Notes under the pieces: model-generated
Seen by the model: only the letters and a program-made list of their open reading frames with translations
What the model was told of the DNA's origin: nothing
Databases searched by the model: none
Source: Candidatus Finniella inopinata
Lineage (GTDB): Bacteria > Pseudomonadota > Alphaproteobacteria > Holosporales > Holosporaceae
Assembly: GCA_945888455.1 (NCBI GenBank)
Contig: CAMCZV010000004.1
Span: 1-64,000 of the forward strand
Direction: 5' to 3'
DNA length: 64,000 bases
Made by a program: the position numbers and the translations under genes
In this document: piece by piece, positions 1 through 64,000 of the stretch
Layout: the number at the start of each line of letters is the position of its first letter
Position numbering within the stretch: the first letter of the stretch is position 1

Positions 1-284
1 GCCCGCTTGGACAAAGGCGTGTATTTCTTTCCTTCTTTTTCCTTTAACATCAGGGGGTTGTGCAGCATCAACTTGGCTTGAGGGTCGCATTCACAGCGTT
101 GGATTTCTTCGCGTAACAGCTGGTGATTGGCAATGGGGTCCAATTCTTGCAACGTATGAGAGCTTTTTAACACATCCAAAGCCAATAAATGAATATCGCA
201 AAATTCAGAAATTTGTTTGCTTGTCAAAGAGGTTTTGTTCAATAACCATAGCGCTGTTGCTCGAGGCATCAGTGGTTTGTTCAT
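1..284 (-). CDS. trcR: TrcR/DUF1013 cell-cycle regulator, C-terminus cut by window edge
   Basis: Only the first 94 codons lie inside the window. They match the N-terminus of the DUF1013 family, named TrcR in Caulobacter-type bacteria and thought to act as a cell-cycle transcription regulator. Visible family blocks are the opening MNKPLMPRATALWLL, a helix-turn-helix-like stretch at residues 19-35 and the block LDPIANHQLLREEI at 48-61. The ATG is preceded by AGGAG with a 6-base gap, which decides the start. The family is almost confined to Alphaproteobacteria, so the gene is also a taxonomic marker. A tRNA-Glu gene lies immediately upstream on the same strand. The role is inferred from family membership only. 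Confidence 0.85.
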   Translation of the reverse strand, partial: MNKPLMPRATALWLLNKTSLTSKQISEFCDIHLLALDVLKSSHTLQELDPIANHQLLREEIQRCECDPQAKLMLHNPLMLKEKEGKKYTPLSKR

Positions 285-301
285 GCTATTCTCCTGAAGG
301 G

Positions 302-373
302 CATACCCAACGGGATTCGAACCCGTGTTGCCACCTTGAAAGGGCGACGTCCTAACCACTAGACGATGGGGAC
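302..373 (-). tRNA. tRNA-Glu (anticodon UUC)
   Basis: The reverse strand folds as a cloverleaf: acceptor 5' strand GTCCCCA, anticodon loop CTTTCAA (anticodon TTC), and T-arm ACGGG-TTCGAAT-CCCGT. The discriminator base is G and CCA is not encoded. The acceptor stem is imperfect: position 3 is C opposite T at 70, a mismatch, and the first pair is G1-T72 wobble. A second tRNA-Glu gene (CUC) lies at 35245-35317. Confidence 0.93.
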
Positions 374-509
374 AAGCTGTTTAAATTATAGCCCAGCTTT
401 TTTCCAAAAGAAAGACCTGTCTGATGGTTTTTCTGAATTTTTTTGCCCGGCGCCCCATGCCACAGCGTGCTCTTGACGTCTGATTTCCCCTCTTGCTGTT
501 GATCCCCCA

Positions 510-935
510 TTATAGTGCCGAGGCAGAAAAAGACGGGGTATCAGATACTGGTTCTAAAAAGGTGTGAGATTCTTCCTGTTTCCATAATGTTTCCAGGTCA
601 TAATAGGCACGACTGTCCTCTAGAAATAAATGCACAAAAACCCCCTGAGTATTCAGAACAATCCATTCCGTATCATCATGACGTCCTTGGCTTTTTGCCC
701 GGCGCCCCATTCGTTTGCACTCCATTTCCGTGGCTTGGCATAATGCCCACAGATGTCGACTGGACGTTGCTGAAACAACCACGAACCACTCTGCAAAGGG
801 GGAAGTCACGGGAAAGAAAGCGGGATTTTTAGCTTTTTTGTCCAGTAAAACCTGCATTAAATGATCTTTCCAGTGGGCAGAGTGGGTAAGATCTTTGGAT
901 ACACGGCTGGGGGCGGCGGATAGGGTTTGATTCAT
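510..935 (-). CDS. rsfS: Ribosomal silencing factor RsfS
   Basis: A 141-residue protein of the RsfS/DUF143 (Iojap) family. These proteins bind large-subunit protein L14 and block subunit joining when nutrients are short. Family blocks seen are FAEWFVVVSATSSRHLWAL near residues 47-65, DTEWIVLNTQGVFVHLF near 88-104, and the ending motif YYDLETLW near 111-118. It is somewhat longer than the usual ~110-120 residues because of an N-terminal lead of about 25 residues and a short Ser-rich tail. In many Alphaproteobacteria rsfS sits by nadD or obgE; those are not seen here. Transcribed toward tRNA-Glu and trcR. Confidence 0.9.
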   Translation of the reverse strand: MNQTLSAAPSRVSKDLTHSAHWKDHLMQVLLDKKAKNPAFFPVTSPFAEWFVVVSATSSRHLWALCQATEMECKRMGRRAKSQGRHDDTEWIVLNTQGVFVHLFLEDSRAYYDLETLWKQEESHTFLEPVSDTPSFSASAL

Positions 936-1440
936 TTGCGATTATTTTCCTATGGGGTAACGGATTGTGTTCAATAGTGATGGTGTGTTGATCATTATTT
1001 GTTCAAAAATGGGCGCGAGGTTTTTACATTATTAATATTATGGATTTTTGTGCATTCAATGTCAATACTCCGTTTCAATATTCAACTTGAACGCTCTGTT
1101 TCAGCATTCAATAACAGAGTCAATGAAATCGTCGATTGTATTTTTTTGGTCTTATTTTTCATTGTTTGTGCTTTGTGCCCATCTATTCTGCGCCTTGATC
1201 TTGTCCCTTGTTTGGCCGACGGCGTGCAGGGGGAGGGGTGTTGAGTAGAAGGGGTAAAACCCTGTGTATTTCTGCAGATGGGAAAAAAGGCCGGCCGTTG
1301 AAATCAAGTCTGCAGGGCGCGGCCGTTAAAACCAAGTCGAGAGCACGCAAGGATATCTGCAGCAGAGATACGCAACTCGATTACACAGAGGAGTTTTTCA
1401 CAAAAGTATAAAACAGAGAGGCGTTTCTGCGCAAAAGTAT
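936..1440. other. Gene-poor spacer between rsfS and the large secreted-protein gene
   Basis: No convincing gene was found in these 500 bases. Short frames on the plus strand have no recognisable domain, poor starts and mutually overlapping frames. A 13-base direct repeat, caaaagtataaaa, occurs twice near 1400 and 1430, just before the terminator of the neighbouring gene. The region must hold the rsfS promoter, but I could not pick boxes with confidence. Confidence 0.4.
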
Positions 1441-1472
1441 AAAAAAAGCCCGACCCCAAAAAGGGGCCGAGC
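1441..1472 (-). terminator. Rho-independent terminator of the 1517-4144 gene
   Basis: On the minus strand GCTCGGCCCC pairs with GGGGTCGGGC (10 pairs, including GU) around a TTTTT loop, followed by seven T. It starts 45 bases after the stop codon of the secreted-protein gene on the same strand, the expected place and direction. Confidence 0.8.
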
Positions 1473-1516
1473 TGTGTTTTTAGGCGCGACCTAAAATGAT
1501 ACGCTCTTATAACGGA

Positions 1517-4144
1517 TCAATCATTTGATATCGTTTGTCCGTTCAGATTAGCTTGCGCGTTACTTTTTTTTCTTCTTCTATTTTCTTTTTTGGCACTTTT
1601 TGACCCTCTTCTTCTACTTACTTTTTCAACTTCTTTTGCGTCCGCTTTTGAGTTTCTTCCTCTTGAGTTTCTTCCTCTTGAGTTTCTTCCTCTTGAGTTT
1701 CTTCCTTTTACTACTTTTTGGCCTTTCTTTGTTTTTCCAACGTTAGCAATACCAAATGCTGCGTTAACTTTTGCAGTGATCAATTTTGTGGCTGCAGCTA
1801 CAGCCTTGTTTTTGGCGGCGGCGTCGTCGGCTCCGTCACCTTCAACATAGCTTAGTTCGAAATTTTCGACGTGCTTATCTATCATTTCTACAGCAGCTGC
1901 TTTTTTAGCTTTTATCAGATCTGCTGCAGTTCCTTCATTCTCTGATGTAAGTTCGTCTACAATTTTCTTGGCCTCCTCGAGAAGTGCTTTGCTGGCAGCT
2001 ATTGCCTCTTTACTCTTTGCATTTGCAGCAGTACCTGTTGTTAGATTCAAATAGCCTACACTAAAAGCTGCTTCTTTAGCTGCTTTTTCTTCTTCTGCTG
2101 CTTTTGCTGCTTTTTCTTCTTCTGCTGCTTTTGCTGCTTTTGCTTTTGCTTCTTCTGCTTTTTCTTCTAGTGTTTGAGTTGTTGCTGGGGCCACCAGGGC
2201 GGCTTGAACTTCTGCTGCAAACAATGCCTTCAGAGCTGCAACATCAGCTTCTGCTGGCACTTTTGTTGCTGGGTCTGCAGCAAGACTTGCAAACATTTTT
2301 CCATACATAGCGTTTGCTTTTACTACCTCTTTTTCAGCTGCAAGAAAGGCCTTCAAGTCTGCACTAAGAGCAGAAAGATTTGCAGCATTCAAAGTTTTTC
2401 CGACGAATTCAGCAGACGCCTCTAGATCGGCGAATGTCTTGGCTTCTGCTGCTTTTTTAGCCACCACTGTTGGTACTGCGTTGTCACCCATTTCTTTTCT
2501 GATATTCTTTATCTTGTCTGCTACATTGTCCATTACTTTTTGGATACCAGCTTTATTTTTATCCTTAAAAATACCGGCTTCGCTTGATGTCATGTTTTCG
2601 TTCAAAAGCTGTTTAGTAATCCCTGCAGCAAATTCCTCAAGGCTTGCCTGGGCCGTAGAGAGGTTTACCTTAATGGCTTCTTTTTGTGCTGCAAAGTTTG
2701 GTTTTCCATTATTTTTCTTTACAAATTCCAGATTCTTGTCCAAAAAACTCATTAATTCGTACGCTGTCATATTGCTGTAATACTTGGTAAGAAAAGGAAC
2801 GTCGGACGTACCGCTGGTGTCAATTATTGATCTATAGGCAGCATCACGATCAATTGGAGTTCTGCCGTGTTTCTTAATACGGGAAGTGATTACACCCATC
2901 GCATTATCAAACAACTGTTCGGCTTTTGCTTGACTTCCAGCTGTGCTTGCCGCACCCAATTTTAGGTTATTGTCATTGCCAGCAATCGTATCAACATTTC
3001 CGAAACCGGCCGCCGCCAACTCAGCAGAAGTTACTTGACCAGCAGCTGCTAAGTTGCCTCCAAAATTCAAAGTGTTTCCTGGATTATTTTGAGTTGCACC
3101 AGAATTACCAAATATGGTCTCCAAAGCTGTAAACATGGCGGCTTGTTTATTTGCCAGACTTGCATCCGGAGCGATTACATTAGGATTAGCAACAAAAGTA
3201 TTCTTTGCGTCTGCAATAGTATTGAACCATGCATCTAAACCTTGATTTTTAATGTGACCTAATACTGTGGCCTTACCGTCATCAACAAATTGTAGTTGAC
3301 CCATAATAACGTTTACAGATTTTATTTGATCAGCTTTTTTACGAATCAGGTCTGCTTCTGCCTTGCCAATCAGAGCAAGGTTTGAAACCTGATCGGTGAT
3401 ATTGCCTATGGCTGTTGCAACGCCCAATTTGATTTTTTCTGCCAATGGTTCCAAATCAATCGTTTCGGTTCCAATTTTCACACTAGTGGTTGCTTTTGAC
3501 AAAGCACCATTCACACCAGCGTATAGATCAAGCAAAGCATTGCTAATGGAAGCCGTTACGTTGGTTTTAAACTTTATGTTTTCGAGTTGTGCTTGGCTCA
3601 GGTTTCCTGCAATCCCTTTATTGGGTTTAAACAGGTCGCTGAACTTGATGTCAGTAGAAAGCTTGGCCAAAAGCTTATCTATTTCTGCCTTTGAACTCAA
3701 ACTGACACTCACAACATCTGTTGTGCTGCCGGTGTTCAAATTTGGCACAAAGATTTTTGAAATATCACTATTGAGATTTTGGTTAAAATCTTTTATGGCG
3801 ACTAACAATAGTTTTGCATTAATATCAGATTGTATCACAGGGGCTATTGCTGCTCTCAACGCGGTTGTATCTTGAGGATCGCTATTATCCACCGCTTTCA
3901 ACATTCCGCCGTCGTTCATTTCTTTGCTCACTCTTTCAAAATCTTTTCTAGTCGATCCTGCGTCTAGGACGCTCTCAGCCTGCACTTTTACAAAAGCATT
4001 TTTGATTTTCAACGCAGAGTCAGTGGCATCGGAAAGGCCCCCCATTGAGAAATCACAAGCACCGACATTCATGCCCGCACCCACTTCACCCGCGACGGCT
4101 CCCAGAGCCAACAGCAAGGCTATTTTACTATAATTCGTATTCAT
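1517..4144 (-). CDS. Large secreted Ala-rich repetitive protein, function unknown
   Basis: I recognise no catalytic family. The product has about 875 residues and a clear Sec signal peptide (Lys near the N-terminus, then a hydrophobic Leu/Ala core, likely cleaved after about residue 23), so it is exported. The mature part is Ala/Lys/Asn-rich and mostly helical-looking. Near residues 660-700 there is a coiled-coil-like block with a 9-residue period (EEEKAAKAA), followed by a very basic C-terminus with RGRNS repeated four times and Arg/Lys clusters. The start is taken at 4144, because GAGG lies 8 bases upstream; an in-frame ATG at 4156 lacks such a site. The gene ends at a strong terminator and stands alone. 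It could be a surface or host-directed protein; that is inference. Confidence 0.75.
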   Translation of the reverse strand: MNTNYSKIALLLALGAVAGEVGAGMNVGACDFSMGGLSDATDSALKIKNAFVKVQAESVLDAGSTRKDFERVSKEMNDGGMLKAVDNSDPQDTTALRAAIAPVIQSDINAKLLLVAIKDFNQNLNSDISKIFVPNLNTGSTTDVVSVSLSSKAEIDKLLAKLSTDIKFSDLFKPNKGIAGNLSQAQLENIKFKTNVTASISNALLDLYAGVNGALSKATTSVKIGTETIDLEPLAEKIKLGVATAIGNITDQVSNLALIGKAEADLIRKKADQIKSVNVIMGQLQFVDDGKATVLGHIKNQGLDAWFNTIADAKNTFVANPNVIAPDASLANKQAAMFTALETIFGNSGATQNNPGNTLNFGGNLAAAGQVTSAELAAAGFGNVDTIAGNDNNLKLGAASTAGSQAKAEQLFDNAMGVITSRIKKHGRTPIDRDAAYRSIIDTSGTSDVPFLTKYYSNMTAYELMSFLDKNLEFVKKNNGKPNFAAQKEAIKVNLSTAQASLEEFAAGITKQLLNENMTSSEAGIFKDKNKAGIQKVMDNVADKIKNIRKEMGDNAVPTVVAKKAAEAKTFADLEASAEFVGKTLNAANLSALSADLKAFLAAEKEVVKANAMYGKMFASLAADPATKVPAEADVAALKALFAAEVQAALVAPATTQTLEEKAEEAKAKAAKAAEEEKAAKAAEEEKAAKEAAFSVGYLNLTTGTAANAKSKEAIAASKALLEEAKKIVDELTSENEGTAADLIKAKKAAAVEMIDKHVENFELSYVEGDGADDAAAKNKAVAAATKLITAKVNAAFGIANVGKTKKGQKVVKGRNSRGRNSRGRNSRGRNSKADAKEVEKVSRRRGSKSAKKENRRRKKSNAQANLNGQTISND
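1651..1706. repeat. 15-bp tandem repeat encoding RGRNS units
   Basis: The 15-base unit agtttcttcctcttg is repeated almost perfectly four times inside the 3' part of the large secreted-protein gene. It encodes the basic pentapeptide RGRNS on the minus strand. The near-identity at DNA level points to recent slippage expansion, and copy number could differ between strains. Confidence 0.9.
2079..2160. repeat. 27-bp repeats encoding EEEKAAKAA coiled-coil units
   Basis: A 27-base unit rich in gct and tct triplets is repeated about two to three times within the secreted-protein gene, giving nine-residue Glu/Lys/Ala units on the minus strand. The reading frame is kept. Confidence 0.75.
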
Positions 4145-4312
4145 ACTTAACCTCATTTATAAGATGTTTCACCCACCATGGTACCCCAGGATGAACACAG
4201 AATCAAGATATTTTTTATTAAAATAGGGATAAAGTTCTGCAATGTAATATTGGTAATGTTGGCAAAACAATATCAAGCAAATAAAAAACAACAATGAAAA
4301 AAAGATATTTTT

Positions 4313-5083
4313 CTATTTTACCAGATTTGATGATGCCGTTTCAATGCGCTGTTTCAGGGCTTCTAGCAGGGTTTTTTCGTCACCATCGCCCAGGGAATGA
4401 TCGGCCAACACAGGCGGTAAAATCACCACATCAATGATGCCTGGTTTTTTGAAAAAGGTGTGCCGGGGCCAAAACACACCCGAGTTTAATGCGATGGGAA
4501 TGATGGGGGCATGGGTGTACTGGGCCAAACGAATGACGCCTTGGCGATAACGGGTTTGTTCTCCTGGTTTGGTGCGGGTGCCCTCTGGAAAAATAACCAC
4601 GGGGCGGTGTTCTGTGGCGATTGCGGTTTTGCCCTGGTGTAAAAACGTGTCCTGGTTGGTGCCTGATTTCAGGGATGTGGATCGGCGTGACACAGGAATC
4701 ATGCCCATATGAGCCAAAATGCCCCCCACCACGGGGACGCGCAACAACTCTTGTTTCAAGACAAAGGCGGGGTGAGGTAAAACCGTCAAAAAGGCCAGAG
4801 TCTCCCACGCGGATTGATGCTTTGACGCCACGATGTACCCCCCATGCTGGGGCAAATGGTGCGTGCCTGTTACGCGATACCGTAATCCCAAAAATACGGC
4901 CATTAAACCCATAACCCCGTGGCAAAACAGAGCAACAACGTGGTGGGTATAACGGGGAGGAAAGGCCAACAGGATCATAAAAATGGGTAAAAAGCATAAA
5001 AAGAGGATGCAAAGCGTGGTGTAAAACAGAATATGGCCCAAGAGGCGTATCATGGTGTTCACAAGGGTGCGGGGTGTGGTCAT
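4313..5083 (-). CDS. plsC: 1-acyl-sn-glycerol-3-phosphate acyltransferase PlsC
   Basis: About 256 residues. It transfers an acyl chain to lysophosphatidic acid, giving phosphatidic acid at the inner membrane. Two hydrophobic N-terminal segments precede the acyltransferase core. The core has the H-x4-E/D type motif KHQSAWET, the FPEGTR substrate motif about 75 residues later, and PIIPIALNSGVFWPR as the last conserved block. The frame stays open 89 codons further upstream, but that part is Pro-rich, overlaps the divergent prmC and has no family similarity. The start is therefore placed at the ATG at 5083; 5053 is the alternative. No good ribosome site is seen at either. Confidence 0.9.
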   Translation of the reverse strand: MTTPRTLVNTMIRLLGHILFYTTLCILFLCFLPIFMILLAFPPRYTHHVVALFCHGVMGLMAVFLGLRYRVTGTHHLPQHGGYIVASKHQSAWETLAFLTVLPHPAFVLKQELLRVPVVGGILAHMGMIPVSRRSTSLKSGTNQDTFLHQGKTAIATEHRPVVIFPEGTRTKPGEQTRYRQGVIRLAQYTHAPIIPIALNSGVFWPRHTFFKKPGIIDVVILPPVLADHSLGDGDEKTLLEALKQRIETASSNLVK

Positions 5084-5152
5084 GGTAAGCAGGGTATGGA
5101 TATGGTGTGTATTATATATGGATAGAACGATGGATAGAACGGGGGGGGGGTT

Positions 5153-6127
5153 ATGTCTAATCATGGGGACAGCGGTGAGGAGGGGCGTTGTGGCGATGGC
5201 GCAAGATTGAATCTGTTGGGCATGACACGCCTGGTGTATGATTTTCTGGATCAACGGGCCAAAGGGCCAGATGGGGATGATGGGCGAGGGTGCTGGGCCG
5301 GGGATTCTGATTCCGGTCTGTGGGCCAAGGCCAAAGGCATTGTCCAGCACCAGTATGCCTTAACGCCGTTATCTTGGGCCTGTTCTTTAAGCGAACACAG
5401 CATACAGGGCCGGGCCATTTCTGTGGATGATTTTGCGTGGTTATGGCATTTTCCTGATGTGGAGCATGCACCGTTATCTCGTCTGGTGGGGTATGGGTGG
5501 TTTTGTGGCCGCCGTTATGATTTGAATGCATCCACGCTGGATCCCCGTTGGGAAAGCGAGGGGTTGATTGATATCGTGTGTGCTCAGGTCGATTTAAAGG
5601 GGTTTAGCGGAGCATGTGGCCCGCGTATTCTGGATGTGGGTACGGGGTCAGGGTGCCTATTAATCCAATTGTTGCGGCATTACCCGTCTGCTTGTGGGGT
5701 GGGCTTGGATATTTCTGCCGATGCGTTGCTTATGGCGGGCAAAAATGCCCACAGACATGGCGTGGCGGAACGTGTCCGTTGGATGGTGGGGGATTGTGCA
5801 CAGGTGCTAAAGGATTCAGAGGGTGATGCATTTGATGTCATCGTCAGCAATCCGCCCTATGTACCAACGGGGTATGTGGCTCCAAAAAATGTGGCTCTAT
5901 GGGACCCCGATGTGGCATTATATGCAGGCGTTGATGGGCTGGATTGTTATAGGTCTTGGATTGGTCTGATGGTGCGGCGCTTGGCCCCCTTTGGGATTTT
6001 GGTGCTGGAAATGGGGTATGACCAGGGTGATGCGGTATTCCATTTATGCCAGCACGCTGGGTTAAGCCAGATCCATATTTTGCCCGATCATGATGGCAAA
6101 GATCGATACGTGTGGGGGCGCCTGTGA
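5153..6127 (+). CDS. prmC: Release factor glutamine N5-methyltransferase PrmC
   Basis: A 324-residue SAM-dependent methyltransferase that modifies the GGQ glutamine of peptide release factors. It has the N-terminal helical domain, the SAM motif ILDVGTGSGCLLIQLL near residues 158-173 and the family signature SNPPYVPTGYVA near 232-243. The block LYAGVDGLDCYRSWI that follows is also typical. The N-terminus carries a Gly/Asp-rich lead of about 20 residues, so translation may begin at the internal Met near residue 24. A run of ten G lies just before the ATG and may serve as ribosome site. Transcribed divergently from plsC. Confidence 0.92.
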   Translation: MSNHGDSGEEGRCGDGARLNLLGMTRLVYDFLDQRAKGPDGDDGRGCWAGDSDSGLWAKAKGIVQHQYALTPLSWACSLSEHSIQGRAISVDDFAWLWHFPDVEHAPLSRLVGYGWFCGRRYDLNASTLDPRWESEGLIDIVCAQVDLKGFSGACGPRILDVGTGSGCLLIQLLRHYPSACGVGLDISADALLMAGKNAHRHGVAERVRWMVGDCAQVLKDSEGDAFDVIVSNPPYVPTGYVAPKNVALWDPDVALYAGVDGLDCYRSWIGLMVRRLAPFGILVLEMGYDQGDAVFHLCQHAGLSQIHILPDHDGKDRYVWGRL

Positions 6128-6276
6128 TGACGGCACGGATTGTAAAGATTGTTTTGTCCAGGATGGGGGTGCACGATATGACCCCCCCTGGTCCTGCATT
6201 CCGTATTATCCTAACATGTCTTCAAATCCATCCATGCGGTACAAAGACGACAGTCGAATGCCTCTGTTATCTTCGC

Positions 6277-6708
6277 TTATTTTTTTTTTTCATCACCTTC
6301 GTTTTCTGAATCATCTGCTTCTTCTTCTGCCTTCTCTGCTTCTTCTTCTGCCTTCTCTGCTTCTTTTTCTGCCTTCTCTGCTTCTTTTTCTGCCTTCTCC
6401 GCTTTTTTATTAGCCTTCTCTGCTTTTTCTTCTTTGTCCCTTAGCTGGGCAATGGCTGGCTCATCATTTGTACTGTCGCCTAATTTGTTTTGGTCAGATG
6501 GTCCCGTGCTCATCCCACCAATCATATCGGCATTCCCCCCTGTGCTCATTACACCCAAGGCCGCCACTTTGATGGGTTTATCGTCCGGCATAATGGCATC
6601 GGTGGACATGGCAGAGTTCATGTTGTCTGTTTTATCTTTCTTTTTCCAGCAGCCTGAAAAGATTGCGGCAATGGCGCACAATGCTGTAATAACTAGAGTC
6701 TTTTTCAT
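6277..6708 (-). CDS. Small lipoprotein with charged heptad-repeat tail
   Basis: A 143-residue protein with a lipoprotein signal peptide: MKKTL, a hydrophobic core and the lipobox FSGC, so Cys20 would be lipidated. The middle is polar and Met/Gly-rich. The last 55 residues are seven-residue Lys/Glu/Ala repeats (AEKAEKE, AEKAEEE) that should form a long coiled coil, as in Lpp-type or TolA-like spacers. No family was recognised. It stands alone between convergent-facing neighbours, and its 3' end is A/T-rich repeat DNA. A role as a periplasmic spacer or surface lipoprotein is inference. Confidence 0.75.
   Translation of the reverse strand: MKKTLVITALCAIAAIFSGCWKKKDKTDNMNSAMSTDAIMPDDKPIKVAALGVMSTGGNADMIGGMSTGPSDQNKLGDSTNDEPAIAQLRDKEEKAEKANKKAEKAEKEAEKAEKEAEKAEEEAEKAEEEADDSENEGDEKKK
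6283..6430. repeat. Imperfect 21-bp repeats in the lipoprotein gene
   Basis: Units like gccttctctgcttctttttct recur several times and encode heptads of the type AEKEAEK on the minus strand. Two sub-families (Glu-rich and Lys-rich) alternate, consistent with slippage followed by divergence. Confidence 0.75.
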
Positions 6709-6882
6709 TATAATTCCTTTTTGAATGCGGTTTCAAATATTATGATGGTATAAAGTGGATATTTTATTAAAATATATTTGGAAAAAGATCTGTGGTCCGG
6801 CAATAAGCTGGGGGCTTTGGCTTGAAGGTGAGTTGTATAAAATGGTAAAATTTAATGTTCCATATCGCGAATCCCTTGATCC

Positions 6883-9855
6883 ATGAATTTATCTGTATTT
6901 TTACCCAAAACATCTTTGCCGATGAAGGGTCGACTGGCTGAACAAGAGCCCATCTGGTTACAACGATGGAAAAGCATACAATTGTACAAACAGTGGCGCA
7001 AAAAACGTCAAGGAGCGCCTTTGTTTGTGATGCATGATGGACCGCCGTATGCCAATGGCCCCATTCACTTGGGGCATGGATTGAATAAAATTTTAAAGGA
7101 TTTTACGGTCCGGTGTCGTTTTATGGCGGGATACGATGTGTCTTTTGTCCCAGGGTGGGATTGTCATGGCTTGCCCATTGAAACCCAAATCGAAAAGGAT
7201 TATTTGCAAAAAAAAGTACAGCGTCAGCAGGTTCAGGTATCCGATTTTCGATCTGACTGCAGAGATTTTGCCCAAAAATGGATTGATGTGCAAAAAACAG
7301 GATTCCAGCGTCTGGGCGTTATGGCCGATTGGGAGAATCCGTACACCACCATGGATCCTGTATTTGAATCTCGCATTTTGCATCATTTTTATCGCATGGT
7401 ATCCAAGGGATATATTTATCGCGGATTACGTCCGGTTTTATGGTCACCAGCAGAGCAAACGGCCTTGGCGGAATCAGAAGTGGAGTATCAAGACATTACA
7501 TCGCCTTCTATTTATGTGCGTTTTTCTTTGAAACACAGTTCTCTGGGGTGGGATGATGCCAGCATCGTGATTTGGACCACCACGCCATGGTCATTGCCAG
7601 GAAATCGCGGCATTACGTATGCGCCAGAGGCCCAATATGGATGTTATCAGGTTCGTGCAGTGACCTCTGATTCCTTGGCCATTGTTGGGGAAAAAATCAT
7701 CGTAGCCGTGGATTTATGGGAGCAGTTATGCACAGCATGCGGCATCAGTGATGGGGTGATGATGGCATCGTGTGTGGGGTCAGATTTGGCGGGGTCGGTG
7801 GCGAAGCATCCTTGGAACAATTTGGGGTATGATCATGACGTGCCGTTGCTAGAAAGCGAATATGTCACCACAGATACAGGAACAGGATTGGTGCATACCG
7901 CGCCAGGCCATGGCATCGAGGATTTTGACATTGGAAAACGTCATGGGTTAGAGGTGGCATCGCCCTTGTCAGAACGGGGAATATTCAAGGCAGAATACCC
8001 TGTGGTGGCGGGTTTGGAAATGCGCTCGGCTTATCCTGTTATTCGCACCGCATTAATCGAGCAGGAGGCATTAATGGCAGAATCGGCGTACACCCACAGT
8101 TACCCTCATTCGTGGCGTTCTAAAAAACCGTTATTTTATCGTGCCACATCCCAATGGTTTATTACATTGGATGGCCCGTTGGCGTTGCGTCAAAAAGCAT
8201 TAAATGCGTTGCCTGGCGTACAGTGGTATCCAGCAGAGGCCGAAACGCGCATGAAAAGCATGCTATCCAGTCGTCCCGATTGGTGCATTTCCCGTCAAAG
8301 GGTTTGGGGTGTACCCATTGCCATGTTTATTCATGCAGAAAGCGGTGAGATTTTGGCCGACGACCGGGTTTTTCAACGCATTACCGATCGTGTGGCCACA
8401 GAAGGGGTGGATTTTTGGTTTACCGATGAGGCGCACAGCGTTTTGGATGGATTATACGACCCACAAGAGTGGATTAAAAATCAGGACATCATCGATGTGT
8501 GGTTTGAATCAGGCGTGACCCATGAGGTTGTGTTAAAGGATGGCGTTCCAGAATCGCGTACGGGGTCCATTGCGTGGCCGGCATCGGTATATTTTGAAGG
8601 CTCTGATCAGCATCGCGCATGGTTTCAATCGTCGCTCGCCACCGCAATCGCGTTGGAAGATCAGGCACCCTATCGTGCAGTGGTAACCCACGGGTTCTGC
8701 TTGGATCAACAGGGACGAAAAATGTCAAAATCTCTGGGCAATGTCACCGATCCCCAGGATGTGGTGGATCAGCACGGGGCCGATATCTTACGTCTGTGGG
8801 TGGGATACGAAGATTACCAAAAAGATGTACGCATGGGGCCGGTCATTTTGGATCGTGTAACGGATATTTATCGCCGTTTGCGCAATACATTGCGTTTTTC
8901 CTTAGGGGCATTGCATGGGTTTTCACAGAAAGAAATGGTACCCGTATCCTCTATGGGGATTCTAGAGCGCATGATCCACCATCGTCTGTATGTGTTGGAC
9001 CAACAGATTCATGAATCCATGGAACAATACGATTTCCAAGCCATTGTTCAAATGATTTATGATTTTTGCAATCAAGATTTATCCGCTTTTTATTTTGATA
9101 TCAGCAAAGATTCCTTGTATTGTGATGACGAAAACAGCCCATTGCGTCAACAGATTCGTACCACGTTATGGCATGTATTGATTCATGTGGTGCATTGGTT
9201 GGCCCCATTTATTCCCTTTACGGCAGAGGAATCATGGACTTATTTGGCCAAGGATGTTTTGGGGATTGACCCTGCAGCATCGAGCAATGATTGGTCTGCA
9301 TCCAATGGGTTGCTTGACGTGTTACGGGGTATGGGCCTTGTGGATGACGTGTGGAGCATTCATTTAAATCAAATGCCTCGGGCACCAGAATCCTGGCATG
9401 ATCCCGTTGCTGCTGATATGGTTGAGCGCTTGCGTACCGTTCGCTCTGCCGTAACCACGGTGCTGGAGCGTGTCAGAGAAGATAAAAAGATCGGCAGCAA
9501 TTTGCAAACGGCGCCAGTTGTGGTGTTGGGCCCCCAGTGGCATGATGTGCAAACGGATCATTTTGCCATGTGGTGTGTGACGTCCCATATTCATGTTGAA
9601 CGGGTTGAAGGGGCGTTTTCAATGGAAAATCCGGGCCAATGGATGCCTGAAGAAGGTTATGTCGTGGTGGGTGATGATATGGCGATCAAGGTGGTGTTGG
9701 CCGATGGTGACAAATGCCACCGGTGTTGGCGTTATTTACCCTGTGTAAAGATACGAAGTGGGGAAATTCGCGAGTCTGTGGATGGTGCGGCAGATCAGGA
9801 CCCTGATGTGGGGGTGTGTGATCGCTGTTGGTCTGTGGCCAGCTGCAAAGCCTAG
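6883..9855 (+). CDS. ileS: Isoleucyl-tRNA synthetase
   Basis: A 990-residue class Ia synthetase, close to full length for the bacterial family. The HIGH-type signature is HLGH at residues 62-65 within PYANGPIHLGH, and KMSKS is at 613-617. Between them lies the editing domain, with TTTPWSLPGN near 229-238 and GTGLVHTAPGHG near 332-343. The C-terminal zinc ribbon is intact: CHRC, then CDRC about 30 residues later. It charges tRNA-Ile in the cytoplasm. The gene stands alone, with an AT-rich upstream region of about 170 bases that likely holds its promoter. Confidence 0.97.
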   Translation: MNLSVFLPKTSLPMKGRLAEQEPIWLQRWKSIQLYKQWRKKRQGAPLFVMHDGPPYANGPIHLGHGLNKILKDFTVRCRFMAGYDVSFVPGWDCHGLPIETQIEKDYLQKKVQRQQVQVSDFRSDCRDFAQKWIDVQKTGFQRLGVMADWENPYTTMDPVFESRILHHFYRMVSKGYIYRGLRPVLWSPAEQTALAESEVEYQDITSPSIYVRFSLKHSSLGWDDASIVIWTTTPWSLPGNRGITYAPEAQYGCYQVRAVTSDSLAIVGEKIIVAVDLWEQLCTACGISDGVMMASCVGSDLAGSVAKHPWNNLGYDHDVPLLESEYVTTDTGTGLVHTAPGHGIEDFDIGKRHGLEVASPLSERGIFKAEYPVVAGLEMRSAYPVIRTALIEQEALMAESAYTHSYPHSWRSKKPLFYRATSQWFITLDGPLALRQKALNALPGVQWYPAEAETRMKSMLSSRPDWCISRQRVWGVPIAMFIHAESGEILADDRVFQRITDRVATEGVDFWFTDEAHSVLDGLYDPQEWIKNQDIIDVWFESGVTHEVVLKDGVPESRTGSIAWPASVYFEGSDQHRAWFQSSLATAIALEDQAPYRAVVTHGFCLDQQGRKMSKSLGNVTDPQDVVDQHGADILRLWVGYEDYQKDVRMGPVILDRVTDIYRRLRNTLRFSLGALHGFSQKEMVPVSSMGILERMIHHRLYVLDQQIHESMEQYDFQAIVQMIYDFCNQDLSAFYFDISKDSLYCDDENSPLRQQIRTTLWHVLIHVVHWLAPFIPFTAEESWTYLAKDVLGIDPAASSNDWSASNGLLDVLRGMGLVDDVWSIHLNQMPRAPESWHDPVAADMVERLRTVRSAVTTVLERVREDKKIGSNLQTAPVVVLGPQWHDVQTDHFAMWCVTSHIHVERVEGAFSMENPGQWMPEEGYVVVGDDMAIKVVLADGDKCHRCWRYLPCVKIRSGEIRESVDGAADQDPDVGVCDRCWSVASCKA

Positions 9856-9869
9856 GCATAGAAAGCATA

Positions 9870-9889
9870 GGGGGGGGCTGCCCCCTTTA
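9870..9889. terminator. Short GC hairpin between ileS and the transporter gene
   Basis: A run of eight G, then CTG, then CCCCC and TTTAT can form a G5:C5 hairpin 15 bases after the ileS stop. The T-run is short, so termination is plausible but weak. The convergent transporter gene ends 15 bases further on, so the hairpin might serve both strands. Confidence 0.35.
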
Positions 9890-9903
9890 TGGGGTGATTT
9901 GTG

Positions 9904-11103
9904 TCATTCATCCTTTTGCTTTAACAGCTGAATCCCCATCAGCAGCATGATTGTACTGAGTACAAAGAAATACAGCGGCATGGGCAGTAATGTTCCATCG
10001 TGCAGCAGTCCCATGACAAAGGTCAGCAGCGCAACCATGGCATAATAGAAAAATCCAAACACACTGGATGCTGTACCAATGGATTTTTTGTAATCCGACA
10101 GCGCCAGTGCCAACGCCGTATTGGTGGCCATGCTCATCCCAAAAACGGCGATTGTTAACGAAACAATGGGCAGGATATGGTGGGGAAAGATTCCTTTCAA
10201 AGGGTAAATCACGGCCAGCGCTGCAAACCCTGTCAGCGCGAAATCAACAATCAACAGTCCACAGATCATGATTTTTTTACCCGAATATCGATTCTGCAAA
10301 GTTTTAGAAACCATTCCACCCACCATGGCCGCCACACCGATTGGAATAAAACTTAGACCATAATCCGTTTGTGACAGGCCTAAACCCCTGATCAGATAAA
10401 ACGGTCCTTCTGAGAAATAGCTGAATAAAATGCCCCAACAGCATGCAATAATCAGACCGTAACCCACGACTTTTGGATCCGTGATCAGTTGTTTTGCCAC
10501 ATGCCACAAGGACACCTTGGTACGTTCAGCCTTGGGGTGGGTTTCTGGTAATCGGGTATGAATCAGCACGACAAGAATGGCGGCCACCGTCATCAATACA
10601 ATGAAAATGGACCTCCACCCCCATTGTTGTGCGATCCAACCACCACATAATGGTCCGAGAGCTGGAAAAATGGCTAATGCACTGCCCACAGATGCGTATA
10701 CTTTGCCCAAAGCCGGACCATGAAAGGCGTCTCTGGTCATGGCTTGGGCCAACACACTGCCGATACTGCCGCCAAAAGCTTGGATGAATCGAGCCATCAT
10801 CAGCATCCCAACGGTCTGGGACATATAGCACCCCATGCACCCCAGAATAAAGAGGATCAGGCCTGCCATCATGCAGGGTTTGCGTCCCCAAGCGTCCGAA
10901 CATTTACCCCAAAACAGTATCCCCAGTGCAAATCCCAACAGATAAATGGTCAGGGTATGCTCTGTCATGGTCACGCTGGTTTGTAACGCCTGGGCAATAT
11001 CGGGTAACGATGGGGAATAGACCGTTTCGGACAGTTGGGGCAAGCCTGCGATCAGAACAATCAACCAAATGGCGGGCAGGGGGGCGCTGATGCGGGTATC
11101 CAT
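9904..11103 (-). CDS. Bcr/CflA-family multidrug efflux transporter (MFS)
   Basis: A 399-residue integral inner-membrane protein with twelve predicted hydrophobic segments. Family features are YSPSLPDIAQALQTS after the first segment, the loop 2-3 motif GKCSDAWGRKP (the MFS G-x3-D-x2-GR-R/K type), and the region RFIQAFGGSIGSVLAQAMTRD typical of Bcr/CflA drug-proton antiporters. The last segment is followed by a short charged tail. Substrate cannot be told from sequence. It stands alone; no regulator is adjacent. Confidence 0.88.
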   Translation of the reverse strand: MDTRISAPLPAIWLIVLIAGLPQLSETVYSPSLPDIAQALQTSVTMTEHTLTIYLLGFALGILFWGKCSDAWGRKPCMMAGLILFILGCMGCYMSQTVGMLMMARFIQAFGGSIGSVLAQAMTRDAFHGPALGKVYASVGSALAIFPALGPLCGGWIAQQWGWRSIFIVLMTVAAILVVLIHTRLPETHPKAERTKVSLWHVAKQLITDPKVVGYGLIIACCWGILFSYFSEGPFYLIRGLGLSQTDYGLSFIPIGVAAMVGGMVSKTLQNRYSGKKIMICGLLIVDFALTGFAALAVIYPLKGIFPHHILPIVSLTIAVFGMSMATNTALALALSDYKKSIGTASSVFGFFYYAMVALLTFVMGLLHDGTLLPMPLYFFVLSTIMLLMGIQLLKQKDE

Positions 11104-11305
11104 GGGGTGTGAAAGATTTATGGGGTGGAGTCCAAATTATCACAGTTTTGTTTGCGTCACGAGTGGGGTGATGGTGGCCTTTACATGCATTCTAGGTGTA
11201 CAAAATCCTGTGAACAGCGACTGGAGCCCAAACAACTTTTAATATATTTTTTAGAAAATTGTGAAACAATTGCAAATACAAAAGAAATAAAAGTAAATAA
11301 AAAAG

Positions 11306-12415
11306 ATGAAAAAGAATACAATATTAGCCCTTTTGGCCATTACATTGTTCGTGGGTGTTAATACCAAGGGTATAAGTCTAGGTAAAGCTTCTTCCTCTAA
11401 TCGAAATCGCACCACTGCACCCAATCGTACATCTACAAGGGCATCATCTGCTGTAAATCGCAGTGCCGTAAATCCCAGTGCTGTAAGTCGCAGTGCTGTA
11501 TCCAGGAGTGCATCGGTAAGGGCATCGTCCACGGCGACTAGAGCGTCCAATCGTTATAAAACGCCAACACTTAGGTCAATGTCAGCCCAATTAAGGGTAT
11601 TACTAGCCTACTTAAAAGGAGATATACGTACGGCCATAAGTGGTGCTTCAAACTTCGCTGCTACGGCTGCAACGAATTCTACTTTGGCTGCAAACAACAC
11701 CAGTACAATTTTGACCAATCAAGATACTGCCGCTACTCAGGCAGCAAATGATGTGACAGCCATTAAAGGAGATATTGCAGGTGTTAACACTGCGGTGACT
11801 GGTGCTTCAAACTTCGCTTCTACAGCTGCAACCAATGCTGCTACGGCTGCAACGAATTCTACTTTGGCTGCAAACAACACCAGTACAATTTTGACCAATC
11901 AAGATACTGCTGCTACTCAGGCAGCAGCGGATTTGGCTGCTGTTAAAGGGGATATTGCAGGTATTTCGAGCAGTGGCGGTGCAAGTACGGGTACGATAAA
12001 TCAGATTTTGACCAATACCAATACCATTTTAGGCAAACAAGATACTGCTGCTAATAGTATTGGTAAATTACCACAAGCCAGCCATCTTAAGGATCAGTCA
12101 ACGGCTGTTAAAACGTTTGTATTAGGTGGCCAATTTCCTAATCCTAATAATGATCCAAAAATAGCAGACTACAATACTCTTGTAAAAGCTGGCGTAGTAT
12201 CCTTAACTAACAACTCAATAGCTGACATTAAAAATGCAGATATCAATTCTTATATGGCCGATAAAAGCAACAAACTTGAAAGAGGAGATGTTAAGCAGGC
12301 TGTTATTAACGGGGCATACTCTGGTGGTGTTACAGGAGAAGAGGTGCTTGCTATACTGGATAGGCTTTATACTGCTGGGGGTTGGAGTAATGCAGTAGTA
12401 GATACTACTACTTGA
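11306..12415 (+). CDS. Secreted repetitive Asn/Thr/Ala-rich protein, function unknown
   Basis: A 369-residue protein with a Sec signal peptide (MKKNT plus a hydrophobic stretch to about residue 20). Residues 25-85 are Ser/Arg/Ala-rich with SAV(S/N)RSA units. Residues 105-215 hold a repeated block rich in Ala, Thr and Asn (ANNTSTILTNQDTAATQAA occurs twice), reminiscent of phasin-like or trimeric-adhesin stalk helices. The C-terminal 120 residues are not repetitive and could be a folded domain. No family was recognised. No clear ribosome site precedes the ATG. As an exported fast-evolving protein it may face the host or environment; that is inference. Confidence 0.75.
   Translation: MKKNTILALLAITLFVGVNTKGISLGKASSSNRNRTTAPNRTSTRASSAVNRSAVNPSAVSRSAVSRSASVRASSTATRASNRYKTPTLRSMSAQLRVLLAYLKGDIRTAISGASNFAATAATNSTLAANNTSTILTNQDTAATQAANDVTAIKGDIAGVNTAVTGASNFASTAATNAATAATNSTLAANNTSTILTNQDTAATQAAADLAAVKGDIAGISSSGGASTGTINQILTNTNTILGKQDTAANSIGKLPQASHLKDQSTAVKTFVLGGQFPNPNNDPKIADYNTLVKAGVVSLTNNSIADIKNADINSYMADKSNKLERGDVKQAVINGAYSGGVTGEEVLAILDRLYTAGGWSNAVVDTTT
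11657..11925 (+). repeat. 180-bp tandem duplication within the secreted-protein gene
   Basis: Bases 11657-11730 and 11837-11910 are identical over 74 positions at an exact offset of 180 bases, and similarity extends further with scattered changes. The duplication keeps frame and adds 60 residues. The motif ggtgcttcaaacttcgct recurs at offset 159, showing that a 21-base insertion accompanies the second copy. Confidence 0.9.
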
Positions 12416-12616
12416 TTATAAGATAGAGGTAAAAAATTCCTGGGCACGCAATGGGGCGGTCCAGGGTCCAGTATGAAATGGGGAGGGCATCATCAGGATT
12501 AACCTCAGCGTGGTGATTCTTTTTATCCAGGGGCAACGATATACACCAAAGACTTCATCCGGAATAAGACAATTTCAGAAATTTTCAAAAATCAAAAAAG
12601 ATAAGGGATAAAATGT
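12416..12616. other. Spacer before the candidate structured RNA
   Basis: No gene was found. The last 60 bases are A-rich and include gataaaatg at 12607-12615, a possible -10 box for the RNA candidate that follows on the plus strand. No matching -35 box stands out. Confidence 0.3.
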
Positions 12617-12784
12617 CTTGAATTCTTCAAGGCCCCCATCTGTGGCCGTGGCCTAGACAGGGAGAGACCCTTACAAAGAGCTTAGGGTGGATATCTGTGA
12701 TCAGACCCTAGAACTCTCAGAAGTATGCTGAAAGCAACAGAGCCTGCATCAGCAGGCCCCGGAAATGACGGTGATGGGATCAAG
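12617..12784. ncRNA. Candidate structured RNA (6S-like size), strand uncertain
   Basis: These 168 bases have no gene but strong self-complementarity. Ends pair: CTTGA with TCAAG and CCCATC with GATGGG enclose the whole segment. Inside are a 5' hairpin (CTTGAA-TTC-TTCAAG), ACCCT/AGGGT arms near 12669-12690, and a perfect GCCTGC-ATCA-GCAGGC hairpin at 12742-12757. A closed outer stem plus internal arms in about 170 bases resembles 6S RNA in size and shape. I see none of the diagnostic RNase P, tmRNA or SRP sequences. No T-run follows on either strand. Identity is a guess; the structure itself is visible. Confidence 0.35.
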
Positions 12785-12811
12785 CATAGCGCCCCCCCCA
12801 CCTGAGCATCA

Positions 12812-13276
12812 TTACCAACGAAAGTGGGCAAACGCCTGGTTGGCCGCAGCCATTTTATGGGTATCTACACGCTTTTTAACCGCAGTTCCTGTTTCTTCGC
12901 ATGCACTTTTAATCTCGGCAGCCAAACGCGCAATCATGGTTTTTTCAGACCGTGCTCTGGCAGCATTAATCAACCAACGCAACGCCAAGGCCTGAGCCCG
13001 ATGGGGTTGTAATGGCATGGGAACAGGGTACGTTGCCCCACCGACGCGACGAGAACGAACTTCGACAGATGGCTTTACATTGGCAATGGCTTTTTGCACG
13101 GCATCTGGTCCATCCTGAGTTTCGTCTAAAATTTCTATGGCTCCATAAAGAATGGATTCTGCAATAGATTTCTTACCATCCCACATCAAGGCATTGATGA
13201 ATTTGGTAAACAAGATGCTGTCATAGCGCGAATCGGGCTGTACAACTCTTTTTTCGGCTGAACGACGACGGGACAT
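12812..13276 (-). CDS. rpsG: 30S ribosomal protein S7
   Basis: 154 residues, the normal bacterial length. It is the primary 16S rRNA binder of the 30S head. Recognised by MSRRRSAEKR, FTKFINALMWDGKKSIAE near residues 23-40, VEVRSRRVGGATYPVP near 77-92 and RWLINAARAR near 104-113. It follows rpsL by 12 bases, as in the classical str operon. The usual next genes, fusA and tuf, are absent; the candidate RNA lies downstream instead. Confidence 0.97.
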   Translation of the reverse strand: MSRRRSAEKRVVQPDSRYDSILFTKFINALMWDGKKSIAESILYGAIEILDETQDGPDAVQKAIANVKPSVEVRSRRVGGATYPVPMPLQPHRAQALALRWLINAARARSEKTMIARLAAEIKSACEETGTAVKKRVDTHKMAAANQAFAHFRW

Positions 13277-13288
13277 ACTCTATTTCTC

Positions 13289-13660
13289 CTATTTAGGTTT
13301 TTTAACACCATATTTTGAACGGCTGATTTTGCGACCCTTGACACCCTTGAGGTCATAGGCTCCGCGTACAATGTGATAACGCACACCAGGCAAGTCCTTT
13401 ACGCGTCCACCACGAACCAAGACAGAGGAGTGCTCTTGCAAGGTGTGGCCTTCGCCGGGAATATAGGCCGTTACTTCGTATCCGTTGGTTAAACGCACAC
13501 GGGCGACTTTACGCAACGCAGAGTTTGGCTTTTTAGGTTTGGTTGTAAAAACCGATAAACAAACACCCCGTTTTTGAGGAGATTGCTTTAATGCAGGAGA
13601 TTTATCGCGAACGCTCTGAGGTTCACGAGCACCGCGAATAAGTTGATTAAGTGTGGGCAT
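13289..13660 (-). CDS. rpsL: 30S ribosomal protein S12
   Basis: 123 residues, standard length, part of the decoding centre. It has the N-terminal [12 protein letters not shown], the decoding loop [15 protein letters not shown] near residues 42-56 and [20 protein letters not shown] near 74-93. Lys is present at the classical position-43 site of the PNSALRK loop, so it looks wild type with respect to streptomycin. It lies between rpsI (9 bases upstream) and rpsG (12 bases downstream) on the same strand. Confidence 0.97.
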
Positions 13661-13669
13661 TCAGATTCC

Positions 13670-14149
13670 TTATCGCTTAGAGAATTGTGGCGCGCGGCGG
13701 GCTTTACGAAGACCTGGCTTTTTACGCTCTACTTTACGAGAATCCCGAGTCAATAAGCCAGCCATTTTTAAAGATGCTCTTAAAGAGGGTTCGAAAAGCT
13801 GCAAGGCCTTGCTGATGCCATGACGAATGGCTCCTGCTTGACCAGACATACCGCCACCTTGCACCGTGCAAAATACGTCATACGCATTCACACGATTGAC
13901 GTTTCGAAAAGGGGCGTGCAACACCGCCAACAATGTTTCCCTGGGGAAATATTGCTCTTTTGTCCTTCCATTGATGGAAAACATGCCTTTTCCGCCCGGT
14001 TTAATCCACACGCGCGCAATAGATGTCTTTCGTTTTCCAGTGGCGTAAATACGTCCCTTGGAATCCACGACTTCTATATTTTCTTGTGGTTCTGGTGCCA
14101 GCTGATCTTTAAGATCGTTTAAACGATCCCAAGAAAGAAAATCTTTCAC
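13670..14149 (-). CDS. rpsI: 30S ribosomal protein S9
   Basis: 159 residues. The S9 core begins near residue 32 (GRIYATGKRKTSIARVWI) and ends in the universal basic tail QFSKR that reaches the P-site tRNA. The extra 30 residues at the N-terminus, including LAPEPQ, are common in alphaproteobacterial S9. It starts 2 bases after the rplM stop, so the two are cotranscribed and probably coupled. Confidence 0.97.
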   Translation of the reverse strand: MKDFLSWDRLNDLKDQLAPEPQENIEVVDSKGRIYATGKRKTSIARVWIKPGGKGMFSINGRTKEQYFPRETLLAVLHAPFRNVNRVNAYDVFCTVQGGGMSGQAGAIRHGISKALQLFEPSLRASLKMAGLLTRDSRKVERKKPGLRKARRAPQFSKR

Positions 14150-14151
14150 AA

Positions 14152-14616
14152 TTACGACTCCTTTTTACGATTTTTAGTATTCCAGGACCCGATATCTAGA
14201 GCAACTGGTTTTTGAGCATGATGCAGATGGCTGGGTCCAGAATACACATACAAATTTTTCATACGATCACGACGCAACGGACCAGCTTTTCCCAGCATTC
14301 TTTCAATGGACTTGCGAATGACTCTTCCGGCGTGCGGTCCAGCCAAGACTTCTGATGGTAAGGAATGCTTAATACCCCCTGGATAACCCGTATGACGATA
14401 CAAAGGTTTATCTTTACCAGCAGTAAAATGAACTTTGCTGGCATTGACAATGACAACGCGACCGCCGTGATTCATGTGGGGTGTTAAAATGGCTTCATTT
14501 TTACCCCTTAAAATCTTGGCAATAATGGCAGAAATACGACCGACAACCAAATCTTGGGCGTCAATAACATACCACTGTGGCTTCATGTCTCCAGCTTTTA
14601 AACTAAAGGTCTTCAT
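14152..14616 (-). CDS. rplM: 50S ribosomal protein L13
   Basis: 154 residues. An early assembly protein of the 50S subunit, recognised by MKTFSLKAGDMKPQWYVIDA at the N-terminus, HMNHGGRVVIVNASKV in the middle and the YKHTGYPGG-type block (here YRHTGYPGGIK). The frame continues 16 codons upstream to a TTG, but the family's usual MKTFS start at 14616 is chosen. It heads the cluster rplM-rpsI-rpsL-rpsG. Confidence 0.96.
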   Translation of the reverse strand: MKTFSLKAGDMKPQWYVIDAQDLVVGRISAIIAKILRGKNEAILTPHMNHGGRVVIVNASKVHFTAGKDKPLYRHTGYPGGIKHSLPSEVLAGPHAGRVIRKSIERMLGKAGPLRRDRMKNLYVYSGPSHLHHAQKPVALDIGSWNTKNRKKES

Positions 14617-14910
14617 AAATTGATCAACAAAAATACCCTTCCTTTTTGTCAGAAGTCCACACAAAAGTCAATAGCCCCCTGCAAAATTTATAAACCTTGC
14701 CCCCTGTAACAACGGGCCTTTGGTCTTGGGCAAAACATTAAAAAACCAAGATTTTTAATGGATTTCTAGCATTTTTATCCCCCGAGGCACCATCACGTTT
14801 TCCCGGCCTAAAAACCTTTAATCCAAAAAAACAAGACATCAAGGGGGTTGCAATTTTCCCAAAAAATTGGTTTGATCAAGCCCAAATGACGTCCTGAACA
14901 TGATCAAAAA

Positions 14911-15906
14911 ATGGCAAAAATTGGCATTGTTGGTGTGGGGAATATTGGTGGAGCCTTGGCGCATTCTCTGCTGAGCGAGCCAAACCTGCAGCTGTATCTG
15001 TATGATGTCAAAATTTCTATGGCCAAGGGAAAGGCCAAGGATTTACGCCAAGCGGCCGTCATTTCTGGCCATGGCCCCACGGCTGTGTATGCCGCAAACG
15101 ATGTAAAAGATTTAAAAGAGTGCGACGTGGTTGTTGTGATTGCGGGGTTGGCCCGTCAACCCGGTATGGATCGCAGAGCCCTGTTGCATGCCAATGCAGA
15201 AATCGTGTCTGGGGTGGCCACAGCTTTAAAGGGCACTGAGGCAACAGTGGTGGTGGTGACGAACCCCGTGGATACCATGACGTATTTGATGACGCGATTG
15301 TTGGATCTGCCCTTTGGGCGCGTTGTGGGGATGGCAAGCGTGCTGGACGAGGGGCGTTTTTGCTCTGCCATAGCCAAAATTTTAAATGTGGATGCATCCA
15401 GTCTTACGGCCTGTGTGGTTGGGGCGCACAACGATTCTATGGTGCCGTTAATATCATCCATTCGATGGGGCGGCTTACCTCTTTCTCCTGATCAGGTGGA
15501 TCGCTTGGTCATTGGTGGTGTCATAGAGCAAACGCGACGTGGAGGCGCCAACATTGTACAATTATTGGGCAGTGGATCGGCATATTATGGACCAGCCGAG
15601 GCTGTCAAGCGCATGGTTTTGGCCATTACGCGTGATGAAAATCGCCTGGTGCGCTGTTCCGTGGTGCTACAAGGCGAGTATGCTGGTGTAACCGATTTGT
15701 CTTGTGGAACGCCTGTGGTTTTGGGTTGCCAAGGGGTCAAAGAAATTGTGGAATACCCCATGTCGCCAGAAGAGTTCAGTCTGTTTCAACGCAGTGTCGA
15801 TTCTTTAAAAGACGAGCGCGCGTTGATTCAAACGTATCTAGATGCCTCAATCGCAATGGGGCCTGTGGAAATGGTGAGTGGAGGTGTTGGCAACGCAAAG
15901 GTCTGA
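14911..15906 (+). CDS. mdh: Malate dehydrogenase
   Basis: 331 residues, LDH-like type MDH of the TCA cycle. The NAD motif GVGNIGGALA is at residues 7-16. The substrate loop reads GLARQPGMDR near 78-87; Arg there marks malate rather than lactate dehydrogenase. The proton-relay His is in GAHNDSMVP near 173-181, a small change from the usual GGHGDSMVP. The C-terminus runs about ten residues past the usual end. It is monocistronic with an A-rich 5' region of about 290 bases from the divergent rplM. The sucCD and sucAB genes often found next to mdh in Alphaproteobacteria are not here. Confidence 0.95.
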   Translation: MAKIGIVGVGNIGGALAHSLLSEPNLQLYLYDVKISMAKGKAKDLRQAAVISGHGPTAVYAANDVKDLKECDVVVVIAGLARQPGMDRRALLHANAEIVSGVATALKGTEATVVVVTNPVDTMTYLMTRLLDLPFGRVVGMASVLDEGRFCSAIAKILNVDASSLTACVVGAHNDSMVPLISSIRWGGLPLSPDQVDRLVIGGVIEQTRRGGANIVQLLGSGSAYYGPAEAVKRMVLAITRDENRLVRCSVVLQGEYAGVTDLSCGTPVVLGCQGVKEIVEYPMSPEEFSLFQRSVDSLKDERALIQTYLDASIAMGPVEMVSGGVGNAKV

Positions 15907-15971
15907 ACCTGATGGGAAAAAACCCTATGTATTCCCTGATGGCCCATTAACAAGCGTTTGACGGCTGCCCG

Positions 15972-16955
15972 TTACAACGGTTGAGGGCTTGGGGCAAGGG
16001 GGCTTTTAGGCTGTGGATTTAAAGAAGGCGCTGATGATCCAGAATGGGTAAAGCGAGCCCCCACAAGGGGTGCTTTGGTTATGGCATTGGGATACATCTT
16101 TTGTGTACCGCCTTGGGGCAGTTTTTCTTTGGAATCTTCTGCATAGAAATAATCGGCGCATCCGAAATAGGCACCATCCAGTATGCTGGTGCGGGTTTTT
16201 CCCTGGACAACGCCGTACTCGATGGTGCCCGATTCGGGGGACCAAAAAGTTGTACCTCTGTCTGTGATCAACCCATGGGGTGCAGAAGTTGGAAAGGGAA
16301 TGTACTGGCCGTTGGATTGTGGTGCACCCCAGCCCTGACGCCCGTGACTGACCAGGATTACGGCCAAGCCTTCGGATCGGTTGGGTCTGATGGGCAACCC
16401 ATCTACTCCATTTGGGGGCATCCATTTTTGCGGATTGTTCTCCAGGTCCGCCTTGACAGATTGGCCATTTTCGATAATATCCAGGGCGCTCTTTTTAGAG
16501 AAAAACTTTTCACACATTTTAGATTTTACAAACTGATTCTTTGAGGTCATGTGCACATCCACGGCATACGTCATAAAATGACCAAATCCATCCTTGGCCA
16601 CGCGTTCAGGCAGAAACAGGGTTCGATAAGGCACAATGCCGCGATGCAAAGGTTCATCACGGGCAATATGGGCACTGGATTTCCCCAAACCATCCTTGGT
16701 ATTTCCAAGGTTTTCTATGGCACAGGGATAGGGCAAGCACCCATTTTGCTGCAAATAATGGGCCAAGGCTTTGAAAATCAGTTTTTGGTGCTTCAGGGTT
16801 AATTCATGCTTTCGGGCACGGCTATAGGTCTGCCACAGAGAAAAACCTTTTCCAAACATCATGCTGAAAATGATCAGGGCAATAGACATTTCTATCAGCC
16901 CAAATCCTTGTTCATTTTTCCATAGGGTGCGATGCATCGGGTGAAACAAGCGCAT
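15972..16955 (-). CDS. Type II secretion/type IV pilus pseudopilin-like protein
   Basis: A 327-residue protein with a class III signal: a short basic leader ending in EQG, then FGLIEMSIALIIFSMM, with Phe at +1 and Glu at +5 as prepilin peptidase substrates require. After the hydrophobic helix comes a long globular part with VSHGRQGWGAPQSNGQ and several Cys, and a Pro-rich end. Prepilin-like proteins with long C-terminal domains are typically minor pseudopilins. The internal Met at 16937 is an alternative start. It begins 15 bases after efp, likely in one transcript, and is far from the pilus-like operon at 44.7-49.9 kb to which it may belong. Confidence 0.75.
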   Translation of the reverse strand: MRLFHPMHRTLWKNEQGFGLIEMSIALIIFSMMFGKGFSLWQTYSRARKHELTLKHQKLIFKALAHYLQQNGCLPYPCAIENLGNTKDGLGKSSAHIARDEPLHRGIVPYRTLFLPERVAKDGFGHFMTYAVDVHMTSKNQFVKSKMCEKFFSKKSALDIIENGQSVKADLENNPQKWMPPNGVDGLPIRPNRSEGLAVILVSHGRQGWGAPQSNGQYIPFPTSAPHGLITDRGTTFWSPESGTIEYGVVQGKTRTSILDGAYFGCADYFYAEDSKEKLPQGGTQKMYPNAITKAPLVGARFTHSGSSAPSLNPQPKSPLAPSPQPL

Positions 16956-16970
16956 AACGACGGCTTTGGA

Positions 16971-17555
16971 CTAAAAACGCAATTTGTCGCCTTCTTTATA
17001 GCGTTCGACATAACTGGAATCTTCGGTATTGACCACAATTTGCACACCAACCTCGATGTACGGCGGCACCATCACACGCAACCCATTGGTCAGTCGAGCC
17101 GGCTTATACGACGATGCGGCCGTTTGACCTTTGACCACGGGGTCGGCTTCTTCCACCTCTAAGACCACTTGGGCTGGCAGGGTTACAAACAGGGGTTCGC
17201 TGTCATAAAAACCGACTTTGACCATCATGCCTGGTTGTAAAAAATCCGCTGAAACACTGAACAGTGCGGGGTCCAAGGTGATCTGGTCATAGGTTTCTGG
17301 ATTCATAAACGTATAATGGGTGCCGTCTTGGTATAAAAAGTTGTACTCACTTTCATCGATAAATAGGCGTTCTACGTCTTCTGCAGCCCGGAATCGTTCG
17401 TCTTTTTTGGTTCCATCGCGGACATCACGCAACACCACGCACATATAGGCCCCCCCTTTGCCAGGTTGGGTGTGTTGGGTGTTTACAACGGCCCAAATGC
17501 GATTTTGATGGGATATGATATTGCCTGGGCGCAGAGCGTTGCCTGAAACTTTCAT
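16971..17555 (-). CDS. efp: Elongation factor P
   Basis: 194 residues. It relieves stalling at polyproline stretches by entering the ribosomal E site. Three beta-barrel domains are recognisable, starting with MKVSGNALRPGNIISHQNRI. The tip loop is TQHTQPGKGGAYM, with the modifiable Lys in PGKGG, which is Lys rather than Arg and so suggests EpmA-type lysylation. The C-terminal blocks YIEVGVQIVVNT and SYVERYK are present. The frame opens five codons earlier (17570) but homologs begin at MKV. Confidence 0.95.
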   Translation of the reverse strand: MKVSGNALRPGNIISHQNRIWAVVNTQHTQPGKGGAYMCVVLRDVRDGTKKDERFRAAEDVERLFIDESEYNFLYQDGTHYTFMNPETYDQITLDPALFSVSADFLQPGMMVKVGFYDSEPLFVTLPAQVVLEVEEADPVVKGQTAASSYKPARLTNGLRVMVPPYIEVGVQIVVNTEDSSYVERYKEGDKLRF

Positions 17556-17707
17556 AGAAAACCAAGTCATGAATTGTTGGGTTTATTGTGCGATAAGGCG
17601 ATGATCAAGGCAAGCCATTCGTCATGAACTCGTCATGAAAAGTTTCTTTTTCCCTGTATGGCGCATACCATAACAGGATTAAAAGCTGCTAAAATGATGG
17701 GGACAAT

Positions 17708-18364
17708 GTGGCACAGCGCAATGATTTAGAGAGAGGATCGGGTCAATTGGTTGGTGTGTACCACAGCGCACAACCCATAGATTATGACACCGCTTGCCAA
17801 CATATGGATCATCATGTAGAGATGCTGAAGCATAGGAATGGCCCTGAATTATTATGGTTTTTACACCATCCTCCTTTGTATACCTATGGGGCTCGAACGG
17901 ATCCGGCCCACATCGTGATGGCCAATAATACGGGGTTGCCCGTGCACGTGTCGAAAAGGGGAGGGCAATTGACCTATCATGGGCCAGACCAACGCATTGT
18001 TTATTGCATGATTCATTTGCGACGACGGGGTATGGGGGTCACAGAATATATAGGAATGTTGCAACAATGGATCATGAACGCGCTGAACCGGTGCGGGGTT
18101 GTGTGCTGTATTGTCCCAGGTTTTGTTGGGGTTTGGACCGCATTTGGCAAGATTGCTTCTATTGGTGTGCGGGTTTCTGGTGGCATCAGTTCCCATGGTT
18201 TGGCCATTAATGTGGGGCACAAGCATCCGTTAAGGCATGATGGGTTCGGTGCCATTATTCCTTGTGGATTAGAAAAATCATCGATGATTTCGGTGTCTGA
18301 ATTGAATCCGGGTCTGACGTTGTCCGATATTGACGCGGCCTTGTTGGCCACCAACCCATTTTAG
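17708..18364 (+). CDS. lipB: Octanoyltransferase LipB
   Basis: 218 residues. It moves octanoyl from acyl carrier protein to lipoyl domains, the first step of lipoate synthesis. Signature RGGQLTYHGPDQ lies near residues 84-95. The catalytic Lys is in GKIASIGVRV near 146-155, and the catalytic Cys in IPCGLEK near 183-189. The GTG start follows ATGGGGACA, a weak ribosome site. lipA is not in the window. Confidence 0.94.
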   Translation: MAQRNDLERGSGQLVGVYHSAQPIDYDTACQHMDHHVEMLKHRNGPELLWFLHHPPLYTYGARTDPAHIVMANNTGLPVHVSKRGGQLTYHGPDQRIVYCMIHLRRRGMGVTEYIGMLQQWIMNALNRCGVVCCIVPGFVGVWTAFGKIASIGVRVSGGISSHGLAINVGHKHPLRHDGFGAIIPCGLEKSSMISVSELNPGLTLSDIDAALLATNPF

Positions 18365-18400
18365 GATCAGGGATAATTCAGAGAGATTATTCCGGTGGGG

Positions 18401-18428
18401 TTGCATTGGTGTCTTTTTTTAGTACAAT
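18401..18428 (+). promoter_or_regulatory. Putative sigma-70 promoter of tRNA-Ala and the lol genes
   Basis: TTGCAT and TACAAT are separated by 16 bases that include a run of seven T. The predicted start would lie about 25 bases before the tRNA. Transcription would then continue into lolC/E and lolD. Confidence 0.45.
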
Positions 18429-18458
18429 AAAATGTGTATTAAAAATACTTGTTTGATC

Positions 18459-18534
18459 GGGGCTGTAGCTCAGTTGGCAGAGTGTGTCGTTCGCAATGAC
18501 AAGGCCAGGGGTTCGATTCCCCTCAGCTCCACCA
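18459..18534 (+). tRNA. tRNA-Ala (anticodon CGC)
   Basis: A full cloverleaf of 76 bases including encoded CCA. The acceptor is GGGGCTG with CAGCTCC and contains the G3-T70 wobble pair that identifies alanine tRNAs. The anticodon loop is TTCGCAA (CGC) on the stem TGTCG/TGACA. The T-arm is AGGGG-TTCGATT-CCCCT. It ends only 20 bases before the lolC/E start, so the mRNA is probably released by tRNA processing. Confidence 0.95.
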
Positions 18535-18554
18535 GATCGAAATCGTATCACCAG

Positions 18555-19814
18555 ATGATGCAAAAGGGGGAAATTATTCAATATTTTGAGCGTTTTATCG
18601 CATGGCGTTATCTTCGATCCCGTAAAAAAGATGGTTTTGTTTCCGTCATTTCGACCTTTTCTTTTCTGGGTATTGCCCTGGGGGTGGCCACGCTGATTGT
18701 GGTCATGTCGGTGATGAATGGATTTCGTTACGAGCTGATGAATCGTATTTTGGGGTTTAACAGCCATTTAACCGTCATGGCATTGAATAATCGGCCGGTG
18801 GATCTGGGGGGGATCCGGAAAATCCCAGGCGTAAGAAGCGCCAACCCTGTTTTGGACAAACAGGCCATTTGTCGCACAGAGCATGGGGTGTCTGGGGCCA
18901 TTGTCCGGTGTGTGAATCCGTCAGACTTGATGGAAAAAAAGCTGATTTCTGAAAATGTTGTCCAAGGTTCGTTGACCCCATTTTTAAATGACGATGGCAG
19001 TGGTGATGGGGGGCAAGTGGTTATGGGATACAAATTGGCGCGCACCTTGGGTGTTAATCCAGGCGGTATTGTTTCTGTGATGGGCGCAGAAGGAGAGCCC
19101 ACAGCCTTTGGAACGGTGCCTCGGACTCAAAACTGCAGGGTTGCGGCTCTGTTTGACAGTGGCATGCACGAATATGACAGCGCATTTTTGGTGATGACAT
19201 TGACAGAGGGCAAAGATTTATTTGATGTGGAAACGGTTCGCGATTACGAGGTCTTTTTAAGCAATCCAGAGCACATTACCCAAGTCAAGGATGCCATTTT
19301 GGCGCTGGGGGGTGTCAGCATTCACGATTGGCGAGAAACCAATTCACATTTTTTCAAGGCCATTCAGGTGCAAAGCAATGTGATGTTTTTGATTTTAACG
19401 CTGATTGTTGTTGTGGCCGCCTTTAACATCGTTTCGTGCTTGGTGATGCTGGTCAAAGACAAAACCCGGGATATTGCGATTTTGCGCACACTGGGTGTAT
19501 CCCAGGGAGGAATCCTGCGTATTTTTTGCTATGTTGGTCTGTGTATCGGTGGATTTGGCGCGCTGTTTGGGGGCGCACTGGGGCTGTTGTTTGCGAGCAA
19601 TATTGATGGCATTCGCAGAGGCCTAGAAGCCTTGTCCGGTGTAGATCTGTTTCGGGCAGAAATTTACTTTTTGTCCACATTACCCGTGCGCATTGATGCC
19701 AAGGAAGTCATTCTTGTGGTTTTTATGTCGCTGTTGTGCAGTTTTTTGGCCACATTGTATCCGGCATGGAAGGCTTCGCGATTAAAACCAGTGGAGGGAT
19801 TACGGTATGAATAG
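18555..19814 (+). CDS. lolC: Lipoprotein-releasing ABC transporter permease (LolC/LolE family)
   Basis: 419 residues. It is the membrane subunit that extracts outer-membrane lipoproteins from the inner membrane for hand-over to LolA. Features are the N-terminal ERFIAWRYLRSRKKDGFVS, a first membrane helix (SFLGIALGVATLIVVMSVMN), a large periplasmic domain, and three C-terminal helices with DIAILRTLGVSQGGI, the FtsX-like coupling region. The open frame extends back into the tRNA gene; the ATG pair at 18555/18558 fits homologs. A single permease gene is seen, so it may act as a homodimer (LolF-like). It overlaps lolD by 8 bases. Confidence 0.92.
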   Translation: MMQKGEIIQYFERFIAWRYLRSRKKDGFVSVISTFSFLGIALGVATLIVVMSVMNGFRYELMNRILGFNSHLTVMALNNRPVDLGGIRKIPGVRSANPVLDKQAICRTEHGVSGAIVRCVNPSDLMEKKLISENVVQGSLTPFLNDDGSGDGGQVVMGYKLARTLGVNPGGIVSVMGAEGEPTAFGTVPRTQNCRVAALFDSGMHEYDSAFLVMTLTEGKDLFDVETVRDYEVFLSNPEHITQVKDAILALGGVSIHDWRETNSHFFKAIQVQSNVMFLILTLIVVVAAFNIVSCLVMLVKDKTRDIAILRTLGVSQGGILRIFCYVGLCIGGFGALFGGALGLLFASNIDGIRRGLEALSGVDLFRAEIYFLSTLPVRIDAKEVILVVFMSLLCSFLATLYPAWKASRLKPVEGLRYE

Positions 19815-20541
19815 TGGCCAGAGTGTGCACTGTGAAAAAGTGATCCTAGAGGCATCCGGGTTATCGTACCGCTATCCTGGGACGGATCGAGACGTGCTGT
19901 CGGGTGTGTCTTTTCAGTTGCTTCGTCAAGAGCGCGTGGCGTTGATGGGGGTTTCTGGGGTGGGAAAATCCACTTTTTTACAGCTGTTGGGCCTGTTGGA
20001 TATGCCCGTATCGGGGGATGTGGGTTTGCGCGATGGCAATCAAATGATTTGGACAGGGCGACTAAAAGATGGTCAGCGCACGGCATTACGTGGAGAGTTT
20101 ATCGGTTTTGTGTATCAATTCCACCATCTTTTGGGTGAATTTACGGTGTTGGAAAATGTGATGTTGCCCCAATTGATTGCAGGGCGATCCGCAGCCGGGT
20201 CCAAGATCAAAGCCAGAGAATTGTTGCATTTGGTGGGCATTGGTGATCAGGAAAAATCTTTTCCCAGCCAGCTGTCTGGTGGGCAAAAACAACGCGTGGC
20301 CATTGCCCGGGCCTTGTCCAATGATCCGGATATTTTGTTGGCCGATGAGCCCACAGGCAATTTAGACGAGGTCACAGCCCAAGAAATATTCGATCTGTTT
20401 TTGATGTTGGGTCAACAGCGCGGTCTCAGTGTGGTTATGGCCACGCACAATGCTGTGTTAAGCGCCCAATTTGATCGTGTTTTGCATTTGCATGGCGGGG
20501 GATTGCACCCCTATCCTTTGGGCGCATCCACGAACAGTTAA
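19807..20541 (+). CDS. lolD: Lipoprotein-releasing ABC transporter ATPase LolD
   Basis: 244 residues. It powers lipoprotein release. Walker A is GVSGVGKST near residues 50-58, the Q-loop follows in [21 protein letters not shown], the ABC signature is [15 protein letters not shown] near 155-169, and Walker B with D-loop is [12 protein letters not shown] near 176-187. The switch His lies in VMATHNA. The ATG overlaps the end of lolC/E, which implies coupling. Together with the LolA-like gene at 58.6-59.4 kb this gives most of a Lol pathway; lolB is not seen, as usual in Alphaproteobacteria. Confidence 0.95.
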
Positions 20542-20689
20542 GGGTGGGCCTTTTGGGTCTGCTTTTTTGGAATACATTTGCTGGTTTTTCTTTAAATTCC
20601 TTTTAAAACTCGGTACTGAACCTGTTTCTTTGGTTGAATTTTTTAACATAATGGCCTATACTGTATCGGTCCTTTAAAAGTTTCAGGTT

Positions 20690-22831
20690 ATGGCCATTCA
20701 GACTTCGGATCAGGCAAAAGTTCTTGGTCATGCATCAAATCCATCAGGATCTATGGGTGGGGTTGATTGCGTCCATTCTTCTGGTGGGATTGATTCATCG
20801 GAAAACAAGGCCGCACCCAAGGAATTAGGTGGCGGGCACCCTATGCTTAGTCCAGCATTGGCGTATCATGCGTTTCCCGTTCCAGGTAAGTTTTCCACCG
20901 TTCCCAGCAAAAAGTTAACGGGTGGGTCTGATTTATCTTTGGCGTACTCTCCTGGTGTGGCAGAAGCCTGTAAAGTGATCGAGCAAGATCCTGAAATGGC
21001 CTATTTGTACACCATGCGGCAACATTTGGTCGCGGTTATTTCCAATGGTACAGCCGTTTTGGGTTTGGGGAATATTGGAGCGCTGGCATCCAAACCGGTC
21101 ATGGAGGGCAAGGCCGTTCTGTTCCAGTTTTTTTCGGGCCTTAATGCCATTGACTTAGAAATTGACGAACAGGATCCAGACAAATTAATTGATACCATTG
21201 TGCGTTTGGCTCCATCCTTTGGTGCCATTAATCTAGAGGATATCAAGGCGCCTGAATGTTTTTACATTGAATCAGAGTTAAAGAAACGATTGGATATTCC
21301 CGTGTTTCATGATGATCAACATGGAACAGCCATTACGGTATCGGCCGCCATTTTAAATGCATTGGAATTGGTGGGCAAAACCATAGAAACCAGCCGATGT
21401 GTGATTGCAGGGGCTGGGGCGGGGGCTTTGGCTTGTGCGCAGTTGTTGTTGGAACTGGGGTTGTCTCCTTCCAACCTAATGATTTGTGATACCAAGGGGG
21501 TTATTCATGCAAAAAGGGATGATTTATCGTCGTACAAGCGTTCCTATGCTCGGGATACCCACCATCGATCGCTAAGCGAGGCGTTGACAAGGGCTGATAT
21601 TTTCTTGGGTTTATCTGGCCCAAACAGTGTGACGCCCAGCATGATTACGGGCATGGCACCCTGTCCCATTATTTTTGCTCTGGCCAATCCCATTCCAGAA
21701 ATTTGGCCCAGCGATGTGCTGGGGGTTCGGCCCGATGCGTATGTGGGCACGGGGCGTTCAGATTTACCCAATCAGGTGAATAATGTGCTGTGTTTTCCCT
21801 ATATTTTTAGGGGCGCCATGGACTCGGGGGCGCGTTCCATTACGTTGGATATGAAAAAAGCATGTGTGCGCGCATTGTCTGCATTGGCCAAAGAAGGGTT
21901 TGTGGATTTAACGGGTGCCTATGATGGGCAAATTCAAGATTTTGGTCCTCAGTATTTTTTACCCAAACCCTTTGATCACAGATTGTCTGTTCATTTGCCA
22001 TTGGCTGTGGCAAGGGCGGCCGTAGAAACAGGACAAGCACCCCTTTTTGATTTAGATCATTATCGTACATGTTTAATTGGTCGAGCATACAAAGACTTTT
22101 TGGCATTTAAAACCCTGTTGGCGCGTTCGACCCCATCCCAGAATCGGGCACTGCGTTTGGGGTACGCCATTGAAACAGACAGTGGTCGTGTTCCCCATGC
22201 CGTTTGTGCTGCGGCACGTCTGATCCAGCATTATGGTTTGGCAGACGTTTACTTTGTTGGAAATGGTGACGTGATAACCGATCAGCTAAAAGACGATTCT
22301 GTTTTATCAAACAGTTCTGTGTATTCTTTATCCGATGCACAACAGGGGGTATTCCCCCAGGTTTCTTCTGGCATGATTCGAATCCTATCGGGAACAGAGG
22401 GTGAAAGAAGGCAGCATGGTCATGATGATTACGTCAGCGGATGGAAGTATGGTGAAAAATTACATTTATATTCTGAATCTGCACCCACAGATCAGGTAAA
22501 AACCATGCTGGAAACCTGTGGTTGTCGTTTGCTGGGGGGTTTTTCTGAACAGCACCCTCGGACCAGAGATTCTGGATCAATGGGGTCAAGAGATTCTGGG
22601 GATGCTCCTTTCTTTAATGTATCTGCGCCACATTTTGGTGGGTTAGCAGCACAAAACCCCCTGGATGCCGTTTGGCATATTGGCACACCTGCGGACTGTC
22701 TAGGTGAACCATGGTTTGGTCCTGTTCCTTTGACCGCGCAAACGAATGCAGTAATCACAGAGGGTGATGATGTGCGTTACGCGACAGAATTGTCGTGCTG
22801 GATCTTACTGATGCAGGAATTTTCTATGTGA
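20690..22831 (+). CDS. maeB: NADP-type malic enzyme with degenerate phosphotransacetylase-like domain
   Basis: 713 residues. The N-terminal half is a normal malic enzyme, converting malate to pyruvate with CO2 release: SLAYSPGVAEAC near 84-95, LEDIKAPECFYIE near 181-193, PVFHDDQHGTAITV near 203-216 and the dinucleotide motif GAGAGALACAQ near 241-251. The C-terminal third should be a phosphate acetyl/butyryltransferase-like regulatory domain. Here it is hard to recognise, Ser/Gly-rich in places and about 45 residues shorter than typical MaeB. The first 50 residues are also a low-complexity lead. The end overlaps the beginning of mgtE. Confidence 0.9.
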   Translation: MAIQTSDQAKVLGHASNPSGSMGGVDCVHSSGGIDSSENKAAPKELGGGHPMLSPALAYHAFPVPGKFSTVPSKKLTGGSDLSLAYSPGVAEACKVIEQDPEMAYLYTMRQHLVAVISNGTAVLGLGNIGALASKPVMEGKAVLFQFFSGLNAIDLEIDEQDPDKLIDTIVRLAPSFGAINLEDIKAPECFYIESELKKRLDIPVFHDDQHGTAITVSAAILNALELVGKTIETSRCVIAGAGAGALACAQLLLELGLSPSNLMICDTKGVIHAKRDDLSSYKRSYARDTHHRSLSEALTRADIFLGLSGPNSVTPSMITGMAPCPIIFALANPIPEIWPSDVLGVRPDAYVGTGRSDLPNQVNNVLCFPYIFRGAMDSGARSITLDMKKACVRALSALAKEGFVDLTGAYDGQIQDFGPQYFLPKPFDHRLSVHLPLAVARAAVETGQAPLFDLDHYRTCLIGRAYKDFLAFKTLLARSTPSQNRALRLGYAIETDSGRVPHAVCAAARLIQHYGLADVYFVGNGDVITDQLKDDSVLSNSSVYSLSDAQQGVFPQVSSGMIRILSGTEGERRQHGHDDYVSGWKYGEKLHLYSESAPTDQVKTMLETCGCRLLGGFSEQHPRTRDSGSMGSRDSGDAPFFNVSAPHFGGLAAQNPLDAVWHIGTPADCLGEPWFGPVPLTAQTNAVITEGDDVRYATELSCWILLMQEFSM

Positions 22832-24204
22832 TAAAGCGTGATTTTCCCGTAGGCGAACGGCCGCATCACTTTTTACAAGACAAGGTGCCTCTGTTAAAAA
22901 AGATCTTGGCGACACCAGAAGATCATGGTGTTTTACAAGCCATGGTCAAGGGAACGCCACCCAGTGAAGTGGCTTATCTGATTCATTATTTGGATGCACC
23001 AAGTCGGCAAATATTCATTCGATTGCTAAAGCATGATTTTGATCCTGAAATTGTTCTCTTTTTGGAACAGGATTTGCGCGCCGATCTGATTGCCCTGTTA
23101 TCGGGTGCAGAAGTGGTGTCCATTTTAAATGTTTTGGAAAGTGATGATGCCTTATCCCTGTTGGCATCATTGGAAAGTTCTCAAAAAGCTGTGGTTCTGT
23201 CGGCCATGTCGGAAATACAGAGAAAACGGTTCGTAGACGGGTTGGCTTATCCAGAATCCAGTGCTGGGCGATTGATGCAGCAAGAGCTTGTCACTTTTTC
23301 ACAAGATTGGACATTGCAAGAAAGTTTGGATCATGTTGCGGGTCTGGATCATGTGCCGCATACATTGTACGAAGCCTTTGTGGTCAATTCAGATGCCCAT
23401 CCTGTTGGAGTGGTTCCCTTGGTGCAATTGATTCGTGGGCTGAGAAACTCTCAAGTTTCAGAAGTCATGGCCACCGATTTTCGCAGCATTCCTGCCCAAT
23501 GGGATCAAGAAGAGGTGGCCTTAACCTTTCGTCTTTATGACCTGATGTCTGCCCCCGTTGTGGATAATGCAGGTCGATTGATTGGTGTGATTACAGCCGA
23601 TGACGTGATTGATGTGATCGAGCGCAAAGCCACAGAAGATTTATTGCACATGGGGCGTATTCATTCATCAGATTTTTATCGATCGGCCATTAAAACCAGT
23701 TTGGCGCGCATTCATTGGCTGATTATTACATTATTGAACACCCTTTTAACTTCTTTGGTGATCAATGAGTTTCAAGAAACCCTGCAAAACCAAGTGGCAT
23801 TAACCGTATTAATGCCCGTTGCGGCGGCGATGGGGGGGAATTCGGGGATTCAGGCATCCACCATTGTGATTCGTGCATTGGCCACCAAGGAATTGACCAG
23901 TGTGAACATGTGGCGATCTTTTTTTAAAGAAGTGCGTGTTTCCTTGTTAAATGGGGCTGTGTTTGGATTGGCGTTGGCACTGGTGGGGTATTTTTGGTTT
24001 GACGATTACCATTTTTCCATTATTTTAGGGGGGGCTGTGCTGTTTAATATAATTTGGGCTGGTGCAGCGGGAACAGCAATTCCTGTGATGATTTCTCATT
24101 TTGGGTATGATCCAGCCCTTAGTGCGGGGCCGTTGCTGACCACAACAACGGATGTCATTGGATATATTTTGTTTTTGGGTTTGGCCAAATTATTTATAGG
24201 ATAA
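22828..24204 (+). CDS. mgtE: Magnesium transporter MgtE
   Basis: About 458 residues. The order is the MgtE N-domain (superhelix, to about residue 120), two CBS domains (to about 265) and a five-helix membrane part. The membrane part holds the signature AAAMGGNSGIQASTIVIRALAT and the final GPLLTTTTDVIGY. CBS domains of this family gate the channel by sensing cytosolic magnesium. The frame is open from a GTG at 22795. The GTG at 22828 is preferred because AGGA lies 9 bases upstream and it overlaps the maeB stop as GTGA, implying coupling. Confidence 0.92.
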   Translation: MIKRDFPVGERPHHFLQDKVPLLKKILATPEDHGVLQAMVKGTPPSEVAYLIHYLDAPSRQIFIRLLKHDFDPEIVLFLEQDLRADLIALLSGAEVVSILNVLESDDALSLLASLESSQKAVVLSAMSEIQRKRFVDGLAYPESSAGRLMQQELVTFSQDWTLQESLDHVAGLDHVPHTLYEAFVVNSDAHPVGVVPLVQLIRGLRNSQVSEVMATDFRSIPAQWDQEEVALTFRLYDLMSAPVVDNAGRLIGVITADDVIDVIERKATEDLLHMGRIHSSDFYRSAIKTSLARIHWLIITLLNTLLTSLVINEFQETLQNQVALTVLMPVAAAMGGNSGIQASTIVIRALATKELTSVNMWRSFFKEVRVSLLNGAVFGLALALVGYFWFDDYHFSIILGGAVLFNIIWAGAAGTAIPVMISHFGYDPALSAGPLLTTTTDVIGYILFLGLAKLFIG

Positions 24205-24335
24205 GATGGTTTCTTTTGTGTGCCATAGGGATTGACTGGGCCAGATGTTTGGACGTTGTGCCTGGAATACGGACCCAGAAAATCCATAACCGTGTGCATA
24301 AAATCCCGTATGGTGTGAAAAATCTTATGTGGTGT

Positions 24336-24366
24336 AAAAAACCCCAGGATTTTTACACCCTGGGGG
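24336..24366 (-). terminator. Terminator of SIMPL copy A
   Basis: On the minus strand CCCCAGG, a 10-base loop and CCTGGGG are followed by six T. It lies 40 bases after the stop codon of SIMPL gene copy A. The same stem sequence ends copies B and C. Confidence 0.75.
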
Positions 24367-24404
24367 TAATAAGGGGTTTCAAGAATCCCTTTTGTTCCAG
24401 CTAT

Positions 24405-25279
24405 TTATCCTTGTGCATCGGTTTCTGCGCCATCATCTTCTGGTGATTCCTTTACTTTTTCTGATTGCGTGGATGATTCACCATCCTTTTTGAATGCATA
24501 TCTCATATTGACCAGTACGCTAAACTTATTCTCTATATCTGCGTTGCCGCCGCCCCACGAACAACAGCCCTCTACAATTCTTTCAAAGGGAAACGGAAGT
24601 GGATTTTCATAAGTCGATGCGCAGATCAGCTTTGATCCTTCAATATTGTTTGGTGCTTTTTCGATGCTTAGACCCAGTGCATGTGCATTTTCTGTGGCTG
24701 TTTTTTCACCGTCTTTTACGGCCTCTTTGGTTAATTCTTTTTGCAATTCAAAACCTTTTGAGTAAAAAAATTTCAGACTTTGCGCAGAAAAGACAAATCC
24801 TTTTTTTGCCAAATGATTGGTTTTGTGTTGTACATCAGAGGCCATGTCCAGATCATTCATGGTTAGAACAATCGTGTATTGCACAGAGTACTTGTTTTGT
24901 TTAGCATCTGAAATTTTGATATCGGGTCGATTATCCACATCGATCATATCTGATTTTATCCCCATTTTGATCCAGAATGTCTTTAACTCCTTTACCTGAC
25001 GATGCAGTTTTTCAAGAAGTTCTTGGCAATCATCACCACTGACAGAAAGGGCTAATTCCAATACCGCATAATCAGATCTAACCATTCTCTCTGCATACCC
25101 TGTTACATTCAATCCAGGGTGCTCCCCACCGTAACATACCCTGTATACCCTGATCCAGGGTTCTCCCTAACGTAATCGTAATAGTAATGGCCACAAACCT
25201 TGCTGCTCATCGTGGTTAAGCCACATGCACCCAGCAGAAAGGTAACAGCAATTATATTTTTTCTGAATGTTGTATTCAT
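24405..25279 (-). pseudogene. SIMPL-domain (DUF541/YggE-like) gene copy A, frameshifted after the signal peptide
   Basis: Two frames make up one gene. The first (25279 down to 25109) encodes a signal peptide and about 35 further residues, ending in VTVGSTLD-stop. The second (from 25112) encodes the whole SIMPL domain, NVTGYAERMVRSDYAVLEL onward, in the -1 frame. The intact copy C at 26672-27523 shows the two parts should be joined. Adding one G to the G4 tract at 25124-25127 would restore it. SIMPL proteins are periplasmic or surface proteins (E. coli YggE, Brucella BP26). The domain frame is undamaged and could restart at the TTG overlapping the stop, but would lack a signal peptide. The tail is acidic. 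Confidence 0.7.
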
Positions 25280-25442
25280 TAACTGTTTTTGCATTAATGC
25301 GCTGTGTTTTTATATTGAACCATTTTATTTGAAAAAACGTTAAAACAAATATTAGATTATTGAAAAGAAAAACAAATAAATCATTTTTTTCCTGTGATGG
25401 GATTTTGTATCAGGTAACCTTGGATCCAGAATACGGAATCAG

Positions 25443-25466
25443 AAAAACCCCAGGATTGGCCTGGGG
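25443..25466 (-). terminator. Terminator of SIMPL copy B
   Basis: Minus strand: CCCCAGG, loop CCAAT, CCTGGGG, then TTTTT. Seven perfect pairs, located about 70 bases after the original stop of copy B. Confidence 0.75.
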
Positions 25467-25533
25467 TTGGTTAACAAGAGGCAGCAACCCCTTCAAGGGG
25501 GATTATTGATCCTTGCGCATCAGAGAAGCATCT

Positions 25534-26421
25534 TTATCCTTGTGCATTAGATTTCGAGTCATCTTTTTCGGCCGATTCTTGTTCTGACGATGGGTTTTTA
25601 CTGTCCTTTTTACTGTCTTTTTTGATCGTCCTATTTGATTGCATAGCTCATATTGACCGCTACTGAAAATTTGTTTTCTATGTCTGTGCTGCCGCCGCCC
25701 TCCCAACTTCTGTGAAATGGAAACGGATGATCATAGGTCTGTGCAGTGCTCAAATCTGTATTTCCAATATAAAAGGGTGTCTTTTCAATGCGTAGACCCA
25801 ACACCTCTGCATGTTCTCTGGCTGTTTTTTCACCGTCCTTTAAGGCCTCTTTGGTTAATTCTTTTTGCACTTCAAAACCTTTTGAGTAAAAAAATTTCAG
25901 ACTTTGTTCAGAAAAGACAAATCCTTTTTTCATAAAAATGGCGGTTTTGTTTTGTACAGCAGGGGCCATGTCCAGATCATCCATGGTTACAAAAATCGCC
26001 TGTTGAATAGAGTATTTGTTTTGTTTCTTATCTGAACCATATTCCAAATCTGAAATTCTGATATCTGTACGATTGTCCACATGGATCATGTCTGACTTTA
26101 CGCCCATTTTGATCCAGAATTGCTTTAATTCCTTTATTTGCTTGTCCAGTTTTTGAAGCAGTTCTTTGTAGCAATCACCAATAACAGATAGGGCTAATTC
26201 CAATACCGCATAATCAGATCTAACCATTCTCTCTGCATACCCTGTTACATTCAATCCAGGGTGCTCCCCACCGTAACATACCCTGTATACCCTGATCCAG
26301 GGTTCTCCCTATCGTAATCGTAATAGTAACGGCCACAAACTTTACTGCTCATCGTGGTTAATCCACATGCACTCAGCAGAAAGGTAACAGCAATTATATT
26401 TTTTCTGAATTTTGTATTCAT
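25534..26421 (-). pseudogene. SIMPL-domain gene copy B, two frameshifts
   Basis: It has the same layout and the same G4-tract frameshift (26266-26269) as copy A: signal-peptide frame ending in VTVGSTLD-stop, then the SIMPL domain in the -1 frame. A second break lies near the C-terminus: the domain frame ends early at NMSYAIK-stop (25631), while the tail matching copy C (KDSKNPSSEQESAEKDDSK) continues in another frame to a TAA at 25534-25536. The 3' flank of about 165 bases is nearly identical to that of copy C, so the array arose by recent tandem duplication with a unit of about 1.14 kb. Confidence 0.75.
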
Positions 26422-26580
26422 TAACTGTTGTTGTATTAATGCGCTGTGCCTTTATGTTGATCTATTTTACTTTAAAAAACGTTAAAACAATTATTAAATT
26501 GTTGAAAAAAATAAATAAATCATTTTTTCTGTGATGGGAGTTTTGTATCAAAAAACCTTGGGTCTGGAATAGGGAATCAG

Positions 26581-26604
26581 AAAAACCCCAGGATTGGCCT
26601 GGGG
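26581..26604 (-). terminator. Terminator of SIMPL copy C
   Basis: Minus strand: CCCCAGG, loop CCAAT, CCTGGGG, then TTTTT; identical to the copy B terminator and placed about 70 bases after the copy C stop. Confidence 0.75.
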
Positions 26605-26671
26605 TTGGTTAACAAGAGGCAGCAACCCCTTCAAGGGGGGTTATTGATCCTTGCGCATCAGAGAAGCATCT

Positions 26672-27523
26672 TTATCCTTGTGCATTAGATTTCGAGTCAT
26701 CTTTTTCGGCCGATTCTTGTTCTGACGATGGGTTTTTACTGTCCTTTTTGAATGCATAATTCATATCAACCAATACGGTAAAATTGTTCTCTATGTTTTT
26801 GCTCCCGCTGAACCAACATCTTTCATAGGGTGATGGGTTTTCATAAGTCGAAACGCAGTCCAGTGTGGATTGGCCGATCCTGATTGGTACGATGCTTAGA
26901 CCCAGTGTCTGTGCATTTTCTGTGGCTGTTTTTTGACCATCCAGTATGGCCTCTTTGGTTAATTCTTTTTGCAATTCAGCAGCCTTAGTATACAAATAAT
27001 GTAAACTTTGTCGAGAAAAGACAAATCCTTTTTCCACCAAAGTGTTGGTTTTGTTTTGCACATCAGGGGCCATGTCCAGATCATCCATTGTTACAACAAT
27101 CGTCTGTTGAATAGAGTATTTGTTTTGTTTCTTATCCGAATTATATTCCAAATCTGAAATTCTGATATCTGTACGATTGTCCACATGGATCATGTCTGAC
27201 TTTACGCCCATTTTGATCCAGAATTGCTTTAATTGCTTGGTTTGCTGGTCCAGTTTTTGAAGCAGTTCTTTGTAGCAATCGCCAACAATAGAAAGGGTTA
27301 AGTTAAAGACTGCACGATCGGATTTAACTATTCTTTCGGCACGCCCTTTGATAGTCAGGCCAGGGATGGGGATGGATTGCTTCGATACATAACAATCCGG
27401 TACATAATGCTCGTTTCCATAGTCAACATAATCGCCACAAACCTTGCTGTTCATGGTGGTTGCACCAAATGCACCGAGAAGAAAAGTAAAGGCAAGTGTA
27501 TTTTTTCTGAATTTTGTAGTCAT
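26672..27523 (-). CDS. SIMPL-domain (DUF541/YggE-like) periplasmic protein, intact copy C
   Basis: 283 residues, the only copy of the three-gene array with one open frame. A signal peptide (MTTKFRKN plus a hydrophobic core to about residue 30) sends it to the periplasm or surface. The SIMPL domain runs from about residue 54 (LTIKGRAERIVKSD) to about 255 (NNFTVLVDMNYAFKKD), with the family's alternating strands and amphipathic helices. The Asp/Ser/Glu tail is shared with copies A and B. E. coli YggE lowers oxidative stress and Brucella BP26 is an immunodominant antigen; whether either role applies here is unknown. Confidence 0.85.
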   Translation of the reverse strand: MTTKFRKNTLAFTFLLGAFGATTMNSKVCGDYVDYGNEHYVPDCYVSKQSIPIPGLTIKGRAERIVKSDRAVFNLTLSIVGDCYKELLQKLDQQTKQLKQFWIKMGVKSDMIHVDNRTDIRISDLEYNSDKKQNKYSIQQTIVVTMDDLDMAPDVQNKTNTLVEKGFVFSRQSLHYLYTKAAELQKELTKEAILDGQKTATENAQTLGLSIVPIRIGQSTLDCVSTYENPSPYERCWFSGSKNIENNFTVLVDMNYAFKKDSKNPSSEQESAEKDDSKSNAQG

Positions 27524-27765
27524 TATTTAATCTTTTATTAAGAGGTTACTTCATCATATTAGCCCAATAAAAAATAAAGTCAATAATAATATTTTAATAT
27601 TAATTCAAAAAATGTTAACAAAAGTTTTAAGTTGTTGAAATAAAAGCCAAATAAAATTTGATTTTTTGCAAAATATTTCAACAGGGTTTTGAATGCAGAA
27701 ATGGGTCGGGACGTGGCGGCCCAGATGGGGTATACTGTGGGCACAAAAATGAACAAGAAATCCAT

Positions 27766-29169
27766 ATGTCCACGGCGTTGGTTTGTTTTCAAAATGATTT
27801 GCGTGTCGATGATCATCCGGCCCTGTATCAGGCCTGTCAAAATCACGATGCGGTCATCCCCATTTATGTTTATGACCCTTCTGGTATGGGCAGTGCACAA
27901 AAATGGTGGGTCCATCACAGCCTGATGGCTTTACAACGGCAATTATCAGAAAAAGGCATGATGTTGGGTCTGTACCGTGGAAATGTTCAAGATATTGTGA
28001 TGAATGTGGTGAAAACCCATGGGGTGGATGCCGTGTATTGGAATCATGCCATAACGGTTCAGGGAAAGCGCACCTATTCCACATTGGCCAAACAACTGGA
28101 TCATATGGGTATAAAAAATCAACAGTTCAATGGGCATTTGTTGTGCGATCCAGACCAGATTCGTACCAGTACGGGGTCCATTGCAAAAGTTTTTACACCC
28201 TTTTGGCGTAATTGTTTACAGCATATGGTTATACCAAACCCCATGATTATTTCTGAAAAGGATCGCATGGTCCCCCTTGTTTCTGATGATTTGAATGATT
28301 GGTCCTTGTTGCCGAACAGTCCCAATTGGGCCAAAGAATTTGATCAGCATTGGCAACCGGGGGTTATGGGTGCCGTGAAAAAGCTGGAACATTTTGCAAC
28401 GGATGCCTTATCCCACTATGCCACAAGACGCAATGATTTGGGTAAAGAGGGGGTGTCTTCTCTATCCCCCCACATTCATTTTGGTGAACTCAGTCTGTGG
28501 CAGATTTATCGACGTGTTACACAGGAAACAGGGGCAGATCCAGAGGGTGTGCGGGTTTTTACCTCTCAATTGGGATGGCGAGAGTTTTCCTATTATTTGT
28601 TGCACCATTTTCCCCATTTGCCTGACCAGAATTTTAAAGAGAAGATGAATTTTCCATGGAAAACAGACGAAAAGACGTTAACGGCTTGGAAAAAGGGTCA
28701 AACCGGGTTTCCCATCATTGATGCAGGCATGCGACAATTGTGGCACACAGGCACCATGAATAATCGGGCTCGCCTGATTGTCTCATCGTTTTTAACCAAA
28801 AATTTGATGACCGATTGGCGCGTTGGGGCGGCCTGGTTTATGGATACATTATTGGATGCCGATGAGGCCAATAACAGTGCAGGGTGGCAGTGGGTGGCCG
28901 GGTGTGGAGCCGATGCCGCACCGTATTTCCGTATTTTTAACCCCATTTTACAAGGTGAAAAATTTGATCCAGATGGCACATATGTCAAACGTTGGGTGCC
29001 TGAATTGGCGGACGTTCCAGCACGTTTGATTCATGATCCAGAAAAAATTCGAGTCTATTCCCGTGGTGGGTTATTTGGTGGGCATTACCCCGCCCCAATC
29101 GTTGATTTGGGTGCCACAAGAGACGCCGCACTGAAGGCCTATACAGAGTTAAAGGAATTGACCGATTAG
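27766..29169 (+). CDS. phrB: Deoxyribodipyrimidine photolyase
   Basis: 467 residues, cryptochrome/photolyase family, class I CPD type. It uses light and FADH to split UV-induced pyrimidine dimers. The N-terminal antenna domain begins CFQNDLRVDDHPAL. The FAD domain has SLSPHIHFGELS near 240-251, TSQLGWREFSYYLLHHFP near 274-291, the signature GFPIIDAGMRQLWHTG near 319-334 and WFMDTLLDADEANNSAGWQWVAGCGADA in two parts near 362-389. The start is the ATG at 27766; the frame extends 36 codons upstream without family similarity. nlpC/P60 gene follows by 3 bases. Confidence 0.95.
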   Translation: MSTALVCFQNDLRVDDHPALYQACQNHDAVIPIYVYDPSGMGSAQKWWVHHSLMALQRQLSEKGMMLGLYRGNVQDIVMNVVKTHGVDAVYWNHAITVQGKRTYSTLAKQLDHMGIKNQQFNGHLLCDPDQIRTSTGSIAKVFTPFWRNCLQHMVIPNPMIISEKDRMVPLVSDDLNDWSLLPNSPNWAKEFDQHWQPGVMGAVKKLEHFATDALSHYATRRNDLGKEGVSSLSPHIHFGELSLWQIYRRVTQETGADPEGVRVFTSQLGWREFSYYLLHHFPHLPDQNFKEKMNFPWKTDEKTLTAWKKGQTGFPIIDAGMRQLWHTGTMNNRARLIVSSFLTKNLMTDWRVGAAWFMDTLLDADEANNSAGWQWVAGCGADAAPYFRIFNPILQGEKFDPDGTYVKRWVPELADVPARLIHDPEKIRVYSRGGLFGGHYPAPIVDLGATRDAALKAYTELKELTD

Positions 29170-29172
29170 GGG

Positions 29173-30552
29173 TTGGTGTGGTTACATAAAACATTGTATA
29201 CACTATGGAATAGTAAGATCGTGAGAAAAACAGCAGTATCCTTTTTGTTGGGATGTTTCCCCATTTTTTTGGGTGGATGTCGTGAGCCATCTCCACCAGA
29301 TTTTGGACGCTGGTATCGTTTTGATGCTGTGGCGGATGAAAAAAATCAGCCACAAAGTGGATCTGAATTATTAAAAAAATATCCTATCAAAGGCTGTTTC
29401 AATGCAAACATTGATTTTGATAGGGTAAGGCGGTCTTGGGTATTGTCATGGACGAATAAACGGTTTAATTGGAAAGAGAGTTTACCAGGTTTTCTGGATA
29501 CACTTACTGACTGTTATCGAGAAAATTTTCGACCATGCACAGACCTGCAGTGGATTCAATCTGTTAAAAATAATGCCAATATGGAGGCCGTAGATACGGA
29601 ATCTGTCAATGGTGTACTGGTTTCTAATGCAGCATTGCGCAAGTTGCCGACGGATTATCCATGTTACATCAGAAAACAAGGTTTTGATTTTATTCCTTTG
29701 GATCGTTTGCAAAATAGCTTTGTCAATGCGGGCACGCCTGTGTACATCAGCCATTATTCAAAAGATCGTGCCTGGGTTATGATCGAAGATGTGGCGTCCA
29801 AAGCCGTTGGATTTGTTAAAACTTCTGACGTGGCAGTGGTTGATTCCTCTGCCATGAAGAGGGTAAGCACCTTACCTGTTGCTGTTTTTTTCAAAGATAA
29901 TCAGCCTCTGTACACGTCATTAGGACATTTTTTAGCATACAGTCGATTGGGGCAAGTAGCATTTGTAAAAAAGGAAACCGATAAAAATATTTGGATTTTA
30001 TGGCCAAAACGTACACCTTCTGGACGTGCCCAATGGGAAACCATTCGTGTTTCTAAAACCGTGGCCAGTACGCGTCCGTTGTCATTTTCTATGGATACCA
30101 TTCCGTCTGCATTAGATCAGTTGTTAGGAAAACCCTATGGTTGGGGGGGAACGTTGGGTAATCGCGATTGTTCCAGCATGATGCAAGATTATTTCCGTAT
30201 TTTTGGCTATGCATTGCCCAGAAATTCAAAGGCTCAGATGGAGGAAGGAGGGGTAATTATTGATTTATCAGGAAAGAGCCAGGCGGAAAAAGAGCGCCTG
30301 ATCATAGAAAAAGGTATACCTTATCGCACCATTTTATGGGCACCAGGTCATGTGACGTTGTATGTGGGGTCAGATAAGGGCAGGGTGTTGGTGGCCCATG
30401 CAAAACTGTCTTCGGATTTTATAAAACATGGATACGAAGGCAGCCACATCATTGGAAAAGCCATTGTTTCTAGCTTGTATCTTGATGCGGGTATCCCTGG
30501 CTTACAGCTTTCTTTTATTGATAGATTGGCGGCCATGACCCTGGTTAAATAA
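29173..30552 (+). CDS. NlpC/P60-family peptidase lipoprotein with SH3 domains
   Basis: About 459 residues from the longest frame. A lipobox (FLGGC) after a hydrophobic stretch makes it a probable lipoprotein. The middle is SH3-like (residues about 140-300) of the kind that precedes NlpC/P60 domains. The catalytic domain starts near 310 with GKPYGWGG, has the catalytic Cys in NRDCSSMM and the His in PGHVTLYVG. Such enzymes cut D-Glu-diaminopimelate bonds in peptidoglycan stems, for remodelling or recycling. The start is uncertain: TTG 29173, GTG 29176 or GTG 29221; the last gives the most typical 20-residue lipoprotein signal. Confidence 0.87.
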   Translation: MVWLHKTLYTLWNSKIVRKTAVSFLLGCFPIFLGGCREPSPPDFGRWYRFDAVADEKNQPQSGSELLKKYPIKGCFNANIDFDRVRRSWVLSWTNKRFNWKESLPGFLDTLTDCYRENFRPCTDLQWIQSVKNNANMEAVDTESVNGVLVSNAALRKLPTDYPCYIRKQGFDFIPLDRLQNSFVNAGTPVYISHYSKDRAWVMIEDVASKAVGFVKTSDVAVVDSSAMKRVSTLPVAVFFKDNQPLYTSLGHFLAYSRLGQVAFVKKETDKNIWILWPKRTPSGRAQWETIRVSKTVASTRPLSFSMDTIPSALDQLLGKPYGWGGTLGNRDCSSMMQDYFRIFGYALPRNSKAQMEEGGVIIDLSGKSQAEKERLIIEKGIPYRTILWAPGHVTLYVGSDKGRVLVAHAKLSSDFIKHGYEGSHIIGKAIVSSLYLDAGIPGLQLSFIDRLAAMTLVK

Positions 30553-30733
30553 TTTGCCTGTGGTGGGAGATCGGTTTGCCATAACCTCACACCAAACGGG
30601 GGGCAATAGGGGGCATGCCTTACTCTTTATGACAATGATGGAGGCGCACTTGGAGGGTGTCAAATGAACCATTTTGGATTCTCTGACATAAGGGCATCCT
30701 CGAGAGCGTATCTTTTCTTTATCATCTTGACTA
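30553..30733. other. Spacer upstream of the Fic remnant
   Basis: No gene or Fic catalytic motif (HPFxxGNGR) could be found in any frame here. The 5' part of the Fic gene therefore appears deleted rather than just frameshifted. Confidence 0.4.
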
Positions 30734-31026
30734 AGAAAAGATAGCTTCGTATTGTTTCTTAGTGCAGACAGATTGAGAAAAGATCATTCGCAAGTTTTAC
30801 GTACATTAGATCCAAAACAACCCAAAGCCTTGGAATGATTGAAAGGGTATGGTGTGGTGACAGCCAAACAAATAGAAGCTCTATTTGGCTTCCAGCCTAG
30901 AACGAATGCCACGCTTTGCAAAAAGTGGGTTGAAGGTAGCTTTTAGAAATAGCAGAAGCCTCTAACAAAGCCAGAAAATATAAGCTGGCAGAGTCTTACA
31001 CTGTTGTTGTGAAGGAAAATTTATGA
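30734..31026 (+). pseudogene. Fic-family gene remnant (C-terminal part only)
   Basis: The decayed frame reads DSFVLFLSADRLRKDHSQVLR, a spacer with a TGA at 30836-30838, then GYGVVTAKQIEALFGF, RTNATLCKKWVEGSF, a TAG at 30944-30946, and in the +2 frame LEIAEASNKARKYKLAE to a TGA at 31024-31026. This matches the C-terminal winged-helix part of Fic proteins, which ends in a xxLCxxWVExGFL...RxYxL pattern. The catalytic Fic core is missing. Its final TGA overlaps the ATG of the following kinase gene as ATGA, so both once formed a translationally coupled pair. Fic proteins AMPylate targets; this one cannot be functional. Confidence 0.72.
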
Positions 31027-31853
31027 ACACCTTACATTCCAACATCATCAGCATTTACGGAGAAAAAGGCAAAGCCTGGATAGATGAACTGCCTCAGATT
31101 GTTTCAGCGATATCTTCAAGGCTGGATTTACGTGATTTACAAGCAGTCACAAATCTTACTTACAACTATGTGCTGTCAGGCTTTCAGGGTAATAATTCTA
31201 TCATTTTAAAATTGGGACTTGATCATCAGGCACTGACGCGAGAAGCTTTTGCCCTCGAATGCTTTGCAGGATATGGTGTGGTGAAAATTCTTGCTGAAGA
31301 TAAGGGAATGCTGCTTCTAGAAAGAGCCGCGCCTGGCACGTCTCTTAAGCGCCATTTTCCAAATCAAGAACATGAATCTGTCAAAATTGCCTGTGGGGTT
31401 ATGAAAAAGCTGCGTCAAGCTACTATTCCCAAGCATCACAATTTTCCCCACATCAAAGATTGGCTTACAGCGCTGGATAAAGATTGGGCTATTCCTGATG
31501 GATATCTTCAAAAAGCAAGAAAGCTCCGAGACCAGCTGTTACAAACGTCTAAGCCCGATGTCTTGCTCCATGGCGATCTGCATCACGATAACATTTTGCA
31601 AAATGGTGATGATTGGGTGCTCATTGATCCTAAAGGGGTTATTGGTTCGCCTATGAATGAAATATGGGCATTTGTTATGAATATTGAGTGGGACATTCCA
31701 TTTATAGCACATTATTTTAACTTCAGAGCTCAGGATTTATTTGATTGGTATTTTGTGCATGTAATATGTGCTGCATGCTGGAATTTAGAATATAATATCG
31801 ATGCTAATTTATTCCTTAGACTTGCCGGAAAAGCATATTCATATGCTTTGTAA
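31023..31853 (+). CDS. APH(6)/hydroxyurea-type aminoglycoside phosphotransferase-like kinase
   Basis: 276 residues of the APH_6_hur family, which includes streptomycin 6-kinases such as StrB. An N-terminal lobe contains YNYVLSGF and SIILKLGL. The C-lobe has the catalytic loop LLHGDLHHDNIL near residues 178-189 and IDPKGVIGSPMNEIWAF near 199-215, where DPKG holds the metal-binding Asp. The start ATG overlaps the stop of the Fic remnant. Base composition and codon use look more AT-rich than neighbours, and with the decayed Fic gene this suggests a horizontally acquired two-gene unit. Actual substrate is unknown; a resistance role is not shown. Confidence 0.85.
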   Translation: MNTLHSNIISIYGEKGKAWIDELPQIVSAISSRLDLRDLQAVTNLTYNYVLSGFQGNNSIILKLGLDHQALTREAFALECFAGYGVVKILAEDKGMLLLERAAPGTSLKRHFPNQEHESVKIACGVMKKLRQATIPKHHNFPHIKDWLTALDKDWAIPDGYLQKARKLRDQLLQTSKPDVLLHGDLHHDNILQNGDDWVLIDPKGVIGSPMNEIWAFVMNIEWDIPFIAHYFNFRAQDLFDWYFVHVICAACWNLEYNIDANLFLRLAGKAYSYAL

Positions 31854-31978
31854 TTACACCGCCATATTTAAAAATTTAAATAGGTTGCAAATGTAATCCA
31901 TGACAGATCATTAATCATAATCCATGAGACGGCTCTCATTTTTCGGCAAGCTACGCAAATGAGCGCACAGACCAGAAC

Positions 31979-32036
31979 ATCCTCATTCTCGTGAAAACGG
32001 GGATCCAGTAGATTCCCGCCTACGCCGGAATGACAT
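31979..32036. repeat. Dispersed palindromic repeat, copy 1
   Basis: The element has tctcgtgaaaacggggatcc, then cagtagattcccgcctacgc and cggaatgacat. Its palindromic core ATTCCCGC-CTAC-GCCGGAAT has one mismatch. The pattern resembles widespread ATTCCC/GGGAAT repeats such as Neisseria dRS3. Confidence 0.8.
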
Positions 32037-32195
32037 GATGGATTGCGGGAATGACATAAGAGATGCGCAGGAATGACACAAGAGATGCGCGGGAAGGAAA
32101 TGATGGATTGCGGGAAAGAGATAAGAAATACGCAGGAAGGACATAGGAGATACGCCCTGTGACCCAGGTGCCATCCTCGTGAAAATCCTGCATTG

Positions 32196-32249
32196 TCATC
32201 CTCGTGAAAACGGGGATCCAGTAGATTCCCGCCTACGCGGGAATGACAT
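32196..32249. repeat. Dispersed palindromic repeat, copy 2
   Basis: Nearly identical to copy 1 about 215 bases away. The core at 32225-32244 is a perfect palindrome: ATTCCCGC, loop CTAC, GCGGGAAT. Fragments of the same element (gcgggaatgacat, gatgcgcaggaatgacac) fill the space between the two copies. Confidence 0.85.
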
Positions 32250-32307
32250 AGTAGAGCGTAGACGTGACATAGTAGAGCGTAGACGTGACATAGTAGAGCG
32301 TGGACGT
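32245..32307. repeat. 21-bp tandem repeat, three units
   Basis: The unit gacatagtagagcgtagacg plus t is repeated three times, with one change in the third. It starts inside the end of palindromic repeat copy 2 and probably arose from it by slippage. Minus-strand frames through it are repeat artefacts. Confidence 0.9.
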
Positions 32308-32536
32308 GACATAGGATAAGCAGGAATGACATAGGAAAAAACTAGGGCAGAGAGAGAGGGGTTGATTCACAATCGCCTGAAACGATTGTTCGCCCTTCGG
32401 GTTGCTTCGCATCGTCATCATGCCCCCGGCACGATGATCGAACCCTCTGCTCTCTTCATCCCTTTCAATAAAATCGTAGGTAATCTGGTAAATAACGAGC
32501 AAGGTCTCGGGGGTAGGAACGAGCAAGGTCTCGGGG
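32308..32536. other. Repeat-rich non-coding stretch beside tRNA-Ser
   Basis: No gene was found. The phrase aacgagcaaggtctcgggg occurs twice with a 24-base period (32494 and 32518), the second running into the tRNA 3' flank. A near-palindrome around 32411-32442 (catcgtcatcatg ... cacgatgatcg) could fold. Confidence 0.5.
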
Positions 32537-32626
32537 CGGAGAGAGAGGGATTCGAACCCTCGATACAGTTTTAAGCTGTATAACGGTTTAGCAAACCGTC
32601 GCCTTCAGCCACTCGGCCACCTCTCC
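32537..32626 (-). tRNA. tRNA-Ser (anticodon GCU)
   Basis: The minus strand folds as a class II tRNA of 90 bases. The acceptor GGAGAGG pairs with TCTCTCC, the anticodon loop is TTGCTAA (GCT), and a long variable arm (TATACAGCTTAAAACTGTA) marks a serine tRNA. The T-arm is GAGGG-TTCGAAT-CCCTC. CCA is not encoded. Confidence 0.95.
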
Positions 32627-32667
32627 AACATCTCTATATTGTATACCATTTAAATGGGAAAAAAAAG

Positions 32668-33885
32668 CTATGCCTTGGAATTTTTTATCTCTTTTTTGCA
32701 TAATTTTGAAAATGGCCAAAAGGACCAAAAAGACCAAAAGGAACTGGATGGTCGGTAATTCAATTTGATTTTACACCATTCGCGACACAGGTGTCGGGTT
32801 AATGCCACAGAGGGCAGAAAATCAGGATGAATACGCTCCATGGTCACAGAATCGGGAAACACCGTGGGTTTGGATCGCAAAGATTCATCAATCATGGGGT
32901 ATGATGCTGGCACAGCATTGGCGGCCTTGACGATATTAGAGCATTGGGCAATATTTTCTGGACGCAAGATGAAATTCAAGAACAGGTGGGCGTTTTTAGG
33001 ATGTTGCGCATTATGCGGTATGGCCATCATGTCAATCCAAATCACGCTGCCTTCTTTGGGGATGATATAGCAAATATCTTTTGCTGGATGCGTATTTTCT
33101 TCTCTGGCCATTTGCACGTATGTGGAAAAACCTTGGATCAATTCGCTGCTGCCCGTAACCAAATTTTCCACCTGTTTAGATCCCTCAAAAGCGTGAATAT
33201 GAGGTCGAACTTTCATCATTTGATCAACAGCCTTGTCCCAAAGGGAAATATTTTGACTGTTTGGTGATAATCCTAGGTACAGTAAAACGGCTTGTAATAC
33301 ATCGGTCACGGAATCCAATAAAAAGATGTGCCCTTCTTGCAATAAATATGACCAGCGTGGATCAAAAATCAACGCCCAGCTGTCCAGAGGGGCATCTGGC
33401 GCTCTGGCCAAAAGGGCATTGCGGTCATACCCTATGCCCGTTGTTCCCCACATATAGGGAATGCCATAGATTAATTTAGGGTCGGCATCGCCCAATTTTT
33501 CACAAATTTTTGGATCAATGTACCCAATATTGGGAATCAGAGCCTTGTTTAGAGCCAAGAATCGACCCGTGTGGATGCCACGAATAAAGACGGGCCAAGC
33601 CGGTGCCACCACCACATCATATCGCGTATCCAATAACAGCTGAGCTTCTAGGGATTCTACACTGTCATAAGCCGTGTACACCACACGAATGCCTGTTTCT
33701 TTTGTAAATTGATCAATCAAGGGCTTGGGAAGATAATCGGCCCAATTTGATAGGTATAAAACTTTTTCCAATTCCCCCGGATTCTGGGCAGATGCCCCAG
33801 GGCCATTGGTTTTGTTGGCGCACGACAGGGAAATGGTGCAAAAAAGACCAAAAATGATGGATGGTATTTTTGGGTATCGTTGCAT
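32668..33885 (-). CDS. PotF/PotD-like polyamine-binding ABC lipoprotein
   Basis: 405 residues. It is a periplasmic solute-binding protein of the spermidine/putrescine class. The signal ends in a lipobox-like SLSC. The mature part opens VLYLSNWADYLPKPLIDQF, the standard PotD/PotF beginning, followed by YDVVVAPAWPVFIRG and IPYMWGTTGIGYD. The C-terminus adds an odd Trp/Phe-rich tail (FWSFWSFWPF) before a Lys-rich end. The ATG at 33885 has GGAG upstream. The partner genes for ATPase and permeases (potGHI) are not adjacent, so it is an orphan in this window. Confidence 0.85.
   Translation of the reverse strand: MQRYPKIPSIIFGLFCTISLSCANKTNGPGASAQNPGELEKVLYLSNWADYLPKPLIDQFTKETGIRVVYTAYDSVESLEAQLLLDTRYDVVVAPAWPVFIRGIHTGRFLALNKALIPNIGYIDPKICEKLGDADPKLIYGIPYMWGTTGIGYDRNALLARAPDAPLDSWALIFDPRWSYLLQEGHIFLLDSVTDVLQAVLLYLGLSPNSQNISLWDKAVDQMMKVRPHIHAFEGSKQVENLVTGSSELIQGFSTYVQMAREENTHPAKDICYIIPKEGSVIWIDMMAIPHNAQHPKNAHLFLNFILRPENIAQCSNIVKAANAVPASYPMIDESLRSKPTVFPDSVTMERIHPDFLPSVALTRHLCREWCKIKLNYRPSSSFWSFWSFWPFSKLCKKEIKNSKA
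32708..32744. repeat. 9-bp repeats coding the Trp-rich tail of the PotF-like protein
   Basis: Units close to gaccaaaag recur about four times on the plus strand and encode (S/P)FW tripeptides on the minus strand. This looks like a slippage-made addition to the C-terminus. Confidence 0.7.
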
Positions 33886-33916
33886 AAAAAACTCCGTGCA
33901 AAACATGCTTTTTATT

Positions 33917-35056
33917 TCAGCAGGTTAAGGTGCCAGGTGCAAGGTCTTTTTCTGTACGCCCACCTTGGGTGTAGTGATGAATCAGGGTTTTGTTCTGATC
34001 AAAACGCTCTTGGGCACAAGACAGCAATCGCGCAATTAATGCATCGGGGGATATGCCTTCGTGTTGCCACAGCTGAGGATACAGACTGATGGCCGTAAAA
34101 CCAGGCATGGTGTTCAGTTCGTTAATGAAAATGCCGTCTGGTGTCACAAAGAAATCAATGCGTGCCAAACCAGAACACGTCATCACATGAAAGGCCCGCA
34201 GCGCCATGGTGCGTACGCGCTCTTGGGTTTCAGCATCAATGGTGACGGCTGTGACATGAACGTGGGCTTGTTTTTCCTGGAGATCATGGTATTTCGCGTC
34301 ATAGGAATACATTTTATCGGCATTATGAACAATGATTTCCCCCACACCAGAGGCCATGGCGCAGGCATTGCCCAAAATGGCACATTCGACTTCGGCCCCT
34401 GTGATGGCACACTCGATCAGAATGCGATTGGCGTACATCAATGCACGCGTTATCGTTTCATCGTAATCCTTTGCCTGATGGACTTTGGCTATACCGACGG
34501 ATGACCCGGATGTGGCTGGTTTAATCACCAAAACATGGGATTTCAGGTCACGACAGGCCTGTTCATAGGTAGGAATGATGTCCGAACGCGACAGAGCAAT
34601 AAAAGGAACAACGGGCAAGCCATTGGCCAGTAAAATTTGTTTGGTTGCAATTTTATCCATGCATGCGGCTGATGCGAAAATATCGTTACCGACATAGGGC
34701 AGGTTCATATAGTCCAGAAAACCCTGGATGCTGCCATCTTCGCCGCCTGTGCCATGAATGATCGGAAAGACCATGTGAATGGGCTCGCAGATGGTGTCTC
34801 CTATCAAAGCCGTTACCCCTTGATGGTGTCGCAAATAAACAGGATCCCCTTGGTGTTCACCGTCCAAAAATACTGGATATGGGATATGAATCCATTGGCG
34901 ATCGTGGCGCACAATCACCACCAGAATGCGATATTCTGTCTTATCGATGTGTTGTGCAATAAAGCGGGCACTGTTAAGGGAAACCTCATGTTCCACCGAA
35001 AATCCACCACACAACAGTAATATCGTTCTTTTGGATGGGCTGGATGGGTTTGGCAT
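33917..35056 (-). CDS. ddl: D-alanine--D-alanine ligase
   Basis: 379 residues, ATP-grasp enzyme making the D-Ala-D-Ala end of peptidoglycan stems. N-terminal LLLCGGFSVEHEVSLNSA near 13-30, the block VFPIIHGTGGEDGSIQGFL near 95-113, VIKPATSGSSVGIAKV near 173-188, the loop MYSYDAKYHD near 247-256 and INELNTMPGFTAISLYP near 313-329 are all present. Tyr in SYDAKY points to D-Ala-D-Ala rather than D-lactate specificity. It lies just upstream of the PotF-like gene with a 31-base gap. ddl is away from murC/murG here rather than in a dcw cluster. Confidence 0.95.
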   Translation of the reverse strand: MPNPSSPSKRTILLLCGGFSVEHEVSLNSARFIAQHIDKTEYRILVVIVRHDRQWIHIPYPVFLDGEHQGDPVYLRHHQGVTALIGDTICEPIHMVFPIIHGTGGEDGSIQGFLDYMNLPYVGNDIFASAACMDKIATKQILLANGLPVVPFIALSRSDIIPTYEQACRDLKSHVLVIKPATSGSSVGIAKVHQAKDYDETITRALMYANRILIECAITGAEVECAILGNACAMASGVGEIIVHNADKMYSYDAKYHDLQEKQAHVHVTAVTIDAETQERVRTMALRAFHVMTCSGLARIDFFVTPDGIFINELNTMPGFTAISLYPQLWQHEGISPDALIARLLSCAQERFDQNKTLIHHYTQGGRTEKDLAPGTLTC

Positions 35057-35172
35057 AATGCAGAAGGACTATTTTCTTTACTCATAACGGTTTTGCAATG
35101 CTCTGTCTAGGTGTACAGCCCATCATTACCCATTTTATCCAGTTTTCAGGCTTTTTCCCTGAGGCAGGCGTG

Positions 35173-35213
35173 AAAAAAGTCTATATTTTTCATTTTTCCG
35201 TCTAGACTTTTTT
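35173..35213. other. 11-bp inverted repeat upstream of ddl and tRNA-Glu
   Basis: AAAAAAGTCTA and TAGACTTTTTT are separated by 19 bases. The element sits between the divergent ddl start and tRNA-Glu(CUC). As RNA it would be a hairpin ending in a T-run on either strand, so a terminator or an operator are both possible. Confidence 0.4.
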
Positions 35214-35244
35214 GAAAAAATGCGTATCATTAATAAGTGAATAC

Positions 35245-35317
35245 GCCCTCTTCGTCTAGAGGCCTAGGACATCGCCTTCTCAAGGCGGTAACAGGGGTTC
35301 GATTCCCCTAGAGGGTG
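35245..35317 (+). tRNA. tRNA-Glu (anticodon CUC)
   Basis: A 73-base cloverleaf without encoded CCA. The acceptor is GCCCTCT with AGAGGGT, the anticodon loop TTCTCAA (CTC), and the T-arm AGGGG-TTCGATT-CCCCT. Like the UUC gene it has a G1-T72 wobble instead of G-C. Confidence 0.93.
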
Positions 35318-35625
35318 CGTGTTTTCGTAAGTTTTTTGACCTCATTTAAAACTTATGCTTGGCAATAACCGAGAATCAGAAAACTTTCTGTTTTTTGGTT
35401 GTTTCCATAAAAAAACCTGCTGATCCCTTTTCATATCCGCTATTCTTTCATACCCATCTGTTTTTATGCTGTTTTGTTCCAGCCCATGGTCCCCAGCATT
35501 TGGCCATATTTCTCCCTGCATTCGTGGATTTTCCCTTTTTAGTGGTTGTTTTGATGAAATGACAATCTACACTCTGTTTTAAAAATCGGTTAAGATGGGA
35601 AAAATAAACATAAAAAGAGATAGCC
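35318..35625. other. Spacer before gapR
   Basis: No gene or stable structure was identified. The 40 bases ahead of gapR are A-rich and include aaaaagagata, which may provide its ribosome site. A weak -10-like taagat sits at 35592. Confidence 0.35.
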
Positions 35626-35856
35626 ATGTCCGTCAGTCTTGAAAAATTGGAACAATTTGTGGAACGTTTGGAAAATTTAGACGAGCAAAAAGCAGGCATT
35701 ATGGAAGATATCAGCAACACCATGGCCGAGGCCAAGGGCGAAGGCTTTGATGTCAAAATTTTGCGTCAAGTGCTGCGGGTGCGTAAAATGAAGCCCGAAG
35801 AGCGTAACGAACAAGAAGAATTATTGCATTTGTATCTGAGTGCGCTGAGGGGATAG
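35626..35856 (+). CDS. gapR: GapR-family (DUF2312) nucleoid-associated protein
   Basis: 76 residues. GapR binds overtwisted AT-rich DNA ahead of replication forks and transcription in Caulobacter. The family pattern is clear: LEQFVERLENLDEQKAGIMEDI near residues 8-29 in two halves, AEAKGEGFDVKILRQVLRVRKM near 34-55, and PEERNEQEELLHLYLSALRG to the end. Length matches the family. The family is essentially alphaproteobacterial. The next gene starts 3 bases after its stop region. Confidence 0.93.
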   Translation: MSVSLEKLEQFVERLENLDEQKAGIMEDISNTMAEAKGEGFDVKILRQVLRVRKMKPEERNEQEELLHLYLSALRG

Positions 35857-35859
35857 TAG

Positions 35860-36303
35860 GTGGTAAAGAATGATCGTCGCCCCATGCATGATGCTTATAA
35901 AAAAGCCGCCTATGTTGTTTTATCCCTGGGTGCGCACATCGCTTTGCGTCCATCACGCCGTGTTCTCAGCCGGGCATTATTGGTGGACTCTGATCACATT
36001 CTGTTGATGCGTCAATTCGACGGTCTGACCTATAACCTGCCTGGTGGGCATGTGGATGGTGGAGAGAGCATCCAGAACGCCGTGGAACGCGAATATTTTG
36101 AAGAATGTGGTGTTCGATTAAAAGCAGAAAAAGTATTGGGGATTGTAGAGCTGAATTATAAAAAATTTAGGTTTTTAAAAAAACAAACCCTGACTTTTGT
36201 TTGGAAAATGACCCATCTGGGGATGGATGACCAGGTCTATGGTCGTGAATATTTCGAAAAACCAGAATGGGTTCGATTGTCGGATTTGGAAAATTTGGAT
36301 TAA
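35860..36303 (+). CDS. NUDIX hydrolase, C-terminal tail lost by frameshift
   Basis: 147 residues as read. The NUDIX box is perfect: GGHVDGGESIQNAVEREYFEECGV lies near residues 60-83 and fits G-x5-E-x7-REUxEExGU, so pyrophosphohydrolase activity is likely. Substrate unknown. The frame stops at LENLD-TAA. Continuing one frame over gives LRPAILKQWIPEWI and ends in a TAA at 36390-36392, the kind of tail that related NUDIX proteins carry. One missing T in the gattaaga site explains the break. The catalytic part is intact, so the shortened protein could still work. The start is a GTG 3 bases after gapR; an ATG at 35884 is the alternative. Confidence 0.85.
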   Translation: MVKNDRRPMHDAYKKAAYVVLSLGAHIALRPSRRVLSRALLVDSDHILLMRQFDGLTYNLPGGHVDGGESIQNAVEREYFEECGVRLKAEKVLGIVELNYKKFRFLKKQTLTFVWKMTHLGMDDQVYGREYFEKPEWVRLSDLENLD

Positions 36304-36392
36304 GACCGGCGATTTTAAAACAATGGATACCAGAGTGGATTAAAACCGATCAGATCATCTTTCACCCCACGGTTCCCGTTCATTTTTGGTAA
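36304..36392 (+). pseudogene. Detached C-terminal tail of the NUDIX gene
   Basis: About 29 codons in the +1-shifted frame (LRPAILKQWIPEWI ... PTVPVHFW-stop) following the premature stop of the NUDIX gene. Related NUDIX proteins often end in LRPAxLKxxIP, which supports this as formerly attached coding sequence. Confidence 0.6.
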
Positions 36393-36413
36393 AACCCTTA
36401 CAAGGAAGCTGTG

Positions 36414-36863
36414 ATGATTTATCGTCGTTTTTACTTTAACAAGATCATTCGGGATCATTTGCCCCAGATGATAGAGCAAACAGGAATCAACGTCGTGGGT
36501 CATGGGATGAATGGGGATGAGTATGGGCAACGCTTAAAAGCCAAACTGGTCGAAGAAGTGGACGAGGTTTGCACGGCAATAACCCCAAAGGACGTTTCAG
36601 AAGAAATAGGCGATGTCCTAGAGGTTCTAAAAGCCTTGGCCCAACATCATCACCTGGATTTTTCCCAAGTTATCGCATTGGCTGAACAAAAAACCGAGAA
36701 AAAAGGTGGATTTTTCAATCCGCTGTGTATCGATTATATCGAAATACCCGAAAACCATCCCATGCTGGATTATTATATTCAGCGGCCCCAGAGCTATCCC
36801 CAACAAGATCCTATGCAGGCCCCAGGTGGTACAGATCATCCAAAAGATATGGCCCCAGAATAA
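36414..36863 (+). CDS. MazG-like/phosphoribosyl-ATP pyrophosphohydrolase-like protein
   Basis: 149 residues of the all-alpha NTP pyrophosphatase superfamily. It opens with FNKIIRDHLPQMIEQTG, the usual N(K/L)IVRDxIP-type entry of this subfamily. The metal-binding helices are KLVEEVDEVCTA and SEEIGDVLEVLKAL (E-x2-E and E-x2-D patterns), and the family's GGF follows in EKKGGFFNP. These are thought to remove unwanted nucleotides. The C-terminal 35 residues are Pro/Gln-rich. AAGGAAG lies 5 bases before the ATG. Neighbouring NUDIX gene also hydrolyses nucleotide-type substrates, so a house-cleaning pair is plausible. Confidence 0.8.
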   Translation: MIYRRFYFNKIIRDHLPQMIEQTGINVVGHGMNGDEYGQRLKAKLVEEVDEVCTAITPKDVSEEIGDVLEVLKALAQHHHLDFSQVIALAEQKTEKKGGFFNPLCIDYIEIPENHPMLDYYIQRPQSYPQQDPMQAPGGTDHPKDMAPE

Positions 36864-36972
36864 TTACCCCCCAAAATCAGCATATCGTTTCCCCAGAATA
36901 ATCGCCCACTAGGATTACCTGTTAAATGGTGTCCTGCGGTGTTTTTGGGGGCTGTGAATTCTTGCTTTTTAT

Positions 36973-37002
36973 TTGACTCATAAACCCTGATTATGCCATA
37001 AT
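36973..37002 (+). promoter_or_regulatory. Putative sigma-70 promoter of dacB
   Basis: TTGACT at 36973-36978 and CATAAT at 36997-37002 with an 18-base spacer, 34 bases ahead of the dacB start. The spacer and boxes fit the vegetative consensus well. Confidence 0.6.
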
Positions 37003-37035
37003 AATTAGATTAGGATTGGTATACCACATCAGAGC

Positions 37036-38478
37036 ATGTTCAGAGCGCGCCATTGGTTTTCTGCCTCATCTGTTTTTGTGGCGTTGTGCCCACCGTCTTG
37101 GGCACAGCAGAATGCGCCTATGCTTTCTTATACATCAAATGCTCCGTTGCATCAAAAATTATACGACAAAAAGCCTGCTTTTTATGCCTATATTCTGGGT
37201 GATGTCGCTGGGAAACGTGTGGATTGTCATCATGCCGCACAAACCTATGTCACACCAGCCAGTTGTCAAAAAATCATCACAGCCCTGTTGGCTTTTCGCA
37301 TTTTGGGACCACAGTATCGGTATAAAACACAGCTGTTTGTTTCTAAAAAGGGTGGTCACATCAACAGTGCTCGGATTTGTTTTTCTGGTGATCCATTATT
37401 AACGTCCGTGCAATTAGAAACCCTTCTGAAACCATTAGAAAAAAAGCACATTCAAGGGGGCATTGTTTTGGATTGCTCCGGGTTCCAAACCCCAGAATAT
37501 TCCAATGATTGGATGATTGGGGATATGGGGTCAAACCATTCGTGCCCTGTATCTGCTGCAAATATTGATCATAATTGGATCAAAGTGCGGATCAAACGCC
37601 ATGCCAATACCACACGCTGTATGGTAACCAATACCGAGGAAATCCCCATCGTTGCCACAATTAATGTTCACAAAAACCCCACAACAATAAAACTATGGTG
37701 GAATAACCATCATCTTTGTGCCTCTGGATATTTAAACGATTCAGAGCCGGAAAAAATATATACCCGATCCCCAAAAACTTTAACCCCCTATCTTTTGAAT
37801 AAAGTACAAAAAGTCATTACTAAATTAGGGATAACGGGTCAGATTCAATTGATCAATCGTTTAAACCATCAAGATTGTAAAAAAAGAGAAGCTCTGCTTT
37901 CTGTGGTATATTCTAAAAAACTGGTTGAGGTATTAGGGCCCGCATTTAAAACGTCTGACAATTTGGTGTTTGACGCACTGTACCTAACCATATTACACAA
38001 CAGTTCACCCCATGCCATAGTCGATTGGGGCTGTGGAGATCCTATTATCAAAGCATTGCTGAAAAAATACTTTGATTTGGATATGAAAGGGGCTCTTTTT
38101 GTGGATGGTTCTGGGTTATCCCGATACAACCGTATTCAACCAGCACAGTTATGGCAAGTATTAAAAGCAGGATATGGTATGCCTGCATTTATGCATGCCT
38201 TTGCTCATCCCGGAGAAAAAAATAGCACCTTGGCTAAACGTACCATTTTACCCAAAGGCGTTAGAGCTAAAACAGGTCATTTGTTGGGTATCAGCACTTT
38301 GTGTGGCTATGCATGGGATGGCACCAAAGGACCACGATCTCTGCCTAAAGCCTTTGTTTTTGTGGCTCAAGGATATAATGGTAACAGAAAAGAGGTGCAA
38401 CCCATTATTGATTCATTTTTAAAGGATCAATTAGAAAACCCCATCACAACCACGGTCAATCTAATACCAAATCCGTAG
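37036..38478 (+). CDS. dacB: D-alanyl-D-alanine carboxypeptidase/endopeptidase, PBP4 (S13) family
   Basis: 480 residues with a signal peptide ending near AWA-Q. The three penicillin-binding motifs are present: SxxK as SCQK in TPASCQKIITALLAF near residues 74-88, SDN in KTSDNLVFDALY near 310-321, and KTG in VRAKTGHLLGIST near 413-425. Such enzymes cut D-Ala-D-Ala ends and peptide cross-bridges in the periplasm. Its 3' end overlaps the convergent murI by 23 bases. Confidence 0.93.
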   Translation: MFRARHWFSASSVFVALCPPSWAQQNAPMLSYTSNAPLHQKLYDKKPAFYAYILGDVAGKRVDCHHAAQTYVTPASCQKIITALLAFRILGPQYRYKTQLFVSKKGGHINSARICFSGDPLLTSVQLETLLKPLEKKHIQGGIVLDCSGFQTPEYSNDWMIGDMGSNHSCPVSAANIDHNWIKVRIKRHANTTRCMVTNTEEIPIVATINVHKNPTTIKLWWNNHHLCASGYLNDSEPEKIYTRSPKTLTPYLLNKVQKVITKLGITGQIQLINRLNHQDCKKREALLSVVYSKKLVEVLGPAFKTSDNLVFDALYLTILHNSSPHAIVDWGCGDPIIKALLKKYFDLDMKGALFVDGSGLSRYNRIQPAQLWQVLKAGYGMPAFMHAFAHPGEKNSTLAKRTILPKGVRAKTGHLLGISTLCGYAWDGTKGPRSLPKAFVFVAQGYNGNRKEVQPIIDSFLKDQLENPITTTVNLIPNP

Positions 38479-39343
38479 GCGTGCTGGTGACTAGATTGGG
38501 CCAGTGTTTGGCCAATTGTTCAGGGCCTTGCTGTGTACCCGTATGATAAAAGCACACCCGTGGCGGTGTATTCCCTCTGGCAACAGGGCCAGAGGGAGAT
38601 AGAACCTCAACCACCGCTGTGGCCACGTGTTCTGCTGGATCCATGCGCAGAATATTCGGTACATCATGTTCCGATAACCAAGGTTCTATCAAGGGATAAT
38701 GGGTGCACCCATACACCAGCATATCCACAGGATGGCGCACAAAGGATTCAAAAACGTGGGATTGCAGATATCTTATCGCACCCCGATCATTACACGATTC
38801 AATAAATCCAGCCAACAGAGGACACGCCACAGGGTAAATGGGTAAATCAAAACCACGGGACTGAAGGGCAAAAGCCAAGGTTCCTTTTTGGATGCTGAGC
38901 GCTGTGGCCAGAATGGCAATGCCGTTTTTCCACTGTTTTCTGTGGGGATGTTTCAGGATTCCATCCAGTGTGGGCTGCAGCATTGTGACAATGGGCGTGG
39001 CAATGCCTGTTGTATGTTCTGCCTTTAACACGGAAGAACTGGTATGACAGGCGGCCACCACCAATGATACGCCGTGTGTCTCCATCCAACGTACGATTGT
39101 TTTACTGCGCTGTACGATATCGTCCTCTGTTCGATTGCCATAGGGGGCGTGACCGAAATCCGCCAAATACAGAAAATCGTGCTGGGGCAAGGCAGAGCAC
39201 AGTGATTTTAATACGGTTAACCCGCCAATACCACTGTCAAAAATACCGATCATTGGTTGGACACTTTGTGCAGATTGATCATTGTTCTTCAACACACACG
39301 ACCCAGATCGGGGGGACGTTTTTTGAAACATCCCATACATCAT
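38456..39343 (-). CDS. murI: Glutamate racemase
   Basis: 295 residues. It makes D-glutamate for peptidoglycan. The first catalytic region is GIFDSGIGGLTVLKSL near 33-48. The first catalytic Cys lies in AACHTSSS near residue 99; the usual form is ACNTAS, so Asn is replaced by His. The second Cys is in VYGCTHYPLI near 213. The ATG overlaps the greA stop as ATGA, which supports this long start and coupling; the internal Met at residue 31 matches many homologs' starts. It converges on dacB. Confidence 0.92.
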   Translation of the reverse strand: MMYGMFQKTSPRSGSCVLKNNDQSAQSVQPMIGIFDSGIGGLTVLKSLCSALPQHDFLYLADFGHAPYGNRTEDDIVQRSKTIVRWMETHGVSLVVAACHTSSSVLKAEHTTGIATPIVTMLQPTLDGILKHPHRKQWKNGIAILATALSIQKGTLAFALQSRGFDLPIYPVACPLLAGFIESCNDRGAIRYLQSHVFESFVRHPVDMLVYGCTHYPLIEPWLSEHDVPNILRMDPAEHVATAVVEVLSPSGPVARGNTPPRVCFYHTGTQQGPEQLAKHWPNLVTSTPTDLVLD

Positions 39344-39828
39344 GTTTCTGAACCAAAATGGGCTTTGTATTCAACTTTTTCAACGATATAATGCTTTTCG
39401 CCGCCAGGTGTGGATAACTCGATGCTGGCACCTTCTTCTTTACCAATTAATTCCCTGGCCAATGCCGAATCAATGGCAATTTTCTTTTGTGCCAAATCGG
39501 CCTCATCTATACCCACAATTTGATAGGTCGATGATTTTATTTTATCCTCGTCATACAATGTGACAATGGCACCGAACACAATTTTCGGACCAGACAATGT
39601 GGCCACATCGATGACATTGGCATTGTTGATTTTGTGCTCTAATTGGCGAATGCGATCTTCGATATGACGCTGTTTTTCTTTGGCCGCATGATACTCTGCA
39701 TTTTCAGATAAATCCCCATATTGACGTGCGCGCGCAATATCCTCGATCACCGCCGGACGATCTATGGTTAAAAGGGATTGGAGCTCTTTTTGCAGCTGAC
39801 TCAAGCCGCGTGGTGTCATAGGTATCAT
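39340..39828 (-). CDS. greA: Transcription elongation factor GreA
   Basis: 162 residues. It rescues backtracked RNA polymerase by stimulating transcript cleavage. The N-terminal coiled coil carries the acidic tip in ARQYGDLSENAEYHAAKE near residues 34-51, where D39/E42-type residues are present. The C-terminal FKBP-like domain contains YQIVGIDEADLAQKKIAIDS and ALARELIGKEEGASI. Head gene of a greA-murI pair. Confidence 0.95.
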   Translation of the reverse strand: MIPMTPRGLSQLQKELQSLLTIDRPAVIEDIARARQYGDLSENAEYHAAKEKQRHIEDRIRQLEHKINNANVIDVATLSGPKIVFGAIVTLYDEDKIKSSTYQIVGIDEADLAQKKIAIDSALARELIGKEEGASIELSTPGGEKHYIVEKVEYKAHFGSET

Positions 39829-39979
39829 GGTTAAAAATCACTTTTGTCGATAAAGTTATGATTATACAAAAAATTTAGGAAAATATAAAGAAGAAAATGT
39901 TTTTTGAAAAAATTCACCATGGTTTTAAAAAATGGACGATATGGATTTTCTTTATGGCATGTGTGCGTTTACGGGACAA

Positions 39980-41290
39980 TCATGGGGTGTTCTTGGGCAA
40001 AGATGCTGCTGTTTTTTCTGCGATAAAGGTTCGTGAAAATAAATAGGGGATTAGGGACAGTGCAGGCAACCCAGATAACGCGGCGACCCCCATTAATGTG
40101 GACCAACCAAATTCTTGGGCCAACCAACCAGAGCGCGCGGAAATGATCTTCATCCCAAGATCGGATAAAGCACTGAATAATGCCAATTGCGTCATGATGT
40201 TGCCCCCCTGACAACACAGCAATTGAAATGAGAATATGGTGATGGTTGACCATCCTTTGGTGGTTTGCTCTAAAAAATAAGCCATTTTTAACAAGGATTC
40301 GGGCCACCAGGGCAACCCAGAGTACAGACTGGATAGGTACAGCAATCCACCTGCACAGCCATGCACGATAAGTCCTAAAGTTAATGCCCTGCGATAACCT
40401 AAATAGCGAATACAGGCTCCGGCAGCCACACCCCCTGCTATGGTTCCGAACAAACCACAGGTTTTTAAATAGGCTAAACTGATTTTGGTTAATCCTGTAT
40501 CCAAAAGAAAATATTCTCTTTGTGGGTCAATCCATCCATCTTGTAATCGATAAATGATTAAAAACAGGATGACGATCATGCTGCCGCGTAAACCTAACCA
40601 GTCTTGAATAGAGGACCAAAATCCAAATTTTTTAGACGACGTTTCAGGGGCCGATTGGGCTGTATTTAAAAATCCAAAAAGGGGGCTGTACCCTATAAAT
40701 AGAATGCTGGCCATTAGAATAATGCCTATGCACAAATAAATCATTGGCCAGGACATTCCCAAAAAGCTGGCACGCAAAGCCAAATTGGATGTCAGCATAA
40801 TGCCCACACGGTATCCCGTTACACAACTGTTTTCACTCCATCCCCACAAGGATTTTGAAACCGCATCCATTTGAGACGCAATAATCAGCGCATCATAGCT
40901 GGCGCGTGCCATGGTCATGATCACGAGAATGGCCAAAAAAGTTAGGCCAAAAAAAGGTATGGCACTCAATCCTAAAATACTGCATACGAACACACCCAAA
41001 GCCACCAGAATCCAGGCGCGACGCCCCGCCCATGGACCAAAGGCAAGGGCAACAGAAAACAAAGGTGCCCACAAAAATTTCAAAGGATGTAAGATTTCAA
41101 TGCCATTCAACCAGTCCAATTGTTTGGGCAATACCCCCATATCGCGAGACCACAATCGAATCAAAACATCGCCCGTATCATAAATAATGCCGCCGATTAG
41201 ACCGAGTAAAAACAAGGCCAATAAGGGCCACCAATGGTTGTTTTTCTCGCTGGTATTGGAATCGCGTTGGGGGCGTTTTATGAAAAGCAT
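39980..41290 (-). CDS. AmpG-like MFS transporter (muropeptide permease family)
   Basis: 436 residues with about twelve hydrophobic segments. It resembles AmpG-type permeases: LPKQLDWLNGIEILHPLKFLWAPL in the N-terminal region (split over residues 55-78), MTMARASYDALII near 125, and YRLQDGWIDPQREYFLLDTG near 245-264, similar to the AmpG seventh-helix region. AmpG brings anhydromuropeptides back into the cytoplasm. Substrate is inferred from family; with PBP4, RlpA and NlpC/P60 in the same window, wall recycling makes sense. It overlaps ubiE by 13 bases and lies downstream of it. Confidence 0.75.
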   Translation of the reverse strand: MLFIKRPQRDSNTSEKNNHWWPLLALFLLGLIGGIIYDTGDVLIRLWSRDMGVLPKQLDWLNGIEILHPLKFLWAPLFSVALAFGPWAGRRAWILVALGVFVCSILGLSAIPFFGLTFLAILVIMTMARASYDALIIASQMDAVSKSLWGWSENSCVTGYRVGIMLTSNLALRASFLGMSWPMIYLCIGIILMASILFIGYSPLFGFLNTAQSAPETSSKKFGFWSSIQDWLGLRGSMIVILFLIIYRLQDGWIDPQREYFLLDTGLTKISLAYLKTCGLFGTIAGGVAAGACIRYLGYRRALTLGLIVHGCAGGLLYLSSLYSGLPWWPESLLKMAYFLEQTTKGWSTITIFSFQLLCCQGGNIMTQLALFSALSDLGMKIISARSGWLAQEFGWSTLMGVAALSGLPALSLIPYLFSRTFIAEKTAASLPKNTP

Positions 41291-42003
41291 TTTACACCTC
41301 TGGTTATGGATACAATGCCATGAGATAAGGGTTGATAGGTTACATTTACAAATCCAGCATCACAGATTTCTTGTAAGAATACATCTTTGACCGGAAAGGA
41401 TCGAATGCTGTCGGCCAAATAGGCATACGGTTCTGCCTGACCGATGATGGTGTTGCCCAAAACAGGTAATACATTCAAATAGGCATCAAAGGCAGAGGCC
41501 ATCCATGGGCTTTCTGGGTGGGCAAATTCCAAGCACCACCATTCCCCACCTGGAACCAACAGATCATAGGCCTGTTTCAGGGATTTACAGCGATCATCCG
41601 TATTGCGCAGGCCAAAAGAAATGGTATACAGGTCAATGCTGTGATGGGGCAGGGATACGTGTTCAGCCGATTCTTGACGCCATTGTATGGATTGATCTAG
41701 CAATCGGTATTGTGCAATGGATAATAATTCTGGGTTCGGATCGATAAAAACAGGGGAAATGGGAATGCTTTTTTCTGTACAGCGTTCTAAAACCAGGGCA
41801 CCGATATCGCCGCTGCCGCAGGCCATATCCACATAAATCCAGGGATCATTTTTTGAATTGTTTGAATTAAAAAGGGGCAATTGATCCACGAAAACCCGTT
41901 TCCACACATGGTGTAACCCCAAACTCATCACATCATTCATTCGATCATAGGATGGCGCAATGGATGAAAATAAGGCGTTGATGGACGAAAAGGTGGTTTT
42001 CAT
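41278..42003 (-). CDS. ubiE: Ubiquinone/menaquinone C-methyltransferase UbiE
   Basis: 241 residues. It methylates the ring in ubiquinone synthesis using SAM. Family blocks are FSSIAPSYDRMNDVMSLGLH near residues 12-31, YVDMACGSGDIGALVLE near 57-73 (a variant of the usual DVAGGTGDIA), TISFGLRNTDDR near 126-137 and VPGGEWWCLEF near 150-160. It begins the ubiE-ampG-like transcript. Its ATG overlaps the stop of a possible 61-codon upstream frame (42000-42185). Confidence 0.93.
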   Translation of the reverse strand: MKTTFSSINALFSSIAPSYDRMNDVMSLGLHHVWKRVFVDQLPLFNSNNSKNDPWIYVDMACGSGDIGALVLERCTEKSIPISPVFIDPNPELLSIAQYRLLDQSIQWRQESAEHVSLPHHSIDLYTISFGLRNTDDRCKSLKQAYDLLVPGGEWWCLEFAHPESPWMASAFDAYLNVLPVLGNTIIGQAEPYAYLADSIRSFPVKDVFLQEICDAGFVNVTYQPLSHGIVSITRGVKCFS

Positions 42004-42038
42004 AGGGCAGGGTGATGTTGTGTGGTCAAAAGGGCAAT

Positions 42039-42163
42039 CATGCCAAAGGCGCCAATATGCACACTGATCATATACCTTATTGTATGGTTTGTAAAAATCG
42101 TCATGCCAAAGGCGCCAATATGCACACTGATCATATACCTTATTGTATGGTTTGTAAAAATCG
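42039..42163. repeat. 63-bp tandem duplication upstream of ubiE
   Basis: Bases 42039-42101 and 42102-42163 are identical apart from the last position. The unit starts catgccaaaggcgccaatat and ends ggtttgtaaaaatcg. Its length is 21 codons, so any frame through it is preserved. On the minus strand it lies in a 61-codon frame whose TGA overlaps the ubiE ATG as ATGA, which could be a leader peptide; coding is unproven. Confidence 0.9.
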
Positions 42164-42337
42164 ATATATTCAGTCTTTGGTCCATAAGGGAATGTATGGA
42201 CCGCCGTTTTTACACCTCTGGTGCAATGCTCTCACGGGATTCATTGTCTTTGACCTTTTGTAACAGGAGCAGTATTCTTGGGATAAATGGCGGTATCCCA
42301 GTGTATCGCAACGCCATATCACAGCCACAGAGACCCT

Positions 42338-43408
42338 ATGAACAGCACAGAGACAGAAGATACGCCCCAAAATTTTGACCAGGCGCATGATGAAAAAACA
42401 GAAGTATTGACGGCCTTTGATCGCTGGTTGCAGATCAACCACAGCGCCCTGTTAACCCGACAGTCGTATGAACGCAGTGTTCGGTTTTTTTGGGATTTTT
42501 TGTCCCTATACCATGGAAAATCCATCACCAAAATGGATATCGTGGCCGTAACCATGACGGATATGCGGGCTTTTTTGGCTTATCGCAGTGAAAACAGGGC
42601 TTCTCATACCACGAATGCTCAATCCCTGTCAGGTCTGAAAACATTTTATCGGTTTTTGATTCAACAAGGGCATACGTTATCCTGGTCTTTGCACCGATTA
42701 CGGCGCCCTCGATTGCCCAGAACCCTGCCTCGCCCCCTGGATCAATCCCAATTAGATCCCTTGATGGCACCGCCATTGCTCCATCACGCCTCGTGGATAG
42801 AATGGCGCAATTACAGTGCCATGGTGTTGTTGTACGCCACAGGTTTGCGTATCCAAGAGGTTTTAAATATTAATTGGGGCGATTGGGGAAAGGACGCTGG
42901 CCTGTCCGTGGTGTCCAAAGGCGACAAAGCCCGCATTGTGCCCGTTTTGCCTATTGCGCTGAATGCTGTGAATACCTATTGGCAGAAAAACCCTTGGGGG
43001 GCAAAAAATGGTGCTGAAACACCTTTGTTTTTGGGGGAAAAGGGGGGGCGATTGCAGGCCAGCATTTTACAAAAATCGTTGCGCGCCATGCGTCTGGCTT
43101 TTGGGTTGCCTGATCATGTGACTCCCCACAGTTTTCGGCACAGTTTTGCATCTCATTTATTGGATGGTGGCGCATCATTGCGTGATGTACAAGAATTGCT
43201 GGGCCACTCTTCGGTTAGAGCCACTCAAAAGTATACTCAAACCACCCAAAAACGATTGCAAGAGCTGTATCAATCGGCCCATCCCAGCATGACCAACAGC
43301 ATACAAAAAAAGCCATCAGATGGAGTGATAGTTGGAACAGATTCTGGAACAGCTGATGGAGCAGGGGATGGAGCCCTAACGGGAACAGCGGATGGAGCAA
43401 ATGCCTGA
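42338..43408 (+). CDS. xerC: XerC/D-type tyrosine recombinase
   Basis: About 356 residues. Xer recombinases resolve chromosome dimers at dif. The N-terminal SAM-like DNA-binding domain ends near residue 150. The catalytic set is complete: Arg in ATGLRIQEVL, Lys in VSKGDKAR, HSFRHSFASHLLDGG (His and Arg), His in LLGHSSVRAT and the nucleophile Tyr in QKYTQ. The last 40 residues form an unusual Gly/Thr/Asp-rich tail (GTADGAGDGALTGTADG). The frame is open from 42287; the ATG at 42338 is closer to typical starts. XerC rather than XerD is a best guess. No dif site was identified. Confidence 0.88.
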   Translation: MNSTETEDTPQNFDQAHDEKTEVLTAFDRWLQINHSALLTRQSYERSVRFFWDFLSLYHGKSITKMDIVAVTMTDMRAFLAYRSENRASHTTNAQSLSGLKTFYRFLIQQGHTLSWSLHRLRRPRLPRTLPRPLDQSQLDPLMAPPLLHHASWIEWRNYSAMVLLYATGLRIQEVLNINWGDWGKDAGLSVVSKGDKARIVPVLPIALNAVNTYWQKNPWGAKNGAETPLFLGEKGGRLQASILQKSLRAMRLAFGLPDHVTPHSFRHSFASHLLDGGASLRDVQELLGHSSVRATQKYTQTTQKRLQELYQSAHPSMTNSIQKKPSDGVIVGTDSGTADGAGDGALTGTADGANA

Positions 43409-43883
43409 ATCAATAAAAAATCCACTTGCAGTGGGCTGGTCTTAGGGCAAGGATTGAAATCGTGATATATAAAAATTCGTGAATATAAAATGCGGATCTT
43501 GAGGTTGTTTCGTTGATGCGGGGCTTCCTATGGCTGTTGACGCACCCCATGGGGGGCTCACAATATAGTAATCAGATCAACTTCAGGCCTATTGGGACCT
43601 CTTGGTTGATATCAGATTGCTGCGAATAATCCCCGATATCAAAACCGTTGTGATGGTGAGCATCGGAGAAGGCCATCTTATTTCTCTGCACTGCTTTTTT
43701 CAATGTTGAAAACTTTGCACAGATTTTTTCACAAATTTTTTCAAAAGAATTTTTCTGAAGTGCATTAAAAAAACAGAGTGAATGACCTAGGCTTATTGCC
43801 ACACCCTATCAGCGAATTATTCTTCGCACAGAGTATGTTTATCCCAATCCTCAGCCCATCATCGCCTAGAAATCATCAACGAT
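43409..43883. other. Spacer between xerC and rpoZ
   Basis: A 76-codon minus-strand frame (43572-43802) has no recognised domain and no ribosome site and is not called. The palindrome CCCCATGGGG occurs near 43546. The segment 43700-43780 is very T-rich. Nothing else is supported. Confidence 0.35.
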
Positions 43884-44435
43884 TTACAGAAATTCGTCTG
43901 ATTCTTCTTCTGAATCCTCGCTGTCTTTTTCTGAATCATCGCTGTCTTCGTCTTCTGAAAAATCCTCGTTCGTGACTGAATCATCAGCGCTGCCATCATG
44001 GTCTTCAGAGTCAAAAGAATCTTCGACACCAGAGGAATCTTCTTCATCATGGTCTTCAGAGTCAAAAGAAACCGCATCATCCGTTTCTGGCGCCATTGCT
44101 GCAGGCTTTTGAAACAAAGCATGAGCATGCATGGCTGCGCTCTCATAAGCAGGAAAAAGTTTTGGCATGGGCTCAAAATCACTCAGACCTTCTTCGGATA
44201 AAAAGGAGAACTTTTGCAGACTTTTGATCATGCGGTCCTCTAGGGAATGCATATCTAATTTTCCGCTAGAAATTTCCTTTAGGGAAACAAGGGCATCCTT
44301 GCTGCCGTCTGTCGGTATGCATGCAGCAATACCAGAAGCAAGTTCTTGAGAGCGATAAGCGGCAAGAACAACCAATGTAAACGGGTCTGATGTTTTTGAA
44401 AGACAGCTTTCAACAACCCCTTTTGGACTGTTCAT
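43884..44435 (-). CDS. rpoZ: RNA polymerase omega subunit with long acidic tail
   Basis: 183 residues, against roughly 65-135 for most omega subunits. The omega core is in the first 75 residues: VVESCLSKTSDPFTLVVLAA, YRSQELASG and ALVSLKEISSGKLDM, matching the conserved FELVLLAAxRAR ... VALREIA pattern. Omega helps fold the beta-prime subunit. From about residue 118 the chain is an Asp/Glu/Ser tail with SFDSEDHD repeated, about 65 residues long and nearly all acidic or Ser. The ATG overlaps the rpmJ stop as TAATG, so the two are coupled. Confidence 0.82.
   Translation of the reverse strand: MNSPKGVVESCLSKTSDPFTLVVLAAYRSQELASGIAACIPTDGSKDALVSLKEISSGKLDMHSLEDRMIKSLQKFSFLSEEGLSDFEPMPKLFPAYESAAMHAHALFQKPAAMAPETDDAVSFDSEDHDEEDSSGVEDSFDSEDHDGSADDSVTNEDFSEDEDSDDSEKDSEDSEEESDEFL
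43994..44070. repeat. Repeats encoding the acidic RpoZ tail
   Basis: A 26-base sequence beginning catcatggtcttcagagtc occurs at 43994 and 44045, 51 bases apart, giving the repeated SFDSEDHD peptide on the minus strand. Other ctgaatcatc/cttcttct units continue the pattern. Confidence 0.8.
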
Positions 44436-44560
44436 TAACCCTGCCGTGCGTTAAAACGACGGTTTTTCTTGTTGATCACATACACACGACGACCTCTGCG
44501 CACCACTTGACAATTGCGATCGCGTTGCTTTTGACTGCGAAGAGAACTTAGAACACGCAT
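44435..44560 (-). CDS. rpmJ: 50S ribosomal protein L36
   Basis: 41 residues beginning [20 protein letters not shown] and ending [10 protein letters not shown]. This is the longer, zinc-free type of L36 found in Alphaproteobacteria and some others (compare MKVLNSLRSAK... and ...NPRFKARQG). A small basic protein of the 50S subunit. Its TAA shares a base with the rpoZ ATG (TAATG). Confidence 0.93.
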
Positions 44561-44668
44561 GTTGGTACATAAATTTATAAATACTTATCCTCATTATAGG
44601 CTAAAAAAAACACTCTGTCAAAAGGCAAGCGCCCAAAAAATGATTCCCATGTGGGCCGTCATGATTCT

Positions 44669-45199
44669 TTACAGGCCGGCTTTTTCTTGTGTTTGGCTTG
44701 TCAATCCGTTGCCCATGGGGTTGCTTTCAACATTCTCGTTTGCCTCTAGAGTACCGTCACTGTTTTCTGTCTCAGAATCATCGGATGTATTCTCATTGCC
44801 CGCTTTGTTTTGATAAAACTCATTCATATCTAAATCTTCAGACATGTTATCGTCCATAGATGTGTTAAACTCTTCTAAATCTGAATCTTGCTCTGGGCGC
44901 AATTCTCGCTCTTCTCCATCCTTAGAGCGCACAACAACGCTGTCTGAATGAACCTTGATAATGGTCCAGCCCTGTATGGACTGAGGTCTTTGACTGTAAA
45001 TGCGTGTGCCATTGATCCAAACAATCCAATGATTCAAGTCGGGCCGACACAAAATACCATTTAAAACCAGGGGCATATCCTCTTTTTCTGTTGGGTTTTG
45101 AGAACCATTAGAATTTTCTCGATAATCTATGTTCTGACACTCTTGGGGGGAAAGGAACAGAGAATACATCATAATGGCGCTAAGCCCCAATACCATCAT
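44669..45199 (-). CDS. PilP/MshK/GspC-like pilus or secretion protein with acidic tail
   Basis: About 176 residues. One N-terminal membrane helix (MMVLGLSAIMMYSLFL) is followed by LVLNGILCRPDLNHWIVWINGTRIY and GWTIIKVHSDSVVVRSKDG, the small beta domain typical of MshK, PilP and GspC proteins, which link the inner-membrane platform to a secretin. The last 80 residues are an Asp/Glu/Asn/Ser-rich tail unlike the family. The ATG at 45199 overlaps the preceding gene's stop as ATGA, deciding the start over an in-frame Met at 45232. Last gene of the operon. Confidence 0.6.
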   Translation of the reverse strand: MMVLGLSAIMMYSLFLSPQECQNIDYRENSNGSQNPTEKEDMPLVLNGILCRPDLNHWIVWINGTRIYSQRPQSIQGWTIIKVHSDSVVVRSKDGEERELRPEQDSDLEEFNTSMDDNMSEDLDMNEFYQNKAGNENTSDDSETENSDGTLEANENVESNPMGNGLTSQTQEKAGL

Positions 45200-45747
45200 G
45201 GTGCATCCGCAGAAATGAGAATGATGTACCAATCAAAATGAAAGCTGGCTTTTAAGAAAATCCCCTGTCTTTCTTTGAAATAAATCCGCTCGATGGATAA
45301 AAATTGGATCAACATTGATGCCGGAAAGGATTCTTGCAGGGCATTTAAAAATTTCCAAAAATTTTGATCTTTTGTTAGCATGAAATTCATTCGGATGGGG
45401 ATTTTCCGCAATGTCATTTTTTTATCATGATAAATCGTTTCAGGGGGCAGAGCCGTTAAGTCCACGTTCTTTAAATGATGTTGCTCTGCATAGTTCAAAA
45501 AAATGGCGTTATCCGCGTAACCATCTTTTCTGCCCTTGAATTGCATGGATTGGCACAGTGTGCGTGTGGTGGATTGCAAGGTTTTCAATTGCTCTTTTTC
45601 TTTGATCAGTTGACGGGTTAGGATCTGAATTTTTTCAAAAAAAACCCCCTCTTGTTTTTGCAATGAAAATACGATTAAAAGCATGCATACACACGCGGTT
45701 AAAGACCCCATTAAATAGATCAATAGATTAATCAGACGTTTTTTCAT
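45196..45747 (-). CDS. PilO/GspM-like pilus assembly protein
   Basis: 183 residues from the ATG at 45747. It has a short basic start (MKKRLINLL), one membrane helix (about residues 8-30), a coiled-coil-like stretch (QKQEGVFFEKIQILTRQL, then IKEKEQLKTLQ), and a small alpha/beta periplasmic part. That plan fits PilO/GspM/MshJ, which pairs with PilN/GspL. Identity rests on architecture and position; motif-level similarity is weak. It overlaps the PilM/N-like gene by 20 bases and the next gene by 4. Confidence 0.6.
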   Translation of the reverse strand: MKKRLINLLIYLMGSLTACVCMLLIVFSLQKQEGVFFEKIQILTRQLIKEKEQLKTLQSTTRTLCQSMQFKGRKDGYADNAIFLNYAEQHHLKNVDLTALPPETIYHDKKMTLRKIPIRMNFMLTKDQNFWKFLNALQESFPASMLIQFLSIERIYFKERQGIFLKASFHFDWYIILISADAP

Positions 45748-47074
45748 AAGACAGAGGTGATTTTGTTTCAACAACAAAAATAGAGGATGGGGTCTGGGCA
45801 GGTACAGTGATTTGAAAATCGGGCAACGCATTTTGTCCCAAATCAATCACGTCGTCCATGGTCAAAGTCGGATCGGTCATTTGCAGGGAAAGACGGGTCT
45901 TTTTTGGACTCATGTAGAGAGAACGAATGATGCAGCGGTCATTGAATACATGTTCTAACATGGCAAAGTGCTGGATCAAGGCTTTATATTGGGTTTCCGA
46001 CAGCGTCCTGGTTTTTTCAATCTGATCAATATGACAAGAAGCAATGGGCATTTGGGACAACTGGTTCTGGATGCTGGAAAATGATTGCGTCAATTCATCC
46101 AACTTTTTCCCCAATTGTTGATTGCATGTCATCAAGCAAAAAGCCGTATACATGCTGTAAATACAGATCAATAGGGCAACGATATTGGCCAGCTGGATAT
46201 AGGGCACCAATCGTCGGATCCATGATCTTTGAAACATGCCGCCCAGTAAATGCATTAACGCTGTGGATGGGGTTTTTTTCAATACAATGCGGTCAAAAAT
46301 ACTGATATCTGGCGCCACAGACACGTCATCTTTGGGCAAAAAAGATAGGTCTTTTTCTGGTATATGAAATACGCTGTTAGGAAAAAATGCCCGAAACATG
46401 TTTTCCCAAGAGGTGTCTTCTAGAAAGAACATGGGGGCAATGCTGGATACAGCAAAGGTTTTTTCTAAATAACGGATTGTGTCCAAGATGATGTTTTTAG
46501 GTCCAATCGTGTTGTGCGCATCTGTTGATGACAGGGTGTGTTGACGAGCAAAAACCAATTTCTCTTTTGACAAAAAAGCCAAAAAACTGCGGTGATCTTT
46601 GTCTACAATGACAAGTAACGGCTGTGAAGGCAAATGTGCGGTGTATTCTGCATAAATCGCCATAATCAGAGCCATAGGGTAATTGTAAACACTGGATGCC
46701 ACAGCGTATTGATCCAATTTTTCTAAAAAAGGGACCAGTGGCCCGTTAAAAGGAGAGGTTGCAACCAAAATGCTGTTGTATTGACGCAATATGCGCACCG
46801 TTGCAAACAGAGAGTTTTGTCGAATGTGGCGCCATTTTTGCCAAGCCCATAGCCCATATTCATACAAGGACAATGTACGGCTGGTGGTTTCAATTTTTAA
46901 ACTGTTGCTGGAACCATTATCGATAATGATCACTTTTTTTGGATTGAAAGACTTTATTTCCCTGACGATCACCTCTGATTCTGTATCGGATTTCAGCAAC
47001 ACAGGGTCATCTATATCCATGCGATACAGGCAAAAACCATGGCGATGGTAAATGATGTAAAGGGTCATGCTCAT
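45728..47074 (-). CDS. PilM/PilN (GspL/MshI)-like pilus assembly protein
   Basis: 448 residues. The first 270 or so are a cytoplasmic domain with an actin-like look (VIIIDNGSSNSLKIET, then LLVIVDKDHRSFLAFLSKEKL, a PilM/GspL-type nucleotide-fold segment). A membrane helix follows near 298-318 (LANIVALLICIYSMYTAF), and then a periplasmic coiled-coil and ferredoxin-like part. This is a PilM-PilN fusion as in GspL or MshI. The start has GAGGTGG upstream. It follows the GspF/PilC gene by 4 bases. Confidence 0.65.
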   Translation of the reverse strand: MSMTLYIIYHRHGFCLYRMDIDDPVLLKSDTESEVIVREIKSFNPKKVIIIDNGSSNSLKIETTSRTLSLYEYGLWAWQKWRHIRQNSLFATVRILRQYNSILVATSPFNGPLVPFLEKLDQYAVASSVYNYPMALIMAIYAEYTAHLPSQPLLVIVDKDHRSFLAFLSKEKLVFARQHTLSSTDAHNTIGPKNIILDTIRYLEKTFAVSSIAPMFFLEDTSWENMFRAFFPNSVFHIPEKDLSFLPKDDVSVAPDISIFDRIVLKKTPSTALMHLLGGMFQRSWIRRLVPYIQLANIVALLICIYSMYTAFCLMTCNQQLGKKLDELTQSFSSIQNQLSQMPIASCHIDQIEKTRTLSETQYKALIQHFAMLEHVFNDRCIIRSLYMSPKKTRLSLQMTDPTLTMDDVIDLGQNALPDFQITVPAQTPSSIFVVETKSPLSYEKTSD

Positions 47075-47078
47075 GGAT

Positions 47079-48227
47079 TCATACCACCTCTCTGATCGTT
47101 TGGTCGATGCTGTCGTAAAGTGGGGCCATTGTCCCGTCGATCAAGATCCAAAAACAAAGGCCCAAGATCATCAGGCTGATGGGGGTAATCCAAAACAACC
47201 ACCGTTCAAGAGATCGATTCAGATCGTCTTGAATAAAATCCACCATTAAATCAAAGGATGGGATCAGTTGTCCAGTGCCTTCGCCCGCCCTTAAAAATTG
47301 CAGATACATCACGGAAAAATGAGGCAATGCCGCCATGGATTCCACCAGCGTGCGCCCTTCTTGGATTTCTCTGGCCATTTTGGACAGCGATTGACGCAAG
47401 GCAGGGCAATAGCTTAGGCTACTTTCCATCAAAGACAGCCCTTTGACCAGAGGAATTTCTTCCTTTAAAAGTAAAACCAATCCAGAAAAAAGTGACCAAT
47501 AGGTCTTTTTCGCTAGCCAGTTCCCCAGAACAGGAATGCGCAACGGGTTAAAGTACAAAAAAAGGCCCAAGAGGCTAACCATTGCGCCATACATCAGCCA
47601 AGACCAATCCCCCTGGGTCAAGTGCCTTAACAGTGATGTGCTCCAAGATGAGGCGCCATCGCTTTTAATGGCAATATCTTCTAGGGTGGGCAATAACCCC
47701 TGGGACAAGGAAAAAAGAGCCACCATAAAAAAGCCAAAATTCAAGACGGGATAAGCCAATGCCTTGTGAAAAGCCTGTTGATTTTTTTGGGTTTTCTTTA
47801 AATAGTCGTGGGCATTTTGACACGTTTGCGCCAGTCGACCAGATTGCTCCCCCACATGCAGCAAGGCAATTAATGGACCAGAAAAAACCCAAGGATAGGA
47901 TTGGCACGCATCGGACAGCAATTTTCCTTGGGCCACATTTTGTATCAGCCCTTGAATCAACACGCCAAAGGACCCCTGAAAAGAAGTTTGAATCAAGGTA
48001 ATGGCCTGGATCAAGGGGTGGCCCGCTTGCAAGGCATAACGCAAGTGCAGGAAAAACAAATCCAGCTCCTTGGGCTGTTTACGTGGCAACCACAAACGCC
48101 GCAAAGACAAGGGCTCTATTTGTTGAGCATGCAATGTTTGACGAATGTCGTGGGATGAGCCTCCCGATAGATATCCTCGCAACAGCTCACCATTCAAATT
48201 TAATCCCCGATAAACATAAAGCGGCAT
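47079..48227 (-). CDS. gspF: GspF/PilC-type inner-membrane platform protein
   Basis: 382 residues. It has two GspF domains, each with a membrane segment cluster: first domain DLFFLHLRYALQAGHPLIQAI near 55-75 and second LVLLLKEEIPLVKGLSLMESS near 250-270. The conserved GEQSGRL and its counterpart GEGTGQL are near 126 and 317. The N-terminal segment YVYRGLNLNGELLRGYLSGG is also typical. This protein is the platform around which the ATPase assembles pseudopili. Confidence 0.9.
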   Translation of the reverse strand: MPLYVYRGLNLNGELLRGYLSGGSSHDIRQTLHAQQIEPLSLRRLWLPRKQPKELDLFFLHLRYALQAGHPLIQAITLIQTSFQGSFGVLIQGLIQNVAQGKLLSDACQSYPWVFSGPLIALLHVGEQSGRLAQTCQNAHDYLKKTQKNQQAFHKALAYPVLNFGFFMVALFSLSQGLLPTLEDIAIKSDGASSWSTSLLRHLTQGDWSWLMYGAMVSLLGLFLYFNPLRIPVLGNWLAKKTYWSLFSGLVLLLKEEIPLVKGLSLMESSLSYCPALRQSLSKMAREIQEGRTLVESMAALPHFSVMYLQFLRAGEGTGQLIPSFDLMVDFIQDDLNRSLERWLFWITPISLMILGLCFWILIDGTMAPLYDSIDQTIREVV

Positions 48228-48229
48228 AA

Positions 48230-49864
48230 TTACAACGATCCCATCACGCGTTGAATTTCGCTCAAAGACGTTTCACCACGAATCACGGCTTCTGTGGCAT
48301 CATGGTGCATCGAACGAAACCCTTTTTCTGTCACCGCACGTTGCAATACTTGGTGGGATGCACGATCCAAAATCAATGCCTCGATATCGGCATCCATCAC
48401 CAGGACTTCGGCAATGGCTTTTCGTCCATGGTATCCAGAAAATCCACATTGCGCGCACCCACGGGCATGGAATACGTCCACCTGTGGCCACACCTGGTGA
48501 TCTTTGGCCTGTTCAACCTCTAGCCGCACGGGAATTTTACAGGCAGAGCACAACAATCGAACCAAACGTTGCGCCACAACCCCATTCAGTACGCCGGCCA
48601 ACAAGGAAATGGGAACCTGTAATTCGATCAATCGGTAAATGGTCCCCAGGGCATGGACGGTGTGCAGCGTGGTAAAAACCCTGTGCCCTGTCATGCCCGC
48701 ACGAATGGCCATATCGGCTGTTTTTTCATCTCGAATTTCACCGATTAAAATGACATCAGGGTCTTGGCGTAACAGGGAATGCATGCCCGACATAAAATCA
48801 AACTGACTCTTTTCCTTGACTTCGCTCTGTCGGATGTTGGGAAGGTGATATTCGATGGGTTCTTCCAATGTCATAATGTTGATTTGTTCATGATCCAGCG
48901 TGGCCAACATGCTGTACAACGAGGTGGTTTTACCCGATCCTGTGGGCCCTGTCAAAATAATCAACCCCTCTGGTTTTTCTAAAATTCTTTGGATGTTTTT
49001 CATGTTGTGGGCGCTGTACCCCAGTTTTTCCAATGCAATCAAGGAATGCTGTTGATCCAAAATGCGTAAAACCAGATTTTCTCCATATACTGTGGGGTGG
49101 GCTGATACTCGAAAATCCACATTTCGCCCAGATATCAGCAGGGAAAATCGACCGTCTTGAGGCCGTCTGGTTTCAGAAATATCCATGGCCGCCAATATTT
49201 TTAACTGAATGCATAGGGGTTGCCAAAATGACGTGTGAAAGGTTTGCATGGTGTGCAGCAATCCATCTTTGCGATAACGCACCCTGATTTTAAACTTTTC
49301 GGGTTGAAAATGGATGTCGGATGCCCTTTCTTCAACGGCTTTGACAATAATTTGGTGTAAAAATCGATTGATGATTTTATCGCCCACGGCGCATTGTGTG
49401 ACATCCACGGGGTTGGATGGGGGGTGCAGACCCTGGAGAATGGCAATAATGGCCGATTTTTTCGATAACACCGGGGACAAAATGGTGGCCGCTGGCAAAT
49501 GACGCATCAATAAATCTTGAGCCTGAATATCGCTGACATCGGCCATGGCAACCCGCAAGGTGGAAATGGTCTCATCATAATCAATGGGCACACTGTGACA
49601 TTGTTCCCAAATTTCCGATGGAATCATGGGATGCAAGCGTGTAATGGCATCCATGTGTTGGGCCGGATCGACCGTTTGGCATTGGCGCAGTCTGGCGGAT
49701 ACATTCAATAATGCGTCTTCGTCCATGATGCCTGCATCCAAAATCAAGGTTTCGACGGATTTTCCTGATATTTTATGCTCTGTCCATAAGACCGAAACAT
49801 CATCGACAGAAATGGATCCATCCCGAATTAAATGATTGATAATGGGATTTTCAGGAATGCTCAC
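48230..49864 (-). CDS. gspE: GspE/PilB-type secretion or pilus-assembly ATPase
   Basis: 544 residues. The N-terminal GspE/MshE-N domain is followed by SDIHFQPEKFKIRVRYRKDG near 190-209, Walker A GPTGSGKTTSLY near 305-316, the Asp box (IMTLEEPIEY), Walker B DVILIGEIRDEKTAD near 370-384 and the His box (FTTLHTVHALGT). The zinc module has two CxxC pairs, CSAC near 445 and CAQC near 475. It is the first gene of a five-gene operon in the order ATPase, platform, PilM/N-like, PilO-like, PilP-like, all within 5 bases or overlapping. Confidence 0.93.
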   Translation of the reverse strand: MSIPENPIINHLIRDGSISVDDVSVLWTEHKISGKSVETLILDAGIMDEDALLNVSARLRQCQTVDPAQHMDAITRLHPMIPSEIWEQCHSVPIDYDETISTLRVAMADVSDIQAQDLLMRHLPAATILSPVLSKKSAIIAILQGLHPPSNPVDVTQCAVGDKIINRFLHQIIVKAVEERASDIHFQPEKFKIRVRYRKDGLLHTMQTFHTSFWQPLCIQLKILAAMDISETRRPQDGRFSLLISGRNVDFRVSAHPTVYGENLVLRILDQQHSLIALEKLGYSAHNMKNIQRILEKPEGLIILTGPTGSGKTTSLYSMLATLDHEQINIMTLEEPIEYHLPNIRQSEVKEKSQFDFMSGMHSLLRQDPDVILIGEIRDEKTADMAIRAGMTGHRVFTTLHTVHALGTIYRLIELQVPISLLAGVLNGVVAQRLVRLLCSACKIPVRLEVEQAKDHQVWPQVDVFHARGCAQCGFSGYHGRKAIAEVLVMDADIEALILDRASHQVLQRAVTEKGFRSMHHDATEAVIRGETSLSEIQRVMGSL

Positions 49865-50126
49865 CAGTAAAAATGCCTTGCTCCGATGCTCCTGCCGATA
49901 TCATAGATTTGAATATTCAGAATGTCAACGCGCATCTTTCATATCAATATATTTAAAATTTTAATTAAAATGTGTTTAATTAAATTAAAACAATTGTAAA
50001 TAGGGTCGCTTTTTGATGGGCTGGTCGTATTGTTAAAAGTTAAATTAAATTCTTTCAAATAAGACGCCCAATCCCGGTGTGTGCTGAAAATCCTGTGGGG
50101 AATGGTGGGTAACCCTTGTTATTTTA
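49865..50126. promoter_or_regulatory. AT-rich divergent promoter region between gspE and argS
   Basis: Divergent genes flank 260 bases that include a stretch of about 80 bases built almost only of A and T (49940-50000). It must hold the promoters of both the pilus-like operon and argS. TTGTTATTTT at 50116 is close to the argS start. No exact boxes can be assigned. Confidence 0.45.
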
Positions 50127-51887
50127 TTGCACAAATGGAATAATTTCAAAAAATTCGTCGAATTCGCCATGGTCAGTGTTCTTGCAGATTTGGATAACAG
50201 TCGGGGTATAGCCCACAAGGTTCAGGCGGCTTTACAGGGCATTTTACCAGACGATTTTGACTGGGGTTTTTTACCGCCAGATCATGAAGATCATGGGCAT
50301 TTTGCTTCGCCTGTCGCGTTTTCCTTGGCCAAAGTATGGAAAAAATCCCCCATGACCATTGCCAAAGAATTATGTGCTTTGGTTTTACAAAACCCGTTGA
50401 TTGAATCCGCAGAGCCCGTAGCAGGATATGTTAATATTCGATTAAAATCATTTGTTTTTCAGCAAGAATTGGGCTACATTTTAACCACAGGCGTTCGGTA
50501 TGGGCACCAAGGCTGGGGCCAGAACCAAGTGGTGAATGTTGAGTATGTTTCGGCTAATCCTACAGGGCCATTGCATGCGGCACACGCCCGGGGTGCGGTT
50601 TTGGGCGATGTGGTGGCAAACCTATTGCAGGCCGTTGGATACCGTGTGGTTCGTGAATATTACATTAATGATGCGGGCCAGCAGGTGATTCGTTTGGCCG
50701 AAACCGTGCTGTGTCATTGCGCAGCATTGGAAAATAACGAAACGGCGATCATACCAGAGGGCCTGTATCCAGGTGCCTATGGTCAAGAAATCGCGGAATC
50801 GTTTTTACGCCGGCATCCCCAGGATTGGAAAACCCAATCCATGCAGGATGTTGCATCTTTTGCGGTGGATCAGATGATGGAGGATATTTGTTCTGTATTA
50901 CACGATTTGGGTATTCATCATGATGTGTTTACATCGGAAAAATCATTGAAATCGTCTGGGATATTGCAAAAAACCATGGATGCATTGAACCAAAAGGATT
51001 TGGTCTATACGGGGGTTTTGCCTCAACCTGTTGGCCGAGATGATCCGGATTGGAAGCCGACCCCCTTGATGTTGTTTCGATCCAGCCGATTTGGCGATGA
51101 TCAAGATCGGGCCTTACAGCGTTCCGATGGGGCATGGACTTATTTTGCCAACGATATTGCCTATCATTGGGACAAGGCAGGGCGGTCAGACCATATGATT
51201 GATGTGTGGGGTGCTGATCATGCCAGTCATGTGCAACGCATGTCTGGTGCCGTAGCGGCCATGGCTGAAAAACACTTAGAGGTTTTGTTGTTCCAAATGG
51301 TGCATTTTTTTCATAATGGTGAAGTGTTAAAAATGTCTAAACGATCGGGAAATTTTATCCTGTTGAGCGATGTGTTGAATCTGGTGGGTAAAGATGTTTT
51401 GCGTTTTATGATTTTGACCAAAAAAGCGGATACCCATCTGGACTTGGATATTGCGAAAATGCAAGAACAAAGCAGCTCGAACCCTGTGTTTTATGTCCAG
51501 TATGCCCATGCCCGGTGTTGTTCAGTTTTACGCGCGGCCAAACCCCTATTTTCAGAGGAAAAACAGAGGGTGCAGTCCCTGGCGTTGGCTGATTTTTCTG
51601 GATTTTTAGATGATCCTTTGGTGACGTTATTGATGGATTGGCCTCGACAGGTGTCAGAATCGGCTTTGCATCGCGAACCGCACCGCATTACAAATTATTT
51701 GCAAAAAGTGGCCAGTGCGTTTCATGCTTTATGGCAAAAAGGCAATCAAAACCCGACCATGAAATTAGTACAAGCAGACGATTTGGATAAAACCTATGCA
51801 TCCATGGCCTGTGTTCAAGCCACAGCCTTTGTGATGGCTTCTGGGTTAATGATGTTGGGCATTACGCCAAAAGAGGAATTGCGCTGA
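50127..51887 (+). CDS. argS: Arginyl-tRNA synthetase
   Basis: 586 residues, class I. The HIGH-type motif is HAAH within VSANPTGPLHAAHARG near residues 141-156. The KMSKS-type motif is KMSKRSGNF near 402-410, preceded by WGADHASHVQRM. The C-terminal DALR anticodon domain begins with VFYVQYAHARCCS. The longest frame begins with a TTG at 50127 and its first residues fit the family's N-terminal helix. The ATG at 50169 is the alternative. Confidence 0.95.
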   Translation: MHKWNNFKKFVEFAMVSVLADLDNSRGIAHKVQAALQGILPDDFDWGFLPPDHEDHGHFASPVAFSLAKVWKKSPMTIAKELCALVLQNPLIESAEPVAGYVNIRLKSFVFQQELGYILTTGVRYGHQGWGQNQVVNVEYVSANPTGPLHAAHARGAVLGDVVANLLQAVGYRVVREYYINDAGQQVIRLAETVLCHCAALENNETAIIPEGLYPGAYGQEIAESFLRRHPQDWKTQSMQDVASFAVDQMMEDICSVLHDLGIHHDVFTSEKSLKSSGILQKTMDALNQKDLVYTGVLPQPVGRDDPDWKPTPLMLFRSSRFGDDQDRALQRSDGAWTYFANDIAYHWDKAGRSDHMIDVWGADHASHVQRMSGAVAAMAEKHLEVLLFQMVHFFHNGEVLKMSKRSGNFILLSDVLNLVGKDVLRFMILTKKADTHLDLDIAKMQEQSSSNPVFYVQYAHARCCSVLRAAKPLFSEEKQRVQSLALADFSGFLDDPLVTLLMDWPRQVSESALHREPHRITNYLQKVASAFHALWQKGNQNPTMKLVQADDLDKTYASMACVQATAFVMASGLMMLGITPKEELR

Positions 51888-51962
51888 TCACAAAAGCGTT
51901 GAAAAACGGCTAACAGGATTTTTGAAACGGGCAGTCATATCCTTGTTCAGAAGTGCTGGGGT

Positions 51963-53354
51963 TTAATCGGCCAGTTTTTTCGCCAAGTGGGTAATGTCGC
52001 CCGCGCCCATGCACACCACAACGTCATAATGGCCTGTGTCCATTAATGCTGTAACATGGGTTTCGGCCGTTGAAACGTCTGGCATCAAGGTCACTGTTTT
52101 TCCTAAATTTTCGATGTTTTTTACTAAGTTTTCGGATCCACAGTGTTCTATGGGGGGCTCTCCTGCCCCATAAACGGGCAATATGCCCACATGATGGGCG
52201 TGATCAAAACATCGTACAAAGGCATCCATGGTGTCGCGCAAACGCGTATAGCGATGGGGTTGGCAAAGGGCCAAGATGTTTGTGTACCCACGTCTGTGTA
52301 ATGCCTGCAGTACGGCCGCAATTTCTGTGGGATGATGGGCATAATCATCAATAATTGGGATGCCGTTTTTGGTTCCAACCAGGGTTAAACGCCGATAAAC
52401 CCCTGAAAAAGAAGCCAAGCCTTGACGAATATCCTCTGCGGGCAATCCAATACGAAGGCTGGCCGAGATGGCCCCCAGCGCATTCAAAACATTGTGATGA
52501 CCCCATAAATTCAGGACCACGTCATCCAACGGCCCCAAAGGCGTATCACAATCAAACATCATGCCTGTGGCGGTGGTGCGGATGTTTTCAGCATAAAAAT
52601 CGGATTGTGGATCGGTTCCATACCAGGCAATGGGGCAGGACAGATTTTGAATCCATGGGCTGGACCCATCAATGACATCCCGGCATATGCTGACAAAATC
52701 TGTGGCTAGATTCAGAAATTGACGAAAAGAATGCCGCAGATTATCCTCACAGTTCCCATAATTGCTCAGGTGTTCGGGTTCTATGTTTGTTAATATGGCC
52801 CCAAAAAGGTTCGAAAAATTGATGTGACTCTGGTCGGATTCGTCGGCTTCTATGACGGAAAAAGGACCAGATCCTGGATACAACGGGCTGTTCCAACGGA
52901 CCATCATGCCGCCAGAAATAATCAGAGGATCCAGGTGACTGGTGTGTAAAATATGGCCCAACAGGGATGTGGTGGTGGTCTTGCCGTGGGTTCCACTGAT
53001 GGCCAAGGTTTTTAGTGGGCTGGTAAAGGCTCTTAACAGGTCAGAACGGTGAATGGTGGGGATGTTTCTGGATCTGGCCGTTTGCAGCTCTGGATGATCA
53101 TCGGATATGGCACTGGAATACACCACGCATTCCACATCGTGGGATATGTGGCTGGTGTCATGATACAGAAAAACGAGAGCCCCTTGGGCAGTCAATTGCT
53201 CTGTGCTGTCGTTTTGAAAAAGAGCACTGCCCTGAACCCACCAGCCACGATGCAGACATAACAGGGCCAATGCGCTCATGCCGATGCCGCTGATCCCGAT
53301 AAAGTGAATGCGTTTAGGGTGATGTGCAAAAAGAGAATAGTTCAGGGCAAGCAT
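51963..53354 (-). CDS. murC: UDP-N-acetylmuramate--L-alanine ligase
   Basis: 463 residues. First Mur ligase, adding L-Ala to UDP-MurNAc. The N-terminal IHFIGISGIGMSALA is near residues 16-30, the ATP loop AISGTHGKTTTTSLLGHIL near 118-136, EADESDQSHINF near 170-181 and DDYAHHPTEIAAVL near 338-351. All are standard. It overlaps murG by 41 bases, and both are transcribed away from the DsbA-like gene. Confidence 0.96.
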   Translation of the reverse strand: MLALNYSLFAHHPKRIHFIGISGIGMSALALLCLHRGWWVQGSALFQNDSTEQLTAQGALVFLYHDTSHISHDVECVVYSSAISDDHPELQTARSRNIPTIHRSDLLRAFTSPLKTLAISGTHGKTTTTSLLGHILHTSHLDPLIISGGMMVRWNSPLYPGSGPFSVIEADESDQSHINFSNLFGAILTNIEPEHLSNYGNCEDNLRHSFRQFLNLATDFVSICRDVIDGSSPWIQNLSCPIAWYGTDPQSDFYAENIRTTATGMMFDCDTPLGPLDDVVLNLWGHHNVLNALGAISASLRIGLPAEDIRQGLASFSGVYRRLTLVGTKNGIPIIDDYAHHPTEIAAVLQALHRRGYTNILALCQPHRYTRLRDTMDAFVRCFDHAHHVGILPVYGAGEPPIEHCGSENLVKNIENLGKTVTLMPDVSTAETHVTALMDTGHYDVVVCMGAGDITHLAKKLAD

Positions 53355-54381
53355 TCCCAGGTTGGGGCATTTTTATCTGTTGTTCACCATAGAGCAGTTC
53401 ATCTGGTTTGTCCAGCCAGCTGCGGATTTTATCGGCAATATAGAGGGCGGTTAATTCTGCTTCAGGGACCATCCAAGACCGATTGCTCTGGGCATGGGCG
53501 CAAGCATTAAAGTATTGGTGATGATCAATGGCAAAGGGGTACGGAACCAAAAAAGCAGGCCGTTGTGCGCAAGACAGTTCTGCCAAGGTGGATGCCCCTG
53601 CGCGCGAAAAGACCACGTGCGACCAGGACAGCATATCCACCATATCCGAAAAGAACGGTGCGACTTGAAAAGAGTCCAAGTTCAAACGGCTGTATTGATG
53701 GGCTAAGTCGGTACAATCGCTCTGCAGGCTCTGGTGGCGGATTCGAAGGGATTTTTGCTGGTCTGCAGACAGCATGGCTAGCGCCTGGGGCAAAAGGGTG
53801 GACCAAATTTTTGCGCCCTGACTGCCCCCGATGATTAAAATATGGAGGGGAAGTGAGATGGATGTGTGGGCTGTAATCGCGGTAAATGCTTGACGTACGG
53901 GTGTGCTGATGGTGCGCCATTGGTGTGTTTTGGATTTTGAAATATGTTTTCCATAGCATTCCAGACCATGGCCGACAAAAACAGAATCCATCAGGGGGGC
54001 TAAAAATCGATTGGCTCTGCCTAAAATGGCATCCGATTGATGAATGGCACAGCGTATGCCTTTTATACGTGCCATGAAAAGCGGCGCCACCGTTGTGATG
54101 CCTCCAAATCCCACAACGGCTTTTGCAGGATGCTGCTGATACAGTGTTTTGATTGTTTGATAGATGGAAAAGGCCGTGCGAACAGAGGCGGGCGGCAATA
54201 TTTCGATATGACTGAAAAATGATCGGTCTTTTTCAATAAATCGAGCGCCTCTGGTGTCTGTGATCAGAATAATGTGTTCGCCCTGTTGATGGGCATATTC
54301 AGCCAATGCAATGGCCGGAAAAACGTGACCACCAGAACCACCAGCCACCACTATAATCGGGTTATGTGTGCAGTAAGACAT
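53314..54381 (-). CDS. murG: UDP-GlcNAc:lipid I N-acetylglucosaminyltransferase MurG
   Basis: 355 residues. It makes lipid II at the inner face of the membrane. The GT28 N-terminal glycine loop is VVAGGSGGHVFPAIALAEYA near residues 10-29, followed by VVGFGGITTVAPL, HQSDAILGRANRFLAP, the second-domain LHILIIGGSQGAKIWS near 187-202 and the donor region SRAGASTLAELSCAQRPAFL. The usual HEQN is HQSD here, and GGYxS is GGITT, both modest departures. murB, murD and ftsW are not adjacent. Confidence 0.94.
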   Translation of the reverse strand: MSYCTHNPIIVVAGGSGGHVFPAIALAEYAHQQGEHIILITDTRGARFIEKDRSFFSHIEILPPASVRTAFSIYQTIKTLYQQHPAKAVVGFGGITTVAPLFMARIKGIRCAIHQSDAILGRANRFLAPLMDSVFVGHGLECYGKHISKSKTHQWRTISTPVRQAFTAITAHTSISLPLHILIIGGSQGAKIWSTLLPQALAMLSADQQKSLRIRHQSLQSDCTDLAHQYSRLNLDSFQVAPFFSDMVDMLSWSHVVFSRAGASTLAELSCAQRPAFLVPYPFAIDHHQYFNACAHAQSNRSWMVPEAELTALYIADKIRSWLDKPDELLYGEQQIKMPQPGNACPELFSFCTSP

Positions 54382-54490
54382 GATGGTGTGGCCGTATGTA
54401 TTCTGTTTTTACCATACGATATCCCAAGGCTTGGAACAAGCATCACCGACCTGAATAGGGGCCATAATACAGGTTCCACAGCGTGGTCAA

Positions 54491-55312
54491 TTATTGGAAC
54501 AACAGTTTGGAAAGGCTTTTTAAAGAATCCGGTCGTCCTTCGATCATTTCAAAGGGTTGGCCGAGAGCCTTTTCCCCAAGGTTCTCTTTTTGATACAGCA
54601 TGGTGGGAAAACTGGGAAATTGAAGCTGATTGCCATAGGATCGTGCATCCGTTAAATATTGGTCCGTATGGGCGTTAAACATGTGGGAATGGAATGCCTT
54701 GATGTCACACCCTATTTGTTTGGCTAACGTCAATGCCAATCCAGTAGAAATGGGGCCAACGTGGTTCAAAATGATATCCAAATAGGCCTGCAGTTTCCCC
54801 AAGATATGGGCCGCCATCAAGCTGCGTACAATGATCTGGCCATTGATATCATGGTGTTGGGTGATCCAATGCGGGCAAAGGGCCAATGGGGTTTTTGCAT
54901 TGCTGGATAGGGCCAGTAAATCTCTGAATAGGGCCATGCTGTGGGGACATAATGGATCCAGAAACGCGATAATATGTCTTTTTCCTGATGTGATGGGGTT
55001 TTTTTGCAGGTGACCCCACAGTTCAGGGCTGTTTGTAAACAGCCGTTGGGTGCTTTTTTGCAGATCTTGGGATACGGTTTCTGAAAAATGCTCGATCATA
55101 TCCTGTTGAGCGTCAGAAAAAACAGAGGGATGTGCCTTGAAAAAACGTGCCAGTATGCCTGGATTTTCCATCAACGTATTTTCGATAATCGATGAATTTT
55201 CCGACAGGCATTCTGCAATCAAGAAAGGCAGATCGGTGGGTGAATTGGTGTTGGAATAAACACCGGAGAACAGGGCCAGGAACAGCGGAACATGCATAAA
55301 AAACAAACGCAT
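54491..55312 (-). CDS. DsbA-like thioredoxin-fold exported protein with CxxS active site
   Basis: 273 residues with a signal peptide (hydrophobic to about residue 20). The N-terminal helical region LIAECLSENSSIIENTLMENP and the thioredoxin-like domain resemble the ScsC/BdbD/Com1 type of DsbA proteins. The active site lies in IIAFLDPLCPHSMALFRDL near 115-133: it reads CPHS where CPYC or CPHC is usual. The cis-Pro region is SFPTMLYQ near 235-242. With one Cys it cannot form the normal disulfide. It could act as an isomerase-like, monothiol or chaperone form; that is inference. Confidence 0.78.
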   Translation of the reverse strand: MRLFFMHVPLFLALFSGVYSNTNSPTDLPFLIAECLSENSSIIENTLMENPGILARFFKAHPSVFSDAQQDMIEHFSETVSQDLQKSTQRLFTNSPELWGHLQKNPITSGKRHIIAFLDPLCPHSMALFRDLLALSSNAKTPLALCPHWITQHHDINGQIIVRSLMAAHILGKLQAYLDIILNHVGPISTGLALTLAKQIGCDIKAFHSHMFNAHTDQYLTDARSYGNQLQFPSFPTMLYQKENLGEKALGQPFEMIEGRPDSLKSLSKLLFQ

Positions 55313-55447
55313 TCGACAACCTACACAAAGTATAAAACAGCCTTACTGCATCATAAGGGATCGTTTGTTTACAAAAAGTTACACCAACAACAGGTGTCTC
55401 TTCTTTTTTGATTTATTTTGGGATGATCTGGATTTTGGGCTGGTCTC

Positions 55448-55476
55448 TTGTAAAAAATTCCGATTTTTCCCATAAT
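55448..55476 (+). promoter_or_regulatory. Putative sigma-70 promoter of ndk
   Basis: TTGTAA at 55448-55453 and CATAAT at 55471-55476 with a 17-base spacer, 30 bases before the ndk ATG. Confidence 0.55.
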
Positions 55477-55505
55477 GGGTTTTAAGATTTAACGGATGAA
55501 CATTA

Positions 55506-55934
55506 ATGTCAAGTACCGTACAAAGAACATTGAGCATTCTGAAACCCGATGTTACACAGCGCAATATTACAGGGGCAATCAATGCCATGATTGAAGGGGC
55601 AGGGTTTAAAATTGTGGCACAACGGCGTACGCAATTAACACGCGATCACGCTGCAAAATTTTATGATGTTCACAAAGAACGGCCTTTTTTCCGCGATTTA
55701 TGCGCCATTATGAGTGCGGGTCCTGTGGTGGTTCAGGTTCTGGAGCGTGACAATGCCGTACACCTGTATCGGGAATTAATGGGGGCGACGGATCCAAAAA
55801 ATGCAGATGCTGGCACCATTCGCCACGCCCATGGCAAGTCCATTGATGAAAACAGTGTCCACGGATCAGATTCTCTGGAAAATGCTAAAAAGGAAATCGC
55901 GTTCTTCTTTCAAGATTCGGACATTATTTCGTAA
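55506..55934 (+). CDS. ndk: Nucleoside diphosphate kinase
   Basis: 142 residues, the normal length. It balances NTP pools by transferring gamma phosphate through a phospho-His. [19 protein letters not shown] opens the chain, [14 protein letters not shown] lies near 91-104, and the active-site His is in [12 protein letters not shown] near residue 118. All catalytic elements are intact. Confidence 0.96.
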
Positions 55935-55966
55935 TCCTGTTCCAGGGATATTAATGGGGGGAGGTT

Positions 55967-56482
55967 GTGTATTGGATTCCTAATCTGCTAAGCGCTATGC
56001 GTCTGATATGCGCTCCCTTTGTTGGGTTTTTGATCGTTTTTGGTCATGAAAAGTGGGCATTGCTTGGGGTTGTGTTGGCTTTTCTGACGGATTTTTTGGA
56101 TGGCTGGATGGCCAGATTTTTTCATTGGGAAACAGCATTAGGTCGATTTTTAGATCCATTGGCGGACAAAGTATTGACCTTTTCCATTTTTACAGCCTTG
56201 GCTGTGTGTCACAAGCTGCCTTGGCCCCTGTATGCCGTTGTGGTATTGCGTGATGTGTGTATTGGTTTGGGGGTTTGGTCGGTGCATTCTCGCAAGGGCG
56301 TTGTATCCTTTGAACCCATCTTGATCAGCAAGTGGAATACGGCCGTTCAGGGGGTTTTGTGCGCGGCCATTTTATGGGGCAAACATCCGGTTGTTATTGC
56401 CTGTGGCATTTTCTTTTTATGGATAACCACTGTCTTTTCTTTTGCTATGTATGGGGTTCAGTTATGGAAAACATGGGAATAA
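55967..56482 (+). CDS. pgsA: CDP-diacylglycerol--glycerol-3-phosphate phosphatidyltransferase-like protein
   Basis: 171 residues with several membrane helices. The CDP-alcohol phosphotransferase motif D-G-x2-A-R-x8-G-x3-D-x3-D is complete: DGWMARFFHWETALG followed by RFLDPLADK, near residues 44-68. PNLLSAMRLICAPF near the N-terminus is typical of PgsA. It makes phosphatidylglycerol phosphate, or alternatively acts as a cardiolipin-synthase-type enzyme of the same fold. The GTG start is preceded by GGGGGGAGG. It overlaps the next gene by 19 bases. Confidence 0.88.
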   Translation: MYWIPNLLSAMRLICAPFVGFLIVFGHEKWALLGVVLAFLTDFLDGWMARFFHWETALGRFLDPLADKVLTFSIFTALAVCHKLPWPLYAVVVLRDVCIGLGVWSVHSRKGVVSFEPILISKWNTAVQGVLCAAILWGKHPVVIACGIFFLWITTVFSFAMYGVQLWKTWE

Positions 56483-57582
56483 AAACCAGGACAACCCCAG
56501 TGGGTATCAAGATGTTGATGTGGTTGGCATTGGCTGGTTTTTTTGCGTTTTTTTGGTTTTTTGGTGCAACCCTGTCCCCGTTTATATTGGGAGCCATTAT
56601 GGCTTATGGGTATCGTCCTATCAAACGATTTTTTCAGAAATATTATATGTCAGACGTGCTGTCTGCTTTGATTCTCTCCCTTGTTACCTATGGAATTTTC
56701 ATTTACTTGTTTCTGAACATCATTCCCATGTTGGGGGCATGGTCGCGGTCCTTTTCTTCTCAAATTACTGTGTATCGACAAGCCTTTTGGGATTTTTTAA
56801 CACCATTGATGCCTGATTTTTTTAAAGAATCAGGGCCTCAAATTCAAGAAAGCATGGATATGTTGTTGCGACAATCCATGCAATGGGTTGGATCATTGAT
56901 TATGGTGGTGTTGCATAACAGTTGGGCACTAGGTCAACTGATGGTGACGTTGGCGCTTTCTCCGGTGATTGCCTTTTATTTTGTCAAGGATGGGGCCCGA
57001 ATGCGGAATCAGTTTTACAATTTAATACCAAAGTCTATTCGTTCAATGGCAGTATTATGCTTGCGTGATATTGATCGGGCATTGCGACAATATTTCTTGG
57101 GTCAAGTTCGTGTGTGTGCTGCATTGATGATCTATTATGGCCTTTTTCTGTTTGGTGTGTTGCATTTGCCTCATGCCATTGCCCTATCCATTATCAGTGG
57201 CACGTTGGTCTTTATCCCCTATGTGGGGTTTTTTATCAGTGTATTAACGGCATGCATGATTGGGGTGGTTGAATCGGGTCAAGCATCCTATGTCACCAGC
57301 ATTGTATCTGTGTATGTGGTTGGAAATATCCTAGAATCGTTAATTTTAACCCCCTATTTTGTGGGATCAAGAACGGGATTACATCCCTTGTGCGTCTTAT
57401 TGGCTGTACTGATCGGTGGGGCGGTTAAAGGCATTTTGGGCATTGTATTGGCCATACCATTGGCCACCATTTTGGGGGCACTGTGGAGGTTGTTGCGTAA
57501 GTATTATATGCACAGTGCACTTTATCAACAAAAGAAGAAACAAAACAGGCACGGTTCGGATGTTATCGAGCACAGCCTATAA
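56464..57582 (+). CDS. AI-2E family transporter (PerM/YdiK-like)
   Basis: 372 residues, about eight membrane helices. Family blocks are LSPFILGAIMAYGYRPIKRFF near residues 30-50, YFVKDGARMRNQFYNLIPKS near 173-192 and the C-terminal FIPYVGFFIS and LTPYFVGSRTGLHPLCVLLAV. The best-known member exports autoinducer-2 in E. coli, but most members have other or unknown roles. In many Alphaproteobacteria a PerM-type gene lies near DnaA-like or pgsA genes, as here. The start is the ATG at 56464 within pgsA. Confidence 0.88.
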   Translation: MENMGIKTRTTPVGIKMLMWLALAGFFAFFWFFGATLSPFILGAIMAYGYRPIKRFFQKYYMSDVLSALILSLVTYGIFIYLFLNIIPMLGAWSRSFSSQITVYRQAFWDFLTPLMPDFFKESGPQIQESMDMLLRQSMQWVGSLIMVVLHNSWALGQLMVTLALSPVIAFYFVKDGARMRNQFYNLIPKSIRSMAVLCLRDIDRALRQYFLGQVRVCAALMIYYGLFLFGVLHLPHAIALSIISGTLVFIPYVGFFISVLTACMIGVVESGQASYVTSIVSVYVVGNILESLILTPYFVGSRTGLHPLCVLLAVLIGGAVKGILGIVLAIPLATILGALWRLLRKYYMHSALYQQKKKQNRHGSDVIEHSL

Positions 57583-57608
57583 CCAAGGTGATTTTGGAGA
57601 ATATTTCC

Positions 57609-58520
57609 ATGACGATTAAGAATGTATTATGGTTTTCCTATATGGCTAAGCTTATTTTTGGACCCACATGGTCCAGCGGTTTAAACTCTGGTGTTCAAAG
57701 AATGACCAGCACCATTCTTCCCTTATTGGCCAGCGCGATGATGGTCTTTTTATCAGGGTGTTCGGTTTCCCAAGTGACAAAAACGCCCAGCCCTGTACGT
57801 TCGACCTCACGCCCTTATGTGGTTAAAAATTGTGTATATGTTCCACAAAAACATTTTGAATTGGTGCAAACGGGTATTGCCTCTTATTACGGGGGTAAAG
57901 ATGGATGTCATGGGGCGAAAACAGCCAGTGGAGAACGTTTCAATATGTTCCAGCTGTCGGCTGCCCATAAAACCTTGCCTTTGCCATCCATGATTATGGT
58001 TGAAAATTTGGAAAATGGTAAAAAATTGGTCTTGCGCGTTAATGATCGTGGGCCGTTTTCGTCACGGCGTATTTTGGATGTGTCGGTCACAGCCGCACGA
58101 CGTTTGGGATTTTATCACAAAGGGTGCGCCAAAGTTCGCATTTATACTTTGGTAGGTGAAAGCTTGAAAATGCCAGAAAACCGTCCTGGTTTTTGCAAAA
58201 AGAAGAAACACAATCAAGAGCAAGGAAACTTGTCATTGCGTCGGTATTATATCCAAGTACCCTGTAGGCATAAAAAAGGGGTTATGGACATGAAAAAAAC
58301 CATGTCATCCTGGGGCAGAACCCACATTCAACGATCAGGTGGACGACAGTGTATTTGGATTGGTCCGTACAGCACACAAGTGGCGGCGGCTCAAGTATGC
58401 CAAAGAATACCCAAGGGGTACGTCGATGGCATTGTGTGTCAAAACATTGGAAAAGCACGCCATCAGAATAAAAAGATCAAGCGCGTGCGCCGACCAAATC
58501 AAAAACGAACCAAAAAATAG
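57609..58520 (+). CDS. rlpA: RlpA-like septal lytic transglycosylase lipoprotein
   Basis: About 303 residues. A lipobox (FLSGC) follows a hydrophobic segment. The double-psi beta-barrel begins TGIASYYGGKDGCHGAKTAS with the conserved Gly/Tyr/Tyr pattern and continues with LSAAHKTLPLPSMIMVENL and VNDRGPF, the RlpA hallmark with its Asp. The C-terminal part (YYIQVP ... IWIGPYSTQVAAAQVCQRI) looks like a SPOR domain, which binds denuded septal glycan, followed by a very basic tail. GGAG lies 9 bases before the ATG at 57609; a start at 57702 would give a more standard lipoprotein signal. Confidence 0.88.
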   Translation: MTIKNVLWFSYMAKLIFGPTWSSGLNSGVQRMTSTILPLLASAMMVFLSGCSVSQVTKTPSPVRSTSRPYVVKNCVYVPQKHFELVQTGIASYYGGKDGCHGAKTASGERFNMFQLSAAHKTLPLPSMIMVENLENGKKLVLRVNDRGPFSSRRILDVSVTAARRLGFYHKGCAKVRIYTLVGESLKMPENRPGFCKKKKHNQEQGNLSLRRYYIQVPCRHKKGVMDMKKTMSSWGRTHIQRSGGRQCIWIGPYSTQVAAAQVCQRIPKGYVDGIVCQNIGKARHQNKKIKRVRRPNQKRTKK

Positions 58521-58642
58521 GGGGCTCTTGAGTATTGTTGGGCTATGCTGTTCCCCCGCTTTGGCCATAAACCGATCAAAACGGGAAAGGCGGGCGGGGA
58601 TCTGCCAGGCGTTTTTATTTGGTTCTGCCTAGCCAAAGGTGT

Positions 58643-59350
58643 TTATTTCTTTTGCAATTCAAACGTTCCTTTGGTCATTGGGCCATTTTTTATGGTGTTC
58701 GATAAGGTGATGGTGGTGGTTTTACCATAGGCATCCGTCATAAACCAACCGGTCAGCGGACATACGCGTGGGTTTTTCAGCAGAGCAGGGTTAAATGTCA
58801 GGCCAAATTTTCCAGCATTTGGATCTTTTTTAATCTTCATCACCAATGTAATCAATGGGTCTCGGTGTATGATCTCGACCAATTGAACTTGGTCATGTAA
58901 TTTCCCTTGCAATAAAAAGGCCACGGGGCTGCGGGATAAATCCATGGATTGGCTGCGATTTCGTCGACCATCGTAATGGATCAACTTTCCTTGCAAGGCA
59001 ATCATTTGAACCTGGGATGGGGCGTGATAAACCAGGCGCATTTCTCCCGGTCGGCGCAAGTATAAATCCGCCTTCATATGGGTGCCATTGGGGTTTCTTT
59101 GAATCAAATCCGTGCGCAATGTTTGAATGCTGTCCCACGATTGGCTGAGCATGAGCAGGTGTTGTTGGGGGTTTAACAACAGGGGGGGGGATTTTTTAGG
59201 TGTGTAAACATACGTTCTGTTGGGCTTGGTTTGTGTTTTTTGTTTTATTTTTGAAAATATCGGCGAAACCGATAAAAATAATACAGAAAATAATGCACAG
59301 CACCGCGGAAAGCAGGCTGATGGGGCATGGAAAATGGATGTTTTGAGCAA
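58643..59350 (-). CDS. lolA: LolA-like outer-membrane lipoprotein carrier
   Basis: 235 residues with an N-terminal signal region (hydrophobic SVLFLSVSPIFS). The LolA fold is suggested by the periodic strands: SIQTLRTDLIQRNPNGTHMKADLYL then RRPGEMRLVYHAPSQVQMIALQG, where RPGxxR followed by Y and D-G-R after LIHYDG are LolA-like. It would carry lipoproteins from LolC/E-LolD across the periplasm. Similarity is moderate; a related DUF of the same fold is possible. It diverges from the ABC exporter. Confidence 0.8.
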   Translation of the reverse strand: MLKTSIFHAPSACFPRCCALFSVLFLSVSPIFSKIKQKTQTKPNRTYVYTPKKSPPLLLNPQQHLLMLSQSWDSIQTLRTDLIQRNPNGTHMKADLYLRRPGEMRLVYHAPSQVQMIALQGKLIHYDGRRNRSQSMDLSRSPVAFLLQGKLHDQVQLVEIIHRDPLITLVMKIKKDPNAGKFGLTFNPALLKNPRVCPLTGWFMTDAYGKTTTITLSNTIKNGPMTKGTFELQKK

Positions 59351-59473
59351 AACAAGTGTCTCTTTTTAAATGGTTTTGAACAGTCTAGATAAACATTTTC
59401 CCTGTGAACAGCCCCTCTGTCTGACGTGTTCAGTCCTTTGGAGGGCAAGACGGAAAATGAATAGTGTGTTACC

Positions 59474-61312
59474 ATGATGATGTCTTTATTTGATAATGTG
59501 CGTGGTATGATTTTACCGTCTGATCCTGTTGGAACACATACGGCACATCCCCAGGGGTCTGGACCATCGATCAATCGGTTTGCATTGACGTGGTTGTGGC
59601 ACATGATCCGTCCGTTTTCCTGGCGGATAGGCCTAATTCTTTGGAATCCTGTGGCGTGGGCTTTTGGTCTGTCTTTATCGTCTTTCGCCATTCAAATGAT
59701 CGTGGTGAGTATTTCTGAAAAACAAGAATCCTTGTTTTTTCCTATGCTGTTTTTTATTGCAATAAGGTTTACTTTAATTTTAAATTATCGTTTGTACGAT
59801 CACTTTATCAGTATTGGCATGATGCCTGTGTTGCGTAAAACCATTGGAGAAAAAGTCACCAGCGAGATTTTAAAGAAACAGTATCCCTATTTTCAAATCA
59901 ATCCATCGGGGGCGTTGGGTTCCAAAATTAATGATTTAATGCGCAATATCCCCAGCCTGATCGAGGCCCTGAGTCAAGAATTCTTGGGCAATACTTTGGC
60001 CATCATCATCGCCATTGTCGCGTTGACATTCGTACATCCTATTTTTGGGACATTAATGGCGGTTTGGGCCATGTGCGTCATGGGTATCAGTTGGTTTTCT
60101 TATAGCAAATTATTAAAATCATCCCATCAATTGTTTCAAAAAGGAGCGATTTTTACAGGGAAAGTCATTGATATTTTAAGCAACATTTTGTCTGTTCGTT
60201 TGTTTTACAAGACCCACAGAGAAGATGCCGTGTTATCCCATACGATGGATGATGTGATGAATCAGGAAAAACGGATGGAGCAGCAATATTTTCATATGCG
60301 CTCTGTGACCAGCGTCATTTCCGTGCTCATTTTTATAGCCAATGGGTATTTTTTATGCCAAGGATACAGGCATGGTGAAATTGATGCGGGAGGACTGGTT
60401 TTGGTGCTCAGCGTCAATCGATCCGTGATGGATTTTTTATGGCGCTTTGATCAGGTTTTTTCCAGTATGTCCGAGTATTACGGCAGCATTACCCAATCAT
60501 TACAGGCTATTTATCGTGGAAAATCCATGGGGGACGATCAACTTTTGCCCGATTTGTGTGTTAAAAGAGGTGACATCACATTTTCGGATGTGGGGTTTGC
60601 CTATCCAGGATGCCCAGCTGTATTTACGAAATTATCCCTACAGGTTCATTCAGGTGAAAAAGTGGGTATTGTGGGGCGTTCAGGCAGTGGAAAGAGTACT
60701 TTTGCCCACCTGTTGTTGCGTTTGTATGAGATTCAAAGTGGATCCATTTCCATTGATGGGCAAGATATTCAGGCCACCAATCTTGGCTCTGTGTATGATC
60801 AAATCACTCTGGTACCCCAAGAAACCCATTTGTTTGAACGTTCGGTCAAGGACAATATTTTGTATGCCAATCCATCGGCTGAGGAGTCGGATTTACAGCG
60901 CGTGCTGCGGGAATCGTGTTGTCAACAGTTTATACAACAGTTTCCTAATGGCATGGATACACTGATTGGCGAGCACGGCGTTCGTCTGTCTGGCGGTCAA
61001 AAGCAGCGCCTATCCATTGCGCGCGCCATGCTGTGTCATACCAAGATCTTGCTTTTGGATGAATCCACATCACACTTGGATTCTGTGACAGAATCACAGT
61101 TACAAGACCATTTATGGGAATTTTTTGCAGATAAAACCGTCCTCGTTATTGCCCACCGTTTGGCCACGTTGCGTCGGATGGATCGCATTATTGTATTTGA
61201 TGGTGGACAAATCGCAGAGCAAGGGACCCATGAGGAACTATTAGAAAAACAGGGTTTATACAGCATGATGTGGCGCACCCAAGAGCAAAGAGAAGACGCT
61301 GGTCAAGAATAA
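59474..61312 (+). CDS. ABC exporter, MsbA-like half transporter
   Basis: 612 residues: six membrane helices (about 40-320) fused to an ATPase. Walker A is GRSGSGKSTF near 395-404, Q-loop LVPQETHLFERSVKDNILYA, signature [15 protein letters not shown] near 503-517, Walker B ILLLDESTSHLD near 524-535 and the switch His in IAHRL. Half transporters of this type move lipids, peptides or drugs; the substrate is not evident. It stands alone, so it most likely works as a homodimer. Confidence 0.9.
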   Translation: MMMSLFDNVRGMILPSDPVGTHTAHPQGSGPSINRFALTWLWHMIRPFSWRIGLILWNPVAWAFGLSLSSFAIQMIVVSISEKQESLFFPMLFFIAIRFTLILNYRLYDHFISIGMMPVLRKTIGEKVTSEILKKQYPYFQINPSGALGSKINDLMRNIPSLIEALSQEFLGNTLAIIIAIVALTFVHPIFGTLMAVWAMCVMGISWFSYSKLLKSSHQLFQKGAIFTGKVIDILSNILSVRLFYKTHREDAVLSHTMDDVMNQEKRMEQQYFHMRSVTSVISVLIFIANGYFLCQGYRHGEIDAGGLVLVLSVNRSVMDFLWRFDQVFSSMSEYYGSITQSLQAIYRGKSMGDDQLLPDLCVKRGDITFSDVGFAYPGCPAVFTKLSLQVHSGEKVGIVGRSGSGKSTFAHLLLRLYEIQSGSISIDGQDIQATNLGSVYDQITLVPQETHLFERSVKDNILYANPSAEESDLQRVLRESCCQQFIQQFPNGMDTLIGEHGVRLSGGQKQRLSIARAMLCHTKILLLDESTSHLDSVTESQLQDHLWEFFADKTVLVIAHRLATLRRMDRIIVFDGGQIAEQGTHEELLEKQGLYSMMWRTQEQREDAGQE

Positions 61313-61432
61313 GGATCCCTGTGGATCAAGACTGGATGGGGGGACGTTAAAGCAAGGTATTGAACAGGTGGTGTGGCGCTGTTTTTAAACGGATATGGAA
61401 TTTTAAGGTATTTAATAAGAGGAGAAAAAATC

Positions 61433-62491
61433 ATGAATAATCATACGCAATCGCTGCACAGTTCTGATGAGAGCACAATATTTCCTGTGGTTGTTTTGGG
61501 TGGAGGGCCCGTTGGATTGTTCGCCGTATTTATGGCGGGTATGATGCAATTAAAATGCGCATTGATCGAAGCATTACCCCAATTGGGTGGCCAATGCCAG
61601 GCCCTGTACCCCGATAAACCCATTTATGACATTCCTGGAATGCCAGAAATATCTGCCGGTGATTTGGTTGGGCAATTATGCCAACAGATGGCGCCATTTA
61701 AACCCACGGTTTTTTGTGGTCAAACGGCCGAGCATGTGGATCAAGAGGAAGAATCGGGGTTGTTTGTTATTCGGACCTCTGCGGGACGTGTGATTTTGGC
61801 CCAAGCCATCATCATTTGTTGTGGGGCTGGTGCCTTTGTTCCAAAGCGTCCTCCCTTAGAAGGCATAGAGCAATTTGAAGGACAAAGTGTGTTTTATTCC
61901 GTGCCATCAGGCCATGGTTGGGCCGGAAAAGATATTGTTATTGCTGGTGGCGGAGATTCGGCTGTGGATTGGGCCTTGGTGTTGGCAGGCAGCGCAAAAT
62001 CCGTTCACATTGTCCATCGTCGGGCCCGTTTCAGTGCCCATGAACACAGTGTGGCGCGATTACAAGAAGAGTTTCAATCGGGCCGGGTTCAATTGCATGT
62101 GCCGTATCAATTATTAGGGATAGAAGGGCAAGTCGGACAAATCAGTGTTGTCCATGTTCATGATGGGGCAGGGAGTAGTAAAAGCCTATCGGCTGATATT
62201 TTATTGCCCTTTTTTGGCATGCAAAATGATCTGGGGCCATTAAGCCGTTGGGGGTTAGATATTGCCCAACAGCGTATCGTAACCAACCCTTTAACAGGAC
62301 AAACCAGCCGTGCAGGCATTTATGCTGCGGGCGATATTGTGACGTACCCCCATAAATTAAAGCTGATTATGACGGGTTTTGCAGAGGTCGCCCAGAGCAT
62401 GCATCACCTAAAGGGATATTTATTTCCCGATCAATATGTCGGCGTCAAGCATTCCACCACTTTGGGCAATCCGGGGTCTTGGGCCAGCTAG
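61433..62491 (+). CDS. Ferredoxin--NADP+ reductase, thioredoxin-reductase-like type
   Basis: 352 residues. FAD site VVLGGGPVGLFAVFMAG near residues 19-35, ALPQLGGQCQALYPDKPIYD near 49-68 (no CxxC, so not a thioredoxin reductase), NADP site IVIAGGGDSAVDWALVLA near 166-183 and GIYAAGDIVTYPHKLKLI near 301-318. This is the FNR type of Bacillus YumC, green sulfur bacteria and many Alphaproteobacteria. It links NADPH and ferredoxin. AGGAG lies 8 bases before the ATG, deciding the start. Confidence 0.93.
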   Translation: MNNHTQSLHSSDESTIFPVVVLGGGPVGLFAVFMAGMMQLKCALIEALPQLGGQCQALYPDKPIYDIPGMPEISAGDLVGQLCQQMAPFKPTVFCGQTAEHVDQEEESGLFVIRTSAGRVILAQAIIICCGAGAFVPKRPPLEGIEQFEGQSVFYSVPSGHGWAGKDIVIAGGGDSAVDWALVLAGSAKSVHIVHRRARFSAHEHSVARLQEEFQSGRVQLHVPYQLLGIEGQVGQISVVHVHDGAGSSKSLSADILLPFFGMQNDLGPLSRWGLDIAQQRIVTNPLTGQTSRAGIYAAGDIVTYPHKLKLIMTGFAEVAQSMHHLKGYLFPDQYVGVKHSTTLGNPGSWAS

Positions 62492-62603
62492 GGTTTTTTC
62501 TGGGATGGCTTGTGGGGTGGGGGACGTTGTGGTGTGGAATCGGCCGGTGGGGTTGTGCTGGGATGGCTTGTGGTGGACCAGGTCAAGGATTCCTGACAGG
62601 ATC

Positions 62604-62935
62604 TCAACACATTTTTTGTCCATTTGGAACCTTGGGATCCACGGTGATCAGACATATGGCGCCGCTTTCATCCCCAAATCCCACAAGTAAAAATTAAGAA
62701 GTAAAGCCCGCTATGTTCTTTTCTGCCAAGTTAACGCACCCCACAATCTGGCGCCCAAGAAGAGTCTGGGGCGTATAATGCACAGTCACTTGGGCTGAAG
62801 TTTGCAATACGCCAATGGTGGCTCCAAAATCAGCCCACACTTTAAATGCCGGCTTTTTTGCGTTCGGAAATTCTTCTGCTTTCTCGTACCAGAGCGCAAA
62901 TTTACACGCTCAAATGCTTCGTATGGTATTGTCAT
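62604..62935 (-). pseudogene. csaA: csaA (tRNA-binding/chaperone-like) pseudogene
   Basis: Joined frames give [17 protein letters not shown], then [57 protein letters not shown], a stop, and FLLVGFGDESGAICLI to PKVPNGQKMC. That is CsaA from end to end (compare KAEEFPEAR, SSAQIT, IAGFKSEVLVLG, PVPNG in Bacillus). Two lesions are visible: a frameshift after SGT, about 51 bases into the gene, and a TAA where homologs have Glu (TSEF). The reading is too consistent to be chance. The protein cannot be made in full length. Confidence 0.82.
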
Positions 62936-63220
62936 AGATTACTTTTTATGCATGGCTCTTATTTCTAATGATACCAAACATCATGAACAAGGTGCAAATC
63001 ATTGCGAAATAATTAGGTTGTATTCTTGTATTCGCGCCAGAGGGTAAATTTTTGGGTTTGAATAATGGGTGTACTTGATTTTCAGGCTTTTTCATTTACT
63101 GTCTTTGATTTTTCTTTGTCCATCAGGATGGGAGTGGTTTTTAAAGGCCCCCTTAAAGGGAGCAAGGGCATCGGTAAGGCCTATCCCTGTGGGGGCGCCG
63201 CAGCACAACAGGCCCCAGCA
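62936..63220. other. Spacer between dead csaA and mnmA
   Basis: No gene was recognised in this stretch. The T-rich part near 63090-63125 and a short CCCTT/AAGGG hairpin near 63148-63160, followed on the minus strand by TTTAAAAACC, may act as a weak mnmA terminator. Earlier bases could hold the former csaA promoter. Confidence 0.35.
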
Positions 63221-64000
63221 TCAAGCGCTTGCTTTCTGGTTGCGACAGGCGTCCGACCGAGTGCGCTCTGAAATCCAGCCGCCACCCAACAGGCGTGTAC
63301 CATGATAAAATACACACGCTTGACCGGGCGAAATGGCATAATCCGGATTTTCCAAATAAATGATGGCACTGTCCCCAAGCAAGTGAATTTTTGCAGGTAC
63401 AGCCCGACTGGACGATCGAACTTTGACCTGAATATCTTGAATATGGGGCAGATTACTGTTTTCTGCGCTACCCTTTTCTGCCATATCATTTTCCCCATGG
63501 CCATGCTGGGATGCTAGCGCTGCAGTATCAGGGTTTTGTTCAGCGTTTTCACCGCCACAACCCCCATCGCCACAACCCCCACCACCAGCATTTCCGCCAA
63601 CCCCTGCATCGGCGGCATTTTCTTGCCCCATGCCGTCTTGTTGTTGATGTCTGTCTTCAGAACCCCCAGAGCGTTCACAAGAAGCATGCACCCCAGAGGA
63701 TATGTGCGTTGGCAATAATTCTGGTGCCAGCCAATTGACCTGATCCAAATGAATGACAGAGCATGCCAAATGATGACGCGGCCCCACCACCACCTGATTT
63801 TTTTTAACATCCAGAGCCACGACATGCAGACTCTCGCTCTGCCCACCAATGCCCAGACCTTGACGTTGACCGATGGTAAAGCCCGTAACGCCTTGGTGTT
63901 GCCCCAAAATTCGCCCATCATCAATATGAATAATGTCCCCTGGGGTTGCAGAAAAAAGGGTTTTATACGATTTTTTCGCAATAAAGCACAAATCTTGACT
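63221..64000 (-). CDS. mnmA: tRNA 2-thiouridine(34) synthase MnmA, N-terminus beyond window, with Gly-rich insert
   Basis: The frame runs off the right edge. The visible C-terminal 259 codons start SQDLCFIA, which contains the second catalytic Cys motif (S-Q-D-x-C). They continue PGDIIHIDDGRILGQHQG, VTGFTIGQRQGLGIGG, and end with the barrel ISPGQACVFYHGTRLLGGGW plus a short basic tail. MnmA thiolates U34 of Lys, Glu and Gln tRNAs. Between VNWLAPELL and IQVKVR lies an insert of roughly 85 residues, rich in Gly, Asn, Asp and Cys (GGNAGGGGCGDGGCGG), absent from normal MnmA. The insert keeps frame, so the enzyme may work with an added loop. Confidence 0.9.
   Translation of the reverse strand, partial: SQDLCFIAKKSYKTLFSATPGDIIHIDDGRILGQHQGVTGFTIGQRQGLGIGGQSESLHVVALDVKKNQVVVGPRHHLACSVIHLDQVNWLAPELLPTHISSGVHASCERSGGSEDRHQQQDGMGQENAADAGVGGNAGGGGCGDGGCGGENAEQNPDTAALASQHGHGENDMAEKGSAENSNLPHIQDIQVKVRSSSRAVPAKIHLLGDSAIIYLENPDYAISPGQACVFYHGTRLLGGGWISERTRSDACRNQKASA
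63540..63620. repeat. Short repeats encoding the Gly-rich MnmA insert
   Basis: The phrase cgccacaaccccca recurs (ccgccacaacccccatcgccacaacccccacc) and is followed by related ccacc units. On the minus strand it encodes GGGGCGDGGCGG. It looks like recent slippage. Confidence 0.75.

What the first reader, a model, noticed from the sequence alone, without database searches (positions are those of the whole stretch)
24405..27523. Tandem SIMPL-gene array where two copies share the same frameshift
Copies A and B carry an identical break at a G4 tract just after the signal-peptide region, while copy C is intact. Domain frames of A and B remain open for 200 or more codons and the G tract sits exactly between export signal and domain. 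Either a broken gene was duplicated, or the tract is a switch (phase variation or -1 frameshifting) that turns export on and off. The undamaged domain in A speaks for some constraint; the second lesion in B speaks for decay.
Basis: partly seen in the sequence, partly recalled or inferred. Interest (0 to 1): 0.6.

Follow-up and report, generated by a model that had tools for sequence, protein, structure and literature searches.

The report
Duplicated lesion in SIMPL gene array
Two of three neighbouring copies of an exported-protein gene in a small alphaproteobacterial genome are broken at the same place by a 41-base tandem duplication that was then copied from one gene to the other; this looks like ordinary gene decay in a recombining gene family, not an on/off switch at a run of Gs.

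Summary
In detail: three tandem minus-strand SIMPL (PF04402) genes, with C intact and A and B split at the same point between signal peptide and domain. The G4 explanation does not hold. In A and B the linker carries a head-to-tail 41-bp tandem duplication (30/41 identical; 41 = 13 codons + 2 bases), which alone produces the frame change. The G4 is merely inside the second unit, and G/C runs of 4 or more occur 475 times in the window. All intact relatives lack this insert: three array copies in same-genus G002 and one in G001. The insert is therefore derived in this lineage. A and B are identical over 122 nt spanning the lesion, but about 9% and 22% different on either side. B is a mosaic of A-like, C-like and G002-copy-3-like segments. 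So the broken segment was probably copied between neighbours by gene conversion. There is no slippery heptamer in the 58-nt frame overlap. dN/dS, the proposed test, is indecisive: A's branch is 0.66, indistinguishable from background (0.54) or from 1, because the intact family also evolves at about 0.35-0.6. Best reading: two recently broken copies, with a minor chance that a domain-only product persists.

The parts
24405..25112 (-). Copy A, SIMPL domain frame (from TTG; frame open from 25166), no stop or frameshift inside
   Evidence: (PF04402, 8.4e-15)
25109..25279 (-). Copy A, signal-peptide ORF (lipobox-like LLGAC), ends at TGA 25111-25109
25135..25175 (-). Copy A, first 41-bp unit of the tandem duplication
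25094..25134 (-).
25048..25169 (-). Copy A, 122-nt tract identical to B, spanning the lesion; inferred gene-conversion tract
25631..26254 (-). Copy B, SIMPL domain frame, ends at nonsense TAG 25633-25631 after the domain
   Evidence: (9.9e-14)
25537..25614 (-). Copy B, C-terminal tail remnant in another frame, C-like
26251..26421 (-). Copy B, signal-peptide ORF, ends at TGA 26253-26251
26277..26317 (-). Copy B, first 41-bp unit
26236..26276 (-). Copy B, second 41-bp unit
26190..26311 (-). Copy B, 122-nt tract identical to A
26672..27523 (-). Copy C, intact SIMPL gene (283 aa), with its own in-frame linker expansion (shared origin with A/B's insert not shown)
   Evidence: (2.8e-17)

Best explanation
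This is a three-gene tandem array of exported SIMPL (DUF541) proteins that undergoes concerted evolution. In this lineage a 41-bp tandem duplication arose in the length-variable linker between signal peptide and domain of one copy. Because 41 is not a multiple of 3, it put the signal peptide and the domain in different frames. The broken segment was then transferred to the neighbouring copy by gene conversion or unequal exchange, so both share the same break. A and B are most likely young pseudogenes of an exported protein. Their open domain frames are explained by recent origin and need no programmed frameshift or switch. Shown: the duplication, its length, its absence from relatives, the identical tract and the mosaic structure of B. 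Inferred: the order of events, the conversion mechanism and the loss of function.
For: The two abutting 41-bp units match at 30/41 (offset 41 exactly), a score never reached in 2000 Markov shuffles. The linker core matches the domain start (p about 7e-4). Same-genus G002 has the array at the same site with all three copies intact and short linkers, and G001 has one intact copy. A's linker is a net 35 nt longer than its closest relative G002-2 (counted on the alignment). A and B are identical over 122 nt across the lesion, against 141/155 on the 5' side and 434/555 on the 3' side. B is a mosaic: middle 140/147 to C and 143/147 to G002-1, 3' half 315/346 to G002-3, tail 83/83 to C. G002's own copies share 70- and 89-nt identical tracts. 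Other short tandem duplications occur at this locus (33 bp in the G002-1 tail, 23 bp in G001).
Against: The units are 27% diverged, so the duplication is not brand new; the central 9-nt difference needs an extra event or several changes. In a sample of 2000 stretches of the window itself, 45 had a self-match as good. A's domain has no stop and dN/dS 0.42 (0.23-0.82) against G002-2, like intact pairs, so a remaining function is not excluded. Only three genomes of the genus are held, with no strain data.
Confidence: 0.76

Rival explanations
1. Split but living genes: the domain is still translated from an internal start (TTG 25112/26254 behind GGGGAG, or ATG 25085/26227 behind GAGAGA) as a cytoplasmic protein, possibly coupled to the signal ORF, whose stop overlaps the TTG.
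For: The signal stop overlaps the TTG start, and purine-rich stretches precede both candidate starts. Both domains are free of stops and frameshifts. dN/dS of A's domain is 0.42.
Against: Only 5 of 32 long ORFs in the window have an SD-like motif, near the background rate, so the purine stretch is weak evidence here. A fully unconstrained A branch would still keep an open frame with probability about 0.16 (stops only), more if the lesion is younger. All intact relatives carry the signal in frame.
Confidence: 0.14
2. Programmed -1 frameshifting in the 58-nt overlap joins signal peptide and domain.
For: The frame offset is -1, and the longest stretch identical in A and B is the one around the lesion.
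Against: No slippery heptamer; only the A-site GGG can re-pair. Intact relatives have no frameshift to programme. Long identical tracts also occur elsewhere between copies.
Confidence: 0.03
3. Phase-variable switch: gain and loss of the 41-bp repeat unit (or of a G in G4) turns export on and off.
For: Direct repeats can contract by slippage (general knowledge); the insert sits between export signal and domain.
Against: The units are only 73% identical, with short perfect runs, so contraction should be rare. G4 is short and one of 475 such runs in the window. No variant allele was seen in any genome.
Confidence: 0.04
4. Whole-gene duplication of an already broken gene gave A and B.
For: Shared lesion and similar upstream regions.
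Against: A and B differ by 22% beyond the tract. B's 3' half is closest to G002-3 and A's to G002-2, so the two copies predate the lesion.
Confidence: 0.03

Closest known systems
SIMPL / DUF541 family (PF04402), e.g. bacterial periplasmic proteins of the BP26 / YggE type (names from general knowledge)
   Same: All three copies match PF04402 above the curated cut-off; C matches solved SIMPL proteins 7c50 and 10am; N-terminal export signal by eye
   Different: A and B have the signal and the domain in different frames; the genes are a fast-evolving tandem array of three
Concerted evolution and lesion spreading by gene conversion in tandem gene families
   Same: Identical tract bounded by diverged flanks; mosaic copies; intact relatives
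   Different: Nothing beyond the particular gene family and host; inferred from three genomes only
Phase variation by repeat-number change
   Same: A direct repeat sits between export signal and domain
   Different: Two diverged units only, no allele variation seen, no long homopolymer

Membership tests
SIMPL (PF04402) | Match to the Pfam profile above the gathering score | tested here: met
   64.1, 56.0 and 52.5 bits against cut-off 25.2
Functional exported SIMPL protein | Export signal in frame with the domain | tested here: not met
   In frame in C, G002-1/2/3 and G001; out of frame in A and B
Gene conversion | Tract of near identity between paralogues bounded by diverged flanks | tested here: met
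   122/122 against 141/155 and 434/555
Phase variation (homopolymer) | Long homopolymer at the frame change | tested here: not met
   G4 only; 475 G/C runs of 4 or more in 64 kb
Phase variation (homopolymer or repeat number) | Length variation between cells or strains | not testable with these tools
   No reads or same-species strains held; the genus has three genomes
Programmed -1 frameshifting | Slippery X XXY YYZ heptamer in the overlap | tested here: not met
   No heptamer; only G GTG GGG with A-site re-pairing
Pseudogene | dN/dS near 1 after the lesion | tested here: inconclusive
   A branch 0.66; 2dlnL 0.21 against background and 0.90 against 1

The most novel reading that the evidence does not exclude
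The shared 41-bp duplication is kept by selection as a device that uncouples export from the domain: A and B make a cytoplasmic SIMPL domain, or an on/off exported protein by repeat contraction, alongside the exported copy C.
Probability: 0.08. Interest if true: 0.55.

Novelty: new member of a known kind. Interest (0 to 1): 0.2.

Why it matters
It is a compact example of how recombination among tandem copies can spread a disabling mutation as readily as it can repair one, in a small (0.81 Mb) genome of probable Holosporales. It also warns that a frameshift beside a short G run need not be caused by that run.

Tried and rejected
The G4 slippage idea: replaced by the 41-bp duplication. A shared origin of C's longer linker with A/B's: a first end-to-end test looked significant because it included homologous flanks, but the internal-only test gave p = 0.11, so this is not claimed. 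dN/dS as the arbiter: run pairwise and by branch model, indecisive. Nonsense expectation: about 1.9 stops expected on a fully neutral A branch, P(0) about 0.16, so the open frame is weak evidence of constraint. Search for the allele in viral contigs: none. One further genome of the genus (G001) is broken by contig ends at the array, so its copy number is unknown. Literature searches found no study of this array.

Full report
WHAT IS THERE. On the minus strand between an mgtE-like gene and a photolyase gene (both named here from their sequences) lie three tandem SIMPL (PF04402) copies: A (24405-25279), B (25537-26421) and C (26672-27523). All three domains pass the Pfam cut-off, and no other SIMPL gene was found in the genome. 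C is one open frame. In A and B the signal ORF ends at a TGA, and the domain continues in the -1 frame. The two frames overlap by 58 nt in both copies. The domain frame is open for 253 codons in A and 225 in B. B has a nonsense codon right after the domain and a C-like tail beyond it in another frame.

THE BREAK IS A TANDEM DUPLICATION. The self-match of the A linker has its best offset at exactly 41 and length 41, so two units abut head to tail, 30/41 identical. No Markov shuffle of 2000 reached that score, although 45 of 2000 random stretches of the window did, because short tandem repeats are not rare in this genome. 41 = 39 + 2, so one extra unit gives precisely the -1 relation between the frames. 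The second unit's 3' part is identical to the intact relative G002-2 at the domain start, while the first unit has diverged, mainly in one central 9-nt block. The G4 (25124-25127) lies in the second unit. G/C runs of 4 or more number 475 in the window.

RELATIVES. Three genomes of the genus are held. G001 has an intact copy at a contig end and the tail of another. None has the insert. Linker length is variable in the genus, and C has its own in-frame expansion, for which shared origin with A and B could not be shown (p = 0.11).

HOW TWO COPIES CAME TO SHARE IT. A and B are identical over 122 nt around the lesion (A 25048-25169), with 141/155 identity upstream and 434/555 downstream. At the upstream rate, 122 identical sites have probability about 1e-5. 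B is a mosaic of A-like, C-like and G002-3-like stretches. A resembles G002-2 through most of the domain. The copies therefore existed before the lesion, and the broken segment moved between them; the direction is not established. Long identical tracts between copies in G002 (70 and 89 nt) show that such exchange is usual in this array, so the shared tract need not mean selection on the lesion.

FUNCTION OF A AND B. Pairwise dN/dS for the intact family is about 0.35-0.6, against 0.085-0.18 for neighbouring genes. A against G002-2 is 0.42 over the domain (0.23-0.82), and B's 3' half against G002-3 is 0.46 (0.22-0.96). A branch model gives 0.66 for A, not different from 0.54 elsewhere or from 1. 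These values mix time before and after the lesion, so neither decay nor constraint is shown. The absence of stops in A is expected with probability about 0.16 even if the entire branch were unconstrained (stops only; indels would lower it). No slippery heptamer lies in the overlap. Internal starts exist, but SD-like motifs are scarcely used in this window (5 of 32 long ORFs, background 10%).

VERDICT.

Noticed in passing
window 26672-27523 and L028 8511-11460: The lipobox-like LLGAC/LLSAC is present in A, B and the G002 copies, but C has LLGAF and G001 LLCAL, so lipidation may have been lost in the only intact copy of this genome. Judged by eye, no predictor was run.
   Followed up: no
window 24405-27523 against L028 8511-11460: Copy order differs: A-like and B-like genes are swapped between the two genomes (C-B-A against C-A-B, counted from the photolyase gene), another sign of exchange within the array.
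   Followed up: partly
window 32021-32314: Two nearby tandem repeat arrays (period about 22/65 with GGAATGACA, and period 21), probably intergenic.
   Followed up: no
window 42038-42163: Perfect 63-bp tandem duplication within a small ORF of unknown reality (42022-42378).
   Followed up: no
window 24405-25112 against L028 9588-10430: dS between A and G002-2 (0.16) is below that of neighbouring genes (0.32-0.43), perhaps chance or exchange between lineages.
   Followed up: partly
L029 28-73 and 1035-1080: A 23-bp perfect tandem duplication present at both SIMPL tails of G001.
   Followed up: no
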